Shown in pieces: positions 1-32,294 of a stretch of DNA of 32,294 nt. The first letter of the stretch is position 1, and each line of letters opens with the position of its first letter. Source of the DNA: Fidelibacterota bacterium. Its GTDB lineage: Bacteria; Fidelibacterota; UBA2242. A program made the translations under genes and the position numbers. Location of the stretch: NCBI GenBank assembly GCA_028719225.1, contig JAQUKI010000004.1, positions 1-32,294 on the forward strand, in the 5' to 3' direction. The notes below the pieces were generated by a model that saw nothing but the letters and a program-made list of their open reading frames with translations, was not told the origin of the DNA and searched no databases.

Positions 1-918
1 CAATCAATCATCAATTCATTTAAAGAAAACGGGCACGAAGTCGTCGGCTTCGAAGGCGATGATGCTGTAATGCGGCGTCTGGATAAAGCCAGACCACAAA
101 TCGTCTTTAATGTTGCCGAAGGTTTGTTCGGAGACTTGCGTGAGTCTTATGTTCCGTTGATGTGCGAGCGGTTAGGTTTACCGTATACGGGTTCTGACCC
201 GCTGACACTTGCAATTTGTCTGAATAAAGCCCGTTCCAAAGAAATTTTAAGTTATTACGGTGTTTCGAATCCACGGTTCCAAATGATTTTTCCCGGTCGG
301 GAAATACCGGAAACCGGAATTTCTTTTCCGTCTATCGTCAAGCCGATTTCGGAAGGAAGCAGTAAAGGCATTTTTAACAATTCTGTCGTCAAAGATTCCG
401 AATCGTTGAAACGAATTGTGCAGGAAAACTTCGATAAATATTGGCAACCAGTGATCGTTGAGGAATTTTTACCGGGGCTAGAATTTACTGCAGCTCTCTG
501 GGGAAACGGTACGGACGTCGAAGTTCTACCGATTATCTCGATGAATTTTTCTCAGTTGCCGAAAGAAGCACAACCGATCTATTCCTACGAAGCGAAATGG
601 GTGTGGGATACGACCGAAAAACCGCTGGATATTTTTGAATGTCCGGCGAAGATTTCTGCCGAATTGAGGACGTCGATCGAAAAAACGGTCAAGCGCGCTT
701 ATCAGGTTCTGAACATCCGCGATTGGTGTCGGATCGACGTGCGTTTAGATGCGAATGGCATTCCGAATATACTCGAGTTGAATCCACTTCCGGGAATTTT
801 GCCCGATCCGCGTGAGAATTCCTGTTTTCCAAAAGCCGCGAGAACCGCAGGCTATTCATATTCGCAAATGCTTAACCGAGTCTTAGACATATCCGCCGCG
901 AGGTGCGGCCTCCGATAA
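1..918 (+). CDS. D-alanine-D-alanine ligase-like ATP-grasp protein, 5' truncated by the window edge
   Basis: The reading frame is open from base 1 upstream of the listed ATG at 70 (QSIINSFKENGHEVVGFEGDDAVMRRLDK...). ATP-grasp/Ddl-like signatures: FNVAEGLFGD, PYTGSDPLTLAICLNK, SIVKPISEGSSKGI, RIDVRLDANGIPNILELNPLPG. Confidence 0.85.
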   Translation, partial: QSIINSFKENGHEVVGFEGDDAVMRRLDKARPQIVFNVAEGLFGDLRESYVPLMCERLGLPYTGSDPLTLAICLNKARSKEILSYYGVSNPRFQMIFPGREIPETGISFPSIVKPISEGSSKGIFNNSVVKDSESLKRIVQENFDKYWQPVIVEEFLPGLEFTAALWGNGTDVEVLPIISMNFSQLPKEAQPIYSYEAKWVWDTTEKPLDIFECPAKISAELRTSIEKTVKRAYQVLNIRDWCRIDVRLDANGIPNILELNPLPGILPDPRENSCFPKAARTAGYSYSQMLNRVLDISAARCGLR

Positions 919-1940
919 TGACTGCCGAAGAAAACCAACGAAGAAAAGTCGCAGTCGTCTATAATTCTTTCGATGACGTCTCTAATCCGGAGAACGTCGA
1001 ATTTTTGTCCGAAGCGGGCGTTAAAGAAGAAGCGGACGCCGTTTCCCAGTCGCTGGATCGGCTCGGTTATAAACTTCTCGTTCTGCCGTTGAAAAACCTG
1101 ACTTCGGATATTCAATCGATCGTGTCGTTTCAACCCGATGTTATTTTTAACCTGTGCGAGGGATTTCGCGGAAACACCCAGCAGGAAATGTTCGTCGCCG
1201 GAATCTGGGAACTTCTGAATATTCCGTATACCGGGAATTCGGCGCTAACAATTGGAACCGCTCAAAATAAAGTTTTAACCAAACAAATGCTTCGGTCGAA
1301 TGGTCTGACGACTCCCGATTACGAAACATTTCCCAAAGTTCCTCCTGCGACACAACTGCAATTTCCGCTGATTGCCAAACCGTCGAGAGAAGACGGAAGC
1401 ATCGGAATCGGACGGGATGCAGTTATTCGCAATTTGGATGAATTGAAGACCTCGGTCGATCGGTTGTTACAACGATATCATCAGGAAATTTTAGTCGAAC
1501 AGTACATTGATGGACGTGAATTTGCCGTCGGAATTCTGGAAAACGGATCGCCGACAGCGTTACCGCCATCGGAAATCTTGTTCGATGCGCTTGATGTCGA
1601 TCTGCCACACATTGCAAGCTATGATGCCAAGTGGTACGAAGACGACCCGATTTATCAAAAGACACCTTCTATCTGTCCGACGACGCTGGATTTTGCCACG
1701 CAAACTCGATTGCAGTCGTTAGCGCTCCGCGTATATGAATTACTGGGCGGAAGCGGTTACGGGCGAGTCGATTTCCGGATGGATGCGCTTGGCGAAATTT
1801 ACATTCTTGAATATAATCCGAATCCCGATATCTCTCCCACGGCGGGATATACTAAAGCGTTGAAAGCCGCGGGGATTACATATGATGAATTCGTGACGAC
1901 ACAGATCGACACGGCAATAAAAAGAAAGGATCATGATTAA
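918..1940 (+). CDS. Second D-alanine-D-alanine ligase-like ATP-grasp protein
   Basis: Ddl-like motifs: FNLCEGFRGNTQQEMFVAGIWELLNIPYTGNSALT, IAKPSREDGSIGI, VEQYIDGREFAVGIL, GRVDFRMDALGEIYILEYNPNPDISP. ATG at 918 overlaps the previous stop (TAATG); the ORF table's GTG start at 903 is less likely. Confidence 0.85.
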   Translation: MTAEENQRRKVAVVYNSFDDVSNPENVEFLSEAGVKEEADAVSQSLDRLGYKLLVLPLKNLTSDIQSIVSFQPDVIFNLCEGFRGNTQQEMFVAGIWELLNIPYTGNSALTIGTAQNKVLTKQMLRSNGLTTPDYETFPKVPPATQLQFPLIAKPSREDGSIGIGRDAVIRNLDELKTSVDRLLQRYHQEILVEQYIDGREFAVGILENGSPTALPPSEILFDALDVDLPHIASYDAKWYEDDPIYQKTPSICPTTLDFATQTRLQSLALRVYELLGGSGYGRVDFRMDALGEIYILEYNPNPDISPTAGYTKALKAAGITYDEFVTTQIDTAIKRKDHD

Positions 1941-2427
1941 CATTCGTTCAATTAAACCGGAAGACCGGTCGGTTCTCCTTCACATAATCGAGCAAACCAA
2001 CATGTTTTCTCCGGCGGAGGTGGATGTGGCGATGGAACTCATCGACGTCTGCCTGAATCAAAAAGAACAAAAAGATTACACAATTAACGTGGCAACCGAC
2101 GAAACGGATTCTATCGTCGGTTACGTATGCTATGGACCAACCCCGGCAACGATTGGGACCTTCGATCTTTACTGGATCGTTGTCGATGTTGTTTGCCAAA
2201 ATCAGGGAATCGGCAAACAATTACTTCAATTTGTCGAATGTGAGGTTTCACAAAAAGTCGGCAGATTGATCGTTATTGAGACATCCTCGGTCGAAAAATA
2301 TTTACCGACCCGGGGATTTTATTTACGAAACGGTTACACGATTGCCGCACAGATCAAGGATTTTTACCGTGAGGGTGACGACCGTGTTATTTTTGTCAAA
2401 TATTTTAAACCTAAAGAGAAAGAGTAG
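1933..2427 (+). CDS. GNAT family N-acetyltransferase
   Basis: GNAT acetyl-CoA loop-like VVCQNQGIGKQLLQFVE, and FYLRNGYTIAAQIKDFY near the C-terminus; overlaps the end of the upstream ATP-grasp gene. Confidence 0.85.
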   Translation: MINIRSIKPEDRSVLLHIIEQTNMFSPAEVDVAMELIDVCLNQKEQKDYTINVATDETDSIVGYVCYGPTPATIGTFDLYWIVVDVVCQNQGIGKQLLQFVECEVSQKVGRLIVIETSSVEKYLPTRGFYLRNGYTIAAQIKDFYREGDDRVIFVKYFKPKEKE

Positions 2428-2441
2428 GAGTCGAACCAGCC

Positions 2442-3488
2442 ATGGAGCAGTGGCAGAAAATATTAAAGAAAAGTCTGACAACCGTCGAAGAAATCTCGGA
2501 AAGATTTAACATTCCGATCGAAGAATTAAAAGGATTGGATAAGGTATTCGATATCAAAATCAATCCGTATTATTTATCGCTGATCAAAGAGAAAGGCGAT
2601 CCGATTTATAAACAGGTCATTCCCGATTTAGCGGAACTCCAACAGGATAAATTATTTTCCGATCCGCTCTGCGAGGAAAAGGATTCTCCCGTTCCCAGCA
2701 TCGTTCATCGCTATCCTGACAGATGCCTGTTTTTAGTTTCGCATGACTGCGCCTCTTATTGCCGGTTTTGTACCCGGAAGCGGAAAGTCGGCGACCCGAC
2801 CAAGATAAGCCTGAAATTCATCGATCAGGGAATTAAGTACATCGCCAGCCATCCGGAAATCCGGGACGTTATCATTTCGGGCGGTGATCCCTTGCTTCTC
2901 AGCGACAAGCAGATCGAAAGTATCTTATCGAGACTTCGTAAGATTAAACACCTTGAGATTCTCCGGATTGGCACACGCGTTCCGTGTTACCTGCCGCAGA
3001 GAATCACAAGTAGACTCGTCAAGATGCTGAAGAAATATCATCCGCTTTATATGAACGTACATTTTAATCATCCGGACGAACTGACACCGATCGCTGTGAA
3101 AGCGTTGGGACGACTCGCCGACGCAGGAATTCCACTAGGCGATCAGACTGTTCTGCTCAAAGGCGTTAATGATGATCCTGTGGTAATGAAAAAACTGATG
3201 CAGAAGTTATTAGCCGCCCGCGTCAAACCTTACTATATTTATCAGACCGATATGGTTTATGGAACGGAACACTTCCGGACCAGCGTCGAAAAAGGATTAG
3301 AAATCATCAAATCGATCCGCGGCTGGACATCCGGCATGGCTGTCCCGCAATTCGTTATCGATGCGCCCGGCGGCGGCGGAAAGATTCCACTTCTTCCCGA
3401 ATATCTGCAGGAAATCAACGAAAATGAAGTCGTCCTGAAGAATTATGAAGGAAAGATATTCCACTACAGACAACCGACAGTAAAATAA
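2442..3488 (+). CDS. KamA/lysine 2,3-aminomutase-like radical SAM protein, short form (348 aa)
   Basis: Radical SAM CxxxCxxC (CASYCRFCTRKRKVG), ISGGDPLLLSD, YYIYQTDMVYGTEHFRT, VIDAPGGGGKIPLLP typical of the KamA family. Confidence 0.88.
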   Translation: MEQWQKILKKSLTTVEEISERFNIPIEELKGLDKVFDIKINPYYLSLIKEKGDPIYKQVIPDLAELQQDKLFSDPLCEEKDSPVPSIVHRYPDRCLFLVSHDCASYCRFCTRKRKVGDPTKISLKFIDQGIKYIASHPEIRDVIISGGDPLLLSDKQIESILSRLRKIKHLEILRIGTRVPCYLPQRITSRLVKMLKKYHPLYMNVHFNHPDELTPIAVKALGRLADAGIPLGDQTVLLKGVNDDPVVMKKLMQKLLAARVKPYYIYQTDMVYGTEHFRTSVEKGLEIIKSIRGWTSGMAVPQFVIDAPGGGGKIPLLPEYLQEINENEVVLKNYEGKIFHYRQPTVK

Positions 3489-3510
3489 GTATTCCGGCCA
3501 TCTCTTTTCC

Positions 3511-3556
3511 AAAATAAGCGGTTTCATAAAAAAGGAGCCGCTTATTTTCGTCTTTT
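3511..3556 (+). terminator. Rho-independent terminator after the kamA-like gene
   Basis: Perfect 11-bp inverted repeat AAAATAAGCGG (3511-3521) / CCGCTTATTTT (3538-3548) followed by T-rich CGTCTTTT. Confidence 0.8.
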
Positions 3557-3579
3557 CACTTGGAAATAAAAATCCATTC

Positions 3580-3607
3580 TTGACAAAGAATAATTTATTA
3601 GTAAATT
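3580..3607 (+). promoter_or_regulatory. Sigma70-like promoter candidate upstream of the Card1-like gene
   Basis: TTGACA at 3580-3585, 16-bp spacer, TAAATT at 3602-3607, about 40 bp upstream of ATG 3649. Confidence 0.5.
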
Positions 3608-3648
3608 CAAGTGATAATAAGTTTTAAGGCGTATGAATATTAAGAAAA

Positions 3649-4752
3649 ATGGAAAAAAAGGAGTCGGATATGCCTTTACTGGAAGTTTGCCTTCTTGATG
3701 ATTCGCCGATCAACGGTTTTCTCGGATTAGTGTTGAAAAAACCGGATGCTGTCGTCTGGCTTCGTACACCACGACAAAAAAACATTGCCAAACAAATCGA
3801 AACGGCTGTCGCAACTTACACTACACCCACATTCGAAACACGCGAAATACTCAGCGACGATGTCGATTCCTTTATTAAACTTTGCCAAGGCATATTCAAT
3901 GATTATCCCGAACACGAGATTTTACTCAATGTTACTGGCGGCGATCGCCTGCAGGCGATTTTAGCGACTGATATTTTCCGAAAAGCCAACAAAAAGGTCT
4001 TTTACATCGATACACATCATTCCAAGATTGTGAATATCGGTCTGGGCGAATCGAAATATTACCAGATCGCATTGACCGTGAACGAGTATATTGCGCTACA
4101 GGGAATTAAGATGACATCCGGAATTCGCTTCGATCCGGAGATCGGCAAGAGAAGCCCATTGACTTATTTCATTGCGGTCAACATGGATAATGTGATGCCG
4201 TTTATTGATAAAATCCGCGATGAATGGATTAAAATGGGTAATGTCAAACAGAATGCAAATTGGGATTACGACGATGGAAGGATAAAATTCCTGATCGACT
4301 ATGAGGCGGAACATGACCGGATGAAATTCAAATTCGGCGGCAGTGTCAGCCAGAAAATAATTGAGGTTTTCACAAATCCTGATGAATATCTGCTGAACGG
4401 AGGTTGGCTCCGCGAAATGGTATTTCTCCGTGTACATAAAAGCCAATATGATGACGTCCGCCTGGATGTACGGCTCGATAAAGAATCTCTTCCCGAAGGA
4501 TATAAAAACGAAAACCTGATCGATATCGCGTTGATGAAGGGAAGTTCGCTATATATTTTCCAGTGTTTTTCCTATCCAATCACGCATGATTCGTTCACGG
4601 AATTGAAAGCGTTTCAGCAAACGACCAAACTTCTGAATGCTAAAGGATTTGTCTTCGTTTCACATAAAATATATCACGGCTTCATCGAGCGGGCACGGGA
4701 ACTCGGTGTGAGCGTTGTCGTCGGGCGAAGAGTTCCAATTTTTTCATTATGA
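3649..4752 (+). CDS. Card1/Can2-like (DUF1887-type) protein: N-terminal CARF-like domain, C-terminal PD-(D/E)XK nuclease-like domain
   Basis: CARF-like ILLNVTGGDRLQAILATDIFRKANKKVFYID; C-terminal GGWLREMVFLRVHK ... NENLIDIALMKGSSLYIFQCFS resembling the GxWLE ... NEiDvl...LyiIECK pattern of DUF1887/Card1 proteins. Confidence 0.7.
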   Translation: MEKKESDMPLLEVCLLDDSPINGFLGLVLKKPDAVVWLRTPRQKNIAKQIETAVATYTTPTFETREILSDDVDSFIKLCQGIFNDYPEHEILLNVTGGDRLQAILATDIFRKANKKVFYIDTHHSKIVNIGLGESKYYQIALTVNEYIALQGIKMTSGIRFDPEIGKRSPLTYFIAVNMDNVMPFIDKIRDEWIKMGNVKQNANWDYDDGRIKFLIDYEAEHDRMKFKFGGSVSQKIIEVFTNPDEYLLNGGWLREMVFLRVHKSQYDDVRLDVRLDKESLPEGYKNENLIDIALMKGSSLYIFQCFSYPITHDSFTELKAFQQTTKLLNAKGFVFVSHKIYHGFIERARELGVSVVVGRRVPIFSL

Positions 4753-4768
4753 AAAATTACAGGCTTGG

Positions 4769-5629
4769 TTATGCGAAGGCAATGCATACGGCGCCGATGA
4801 TAATGATCGTTCCTCCGATGAGCCGCGCCCGGATGTTTTTTTCGTTAAAAAACCACCAACCGTACAAAATTGCGAACAACAACGAGAGCCGTTTCAGGGA
4901 AATCATATAGGCAACCTGAATCATTCCGATAGCGGTGAAATGGCAGACAGCCATCAATGCCATGGCCAAACCGATTTGTATCCTCTTCATCTGAAATTGA
5001 AACAACGGTTTGATTTTTCCCTTGCAAGAAATCAGTGCGAATGGCGTGAATCCAACGGCTAACAGAAAAAAGTACACGATGGCAAAGAATAGCGGCGACG
5101 AATGCTGAATTGCCAGTTTTCCGAATGTTGCCGTGACTGCATAACAAACCGCCACGATGAACATGTATAAGGAACCACGGTTTTTAAAAATCGTCAGCCA
5201 CGGTTCAAATAATCCGTACTTCGCGCGATCGATTTGCAATAAATAGGTACCTATCGAAATAAGAATTACGCCGAGAATTCCTGCAAGCGAGAGAGTTTCA
5301 CCGAGGACGAGTGTCGGGATCACGAGAAGAAATAACGGCGTCAATCCGAGGTATGGAACTGTCAGGGAAAGCGGAGCAATTTGAAGCGCGCGCATGTACA
5401 AAAAGGTTGAAATTAGATCGATAATCACGCAAATCGCCATGGCGCCGACGAATGTCCAGTCAATCGGCGGAATGTCGATAAAGATGAGAATCGGCAATAG
5501 AAACGGAAGCGCATAGGCTTCGCGAATCCAGGAAAGGACAATAGCCTGTGTGCGGGAAGATTCCTTTTTGGTGAATACGTCGGCGGTTGCCATGAAGAAA
5601 CCGGAAAGCAGGGAAATTATATACCACAT
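4769..5629 (-). CDS. EamA/DMT-family transporter
   Basis: 286 aa, about ten hydrophobic segments, two-repeat EamA layout (FTKKESSRTQAIVLSWIREAYALPFL; LFAILYGWWFFNEKNIRARLIGGTIIIIGAVCIAFA). Confidence 0.8.
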   Translation of the reverse strand: MWYIISLLSGFFMATADVFTKKESSRTQAIVLSWIREAYALPFLLPILIFIDIPPIDWTFVGAMAICVIIDLISTFLYMRALQIAPLSLTVPYLGLTPLFLLVIPTLVLGETLSLAGILGVILISIGTYLLQIDRAKYGLFEPWLTIFKNRGSLYMFIVAVCYAVTATFGKLAIQHSSPLFFAIVYFFLLAVGFTPFALISCKGKIKPLFQFQMKRIQIGLAMALMAVCHFTAIGMIQVAYMISLKRLSLLFAILYGWWFFNEKNIRARLIGGTIIIIGAVCIAFA

Positions 5630-5655
5630 GAAATATCCTTAGAATTATTACCGGA

Positions 5656-5946
5656 TCAATCGTTTCCGTGAACTAATAGAATGTCCGTGCGCGCAGACCG
5701 ATGCCGATATTCGGCTAATTGCTGATATTCCGGGGAATTGTACCAGCGTTTTAACTCGGCTTCATTCGGGAATTGAATGATGACGGCGCGACGATGATGG
5801 AATTCGCCTTCGAGAAGTGCCGGTTCGTCATCAACTGCGAGGACTTCGCCATTGTATTTTGAAAAGATTTTGTCAAATCCATCGAGATATCTTTCATATT
5901 CGATCGAATCTTCGATAGTAATTTGGGCGATAAAATATGCGGACAT
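5656..5946 (-). CDS. DUF1330-like small protein
   Basis: MSAYFIAQITIEDSIEYERYLDGFDKIFSKYNGEVLAVDDEPALLEGEFHHRRAVIIQFPNEAELKRWYNSPEYQQL matches the DUF1330 pattern. Confidence 0.85.
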   Translation of the reverse strand: MSAYFIAQITIEDSIEYERYLDGFDKIFSKYNGEVLAVDDEPALLEGEFHHRRAVIIQFPNEAELKRWYNSPEYQQLAEYRHRSARTDILLVHGND

Positions 5947-5962
5947 TATTTCTCCTTTACGA

Positions 5963-7213
5963 TTACAGAGCGGATTGAATTGGCGTCGAAGCCGAAAAGA
6001 CGACTGCTTGATTCTCCGTTTTCAATTTATACTGTTCCAGAATCGCCGGGACAAGAACCGACTCTCCGGTTTTCAGACGCATTGTCTGCATCGAACTGCC
6101 GATTGTAAACAAAAGATCGGTGGCGCCATCGACGCAAATCAGTATTTCCGGTGTTTGTAACTTTTGAACGAGCAACGTCTTTTTATCTGAGAGTAAATAT
6201 CGTTGAACGGCAAACTCGTCCGCCGTTGTCGAATACATGAAGCGCTCCGCGTTTTCATTATCGGTTAAAATCGGTAGTCGTTTTTCCGAATAATCGAGGA
6301 TGTCGATCAGCGTTGGAATATCCCGAAACTTGGGCGTTAGTCCGGCGCGGACTATATTGTCCGAATTCGCCATACACTCGACGATGTTGCCATGGACATA
6401 AGCATGTGGAACACCGGCTGGCAAAAAGATCGCTTCGCCGGTTTTCAGATGAATGAGGTTCAGGAAAAACAAACTGAATAGTCCAATATCAGGGCCGGGA
6501 TATTTCTTTCGCAATTCCAGAAAAAGAGATTCGGTTTCAGTCGGCATAGAAAGTGTCAGCAGGCGGTTTTCCAAATGATCGATTGACTCCAACAATTCGT
6601 CTTTTTTTTCGATTGAGAAACGAAAGAAAGCGGAGAATAGTTGTCTTTTTGCTTCTGATTCATTTGATTTCGATCGAAAGGACGATATGATCTCGCGCCC
6701 GAAGAAATCGGTGATTTCCGGATAACTCTTCAACACGGCAAATATCTCGGTTATATCTTTGAAACCGATTAGCGCCGTCAGTTCGTCGAGTGCGATGGCG
6801 ATTTCCGGTTTATGCGTCTCGTCGGGATAATGCTTCGGATCGACTTGATGAAGTGCTTTGGCCTGTTTTTTATCCGGATGAGTTTGAATCGACAGGACTT
6901 CTCCGGCGGATAGAATTTTGAATAAAAACGGCAGATGTTTTCCAAAACGTGAAATAACTTTCGATCCTAAAATTTCCTGTGGATGCTGTTGAATCAATTC
7001 CGTTAATGGAATTTGGAAATCACCTAACGATACTTGTGAAGGAGCGCCGGGATGCGCGCCCATCCAGAGTTCGGCGTATGCCGTGTTCGGTTCTGCCGGA
7101 ATGCCGAGTAAATTAGGGATGAAAGCAGACGCTCCGCGCATGCCCCATGAATAATGTTGAATAGAATTGACCAGCCTAAGAGGCTGAGATGTGAGTGGCG
7201 AAACGATCTTCAT
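5963..7213 (-). CDS. manA: Mannose-6-phosphate isomerase, class I
   Basis: IQHYSWGMRGASAFIPNLLG, AELWMGAHPGAPSQV, LSIQTHPDKKQAKALH, KPEIAIALDELTALIGFK, AIFLPAGVPHAYVHGNIVECMANSDNIVRAGLTPK: type I PMI signatures. Confidence 0.92.
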   Translation of the reverse strand: MKIVSPLTSQPLRLVNSIQHYSWGMRGASAFIPNLLGIPAEPNTAYAELWMGAHPGAPSQVSLGDFQIPLTELIQQHPQEILGSKVISRFGKHLPFLFKILSAGEVLSIQTHPDKKQAKALHQVDPKHYPDETHKPEIAIALDELTALIGFKDITEIFAVLKSYPEITDFFGREIISSFRSKSNESEAKRQLFSAFFRFSIEKKDELLESIDHLENRLLTLSMPTETESLFLELRKKYPGPDIGLFSLFFLNLIHLKTGEAIFLPAGVPHAYVHGNIVECMANSDNIVRAGLTPKFRDIPTLIDILDYSEKRLPILTDNENAERFMYSTTADEFAVQRYLLSDKKTLLVQKLQTPEILICVDGATDLLFTIGSSMQTMRLKTGESVLVPAILEQYKLKTENQAVVFSASTPIQSAL

Positions 7214-7313
7214 ATTTTTCCCGATTTCATGGCTTCCAAAACGAACCGGCTTATGCTACCGATATTTCGATAAATATTCAAGAGGAAAAATAGATGCCGG
7301 ATAAAAGTAGAAT

Positions 7314-7335
7314 GGGTCCGAATTTCTCCGGACCC
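7314..7335. promoter_or_regulatory. Short hairpin in the leader region upstream of manA (7-bp stem, 8-nt loop)
   Basis: GGGTCCG (7314-7320) / CGGACCC (7329-7335), about 100 bp upstream of the manA start on the minus strand. Confidence 0.35.
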
Positions 7336-7558
7336 AGTGGGGGATGTATGTCGTGTCGCGTTTATCGGTTCATTAATTTTATTTGAAAAATCGATTATAG
7401 GACGAATTGAATCAGTCAAAGGTTGTCGGTCTTCAGAAATTAAAAATGGACAAAATTCGATGTTGGGATGGGAAAAAACCGGAAATCTGATTACATTTAA
7501 ATGAAAAGTGTATGTCTATATTACGCTGGATAAAAATGGAATTTTAGAGAGGATAACG

Positions 7559-8356
7559 ATGAATTACGGTAGAAATATTTTCCTGACGACTCTTGGATTA
7601 ATCGTTTTGTCACTCTGTAGTTCAGCAGATTTGATTGCGCAAAATCCGAAAAACGACGGGAAATATTCCTATTCCTGTGGTGGAATCATACGCGGCGACA
7701 GGTCGATGAAAACGATTGCACTGATTTTTACAGGCGGTGATTTTTATGACGGCAGCGAGATTATTTTAAAAATCCTGAAAGAACGAAACATTCGTGCGAC
7801 ATTCTTTTTCACAGGCGATTTTTACCGGAATGCCGGAACACAGGAACTAATCCCGAAACTCGTTCAGGCGGGATATTATCTCGGGCCGCACTCGGATAAA
7901 CATTTGCTTTATTGTGCTTGGGAAAAACGCGATTCGTTGCTGGTCGATCGGGAGCAATTTCAATCCGATCTTCTGACGAATTACGAGGAGATGAAGCGCT
8001 TCGGAATCGACGAGAAATATCGCTACTTCATGCCGGCGTATGAATGGTACAACGATTCGGTAACGGTTTGGGCAAAGCAGATGGGCGTTACGTTGATCAA
8101 CTACTCGCCGGGAACGATTTCCAGTGCCGATTATACGATTCCATCCGAAAATAATTACCGACCGACCGACGCCATTTTCCAAAGTATTCTGGATTATGAA
8201 AAAAAAGATATAAATGGTCTAAACGGCTTCTTTCTGTTAACGCACATCGGGACGCATCCTGAAAGGGCGGACAAGTTATATTTTCGGCTTGGAGAACTAA
8301 TTGATATACTGATCTCGAAAGGCTACCGCTTTGTCAGGATCGATGAAATGTTTTAA
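7559..8356 (+). CDS. Polysaccharide deacetylase (NodB/CE4-like) with divergent motif 1, signal peptide
   Basis: ALIFTGGDFYDGSEIILKILKERNIRATFFFTGDFYRN, GYYLGPHSDKHLLY (HxxxH motif), FLLTHIGTHPERADKL, LISKGYRFVRIDEMF. ATG 7559 precedes a hydrophobic signal sequence; the listed GTG at 7508 is less likely. Confidence 0.8.
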   Translation: MNYGRNIFLTTLGLIVLSLCSSADLIAQNPKNDGKYSYSCGGIIRGDRSMKTIALIFTGGDFYDGSEIILKILKERNIRATFFFTGDFYRNAGTQELIPKLVQAGYYLGPHSDKHLLYCAWEKRDSLLVDREQFQSDLLTNYEEMKRFGIDEKYRYFMPAYEWYNDSVTVWAKQMGVTLINYSPGTISSADYTIPSENNYRPTDAIFQSILDYEKKDINGLNGFFLLTHIGTHPERADKLYFRLGELIDILISKGYRFVRIDEMF

Positions 8357-8369
8357 ACTTCGGGAAATT

Positions 8370-9527
8370 ATGAAAAATCAACTTTTAATTCGCAACTGCA
8401 AACTGTACGATTCGGAAAATCCGACTATGCCGACCGACGTTTCCATTTCCGACGGGAGAATTGTGGCAATCGGTAATACTTCAGAAAATGAAATTTACCA
8501 ACACGAAATCGATGCTGATGGTCGGATAATGATCCCGGGATTGATAGACATTCACATTCAGGGCGCGGGCGGTGCGGACATTTTGGATGGAACTGAAGAT
8601 GCACTGACGACAATGTCGCGCACATTAGCGCGTCTGGGAATCACCGGTTTTCTCGCGACAACCGTCGTCAAACCGACTGAAAAGAATCGTCACCTGCGTG
8701 TAGTTACGGAAAAAGTCGGTAAGGATCTCGGCGGCGCAACGATCCTTGGCATTCATCTCGAAGGGCCGTTCATCAATCCGGTCAAATGCGGTGGAATTTC
8801 CATTCAAAGTATTTATCCCCCGAAGGATAATTCGTTGGAAGAGATTCTTGAAATCACAGGCGAGACGCTGAAAATGATGACGATCGCACCGGAGATCGCC
8901 GGAAATCATGCAATTATCCGTAAGCTAATCAATGCAAATGTGATTCCGTCATTCGGACATTCAAACGCAAATTACGAAGAAGCGCGGGCGGGATTCGGGC
9001 TCGGGATTAACCACGTTACGCATATTTTTAATGCGATGCCATCACTGCATCACCGGTTTCCCGGTCCACTGACGGCGATATTTGAATCCGAAACGATCAC
9101 CGCCCAAATCATCAGCGACGGCGTTCATCTGCATCCGGGAATCATCGGCATGCTTTATCGGATTTTAGGGAAAGAACGTTGCATCTGCATCACAGATGGA
9201 ATTCAGGCAATGGGACTGCCGGACGGTCGGTACGTCTACAACGGCAAAGAATATGATTCAAAGGACGGCGCCGCCGCGTATCTCGACGGAACGCTCATTG
9301 GTACATCACTTAGTGTGCTGGAAATTGCCAAAAGGTTCATGCGGTTCACTAATTGTGATCTGAAAACAGCGATCAATACCGTTACGATCCAGGCGGCGAA
9401 GTTGCTTGGAATCGACAAATGGAAAGGTTCGCTGGAAACCGGCAAAGACGCCGACCTCGTTTTGATAAATCCGGACCTGTCCGTCTGGAAGACGATCATT
9501 GGCGGGAAAGTTTTTATTCCTTCCTAA
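8370..9527 (+). CDS. nagA: N-acetylglucosamine-6-phosphate deacetylase
   Basis: GLIDIHIQGAGGADILDGTEDAL, GIHLEGPFINPVKCGGI, IPSFGHSNANYEEARAGFGLGINHVTHIFNAMPSLHHRFPG, ISDGVHLHPG, CITDGIQAMGLPDGRYVYNG: classic NagA. Start chosen at ATG 8370. Confidence 0.93.
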   Translation: MKNQLLIRNCKLYDSENPTMPTDVSISDGRIVAIGNTSENEIYQHEIDADGRIMIPGLIDIHIQGAGGADILDGTEDALTTMSRTLARLGITGFLATTVVKPTEKNRHLRVVTEKVGKDLGGATILGIHLEGPFINPVKCGGISIQSIYPPKDNSLEEILEITGETLKMMTIAPEIAGNHAIIRKLINANVIPSFGHSNANYEEARAGFGLGINHVTHIFNAMPSLHHRFPGPLTAIFESETITAQIISDGVHLHPGIIGMLYRILGKERCICITDGIQAMGLPDGRYVYNGKEYDSKDGAAAYLDGTLIGTSLSVLEIAKRFMRFTNCDLKTAINTVTIQAAKLLGIDKWKGSLETGKDADLVLINPDLSVWKTIIGGKVFIPS

Positions 9528-9542
9528 AAATAATAAAGTCAT

Positions 9543-10358
9543 CTACCGACTAAGTAAGTCGGTCTGTTGTTCGGCCGATTTGTTCTTTTTGTCGATTTGA
9601 TTTTGATATAGTTTATACCATTTCGATGTGATGAGTTTGACAGCCGGAAACGGTTTTCCGTGCGCAGGATAAATCGTTTTTACGCCACTGTCCACGACTT
9701 TTTTCCAATTGTCGAAAACCTGTTCGATGTTTTCGCAGTAGATCGGGCGGTAACGAATGCCGGTCAACTTGAGAAAATTCATTGCCAAATCGCCGACGAA
9801 TGCGCATCCATCGTCCATTATAACCGACATGGAATCGTGCGAATGTCCCGGCGTCATCATAATTTGTCCGTGAATTCCGATTTTCCTCAACAGTTCATTG
9901 TCATCTCCGGCGATCAGAATATCGTTTTCTTTCAGGAAGACCTGCGGAAATTTAAAGTCGGGATGAATAAGCCGAAAAATCGGAAAAAGTTTTTTGATCC
10001 GGTTATTAACCGGGTGCATCGTATTTTCCGATTCTCCTTTTCGCAACCCGGCAGCGGACTCTTCATGGATGATCAGTTGGGCATTGGTGTATGTCCGCAT
10101 TTCCGCGATAAAACCGGCGTGGTCGTCGTGATGATGCGTCAGCAGGATGTATTTGATGTCAACGGTATTGACTCCGATGCGGTGGATTTCACGGATGAAT
10201 TTGCGGAATTTATGTTTGTATCCGGTGTCGATTAGTAGATATCCGTCTGGGCATTTCAGTAAATAGCTTTTGGTGATGCCGAGATTGAGCCTGTAGAACA
10301 AGCCGTTAATAAGCGGATTTTTGAGCCATGCCGTGGCTTGTTTCAGCAAATTATGCAC
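9543..10358 (-). CDS. MBL-fold metallo-hydrolase
   Basis: YILLTHHHDDHAGF (HxHxDH), MMTPGHSHDSMSVIM, CAFVGDLAM, TIYPAHGKPF. Confidence 0.9.
   Translation of the reverse strand: MHNLLKQATAWLKNPLINGLFYRLNLGITKSYLLKCPDGYLLIDTGYKHKFRKFIREIHRIGVNTVDIKYILLTHHHDDHAGFIAEMRTYTNAQLIIHEESAAGLRKGESENTMHPVNNRIKKLFPIFRLIHPDFKFPQVFLKENDILIAGDDNELLRKIGIHGQIMMTPGHSHDSMSVIMDDGCAFVGDLAMNFLKLTGIRYRPIYCENIEQVFDNWKKVVDSGVKTIYPAHGKPFPAVKLITSKWYKLYQNQIDKKNKSAEQQTDLLSR
9545..9563. terminator. Candidate terminator hairpin between convergent nagA and the MBL gene
   Basis: ACCGACT-AAGTA-AGTCGGT; on the minus strand followed by T-rich ATGACTTTATTATTTTTA. Overlaps the MBL gene stop region. Confidence 0.45.
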
Positions 10359-10432
10359 TGTCCGATCTTCCTTGTTGTTTCAATCTTCTTTGGAATTTCC
10401 AAAGATGTTTTCTGTTGAAATATAGTGAATAT

Positions 10433-11197
10433 TCAGACGCCGGCAATTCTCTTTTTGTACATCGCAAGTGCTTCTGAAAGCCGATCCTTCGCAGTCTTGT
10501 CACCGGGAACGTTATGCGATGGGTGAATGTAGAGTTTGACACCACGATCCGCGAGAATTTCCGCGACGGTCGTCACAGTCATCCAGACAGCGGTGACGAA
10601 AGCCATTGTCGAAACCGGACCGATTTTATCGAAGTGATTTTTTAAAGGAACGGACGCATCCTGAATCGGTACACAGGTATCGACCACGATATCTGCGAGA
10701 TCGAAGATCGTCTTTCCGCAGGAATGACGCGTCTGTTTGCCTTTTGCTTCCGCCGCCGAACCGAACGCGATGACAGTCATGCCGCGTTTTTTTGCTTCGA
10801 GAGCGATGTCGATATTGACGTTATTAATTCCGGTGTGTGAAAATATCCACATGCAGTCGCGCGGATCGAAATTGTAACCTTTCATGATTTCGATGCCATA
10901 GCCTTCGACGCGTTCGAGGAATACAAATTCATGGACGCTCATGCCGCCGACAATATTCGTGAAGAACGTGAGCGGAAGTTCGATCATCGGATGAAAACCG
11001 ACGAATCCTCCGATACGCGGGTACATCTCTTCGATCGGTAGTGTTGCATGTCCGCAACCGAACGTATGAACCCATCGACCTGATTCGATCGTATCCGCCA
11101 TCGCTTCGGCGGCTTTCTGGATATTTTCCATCTGTGTATTGTCAATTTTATCCATAATGGTTTTGGCGTTGTTTAGCCATTCTTTTGCTAATTGCAT
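10433..11197 (-). CDS. SIS-domain sugar isomerase-like protein (UPF0309-like)
   Basis: MADTIESGRWVHTFGCGHATLPIEEMYPRIGGFVGFHPMIELPLTF, MWIFSHTGINNVNIDIALEAKKRGMTVIAFGS. Confidence 0.82.
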   Translation of the reverse strand: MQLAKEWLNNAKTIMDKIDNTQMENIQKAAEAMADTIESGRWVHTFGCGHATLPIEEMYPRIGGFVGFHPMIELPLTFFTNIVGGMSVHEFVFLERVEGYGIEIMKGYNFDPRDCMWIFSHTGINNVNIDIALEAKKRGMTVIAFGSAAEAKGKQTRHSCGKTIFDLADIVVDTCVPIQDASVPLKNHFDKIGPVSTMAFVTAVWMTVTTVAEILADRGVKLYIHPSHNVPGDKTAKDRLSEALAMYKKRIAGV

Positions 11198-11216
11198 GAT
11201 TTCGACTCCTTTATTT

Positions 11217-12377
11217 CTATATTTTTAATTTTGATAAAGTGCGTTTAGTAATTATACTGACCAGCACCAGCATGATTACGGCGCTGATTAAAATGACAGT
11301 CAAGTAATGTTCGATTCCATAGTTGTTGGAAATAACACCGACCGAATAATTCAAAACCGTATTTCCCAGTAAAGCGATCGTCAGGATGATGCTGAAAGCA
11401 GTTCCGGAATATTGTGCGTAGAGGTTTCCGGCATATCCGTAAAGTACGGGAAAAGCCGGTGAGAAACCGACACCGAACAACGTCAATCCAATGATTGCGA
11501 CCGTAAACGAGCCGGCAAATTTCAATATCAACGTGGCGCAGATAATGATTACAATGCAGACAAGCAGAATGATATAATCCCGAACTTTTGTCAATATGTA
11601 TCCGAGTAAAATCCGCGAAACCGTCATTCCCAGCATAACAAAAGATAGTGCGAACAAAGCGTCTTTTGATGTCAGTAACAAACTTTTTTCTAAATAGGTT
11701 GTCGACCAATTACTGACCATTCCTTCCATGCCGCTTTCAAAAAATAAGATAACGCCGATGAGAATAAGCGTGCCGTTCTTCAACAGGCTGAGACCTTGTT
11801 TAAGCGGAAAACCCTGTTTGTGTTTCGGTTCCGGGAAACGGATCAGTGAGAAAAAGACAATTGGTATGATGATCAACAGTCCAATGCACATCACGATTCG
11901 TTCCGTCGAAAAGTATTTTCCGAGAACGCCAACCAAAACCGGCATTCCGAGTGCGCCGATTCCAAAAAATACGCCCAGCAAACTCAGTTTGGCACCCTTT
12001 TCTTCGGTGCTGATGTCGGCGACGACCGCGTTTGTGCCGCCGTTGATTATCCCACCTCCAAATCCGATCAGGAGAAATGCGTAACGAAGTATTGAAAAAC
12101 TATTTGCCATGACGGTCATTTCGATGCCGATTAAGATCATGATCGCGGAAATAATCAGCATTCCCTTATATCCGTAACGATCACAAATTGGGCCGAAAAT
12201 CAGTGAACCAGCGAGAATCCCAAACGGCAATAAAGCGGCCAGTGAACCGACAGTCTGCGGATCGAGCCGAAATTTAGCGGTTAAAAATGTATTGATTGTT
12301 CCCAAAGAAATCATTACGATCCCAAACAACAACATGCCCAGACAAGCCGCCCAAAATACCAATTTCCTGTTATACAT
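11217..12377 (-). CDS. MFS transporter, sugar/fucose-permease-like
   Basis: About 12 hydrophobic segments, LIFGPICDRYGYKGMLIISA loop, LIGFGGGIINGGTNAVVADISTEEKGAKLSLLGVFFGIGALGMP. Confidence 0.83.
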   Translation of the reverse strand: MYNRKLVFWAACLGMLLFGIVMISLGTINTFLTAKFRLDPQTVGSLAALLPFGILAGSLIFGPICDRYGYKGMLIISAIMILIGIEMTVMANSFSILRYAFLLIGFGGGIINGGTNAVVADISTEEKGAKLSLLGVFFGIGALGMPVLVGVLGKYFSTERIVMCIGLLIIIPIVFFSLIRFPEPKHKQGFPLKQGLSLLKNGTLILIGVILFFESGMEGMVSNWSTTYLEKSLLLTSKDALFALSFVMLGMTVSRILLGYILTKVRDYIILLVCIVIIICATLILKFAGSFTVAIIGLTLFGVGFSPAFPVLYGYAGNLYAQYSGTAFSIILTIALLGNTVLNYSVGVISNNYGIEHYLTVILISAVIMLVLVSIITKRTLSKLKI

Positions 12378-12415
12378 AAATCCTCGTTGATAAGATTAAA
12401 TAATTTGTGTTCAAT

Positions 12416-13381
12416 TTATTTAGCAGATTCGATCTCCAACTGTGCCAGTCTTCCGGCGCCAAACAACCCGGCATCGCTGCCGAGAATACTGGCTTCGATG
12501 CTGACCTGATGTATGCTGATCGGTTGTGCCCATTTAAGCGCTTCTTTGCGAATTCGATCTATGAATTGTACCGCCGGTCCGAAAACGCCGCCGCCGAAGA
12601 TAATTTTTTCCGGATTGAACAGGCTGACGTAATTGGCGACTGCCATTCCCCAAAATTCAATGGCGGATTCCAGTGTCTGTTTGGCGATTGGATCATTTAA
12701 CGAAAAGCCATCAAAGACGTCGTGAGAGGTGATTTCTTCAATTGGTTTGTTGCGGAGGATTCCGGAATAATTTGGATTTTTCATTAGAAGTTCGCGAGCG
12801 ACCTTGCCGATGCCTTCGCCGGAAGCGTGATATTCAAAACAACCGCATGAAACATATTCCTGCTGAAATGGTCTGTCCAACGCCATCCATCCCGTCGCTC
12901 CCGCGATGTCATGGCTTCCGCGCAGAATTTTGCCGTCGATGAGAATACCGGCGCCGATGCCGGTTCCGACGGCAATGAAGATCGCATCCCGGCAACCTTT
13001 AGCGCAACCTTGCCATGTTTCGCCCAGAATATATGCCGCGCGATCACTGTCGATTTTGATGCGAATGGAAGAATCATTCAGGCTCGAAGTCAACTCGTCC
13101 AAAAGCGGATAATCCGTCCAGTCGGGAATATTCGGAGCCCAGACTTTTCCGGTCGATGCATAATAAATTCCGGGGATTGAAACGCCGATTGCGCGAATAG
13201 TCAGCCGATTTTCAGAGGCGTAATGCCTGAGCGAGGCGATCTGACCCAGGATTAATTCACCGACTTTTCCGCCGGCTCGTTTGTCTAAAGGCGAGATATT
13301 TCGATGAATGATTTTCCCGTTTTCGTCAAATATTGCTGCTGCGGATTTTGTACCGCCAAGGTCGATGCCTATAACTGCCAT
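12416..13381 (-). CDS. ROK-family sugar kinase
   Basis: MAVIGIDLGGTKSAAAIFDENGKI, IFIAVGTGIGAGILIDGKILRGSHDIAGATGWMAL, VSCGCFEYHASGEGI, IIFGGGVFG. Confidence 0.9.
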   Translation of the reverse strand: MAVIGIDLGGTKSAAAIFDENGKIIHRNISPLDKRAGGKVGELILGQIASLRHYASENRLTIRAIGVSIPGIYYASTGKVWAPNIPDWTDYPLLDELTSSLNDSSIRIKIDSDRAAYILGETWQGCAKGCRDAIFIAVGTGIGAGILIDGKILRGSHDIAGATGWMALDRPFQQEYVSCGCFEYHASGEGIGKVARELLMKNPNYSGILRNKPIEEITSHDVFDGFSLNDPIAKQTLESAIEFWGMAVANYVSLFNPEKIIFGGGVFGPAVQFIDRIRKEALKWAQPISIHQVSIEASILGSDAGLFGAGRLAQLEIESAK

Positions 13382-13511
13382 GAATGATCCCTTTCTGAAA
13401 AAGCATCGGATAATAATTCATTTTAAATAACCGGAAAAGAATATAGTCATGAACCTCGTTTTAAACAATACTGAAGTACCTTGCAGCGTGATCGGCATGA
13501 ATTCTGCAAAC

Positions 13512-13543
13512 GGTTATAAATCTCGGTGAGAGGTTATAAGTCC
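13512..13543. repeat. Two direct copies of GGTTATAANTC at 20-bp period in the divergent ROK/DUF5916 intergenic region
   Basis: GGTTATAAATC at 13512 and GGTTATAAGTC at 13532. Confidence 0.5.
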
Positions 13544-13612
13544 GGCAACTTTTTAAAGAGATAGAACGTCTTTAGAACGCTATTTGTTTTGTTCACAAAC
13601 CCGGAGTAAAAA

Positions 13613-16276
13613 ATGAAAAAGTCGCTTTATTTCTGCTTCCTCCTATTAATTCCCTATAGCCTCTCTGCCAAGCTTTCCGATGAAGTTTTAAATAGGCTTC
13701 GTTCCCGCGAAACACACGCAGTGCGGTTGAATGAACAAAAAATCGAGGTTGATGGAAGGTTGGATGAAACAGTCTGGAATTCCTCAAATTGGAATGGAGA
13801 TTTTATTCAGCGAAATCCAAATGAAGGATCTCCGGTCAGTTTTCGCACCGAATTTGCAGTCGTTTATGACGAAAATTTTTTATATGTTGCAAGCAGGGCA
13901 TACGATCCGGAACCACAGAAAATAATTGCGATTTTATCTCGGCGTGATGATTATACAGAATCTGACTGGATGTATATTTCTATCGACAGTTATGATGATA
14001 ATCGAACGGCGTTTGAATTTGGGTTGAGTGCGGCCGGTGTTAAACATGATATTCGGCGGTATGATGATGAAAATATGGATGAGAGCTGGGATGCTGTTTG
14101 GGATGGAAAAGTTCAGATTGATTCACTGGGTTGGACGGCCGAATGGCGGATACCATTTCGAGAGTTGCGGTTTTCATCCGGAAAGGAAATGGCCTGGGGA
14201 CTTCAGTTCTATCGTGAAATTCCACGTCAGAACAATGAACTTGCCGTTTGGAATTTCTGGTCGCAGGCCGACGACGGATTTGTTTCCCGATATGGCTCGC
14301 TCAAAGGGCTGGGCGGAGTGCAGGTTCGTAAGCCGATCTATCTGATGCCTTATCTGGCGAATCGCGGTGATATATCCGAGAATTTGGTAAATTCCGCCCA
14401 TCGTAAAAATTACGATTTGCTGATGAATGTGGGCGGCGATGTCCGATATAGTAGTCCGCTGGGGCTGACACTGAATGCAACTATCAACCCGGATTTTGGA
14501 CAGGTGGAAGCAGATCCGGCTGATTTCAATTTAACTGAATTCGAAACATACTTTTCAGAGAAACGGCCGTTCTTCATGGAAGGCGCAAACATTTTGAGAT
14601 ATTCGTTGGGTTTTGGCGATGGTGATAACCAGAACAATTCGTTATTTTACTCACGCCGGATTGGACGCACACCACAAGGATGGGCGATTCAGGATCCGAA
14701 CAAATCAGTGGTTAGTATTTCACGTCCGGAAGGTACGAATATTCTTGGAGCAGTCAAGGTAACCGGAAAAACAACCCAAGGGCTCTCTCTTGGTTTGATG
14801 GAAGCGGTAACGACTGAAGAAAACGCTATTGTGTATTATGACGACGGTAGCAAAGATAAGTCTGTTATCGAACCCAAAACCAATTATGCTCTTGCACGTT
14901 TTCAACAGGATTATAACAATGGACAAACCAGTATCGGCGGGATTCTTACCGGCGTCAATCGTAAACTTAACAGAACCGGTATTAATTATCTGACCGAAGC
15001 GGCGTATACAGGAGGCTTGGATATCGATCATGACTTTTTCGACCGGAAATATTCATTTCAAGGTGCAGTGGCTTTTAGCCATATTCAAGGTGATACTCTG
15101 GCAATTCAGCGTGCCCAGAAAAATGCTTCCAGATATTTTAACCGCGTCGATGCGGAACATCTGGAATACGATCCGCAGGCGACAAGTCTTTCCGGTTATG
15201 CCATGAAAGCAATAGTTTCAAAAAATGAAGGACACCTCCGTGCGGCGCTGGGAACATTGGCATCCAGCCCGGGTTTTGAGATCAATGATCTCGGGTTTTT
15301 GCAGGAAGTGGATAATATTAATCAATTTTTATGGATGCAATATTATCTATGGGAGCCGACTAAATTTTACCGGAACTTGCGTGTCAATTTGAATCAGTGG
15401 ATGGACTACGACTTTGGTGGCGTGCGCAAATCATTTGGTGGTAATGTCAACGCGCATGTTGTTTTTCTCAACAATTGGGATGCCGGTGGCGGTCTCAATC
15501 GTTATTTACATGGAATGAATCCAAGTTATAACCGTGGAGGTCCAGCCATTTGCACTCCGGATGGATATGGTTGGTGGATGTACGTCGATTCGGATGCGCG
15601 GAAAAACCTGATCTTTGGCTTACAATACACAGGATCATATAATTCTGACAATGTTCGAATGGTTGGTCTTTATCCGACGATCGAGTGGCGTCCGAGAAAA
15701 AACCTAAAGTTTTCATCGGAATTCTCGATTGAAAAATTCAACGATACATGGGCTTGGATCGGTTCGGCAACCGACCTGAATTCTGAAAAACAATTCATTT
15801 GGGCATCACTGAACCAAAAAACCTTCGCTGTGACATTTCGCGCTGATTTAACGATTTCTACAAATCTATCGGTTCAGTACTACGCTCAGCCTTATTTCAC
15901 AGCCGGGAATTACTTCGATTATAAAGAATTGGCAGATGCACGAAATGTAGATTTTAATAAACGTTTTACTATGTTAAATAATGAAATTATTTATGATGAG
16001 TCAGTCGGAAAATATATTGTGGATCATGGAAATGACGGCACCACAGACTATTCTTTCCGAGGACAGGAAGACTTCAATTATAAGCAATTCCGATCAAATC
16101 TTGTCTTACGCTGGGAGTATATGACCGGATCGGTCGTGTATTTTGTTTGGTCTCAGGGTTTAACAGATTACGAAACTTTCAAACGGTTTGACCTTCCCAA
16201 AGATACCAAACGGCTGTTCGGAACAGCAGGAGACAATGTTTTAATGGTAAAGATCAGTCAATTATTGACCTTATAA
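13613..16276 (+). CDS. DUF5916 protein with N-terminal CBM9-like domain, secreted
   Basis: Signal peptide; IEVDGRLDETVWNSSNWNGDFIQRNPNEGSPVSFRTEFAVVYDENFLYVASRAYDPEP; NPDFGQVEADPADFNLTEFETYFSEKRPFFMEGANIL typical of DUF5916 proteins. Confidence 0.9.
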   Translation: MKKSLYFCFLLLIPYSLSAKLSDEVLNRLRSRETHAVRLNEQKIEVDGRLDETVWNSSNWNGDFIQRNPNEGSPVSFRTEFAVVYDENFLYVASRAYDPEPQKIIAILSRRDDYTESDWMYISIDSYDDNRTAFEFGLSAAGVKHDIRRYDDENMDESWDAVWDGKVQIDSLGWTAEWRIPFRELRFSSGKEMAWGLQFYREIPRQNNELAVWNFWSQADDGFVSRYGSLKGLGGVQVRKPIYLMPYLANRGDISENLVNSAHRKNYDLLMNVGGDVRYSSPLGLTLNATINPDFGQVEADPADFNLTEFETYFSEKRPFFMEGANILRYSLGFGDGDNQNNSLFYSRRIGRTPQGWAIQDPNKSVVSISRPEGTNILGAVKVTGKTTQGLSLGLMEAVTTEENAIVYYDDGSKDKSVIEPKTNYALARFQQDYNNGQTSIGGILTGVNRKLNRTGINYLTEAAYTGGLDIDHDFFDRKYSFQGAVAFSHIQGDTLAIQRAQKNASRYFNRVDAEHLEYDPQATSLSGYAMKAIVSKNEGHLRAALGTLASSPGFEINDLGFLQEVDNINQFLWMQYYLWEPTKFYRNLRVNLNQWMDYDFGGVRKSFGGNVNAHVVFLNNWDAGGGLNRYLHGMNPSYNRGGPAICTPDGYGWWMYVDSDARKNLIFGLQYTGSYNSDNVRMVGLYPTIEWRPRKNLKFSSEFSIEKFNDTWAWIGSATDLNSEKQFIWASLNQKTFAVTFRADLTISTNLSVQYYAQPYFTAGNYFDYKELADARNVDFNKRFTMLNNEIIYDESVGKYIVDHGNDGTTDYSFRGQEDFNYKQFRSNLVLRWEYMTGSVVYFVWSQGLTDYETFKRFDLPKDTKRLFGTAGDNVLMVKISQLLTL

Positions 16277-16299
16277 ATATCTCCTCTAAATGAAAAACG

Positions 16300-16335
16300 A
16301 AGTCCGTCGTGAGGTAATTCATGACGGACTTTTTG
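16300..16335 (+). terminator. Rho-independent terminator after the DUF5916 gene
   Basis: AAGTCCGTC (16300-16308) / GACGGACTT (16323-16331) followed by TTTTG. Confidence 0.8.
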
Positions 16336-16371
16336 TCATGTAATGAAGGAGTAGGTTTTTCAAGATAATTC

Positions 16372-16400
16372 TTGACATCATAGTAAATTTTATTTAAAAT
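16372..16400 (+). promoter_or_regulatory. Sigma70-like promoter upstream of the TonB-dependent receptor
   Basis: TTGACA (16372-16377), 17-bp spacer, TAAAAT (16395-16400); directly after a terminator, about 150 bp before ATG 16549. Confidence 0.6.
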
Positions 16401-16548
16401 TCTGGCCAAGTACTACGGTACAGAGTTATTAGAAATTTGAAAATAGTATGAGTTTTGAGTAATGATTTGTCCTTGTTAAAGCGGAGTTGATCGGGACAAA
16501 CATTAGCGGGTTGTGAGAGAGTTTTAAATTTCTTTACAGGGAGGCGAA

Positions 16549-19500
16549 ATGTTTCATCCAATTAAACGATATGCGAGCCGATCGTTTTTTGCTTGTTGCA
16601 TCATTTTGAGTCTTTTCGGAAGCTTATGGGCTGATTATGGGAAAATCGTTGGGCGGGTGACGGATAAAAAGACAGGTACACCACTTCCCGGGACAAATGT
16701 CATGATCGAGAGTATTTGGGATAACGGGAAAGTAGTTCAGATTGAAAATAAACAAGGAGCCTCCTGCGACGAGGATGGCAGGTTCGTCATTCTAAACATA
16801 TCGCCGAATATTTATAACATTAAAGCGACAATGATTGGTTACACACCCCTTCAGATTGAACAGGTAGTTGTCAATATCGACCGCACGATCACCGTAAATT
16901 TTGAGTTGGAACAGGCATCGATCGAGATGGAGGCTGTTCGAGTCGTCGCCCAAAGAGAAGTGATCAAACCGGATGTTTACGGAACGCAGGAAGTCATCAA
17001 CGTCGATCGCCTGAGTGAGACGCCGATTATGCGTGTTGATGAATTCGTTGGCAAGATCAAAGGCGTCGATCTCGTTGCAGATAATGATGGCAATGGATTG
17101 AGCGTGCGTGGTGGCGAAGTGCGTGAAACCGATGTTCGCATCGACGGTATGTCAGCCCGGGATCCGAGGTCCGAAAACTCCTATCTATCTTTGAATTCGA
17201 CCTCCGTCGCCGAACTTCAAGTATTGACTGGCGGATTCGAAGCGAAATATGGCGGTTTTCGTTCCGGATTGGTCAACGTCGTTACCAAAGAAGGAAGCCG
17301 TGATAAAATCAGCGTTTCGTTTAAAGTGGACTATACGCCAACGAACGATTTTAAATACTTTGGAACTAATCAGTGGAGTGAAGATTCATGGGTTTACAAG
17401 ATTTTTGCCGATACCAACTATAAGTATATCGATCCGCGCGACGGAAAAACGAAAACGGTCTGTTACGACGGATTTGCGATGGATGCGAAAGGACAACCTA
17501 TCGATTCATTAATTCCAGAGGGTGTTCCTGATGTGTTTTGGACGTTTAAAGGTTGGAACAATAAAAATGAAGGCACCAAGAATTATGAAAAAATTGGGCT
17601 CATCATTCCGCGTACAAAAAGACTGACTGCCGAGCAAAAACGCAAACTCTGGGAAACGCAACATCCACTTTATAAATATGCTACCAAACCGGATATGTAC
17701 ATTGAAGGTACCATGACGGGGCCGGTTCCCGGAAGATGGATTCCTTTGATCGGAAACGTGCTGGAAAAATCCACGTTCATGTTAGGCGGAAAATATGAAA
17801 ACACTCAATTCGCATTTCCCATCGGGCCGCGGGACGCATATGTAGATTATAACGGGCAGTTGAAAATAACTACGGCCATTTCACCGAAAACGAAAATATC
17901 AACCAATGCACTTTATGCCAAGGTTGAAACGAACACCGGAGACCGTCCGACGTCGATGGGCGGCGCTCTGCTCGATTATTCCAGCCGGTTCAATTTCCTC
18001 AGTAATACACAGAGTTCGGTGCAACAACAGGCACGAATTCTCGGGAGCGGCGACGGTTATGTGAACATGTTCAACAGAAGCCGTCTGCAATATCTCGATC
18101 AACGTTGGTTGATGAGCGGAATTAAACTCAATCATACGATTTCTTCGAAAGCGTTCTTCACGCTCGAAGCGCAATACACTTATCAGGATAACGAAATCCA
18201 GCCGTATTCTTCAGACACATCGAATGCGGATAATTGGGTTTGGGTGGATACGACGCAAGGGAGAAGTTGGCGTGCGCTGATTTTTCCAAATATTGGTACT
18301 CCGAGCAGTTCGACGAACCTACTTCAGGATATCAACGATCTGTTCAGGATTTACGGCGGACTTCAACAAGTCGATTCATCCTATTCATGGACTTTCAATC
18401 TCAGAGGTGATCTGACAGCCCAAATGGGCAGATTTCATCAGATTGAAGCAGGATTCGCATTTAAGTACTCATACTCATTTGTTTATTCGGGGACTTGGTA
18501 CCAATCCGAAAAACTGTGGACACCCGGTATTCCGGACGCCTGGCAATACTACAAAATCGCACCGATCGATGCGGGTTTGTATCTCCAGGATAAACTCGAG
18601 TTTGAAGGAATGATTGCATCGGTTGGTCTGCGTGCAGATTATTTTAACCCACAGAAGCCATCTTACGAAGTCAGTTTTCCACTCGACGAGGATTATTCGG
18701 GTCTTTATTCTGAAGTCTATGATTATTTAACTGGCGAATGGGGAAGCTACGAACGGTGGCTGGTCTTTCGCGAATTGATGGGCGATCCGCCCGGTTGGCC
18801 TGAAAAGAAGATTCGACAACAGTTGAAAATATCTCCCCGCCTTGGTGTTTCCTTTCCAATAACAATCAATAGTAAGTTATATTTCAACTACGGGCATTTT
18901 TACCAGCGTCCGAATATCACTTTTCTGTACAATTTAGGAATTTCACAGATAGGTGCCGTTGTTCCTTCGACTAATCTGGAAATGGGAAAGACGGTTGCCT
19001 ATGAATTTGGTTATGAACAACGATTCCTGCGAAATTTCCTTTTCAACACGACGATGTATTATAAAGACGTGAAAAACGATCCGCTCAGCCGTCACTTTAT
19101 CGATTACTGGCAGGAATTTGAAGTCGCTCTTTACTATCCGGATGGTTATTCGGATATTCGTGGTATCGAGGTTAGACTTGAAAAATCTATTGGACAGTTT
19201 TTTACGTTCTGGGCGAATTATGAATATATGCTTCAGAGTTGGGGGCAACATGGTCTGAGTTATGTTTATGAGAACAGAATTCTTGCCATCGATGAGGAAC
19301 GAAGCGCGAACCTGACAGTAACGGAACCTATACCGAAAGCTCATCTCAATGTGAACTTTCATACGCCAAGAAAATGGGGCCCGAGATTGTTTGGCCTCAA
19401 ACCCTTGGCTGGATTTGTCTTTAATTTTATGGTCGATTGGAAGGATGGCGGAAGAGCAACCATTCTGACCGATCCGATAACAGGTATTGCAAAAAAGGTT

Positions 19501-19809
19501 GATATTGTGGACTATTCCAATATCGATTTGCGTGCATCAAAAGCGTTTCAGGTTGCAGGCGTGAATCTGGAATTTGTCGTGACAGTCGCCAATTTATTGA
19601 ACGAAAAACGGCTTTACACCAGTGCGTTTACAACGACACAGTATAGTCGATACAAAGAGTCCCTGCATTTCCCATTTGAATCGGGTGAACAGCATGGACA
19701 TGACAAATGGGGTGAATGGGACAAAGATTATATCGATCTCGGATGGTTTCAGACACCGCTGTTCCTGAATCCCAGACGTGTGCTGGTCGGATTAAGAGTG
19801 AATTTCTAA
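16549..19809 (+). CDS. TonB-dependent receptor with N-terminal carboxypeptidase-regulatory-like domain
   Basis: GKIVGRVTDKKTGTPLPGTNVMI ... DEDGRFVILNISPNIYNIKATMIGYTPL; plug-like VDEFVGKIKGVDLVADNDGNGLSVRGGEVRETDVRIDGM ... GGFEAKYGGFRSGLVNVVTKEG; barrel to C-terminal LVGLRVNF. Confidence 0.92.
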   Translation: MFHPIKRYASRSFFACCIILSLFGSLWADYGKIVGRVTDKKTGTPLPGTNVMIESIWDNGKVVQIENKQGASCDEDGRFVILNISPNIYNIKATMIGYTPLQIEQVVVNIDRTITVNFELEQASIEMEAVRVVAQREVIKPDVYGTQEVINVDRLSETPIMRVDEFVGKIKGVDLVADNDGNGLSVRGGEVRETDVRIDGMSARDPRSENSYLSLNSTSVAELQVLTGGFEAKYGGFRSGLVNVVTKEGSRDKISVSFKVDYTPTNDFKYFGTNQWSEDSWVYKIFADTNYKYIDPRDGKTKTVCYDGFAMDAKGQPIDSLIPEGVPDVFWTFKGWNNKNEGTKNYEKIGLIIPRTKRLTAEQKRKLWETQHPLYKYATKPDMYIEGTMTGPVPGRWIPLIGNVLEKSTFMLGGKYENTQFAFPIGPRDAYVDYNGQLKITTAISPKTKISTNALYAKVETNTGDRPTSMGGALLDYSSRFNFLSNTQSSVQQQARILGSGDGYVNMFNRSRLQYLDQRWLMSGIKLNHTISSKAFFTLEAQYTYQDNEIQPYSSDTSNADNWVWVDTTQGRSWRALIFPNIGTPSSSTNLLQDINDLFRIYGGLQQVDSSYSWTFNLRGDLTAQMGRFHQIEAGFAFKYSYSFVYSGTWYQSEKLWTPGIPDAWQYYKIAPIDAGLYLQDKLEFEGMIASVGLRADYFNPQKPSYEVSFPLDEDYSGLYSEVYDYLTGEWGSYERWLVFRELMGDPPGWPEKKIRQQLKISPRLGVSFPITINSKLYFNYGHFYQRPNITFLYNLGISQIGAVVPSTNLEMGKTVAYEFGYEQRFLRNFLFNTTMYYKDVKNDPLSRHFIDYWQEFEVALYYPDGYSDIRGIEVRLEKSIGQFFTFWANYEYMLQSWGQHGLSYVYENRILAIDEERSANLTVTEPIPKAHLNVNFHTPRKWGPRLFGLKPLAGFVFNFMVDWKDGGRATILTDPITGIAKKVDIVDYSNIDLRASKAFQVAGVNLEFVVTVANLLNEKRLYTSAFTTTQYSRYKESLHFPFESGEQHGHDKWGEWDKDYIDLGWFQTPLFLNPRRVLVGLRVNF

Positions 19810-19851
19810 TGTACGAACGCATTGACAATGCACATGAATTAGGAGAAGGAA

Positions 19852-21984
19852 ATGAATTGGATCAATAAAAAATCGGCAGTCATAGTTTTGTCTGTATTTT
19901 TTCTTTTTGTCAATTTCCAAATGGCGTTCGGACAGAGAAAAGAATCCGGACGTCCGATGTTTATTAATGTCAACGCCATTAAACTGGATATGAAAAAAGT
20001 GGCAGGAGAAGGGCAATTCACGACCCAGTACAGTTGGAGATTGACGGACGGAGAGGTCTCGAATGAGATTTGGCAATATCCTCAGGATGAATGGCATTCA
20101 CGTTTGTTGTACCAAATTTTTAACCCGATTTGTCCGGACGATGATGGCTTCACTGACAATTTTGGTGTTAAAAAAATCATCCCGGAAACATTTGTCAGCA
20201 ACGGAAGAAACGTATTTTCTCAGGAAATTCGTCGCTATCGTCCGCCAAACATCACGGTGGACGGCATTGCACAAAATCAGGAATACACATGGGAGACGGA
20301 TCCGAATTTAAAATCTGATATATGTGCGGTTTGGGAAGACATCATTCCGTTTTGGGGAATCCGAACTCATATCGAAGTATACGGATTCAGTCATCCGCTT
20401 CATGATAATTATCTGATTTGGAAAGCGACTTACCGATTTACAGGCGAGACGAAGACACCCATTCAAAGTCCCGACTCCAGTGATATGTTTCCCGATCAGA
20501 CGATGCGAATCTGGTGGCCGCTTTCATTTAGTTTCGGCCCGTCCAAAGCGGGTGAATACGCCACAACGGGTGGTTTTGGGTATGAAGGACAGGATGATCT
20601 GGATAGCTGGTTTGCCAAACCATCAGCTTTGTTACCCGGTAACAACCGTGATTCGTTATATGTCGCCTACTATTGGGACTATAAGACACCAGGGACATCG
20701 ACCTATATTAATGGTAGTTCCGATGATACAGGCGATCCGGATCGGATATCAGGGCATTTGCTATCCAGTCAAATCCCCGGCTTCGCTCTTCTTCACGCCG
20801 CAAAAAATAGCTTCGAAACAACCGATGATGACCTAGCTCAACCCTACTCAATGGCACACGCTACTATTGAAAATGATTTATGGGGGCGGCGTGATTTCGG
20901 ATTAAGAGATACTTATATCGGTCATGATGCGCTGGGGAAATTTCCGTTGGATCCGATAACGGAAGGAGAAATTGCAGATAATGGCTATCAGAAAGGGCCG
21001 ATGCGGTTCATCAGTATCGGTCCCTATGAACTTGAAAAACGGTCGAATCCTAATGAATGCGATTCAATCTGCGCCGTCTATGCCATTGGAACCGGTTCGA
21101 TTTCATGGACCGCTGCCGACACGATTGGCTATCAGTGGCTGAAACAACCTGACGCTTCGAATATCGTCACCGATTCTATAAAAAATGCGATCATCATGAC
21201 TGGTAAAGATTCACTCTTTCAAGCAATGGATCGGGCAAATTGGGCTTGGCATCGCGGGCTCGATATTCCAGATCCGCCGCCATCGCCGGATATGATCGTG
21301 ACAAGCGATGCCGATAGAGTTGTGATTTCATGGTCTTATCCAAGTTCATCCTACTATAGAGATCCGGATACAGGTATAGATGATTGGTACGCCTGGCGCG
21401 TCTATCGAAAAAAAGGCGCCGCATGGGTCAATGATCCCGAAGATAAGCAGAGCGGAGAAACGTGGAAATTGATCTTTGAGACGACCGACCGGAACGCACT
21501 TATGTACGTTGACGAAAACGTGACGCGCGGAGTCAGCTATTACTATGCAGTGACTGCCGTGGATAACGGAACTCAAAACCCGGATGACATCGTTCCGAAT
21601 ATGAAACTGGAAAGTTCGCGTTATTTGACCCGTTCGGCGTTGCCGGCGATCCCCTTCAAGGCAGGTCTTTCGGTCTCAAATATGATACGCGTCGTTCCCA
21701 ACCCGGCAACTATCAATGCCGGCGGATTGGGTTTTCCCGGAAACGAAAATCAGATATTATTTGCCAATCTTCCATACATTTGTAATCTAAAAGTCTATAC
21801 GGAAACGGGTGACTTTATCACAGAAATCGATCACCTCGGTACCGATCAGGAAATTTGGGGACAACGAACGGATTCTAATCAGTATGTCGCCAGCGGGATT
21901 TACATTCTTGTGGTGACCAAAGCAGAATCTGTCGACGGGAAGAAACTGCCGGACCAGTATGTTAAATTCGTATTGGTTCGATAG
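19852..21984 (+). CDS. Secreted protein with fibronectin-III-like region and T9SS/FlgD-like C-terminal tail
   Basis: Signal peptide; VVISWSYPSSSYY...VYRKKGAAW...YVDENVTRGVSYYYAVTAVDNG (FnIII-like); C-terminal RVVPNPATI...NLKVYTETGDFITEIDH...GQRTDSNQYVASGIYILVVTKAE. Confidence 0.75.
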   Translation: MNWINKKSAVIVLSVFFLFVNFQMAFGQRKESGRPMFINVNAIKLDMKKVAGEGQFTTQYSWRLTDGEVSNEIWQYPQDEWHSRLLYQIFNPICPDDDGFTDNFGVKKIIPETFVSNGRNVFSQEIRRYRPPNITVDGIAQNQEYTWETDPNLKSDICAVWEDIIPFWGIRTHIEVYGFSHPLHDNYLIWKATYRFTGETKTPIQSPDSSDMFPDQTMRIWWPLSFSFGPSKAGEYATTGGFGYEGQDDLDSWFAKPSALLPGNNRDSLYVAYYWDYKTPGTSTYINGSSDDTGDPDRISGHLLSSQIPGFALLHAAKNSFETTDDDLAQPYSMAHATIENDLWGRRDFGLRDTYIGHDALGKFPLDPITEGEIADNGYQKGPMRFISIGPYELEKRSNPNECDSICAVYAIGTGSISWTAADTIGYQWLKQPDASNIVTDSIKNAIIMTGKDSLFQAMDRANWAWHRGLDIPDPPPSPDMIVTSDADRVVISWSYPSSSYYRDPDTGIDDWYAWRVYRKKGAAWVNDPEDKQSGETWKLIFETTDRNALMYVDENVTRGVSYYYAVTAVDNGTQNPDDIVPNMKLESSRYLTRSALPAIPFKAGLSVSNMIRVVPNPATINAGGLGFPGNENQILFANLPYICNLKVYTETGDFITEIDHLGTDQEIWGQRTDSNQYVASGIYILVVTKAESVDGKKLPDQYVKFVLVR

Positions 21985-21996
21985 GAGGATATGATA

Positions 21997-23025
21997 ATGA
22001 AAAACCATAGATATTTATCCGGGATTTTTATACTTTTGACGGTTTGTGTTTGGATTGGTGTGGGCAGAGCGGATTTCGTGAAAAAAGGTCAGGTCGGTTT
22101 TCGTTTCCTTGAGAATCCGGTTTCAGCCGAAGCGATCGGTAGAGGCGGTTTGGGATTGATTACATTCCGGAATTCCAATACTGTCTTTTGGAATCCGGCA
22201 GGACTCGGTTGGATTGAAGGAAAATACGATTTCAACGCGAACTATACGAAAGGTATCGCCGACATCAATTATAGTTCATTTGTTGGCGCGGTCAATTTCG
22301 GCAAGATCGGTGTCATTGCCATCGATCTGCTTAGTATGGATTACGGTGAATTTCAAGGAACTCGCCGCGCGAATAACGATCAGGGATTTGAAGATACAGA
22401 ACCGTTTTCTCCTACTGCTTATTCACTCGGTTTGACCTATAGCCAAAAAGTCAGCAATCGTTTTTCATACGGTGTTCGTGTTAAATATGTCGTTCAGGAT
22501 CTGACCAGCGCCTGGGTTGGGCTCTACGGAACCGATGTCGACGATACCAATCTTGTCATCAAGCAAAGAAGTTATTCGGCGACCGAACCTTCCGTCGATG
22601 TCGGAACGACCTACGATTTTCTCAAAAACGGTATCCGGTTCGGCGCGGTCATCCAGAATTTCTCCCGCGAAGTCCGCTATGAACGAGAGAAATTTCCTCT
22701 TCCGTTTTCAGTAAGTTTCAGTATAGGAATCAAACCGCTCACGTTCTTTTTACCGGACGAATCTATTCATTCACTGATGCTTGGATTTGAGACAAATCAC
22801 CCGCGTGATTATCGGGAAAAAATAAGAGTCGGCGCCGAGTACACTTTTCAGAATTTGCTGATCCTGAGAACCGGCTATATGGCAAATTACGATGAGCGGG
22901 GCTGGACTTTCGGCATGGGTGTCCGGCAGGTATTTTCAGGAATTAAATACAGAATCGATTACGCATATCAGGACTTCGGTATTTTTAATGGAATTCATAC
23001 ATTCACGATCGGACTTACTCGTTGA
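21997..23025 (+). CDS. PorV/PorQ-family-like outer-membrane barrel protein
   Basis: Signal peptide; GFRFLENPVSAEAIGRGGLGLITFRNSNTVFWNPAGLGWIEGKYDFNANYTKGIADINYSSFVGAV. ATG at 21997 or 21991. Confidence 0.8.
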   Translation: MKNHRYLSGIFILLTVCVWIGVGRADFVKKGQVGFRFLENPVSAEAIGRGGLGLITFRNSNTVFWNPAGLGWIEGKYDFNANYTKGIADINYSSFVGAVNFGKIGVIAIDLLSMDYGEFQGTRRANNDQGFEDTEPFSPTAYSLGLTYSQKVSNRFSYGVRVKYVVQDLTSAWVGLYGTDVDDTNLVIKQRSYSATEPSVDVGTTYDFLKNGIRFGAVIQNFSREVRYEREKFPLPFSVSFSIGIKPLTFFLPDESIHSLMLGFETNHPRDYREKIRVGAEYTFQNLLILRTGYMANYDERGWTFGMGVRQVFSGIKYRIDYAYQDFGIFNGIHTFTIGLTR

Positions 23026-23027
23026 TA

Positions 23028-23056
23028 TTGACAACGAGATACCGGTTAAATTATAG
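23028..23056 (+). promoter_or_regulatory. Candidate promoter before the GH9 gene
   Basis: TTGACA (23028-23033), 17-bp spacer, TTATAG (23051-23056). Confidence 0.35.
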
Positions 23057-23111
23057 GTTTAATCGTTAAAAAACCGAAATCTCATTGATGTTTTATTGAT
23101 AAGGAAATGTA

Positions 23112-24926
23112 ATGACCGCGAAACGACATAGAATTTGGATATTTACATTGATTGCAGTCGCGATGCTGACGTCGATGCCATCATTGATGAATGCCACGGA
23201 AAATGAAGTTTTCATTCGCGCCAATCAAGTTGGTTATCTTCCGGACGAAGAGAAAGTCGCCATCGCTTTCTCGACGGCTCCCCTGATCGATCAAAAATTT
23301 GATCTCATTGATGCTATCACCGGAAAGGTCGTATGGTCATCTCCTAAAATCGGCGCTTCCGTCGGAACTTATGGGAATTATCCTTACAATTATTTGCTCG
23401 ATTTTTCAGCAGTTCAAACTCCCGGCAGATATAAAATCCGATTGAAAACCGCCAACGTGATTTCTCTTCCGTTTACGATCGGAAAGAACGCTTATGACGG
23501 TTATCAGGAATTCATCGTCCGATACATATCGCAACAGCGATGCGGTTACAATCCGGCGCTCGATCAGGTCTGCCATCGAAAAGATGGGCGAACGATGTAT
23601 GGACCTATGCCGGACAGCACGTACATCGACGCCAGCGGCGGCTGGCACGACGCGGCGGATTACCTGCGGTATTTGATGACGTCGGGAAATACAGTGTGTC
23701 GTTTGCTGTTCGCTTACAAGCAAAACAAGACGAAATTCACGGATGTGGTCGATGAATGGGGACACTCCGGCTCGAACGGCATTCCGGATGTTTTGGACGA
23801 GGCGAAGTGGGGACTCGACTGGATGCTGAAAATGCATCCGAAACCCGATCAACTATTCCATCAGGTCGCCGACGACCGCGATCACATCGGATTCAAACTT
23901 CCTTATTTGGATACAGCTGATTATGGTTGGGGAAAAGGCGGATACCGGCCGGTTTACTATGCGACCGGGAAGCCGCAGGGATTGAAAAAATTCCAAAATA
24001 CGTCCACCGGGATTGCAAATCTTGCTGGTCGATACGCTGTGGCAATGGCGATGGCTTATGATATCTGGAAGAACGAATTGAAAGACTTAAACTTTGCCGA
24101 ACGGTGTCTGAAAGCAGGAATCGAGGTTTATGAAATGGGCTTGAAACAGCCCGGCTGTCAGGAAGGGACGCCCTGCACGCAACCGTACCGGTACTATGAA
24201 AACACCTGGGCGGACGATATGGAATGGGGCGCAGCGGAACTATTTAAGGCGACCAATCAGAAGAAGTATCTGGAAGAAGCCAGGATCTTTGCAAAGATGA
24301 TCCAATCAACATCATGGATGGGCGCAGATACAGCCCGGCATTACGAATTTTATCCGTTCATGAATATGGGACATTACGCGCTTTTCGAGGTTACCGAACC
24401 ATCGTTCCGCGATACGCTCATCGGCTATTACCGTTCAGGTATCGAAGCAGTTCAAAAACGCGCGCAATCGAATCCGTATTTCGTCGGGATGCCTTTTATC
24501 TGGTGTAGCAATCACCTGGCGGCGGCGTTTGTCACGCAATGTATCCTGTATGAAAAAATGACCGGCGATAAGCAGTTCCGATCTGTCATGTCAGCGCACC
24601 GCGATTGGCTTTTAGGCAGAAATCCTTGGGGCGTCAGCCAGTTTGCTGACATTCCGGAAAAAGAAGGCAACACACCGCTTTATCCGCATTCCGTTATGAC
24701 CGGTTTAAATCAAAGGATTACCGGCGCGATGAATGACGGACCCGTTTACGCCTCGATTTATAATAGTCTCGCTGGAATCCGATTGGTCAATCCTGATTCG
24801 TATGCAAAATTCCAGTCCGATCTGGTCGTATATCATGATGATGTTGGTGACTATTCGACCAATGAACCGACGCTGGATGGAACCGCCGAAGCGCTATTCT
24901 TCATCGCGACTTTCGGAAATGAATAA
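23112..24926 (+). CDS. Glycoside hydrolase family 9 protein with N-terminal Ig-like (CelD_N) domain, secreted
   Basis: VFIRANQVGYLPDEEKVAIAF (CelD_N); DASGGWHDAADYLRYLM, WLLGRNPWGVSQF, PHSVMTGLN, DVGDYSTNEPTLDGTAEALFFIA (GH9 active-site region). Confidence 0.9.
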   Translation: MTAKRHRIWIFTLIAVAMLTSMPSLMNATENEVFIRANQVGYLPDEEKVAIAFSTAPLIDQKFDLIDAITGKVVWSSPKIGASVGTYGNYPYNYLLDFSAVQTPGRYKIRLKTANVISLPFTIGKNAYDGYQEFIVRYISQQRCGYNPALDQVCHRKDGRTMYGPMPDSTYIDASGGWHDAADYLRYLMTSGNTVCRLLFAYKQNKTKFTDVVDEWGHSGSNGIPDVLDEAKWGLDWMLKMHPKPDQLFHQVADDRDHIGFKLPYLDTADYGWGKGGYRPVYYATGKPQGLKKFQNTSTGIANLAGRYAVAMAMAYDIWKNELKDLNFAERCLKAGIEVYEMGLKQPGCQEGTPCTQPYRYYENTWADDMEWGAAELFKATNQKKYLEEARIFAKMIQSTSWMGADTARHYEFYPFMNMGHYALFEVTEPSFRDTLIGYYRSGIEAVQKRAQSNPYFVGMPFIWCSNHLAAAFVTQCILYEKMTGDKQFRSVMSAHRDWLLGRNPWGVSQFADIPEKEGNTPLYPHSVMTGLNQRITGAMNDGPVYASIYNSLAGIRLVNPDSYAKFQSDLVVYHDDVGDYSTNEPTLDGTAEALFFIATFGNE

Positions 24927-24938
24927 TCGCTCGGCGAC

Positions 24939-26177
24939 TTAATTGCCAATCAATTGAACGATCTGAGATTCCGTAATCTTTCGGGAATATTTTAGTTTAA
25001 CTAAATTGCTTTTAGCTGTTAAAACCGACGTCTGCGCGTTCATCTGATCCAATATCGTGACGAGACCGAGTTCGTATTGGCGTGTGACAAGTTCGAGGTC
25101 TTTTTGGGCGGACGAGAGATTTTTCTCCTGAATGGAAATCAACGAATTATATGTTTCCAGGTTGGAATAATAAGAAGTCAGTGTTTTCCGTAGGTCTTGC
25201 TTTAACTGTGTGATTTCAAGATCGATTTTATCCACGTCCAGTTTGCTTTTTTGAACATCTTTTCGCTTGTTGAATCCGTCGAAAATCGGGATGCTGGCTG
25301 AAATACCGATTGAATTAGACAAGTTGGATGATGTACTGCCGGATCCACTTTTTCCGATGGAATAATTCGCCGAGATCGAGGGCAGAAAGGATTCACGGGA
25401 AATCTGTACATTCAATTGTTTGACTTTCCGGTTCTGGGTGAGCACAATGAGTTCCCGGTTTTTTTCAAGCATTGTATTTTCTGCCGTTTTGAGATCGGGA
25501 ACTGCGATGACTTCCACATCGACTTTTTCAAGTGCAATTTCAGTGTTTGGCTCACGTCCCAACAAGGTGAGCAGGTTCCGTTGCTGATTGGTACGATTCA
25601 TTTGTTCGTTTACAAGCAGACTTTCAACTTCGCCTTTCTGAACTTCCGATTTCAGAACATCGGATTCCGTTTTGATACCCAACTTATACATTGCCTGAAT
25701 TTTACGGATATTTTCGTCGTCGGCGAGAATATTTTCCTCATAAACCACCTTTAATGCATCGGAATTGAGAATGCCATAATAAGCGGATTCGATCTCTTGT
25801 CTGACCTGAGATGCGAGATCATCCGAATTCGTTTTAGCGAGACTTTCCTGAATTTTAGATATTTTGATGTTCGTCAGAAGGCCGGGCTGATAAATCGACT
25901 GGTTGATCCCGCCACTCATACTCCAGCCCGAAATCCATGAATTCTGAGATGAATTTTTCTGTCCATTTCCGGAAGCGGAAGCGCTTACCGAAGGAAGAAG
26001 CGACGAGTAAGCCTGTCCGGTTTCGATCTGCGATTGCTGAACGGAGATCAAACTTTCGCGAATCGACGGATTGTTATGCAACGCCTCATCGATTGCCTGC
26101 TGTAGAGTCAGCGATTCGGCTTGTATTGTTCTAATCGATAGAAATAAAATTGAGATAATAAATAGGTATCTTTTCAT
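24939..26177 (-). CDS. TolC-family outer-membrane efflux protein
   Basis: ESLTLQQAIDEALHNNPSIRESLISVQQSQIETGQAYSSLLPSVSASASG, paired coiled-coil repeats, LVTRQYELGLVTILDQMNAQTSVLTAKSNLVKLKYS. Confidence 0.93.
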   Translation of the reverse strand: MKRYLFIISILFLSIRTIQAESLTLQQAIDEALHNNPSIRESLISVQQSQIETGQAYSSLLPSVSASASGNGQKNSSQNSWISGWSMSGGINQSIYQPGLLTNIKISKIQESLAKTNSDDLASQVRQEIESAYYGILNSDALKVVYEENILADDENIRKIQAMYKLGIKTESDVLKSEVQKGEVESLLVNEQMNRTNQQRNLLTLLGREPNTEIALEKVDVEVIAVPDLKTAENTMLEKNRELIVLTQNRKVKQLNVQISRESFLPSISANYSIGKSGSGSTSSNLSNSIGISASIPIFDGFNKRKDVQKSKLDVDKIDLEITQLKQDLRKTLTSYYSNLETYNSLISIQEKNLSSAQKDLELVTRQYELGLVTILDQMNAQTSVLTAKSNLVKLKYSRKITESQIVQLIGN

Positions 26178-26192
26178 GAGTTCCTCTTAGAA

Positions 26193-27413
26193 TTATTCGT
26201 AACGCAATGCGTCGATTGGATTCAGATTAGCGGCTTTGCGAGCGGGGTAAAATCCAAAGAAAATGCCGACTGAACCCGAAAACGCAAATGCGAGAATAAC
26301 GATAAACGGTTTGATAACGGTTCGCAATTCTGTAAAATTATTTAGAATTCCAGAGATCAATAACGCAAGCAGAATGCCGATGATTCCGCCAAACAGGCTA
26401 AGAACAACGGCTTCCGATAGGAATTGGACTAAAATGTCGTTGGCTCGTGCTCCAATGGAAAGACGAATTCCGATCTCCCGTGTGCGTTCGGTAACTGAAA
26501 CGAGCATAATGTTCATGATTCCAATGCCGCCGACAATTAGCGAAACGCCCGCTACTGCTCCCAACAGAAGTGTCATTGTACGGGAAGTTTCAGACGCCAT
26601 ATCCGTAATTTCCGTCTGATTCGTGATCGTGAAATCGTCGTCGTCTCCTTCATCGAGTTTATGAGCTTCCCGAAGAATGCTTCGGATTTCCGCCTGTGCC
26701 GCATCCATTTTATCAGTGGAAACCGCTCCGGCGTTGATCATATCGATAAATTGTCGTCCCTTGAGACGGTACAAAACGGTTGTTGATGGCGCGAATATAA
26801 TGTCATCCTGATCACTGCCCATCGCGTTTTTACCCTTTTCTTTCAAAACACCGATCACGATAAACGGCGTATTTCGGATACGAATCGTCTCACCCGTCGG
26901 ATCCTGTCCCGGAAAAAGTTCGTCTGCAATCGTCTTGCCAAGGATTGCGACCTTTTTACAAACCTGGACATCTCTTTCAGTAAAAATCTCGCCGTATTCC
27001 AGACCCCACTCGCGGAGATCGAAATACTGGGGCGATACGCCGTTGATGGTTGTGTTCCAGTTCGTTCCGCCGCCGATTACCTGGCCGCCGCTTCGGACGA
27101 TTGGTGACACGTCTTTCACGAGTGTAGCCTGTTCGGCAATTTTCTCAGCGTCCTTTAATGTGAATCGGTTGAAACTGCCTGCGCCCTGGCTGACACCGCC
27201 CGATTTACTTATGCCTGGAAAAATGACGATCAGATTGGTGCCGAGCGACGCGACCTGTTCTTCGATTTTTGCCTGCGATCCCTGACCGACTGCTACCATG
27301 ACAATTACAGCGCTGACGCCAATGATAATTCCAAGGGAAGTCAAAAGGCTCCGCATTCGGTTCTTCGCGATGCTTTTCAGTGCAACTTTTATAAGATTAT
27401 TAATTCTGTTCAT
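26193..27413 (-). CDS. MacB-type ABC transporter permease (FtsX domain)
   Basis: MNRINNLIKVALKSIAKNRMRSLLTSLGIIIGVSAVIVMVAVGQGSQAKIEEQVASLGTNLIVIFPG; GIGIMNIMLVSVTERTREIGIRLSIGAR; ends FYPARKAANLNPIDALRYE. Start set at 27413 rather than the listed 27524. Confidence 0.93.
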   Translation of the reverse strand: MNRINNLIKVALKSIAKNRMRSLLTSLGIIIGVSAVIVMVAVGQGSQAKIEEQVASLGTNLIVIFPGISKSGGVSQGAGSFNRFTLKDAEKIAEQATLVKDVSPIVRSGGQVIGGGTNWNTTINGVSPQYFDLREWGLEYGEIFTERDVQVCKKVAILGKTIADELFPGQDPTGETIRIRNTPFIVIGVLKEKGKNAMGSDQDDIIFAPSTTVLYRLKGRQFIDMINAGAVSTDKMDAAQAEIRSILREAHKLDEGDDDDFTITNQTEITDMASETSRTMTLLLGAVAGVSLIVGGIGIMNIMLVSVTERTREIGIRLSIGARANDILVQFLSEAVVLSLFGGIIGILLALLISGILNNFTELRTVIKPFIVILAFAFSGSVGIFFGFYPARKAANLNPIDALRYE

Positions 27414-28224
27414 AAATTTCCTCTGTTGCAGATCCGTTCGCTTTATACTGAACCAAATCTGCTTGCGCATTCCGGCGATTCTGGATAATCCAGTCCCTGC
27501 GGATGTGACCATCGCGCATTTCAACTATGCGAGTGGCGTAATCGGCAAAATCGCGTTCATGAGTGACCATTACAATTGTAATTCCTTCCTGATTTAGTGT
27601 CTGGAACAAACTGAAAATTTCAATTGAATTCAGACTGTCCAAATTTCCGGTCGGTTCGTCCGCCATCAGGATTGACGGCTGAGTGACCAACGCTCTGGCA
27701 ATGGCGACACGCTGTTGTTGTCCGCCGGACAATTGATTAGGAAGATGGTTCATTCGATCTGTGAGACCAACACGCTCAAGCGCGCTTTTGGCCGCTTTAT
27801 GCGGCTCCTTAATCCGGTTATACCGATCGTACATCAATGGCAATTCGACATTTTCCAATGCCGTTGTTCTGGCAAGGAGGTTAAATCCCTGAAAAACGAA
27901 GCCGATTTTTTGGTTACGAATTTCTGCATACTCGTTTTTATCGAGTGAATTGACGTTTTTTCCATCCAAAAAATAATCGCCGGAAGTCGGTTGATCCAAA
28001 CATCCGAGCATGTTCATGAGCGTCGATTTACCGGATCCGGATGCACCCATGATGGCGACGAATTCGCCGCGTTGAACCGTCAAATTGATTTCTTTGAGTG
28101 CGTGAACACGAACGACTCCCATTTGATAAACTTTTGTCAGATTTTTTGTTACGATGACATTTTCAACATTTTCCATTTCAATTCTTACTCCTGTTGGTTT
28201 CCTTGATTGAAGTGATGTGATCAT
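27400..28224 (-). CDS. MacB/LolD-type ABC transporter ATP-binding protein
   Basis: Walker A GASGSGKST, LSGGQQQRVAIARALV signature, Walker B ILMADEPTG. The 28224 start overlaps the upstream stop (TAATG); alternative start at 28176. Confidence 0.95.
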   Translation of the reverse strand: MITSLQSRKPTGVRIEMENVENVIVTKNLTKVYQMGVVRVHALKEINLTVQRGEFVAIMGASGSGKSTLMNMLGCLDQPTSGDYFLDGKNVNSLDKNEYAEIRNQKIGFVFQGFNLLARTTALENVELPLMYDRYNRIKEPHKAAKSALERVGLTDRMNHLPNQLSGGQQQRVAIARALVTQPSILMADEPTGNLDSLNSIEIFSLFQTLNQEGITIVMVTHERDFADYATRIVEMRDGHIRRDWIIQNRRNAQADLVQYKANGSATEEIYEQN

Positions 28225-29519
28225 TAAAATGGAGGTGGTCCGCCAAAGCCCGGTCCACTTTGTCGCGTACTATTTGAACTTGAGTTTGTTGATTCACCCG
28301 AACTTGTTACGCTTGTGACAATCTGTGTACCTTCGGCGAGACGGCGTGATTCAACAATTTCTGTATATTTGCCGTCACTGATGCCAGTGCGAATCATGTC
28401 CAGTTGAAGGTTTCCGTCAGCATCTAAAAACCAAATTCTTCCGATGTCTTCCGGGACAGAATTAGTCACTGGCTGTTGAACTTTCTCGTCGGTAGCGGTT
28501 GATAATTTTGGACTATCGGGACGCGCAAACTGTCCCGTAGCGGAAGAATCCGGTCGTAGTGGTCTCTGTTCGGGCATATTCTTTCGGAGAGATTCCATCA
28601 TCTCGTTCGTCGGCTGGATTTTCAGCGCCAGATTCGGAACCAGCAAAACGTTCTCTTTATGTTCGATTAAAAAGTCGATTGTTGCCGTCATTCCGGGAAG
28701 CAGAAAATGTTTCTCGTTAGTCGCATCAAGAACAACGGTATAATTGACGACGTTCGAAACTGTTTCCGGTTGAAGCCAAATTTGACGGACGACTCCGGTG
28801 AAAGTTTCATCAGGATAACTTTGAACGGTGAATCGCGCATTCATACCGACTTTGATGGAACCGATGTCACTCTCATCGACGAGTGCGCGAATTTCCATTT
28901 TGGTTAAATCTTCGGCGATTGTAAACATAGTTGGTGTCGTAAAACTTGCGGCAACGGTCTGTCCTTCTTCGACGTTTCGATAAATTACTTTTCCATCGAT
29001 TGGAGATTTGACGTAAGCATATTTGAGTTCCTTAACTGCCTTATCCAGCGCGATTCGGGCGGTTTTTAACGATGCTTCTGTTGTTTTTTTATCTGTCTTT
29101 GATTGGATAAAATCCTGTTCGGAAATTAATTTTTGCGTGTACAGGTCGCTGTTTCGGTCATATTCATATACACTCTGGTCGTATTGTGCCTGCACGCGTT
29201 GAAGGTCGGATTCTGCCTGTCTGACGGTTACTGCCAGTTTCGTCGTGTCGAGAATTGCCAGTACCTGATTTTTCTTCACATCATCGTTGAAATCAACGAA
29301 CAAGTGATCGATAATGCCAGAAACCTGTGTGCCGACTTCGACTGTTCCTCTGGCTTTGATGGTTCCGGTTGCAGAGACTGTATTTTCCACATTCCCTCTG
29401 GTAATTTTGGCATAGGTAAATTGCGATTCTGATTTGTTCTTTTCGCGAGAAAAAATAAACAAGCAGACAAGTCCGATTATCAATACGGTTGTTGGTATCA
29501 TCCATTTTTTCTTTTTCAT
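28224..29519 (-). CDS. MacA-type periplasmic adaptor (membrane fusion protein)
   Basis: N-terminal TM anchor, NVENTVSATGTIKARGTVEVGTQVSGIIDHLFVDFNDDVKKNQVLAILDTTKL, YVKSPIDGKVIYRNVEEGQTVAASFTTPTMFTIAEDLTKMEI. Confidence 0.93.
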   Translation of the reverse strand: MKKKKWMIPTTVLIIGLVCLFIFSREKNKSESQFTYAKITRGNVENTVSATGTIKARGTVEVGTQVSGIIDHLFVDFNDDVKKNQVLAILDTTKLAVTVRQAESDLQRVQAQYDQSVYEYDRNSDLYTQKLISEQDFIQSKTDKKTTEASLKTARIALDKAVKELKYAYVKSPIDGKVIYRNVEEGQTVAASFTTPTMFTIAEDLTKMEIRALVDESDIGSIKVGMNARFTVQSYPDETFTGVVRQIWLQPETVSNVVNYTVVLDATNEKHFLLPGMTATIDFLIEHKENVLLVPNLALKIQPTNEMMESLRKNMPEQRPLRPDSSATGQFARPDSPKLSTATDEKVQQPVTNSVPEDIGRIWFLDADGNLQLDMIRTGISDGKYTEIVESRRLAEGTQIVTSVTSSGESTNSSSNSTRQSGPGFGGPPPF

Positions 29520-29706
29520 TATCTCTTCCTTTTATGTTGACGGTTCTTCATTTTTCAATTTCACTCAATAGACAATCCGAAAATGGCTTTTATTCCGGCT
29601 CGACGGTCGATTTGAAAAAAATGATGTATAGATCGGAAAAGCGGAATATATTTATCGGTGCAAATGTCTAAGAGAAGTATGAAATAGAATCGGAGAAATT
29701 AGAAAT

Positions 29707-30255
29707 TTGAATGATAATGAGGCGATACAGGCGTGTTTGTCAGGTAATTCAGACGCATTTGCGGAGATTATTCATCGGTATGAATCGAAAATTGCAGGAA
29801 CAGTCATTGGGATGTTGGGCAGATGCCCCGAAGCAGAAGATGTTGGTCAGGAGACTTTTATCAGGTTCTATAACAATTTAAAGAATTTTCGCGGAGAATC
29901 ATCTGTGGGAACCTATTTAACCCGAATTGCCATGAACCTTTCGCTCAACGAACTAAAACGTCGTCAGCGGCATTCTTCACGAATCATATCTATCGACGAT
30001 CCCGATGTTTCCAAGAACCTGCATGAAAACCGGAACCACCTCGACGTTGAAGAAACGCGTGATATAGTTCAGTGGGCAATCAGTCAGTTGGAACCTAAAC
30101 TTCAATCCACACTGGTTCTACGACTGATGGATGAATGTTCGACCGAGGAAACAGCCGTGATACTTCAACTACCGATCGGAACGGTGTTGTCCAGATTATC
30201 ACGTGCAAAAAAGCAATTAATAAAAATTTTAAAACCTTATCAGGAGAATTTATGA
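29707..30255 (+). CDS. ECF-type RNA polymerase sigma factor
   Basis: AEDVGQETFIRFYNNLKNFRGESSVGTYLTRIAMNLSLNELKRRQR and C-terminal CSTEETAVILQLPIGTVLSRLSRAKKQLI (sigma70 regions 2 and 4). TTG start with upstream GGAG. Confidence 0.92.
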   Translation: MNDNEAIQACLSGNSDAFAEIIHRYESKIAGTVIGMLGRCPEAEDVGQETFIRFYNNLKNFRGESSVGTYLTRIAMNLSLNELKRRQRHSSRIISIDDPDVSKNLHENRNHLDVEETRDIVQWAISQLEPKLQSTLVLRLMDECSTEETAVILQLPIGTVLSRLSRAKKQLIKILKPYQENL

Positions 30256-30680
30256 GAAAAAGTCGTGCGCAAAAATTGTTGTTCCAATCTTTCGATCTGG
30301 ATTTAGAACTCCGAGAGAAAAGACTGCTGGAAGAAGCGCTCGCAGAATATCCCGAATTGATCGAAGAGAGAAAACATCTTGAATCCATTTATCGAAAAGC
30401 GCTAATTAGAAAAACAACCTCGTTCAGCCCGTGGTTCGTTGATCGGACGATGAATCGGATTCGGTCGCTGTCGAATCTGGAAAAAAGCATAGATATTTCT
30501 GTGGGTGTATTTTTAACGGCATTTCGGAGAGTTGCGTTGATCGCTTCCGTAATGGTTGTACTGATACTCGCTTTTAATGTCAGTACATCCGCTGAGTCCA
30601 GTCTGGCGTCTGTTATTGGCATCCCGAATACCTCAATGGAAGAGATGGTTGACCCAATCAATTATTTTATGACGGAGTAA
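30252..30680 (+). CDS. Putative membrane-anchored anti-sigma factor
   Basis: ATG 30252 overlaps the sigma stop (ATGA); cytoplasmic helical N-terminus, one TM segment (VALIASVMVVLILAFNV), short periplasmic tail. Confidence 0.6.
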   Translation: MRKSRAQKLLFQSFDLDLELREKRLLEEALAEYPELIEERKHLESIYRKALIRKTTSFSPWFVDRTMNRIRSLSNLEKSIDISVGVFLTAFRRVALIASVMVVLILAFNVSTSAESSLASVIGIPNTSMEEMVDPINYFMTE

Positions 30681-30685
30681 AAATT

Positions 30686-31120
30686 ATGAAATTAACTACA
30701 AAAACAACGTTGTTACTGATCGGAGTCCTGATCATTGGAATCATAATCGGATCTGTTGCTGTTTCCAGCTATCTGCGTTTTCGTCATGAGCGAAAATTTG
30801 CCGAGTTCCGGCGCGGTGAAGGATTTGTCTCCGAAATGGAACAGATTATTGATCCCAAGCCGGAGCAAAAGGATCAAATACATTTGATTCTGGTGAAACA
30901 CTCGGAATGGATTCAGAAATTTAGTGAAGAACAATTTCGGATTTTCGTTGCAAGCCTCGATACATTGAATCAGGAACTGTCTGAAGTTCTAACACCGGAA
31001 CAGATGAAGCGCTTTGAACAGCGAATGGAACAAATCCGTAATCGACCGCCGAAACCCGATGATCGTCGTCCCGGGCGTCACCCTGGTCCGCCTCCACCAC
31101 CTCCGCCGCCTGAAGAATAA
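30686..31120 (+). CDS. Spy/CpxP-like periplasmic sensor/chaperone with poly-proline tail
   Basis: N-terminal anchor, helical core MEQIIDPKPEQKDQIHLILVKHSEWIQKFSEEQFRIFVASLDTLNQELSEVLTPEQMKRFEQRMEQ, tail RHPGPPPPPPPPEE. Confidence 0.65.
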   Translation: MKLTTKTTLLLIGVLIIGIIIGSVAVSSYLRFRHERKFAEFRRGEGFVSEMEQIIDPKPEQKDQIHLILVKHSEWIQKFSEEQFRIFVASLDTLNQELSEVLTPEQMKRFEQRMEQIRNRPPKPDDRRPGRHPGPPPPPPPPEE

Positions 31121-31288
31121 AATTTCCATTTGGAATCCGAATTGAAGGGAATATTTAATGTTCAAATCAATAGAGAAAATAGTTGGAATAAAATGAAAAA
31201 TCGAATTGTCTAATATGTGTTTTATGAAAATTAAGAGTCAGTAAAAAACTAGAATTGAAACTGTACGCCTCCGTGTACACTCCGAGAA

Positions 31289-31315
31289 AAGAGGGCAACT
31301 TCCGGTTGCCCTCTT
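31289..31315. promoter_or_regulatory. Strong 11-bp stem hairpin in the 5' leader of the lipoprotein gene
   Basis: AAGAGGGCAAC (31289-31299), loop TTCCG, GTTGCCCTCTT (31305-31315); on the minus strand followed by TTCTCGG. Confidence 0.6.
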
Positions 31316-31341
31316 GCTGTATAAAAACGTATTTGAAAGGT

Positions 31342-32259
31342 ATGAAAATGAAGAAAATAATTTTTCTTGTAATTCCTTGTCTGGCTTTTGTGACGACGTT
31401 ATTAAGCGGATGTAAAGAATCCCAAATATCGAGTGTCTGGAACGATAAGAAAGTCATTATCGATGGAAAAGGCAATGAATGGCAAAGTGGAATTAAGTGG
31501 AACGAAAAACAAAAATTCGGTTACAGTGTAGCGAATGATTCGAGCAATCTCTACTTTTATTTAACTTGTACCGATCGCGATTTGGAAAAACAAATTATGA
31601 TGCAAGGGCTGTCTTTGACAATTCAACAGAAAGGTTCGAAAGGACGATTGCTGGGAATCAAATTTCCATTAGCAAAGAGCCCGATGGGTGGTGAAATGGG
31701 CGAGATGGGGCAAATGGGTCAAATGGGTAGGAGACCATCCCAAAGGCCTGACTCAATGTCCGGAAAACAAAGAGGACAACAGGAAGAACTTTCGAGTATG
31801 ATGGATGACATTCAAACTGAAATGATTGTTCTCGGACCCGGAAAAGATGATCAACGAATTCTTCCCTTGATCAACAAGCAAGGACTTGCCGTCAAGATCA
31901 GCCGTGATCGGCAGAAGCTGGGGTATGAGATACAAATCCCGCTGAAAATGATTGCCCAGCAACTGAAAACAGAACCGTTATCTCCTAAGAATCCTTTAAA
32001 GTTCACGTTAAAGACGGAAAAAGCCGAAAAATCTATGGGACGTCCCGATGGGGAAATGGGTGAAGGATCTCAGGGCGGTGACGGCAGAGGTGGATTTGAT
32101 GGAGGCGATCCGCCATCAGGCGGTGGAATGATGGGCGGCCAGGGCGGTGGCCCCGGTGGCGGTCAAGGAGGTCCCGGTGGAATGCAGGGTGGCCCGGAAG
32201 GCGATTCTCAATCCTCGTTCTCGTTCAAATTTGCTGTTTTATTGACGACTGATAAGTAG
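31342..32259 (+). CDS. Lipoprotein with CBM9-like N-terminal region and Met/Gly-rich low-complexity segments
   Basis: Lipobox LSGC in MKKIIFLVIPCLAFVTTLLSGCKES; KVIIDGKGNEWQSGIKWNEKQKFGYSVANDSSNLYFYLTCTDRD; PMGGEMGEMGQMGQMG; C-terminal GGGMMGGQGGGPGGGQGGPGGMQGG. Start at 31342 or 31348. Confidence 0.7.
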   Translation: MKMKKIIFLVIPCLAFVTTLLSGCKESQISSVWNDKKVIIDGKGNEWQSGIKWNEKQKFGYSVANDSSNLYFYLTCTDRDLEKQIMMQGLSLTIQQKGSKGRLLGIKFPLAKSPMGGEMGEMGQMGQMGRRPSQRPDSMSGKQRGQQEELSSMMDDIQTEMIVLGPGKDDQRILPLINKQGLAVKISRDRQKLGYEIQIPLKMIAQQLKTEPLSPKNPLKFTLKTEKAEKSMGRPDGEMGEGSQGGDGRGGFDGGDPPSGGGMMGGQGGGPGGGQGGPGGMQGGPEGDSQSSFSFKFAVLLTTDK

Positions 32260-32294
32260 ATGATTTTTAGAAGTGGGCCGGTCGCAACATTGTG

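What the first reader, a model, noticed from the sequence alone, without database searches (positions are those of the whole stretch)
1..3488. Compact operon of two ATP-grasp ligases, a GNAT and a KamA-type aminomutase: candidate pathway for a beta-amino-acid-containing small molecule
Seen: four plus-strand genes with overlapping or near-overlapping ends (TAATG at 916-920; GNAT start at 1933 inside the previous gene; 14-bp gap before the kamA-like gene) and a terminator after the fourth. Established: KamA-family enzymes move an alpha-amino group to the beta position; in methanogenic archaea KamA (AblA) plus a GNAT (AblB) make the osmolyte N-epsilon-acetyl-beta-lysine; Ddl-like ATP-grasp enzymes join amino acids through acyl-phosphates. 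Inference: this operon could make an acetylated beta-amino acid and ligate it, possibly twice, into a di- or tripeptide, osmolyte or cell-wall/lipid modification. The paired ligases and small GNAT do not match classical abl or a normal peptidoglycan operon.
Basis: partly seen in the sequence, partly recalled or inferred. Interest (0 to 1): 0.72.

Follow-up and report, generated by a model that had tools for sequence, protein, structure and literature searches.

The report
Conserved beta-lysine ligase gene cassette
Four adjacent genes that probably convert lysine to beta-lysine and then acetylate it and join it to other small molecules form an apparently undescribed cassette, kept together in bacteria of at least four phyla; what it makes is not yet known.

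Summary
In detail: bases 1-3488 carry four tightly packed plus-strand genes (two Ddl-like ATP-grasp ligases, a small GNAT, a KamA-type radical SAM aminomutase), followed by a hairpin. The first gene is cut by the contig edge; its missing start lies on another contig of the same genome, and the join agrees with a sister genome. The set is not chance: the order ddl1-ddl2-GNAT-kamA occurs in 25 further loci (Marinimicrobia, Calditrichota, KSB1, Lentisphaerota and relatives), and a rearranged order, kamA-ddl1-ddl2-GNAT, in 14 more. ddl2 and GNAT are fused in five loci. Ligase trees give both orders one origin, apart from true D-Ala-D-Ala ligases; this genome has its own Ddl elsewhere. KamA keeps all lysine-binding residues but lacks the zinc site and C-terminus of AblA and is outside the AblA clade; AblB is absent. 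Some loci add a GNAT-deacetylase fusion, and six carry a sigma-54-type promoter. Best reading: an undescribed biosynthetic cassette that turns lysine into beta-lysine and builds an N-acetylated, amide-linked beta-lysine metabolite. Product and role (osmolyte, signal or other) are inferred only. No description turned up in an open-access full-text search.

The parts
1..918 (+). ddl1: Ddl-like ATP-grasp ligase, first of the pair; its first 44 codons lie on contig C45 (L002 305-174, minus strand)
   Evidence: ddl1 clade
918..1940 (+). ddl2: Ddl-like ATP-grasp ligase, second of the pair; fused to the GNAT in five other loci
1933..2427 (+). GNAT N-acetyltransferase of the 2R7H type; 8-nt overlap with ddl2; one copy per genome in all 14 genomes tested
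2442..3488 (+). KamA-type radical SAM aminomutase, lysine 2,3-aminomutase-like, short form without the C-terminal zinc-binding extension
3511..3548 (+). hairpin after kamA, probable terminator that closes the operon

Best explanation
The four genes are one biosynthetic cassette for a small intracellular metabolite that contains beta-lysine. Proposed route: KamA moves the alpha-amino group of L-lysine to the beta position, giving beta-lysine (inferred from conserved residues). The two Ddl-like ATP-grasp ligases activate carboxylates as acyl-phosphates and form two amide bonds with partners still unknown. The GNAT, which works in step with ddl2 (gene fusion), acetylates a free amine of a precursor or of the product. 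Where present, a GNAT-deacetylase fusion related to acetylpolyamine amidohydrolase removes the acetyl group, for turnover or deprotection. Shown: conservation, order, co-inheritance, ddl2-GNAT fusion, common origin of the two orders, intact catalytic residues, non-Ddl substrate site. Inferred: every substrate, the order of steps, and the role. An osmolyte is the likeliest role, because three relatives carry the abl osmolyte genes directly downstream on the same strand; a signal or a metallophore is possible.
For: Four-gene set in 25 further loci of order A and 14 of order B. Pairwise distances of the four proteins correlate over 16 loci (rho 0.41-0.82; at most 7 of 2000 permutations as high). 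ddl2-GNAT fusions in L057, L202, L204, L205, L208. Ligase tree: ddl1 of orders A and B one clade (86), ddl2 one clade (96), true Ddl a separate clade (100). KamA R134, D293, D330, K337 of 2A5H and the CxxxCxxC cysteines kept in 50 of 50. ATP-grasp residues kept in all cassette ligases bar one E270D; H63 to E in 99 of 99. GNAT-deacetylase fusion beside cassettes of both orders, 53-63% identical; nearest structures acetylpolyamine amidohydrolases. kamA2-ablB directly downstream of the cassette in L062-L064. Sigma-54-type sites upstream of ddl1 in 6 of 16 order-A loci, 0.18 expected.
Against: No product, substrate or expression data. Cassette KamA is outside the AblA clade and below the AblA equivalog cut-off (469 against 525 bits), so another substrate is not excluded. 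Spirochaete and some Lentisphaerota loci have ddl2-GNAT without an adjacent kamA or ddl1, so that pair can serve without local beta-lysine supply. The deacetylase is absent from this genome. The N-terminal substrate-anchoring glutamate aligns ambiguously.
Confidence: 0.58

Rival explanations
1. The cassette makes a beta-amino-acid peptide natural product or metallophore rather than an osmolyte, as clusters that pair a KamA with an ATP-grasp ligase do.
For: Thioflavicoccus plasmid: diaminobutyrate transaminase, SbnA and ornithine-cyclodeaminase-like genes, ATP-grasp, then a KamA on the opposite strand; its KamA groups with order-B KamA. The Kitasatospora bls cluster has blsG with an ATP-dependent carboxylate-amine ligase. 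A Rhizobium plasmid has ATP-grasp next to KamA.
Against: No exporter, resistance gene or siderophore receptor recurs beside the cassette (by gene-family clustering; many flanking genes were not named). Co-inheritance of the four genes over deep divergence is less usual for specialised metabolites.
Confidence: 0.2
2. The cassette modifies the cell wall or an envelope polymer: the ligases make an unusual amino-acid unit with beta-lysine that is then acetylated.
For: Both ligases belong to the Ddl superfamily.
Against: No further gene family recurs beside it across phyla except regulator, deacetylase and abl genes; the genome has its own Ddl; the Ddl second-substrate site is changed.
Confidence: 0.1
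3. KamA belongs to lysine catabolism and the other genes are bystanders.
For: KamA-type enzymes start lysine fermentation (established knowledge).
Against: No lysine 5,6-aminomutase alpha subunit was found in the four close genomes, though the control rang nowhere, so this is weak. The four genes stay linked across phyla. KamA groups with neither fermenter enzymes nor AblA.
Confidence: 0.04
4. [quoted passage not shown]
For: KamA plus GNAT is the abl logic; AblB is absent here; abl genes lie directly downstream of the cassette in three relatives.
Against: The GNAT is fused or paired with ddl2, not with kamA, and persists without an adjacent kamA in nine loci.
Confidence: 0.12

Closest known systems
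abl operon (AblA lysine 2,3-aminomutase + AblB acetyltransferase), N-epsilon-acetyl-beta-lysine osmolyte
   Same: KamA-family enzyme with conserved lysine-binding residues plus a GNAT in one operon
   Different: no AblB homologue, KamA outside the AblA clade and without the zinc site and C-terminal extension, and two added ATP-grasp ligases
N-acetylglutaminylglutamine amide (NAGGN) osmolyte pathway
   Same: acetyltransferase and ATP-grasp ligase functions fused in one protein making an N-acetylated dipeptide osmolyte (fusion from own knowledge; dipeptide osmolyte in PMC1224877)
   Different: different ATP-grasp and GNAT families as far as known, no asparagine-synthetase-like gene seen beside the cassette, and KamA present
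Blasticidin S-type clusters (blsG arginine 2,3-aminomutase plus ATP-grasp ligase)
   Same: KamA-family enzyme whose beta-amino acid is joined by an ATP-grasp ligase (own knowledge; gene neighbours seen)
   Different: cassette KamA scores best as lysine type (469 against 346 bits for arginine); no nucleoside genes
D-alanine--D-alanine ligase (Ddl)
   Same: fold family and ATP-grasp catalytic residues
   Different: below the Ddl cut-offs, separate clades, H63 to E, Y216 to W in most, L282 changed
PDB 2R7H, putative D-alanine N-acetyltransferase of the GNAT family (Desulfovibrio; source organism from memory)
   Same: same GNAT family, E 5e-38, shared CYGPTPAT.GT.DLYWI and ETS..KY.PTR motifs
   Different: its genome neighbourhood could not be examined here; its function is a depositor's guess

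Membership tests
abl operon (N-epsilon-acetyl-beta-lysine) | AblA above the TIGR03820 cut-off (525.4 bits) | tested here: not met
   469 bits; outside AblA clades
abl operon (N-epsilon-acetyl-beta-lysine) | AblB (TIGR03827) in the genome | tested here: not met
   no match in G000, G001, G005, G006; control genomes rang; G000 is only 90% complete
KamA-family radical SAM aminomutase | TIGR00238 above cut-off and CxxxCxxC cluster motif | tested here: met
   303.6 bits against 199.2; C103, C107, C110 in 50 of 50
Lysine 2,3-aminomutase activity | R134, D293, D330, K337 of 2A5H | tested here: met
   R112, D270, D307, K314 aligned and invariant in 50 of 50; activity itself not testable here
Lysine 2,3-aminomutase (clostridial type) | zinc site: C268 and the C-terminal cysteines | tested here: not met
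   C268 is D245 here; protein ends before the extension
D-alanine--D-alanine ligase | score above NF002378 (243) and TIGR01205 (245.65) | tested here: not met
   ddl1 172 and 134, ddl2 148 and 143 bits (ddl1 scored without its first 44 residues); the genome's own Ddl 328 and 300
D-alanine--D-alanine ligase | D-Ala second-site residues H63, Y216, S281-L282 | tested here: not met
   H63 is E in 99 of 99, Y216 is W in ddl1A and all ddl2, L282 changed in all cassette ligases with a letter there
ATP-grasp ligase (active) | K97, K144, E180, E187, R255, D257, E270, N272 of DdlB | tested here: met
   kept in 99 of 99 except one E270D
NAGGN synthesis pathway | curated NAGGN-family model matches (GNAT/ATP-grasp synthetase, amidotransferase) | tested here: inconclusive
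   no NAGGN model among the matches listed for the cassette proteins (list truncated at 25 for the two ligases); the rest of the genome was not searched for it

The most novel reading that the evidence does not exclude
An undescribed class of intracellular N-acetylated beta-lysine di- or tripeptide, made by a dedicated two-ligase cassette and turned over by a GNAT-deacetylase fusion in some lineages, serves as a stress solute or signal across several anaerobe-rich phyla.
Probability: 0.3. Interest if true: 0.78.

Novelty: new variant of a known kind. Interest (0 to 1): 0.6.

Why it matters
If the reading holds, a broad set of mostly uncultured bacteria (Marinimicrobia, Calditrichota, KSB1, Lentisphaerota and relatives) shares a metabolite class that no current annotation names: the ligases are labelled D-alanine--D-alanine ligase and the aminomutase KamA family. 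The cassette turns a vague annotation into a direct test (express four genes, look for beta-lysine amides). It would also link beta-amino acid chemistry, ATP-grasp peptide ligation and an HDAC-type deacetylase in one bacterial pathway.

Tried and rejected
Ordinary Ddl: rejected by scores, tree and active site. Classical abl: rejected. EF-P beta-lysylation (EpmB): rejected, 231 bits against 369. Glutamate or arginine aminomutase: not supported (423 against 650, 346 against 600 bits). Phage-borne cassette: no relatives in viral contigs. Plasmid collections gave only distant analogues. The Card1-like gene after the hairpin as part of the operon: rejected, it follows only in close relatives. The 640-731-aa ATP-grasp proteins in relatives are a different group, not cassette members. 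Ten literature searches found no description of the cassette. Structure prediction was not used: the sequence matches to solved Ddl, 2A5H and 2R7H already fixed the folds.

Full report
What is there. Pfam and NCBIfam give two D-Ala-D-Ala-ligase-like ATP-grasp proteins, a GNAT and a KamA-family radical SAM protein. A 15-pair hairpin follows at 3511-3548; the terminator pattern alone is not above its shuffle expectation. The window is the whole contig C4 of a 2.56-Mb, 90%-complete genome, whose close relatives are titled Marinimicrobia. The first gene is cut at base 1. Contig C45 overlaps bases 1-173 with four mismatches and supplies the first 44 codons. The join is supported by the sister genome G001, which has the same genes on both sides of it.

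Conservation. A scan of one genome per species with ddl2 gave 25 loci. Fourteen of these carry ddl1-ddl2-GNAT-kamA in the same order on one strand, two more carry ddl2-GNAT-kamA, and nine, mostly Spirochaetota, have only ddl2 and GNAT. Adding the sister genome and loci from Calditrichota (5 of 40 genomes with a ddl1 match) and from the phylum of L051 (34 of 388 sampled) brings order A to 25 loci besides the window, with a second order, kamA-ddl1-ddl2-GNAT, in 14. Of 20 loci fetched, 18 have kamA beside ddl1; one exception is cut by its contig end, and in the other the genome keeps ddl2-GNAT-kamA on another contig. ddl2 and GNAT are one open frame in L057, L202, L204, L205 and L208. The GNAT had exactly one match per genome in all 14 genomes tested.

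Common origin. In a tree of 107 ligases, ddl1 of both orders forms one group (support 86), ddl2 of both orders plus the Spirochaetota copies another (96), and true Ddl a third (100). The two gene orders therefore most likely descend from one ancestral ligase pair. Protein distances of the four genes correlate over 16 order-A loci, as expected for a unit inherited together. KamA of order A forms one clade (99) and that of order B another (95), both apart from AblA. Trees were quick searches with SH-aLRT support only.

The enzymes. KamA aligns over 342 residues with lysine 2,3-aminomutase 2A5H. Residues that by the published structure (own knowledge) bind lysine and PLP (R134, D293, D330, K337) are present, and they are invariant in 50 of 50 KamA sequences. 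The zinc ligand C268 is aspartate here, and the C-terminal extension is missing. The ligases keep the ATP-grasp catalytic residues but differ from Ddl at H63 (E in 99 of 99), Y216 (W in ddl1A and all ddl2) and L282. The genome's own Ddl lies on contig C224 and scores above the Ddl cut-offs, which the window's ligases do not reach. The GNAT's only strong solved relative is 2R7H, named by its depositors a putative D-alanine N-acetyltransferase.

Extra partners. A GNAT-deacetylase fusion (PF00850) sits in or directly after the cassette in L033, L039, L044 (order A) and L065, L075, L207 (order B), and about 2 kb after kamA in L196; its nearest solved structures are acetylpolyamine amidohydrolases. 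It is absent from this genome. In L062-L064 a second, full-length kamA and an ablB-family gene directly follow the cassette on the same strand; kamA2 was scored in L062 and ablB in L064, both above their curated cut-offs. In six order-A loci a sigma-54-type promoter (TGGCAYRATNNTTG) lies upstream of ddl1, against 0.18 loci expected, five of them next to a GAFTGA-bearing response regulator. The window's own lineage lacks both.

Mechanism. The cheapest account is a pathway in which KamA supplies beta-lysine, two ATP-grasp ligases build amide bonds, and the GNAT acetylates an amine in step with ddl2. The deacetylase, where present, reverses the acetylation. Only the genomic facts are shown; substrates, order of steps and role are inference. 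[quoted passage not shown] Natural-product clusters that pair a KamA with an ATP-grasp ligase show the rival.

Verdict. The enzyme families are known; the conserved combination has not been described in the open-access papers searched, a search that misses most subscription journals. It is best called a new variant of a known kind.

Noticed in passing
window 3649-4752, plus strand: Card1/Csx1-like CARF nuclease (CARF_Card1 and Card1_endonuc above cut-off; PADLOC CARF4-PDDEXK) directly after the cassette's hairpin; it also follows the cassette in the three close relatives. No check was made for CRISPR arrays or type III genes.
   Followed up: partly
G000 contigs C45 and C4: The two contigs overlap by 173 bases with 4 mismatches inside ddl1, probably one locus split by strain variation.
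   Followed up: yes
L034, L039, L040, L044: A 300-330-aa protein with ATP-grasp-like motifs but no Pfam match lies near the cassette, beside a GAFTGA response regulator and, in two loci, a histidine kinase.
   Followed up: partly
L104, L109, L113, L116, L117: Proteins of about 640-680 aa in relatives end in a Ddl-like ATP-grasp domain (LLEVNPNPGWCWDGHLAKM) behind an unidentified N-terminal half; a separate group from the cassette ligases.
   Followed up: no
L088 (Thioflavicoccus mobilis plasmid pTHIMO01): Diaminobutyrate transaminase, SbnA, ornithine-cyclodeaminase-like gene and ATP-grasp, with a KamA on the opposite strand; looks like a diamino-acid peptide cluster.
   Followed up: partly
L141 (Rhizobium sp. 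NLR16a plasmid p4): Glutamate dehydrogenase-like gene, hypothetical protein, ATP-grasp and KamA in a row; similar KamA hits on many rhizobial plasmids.
   Followed up: no
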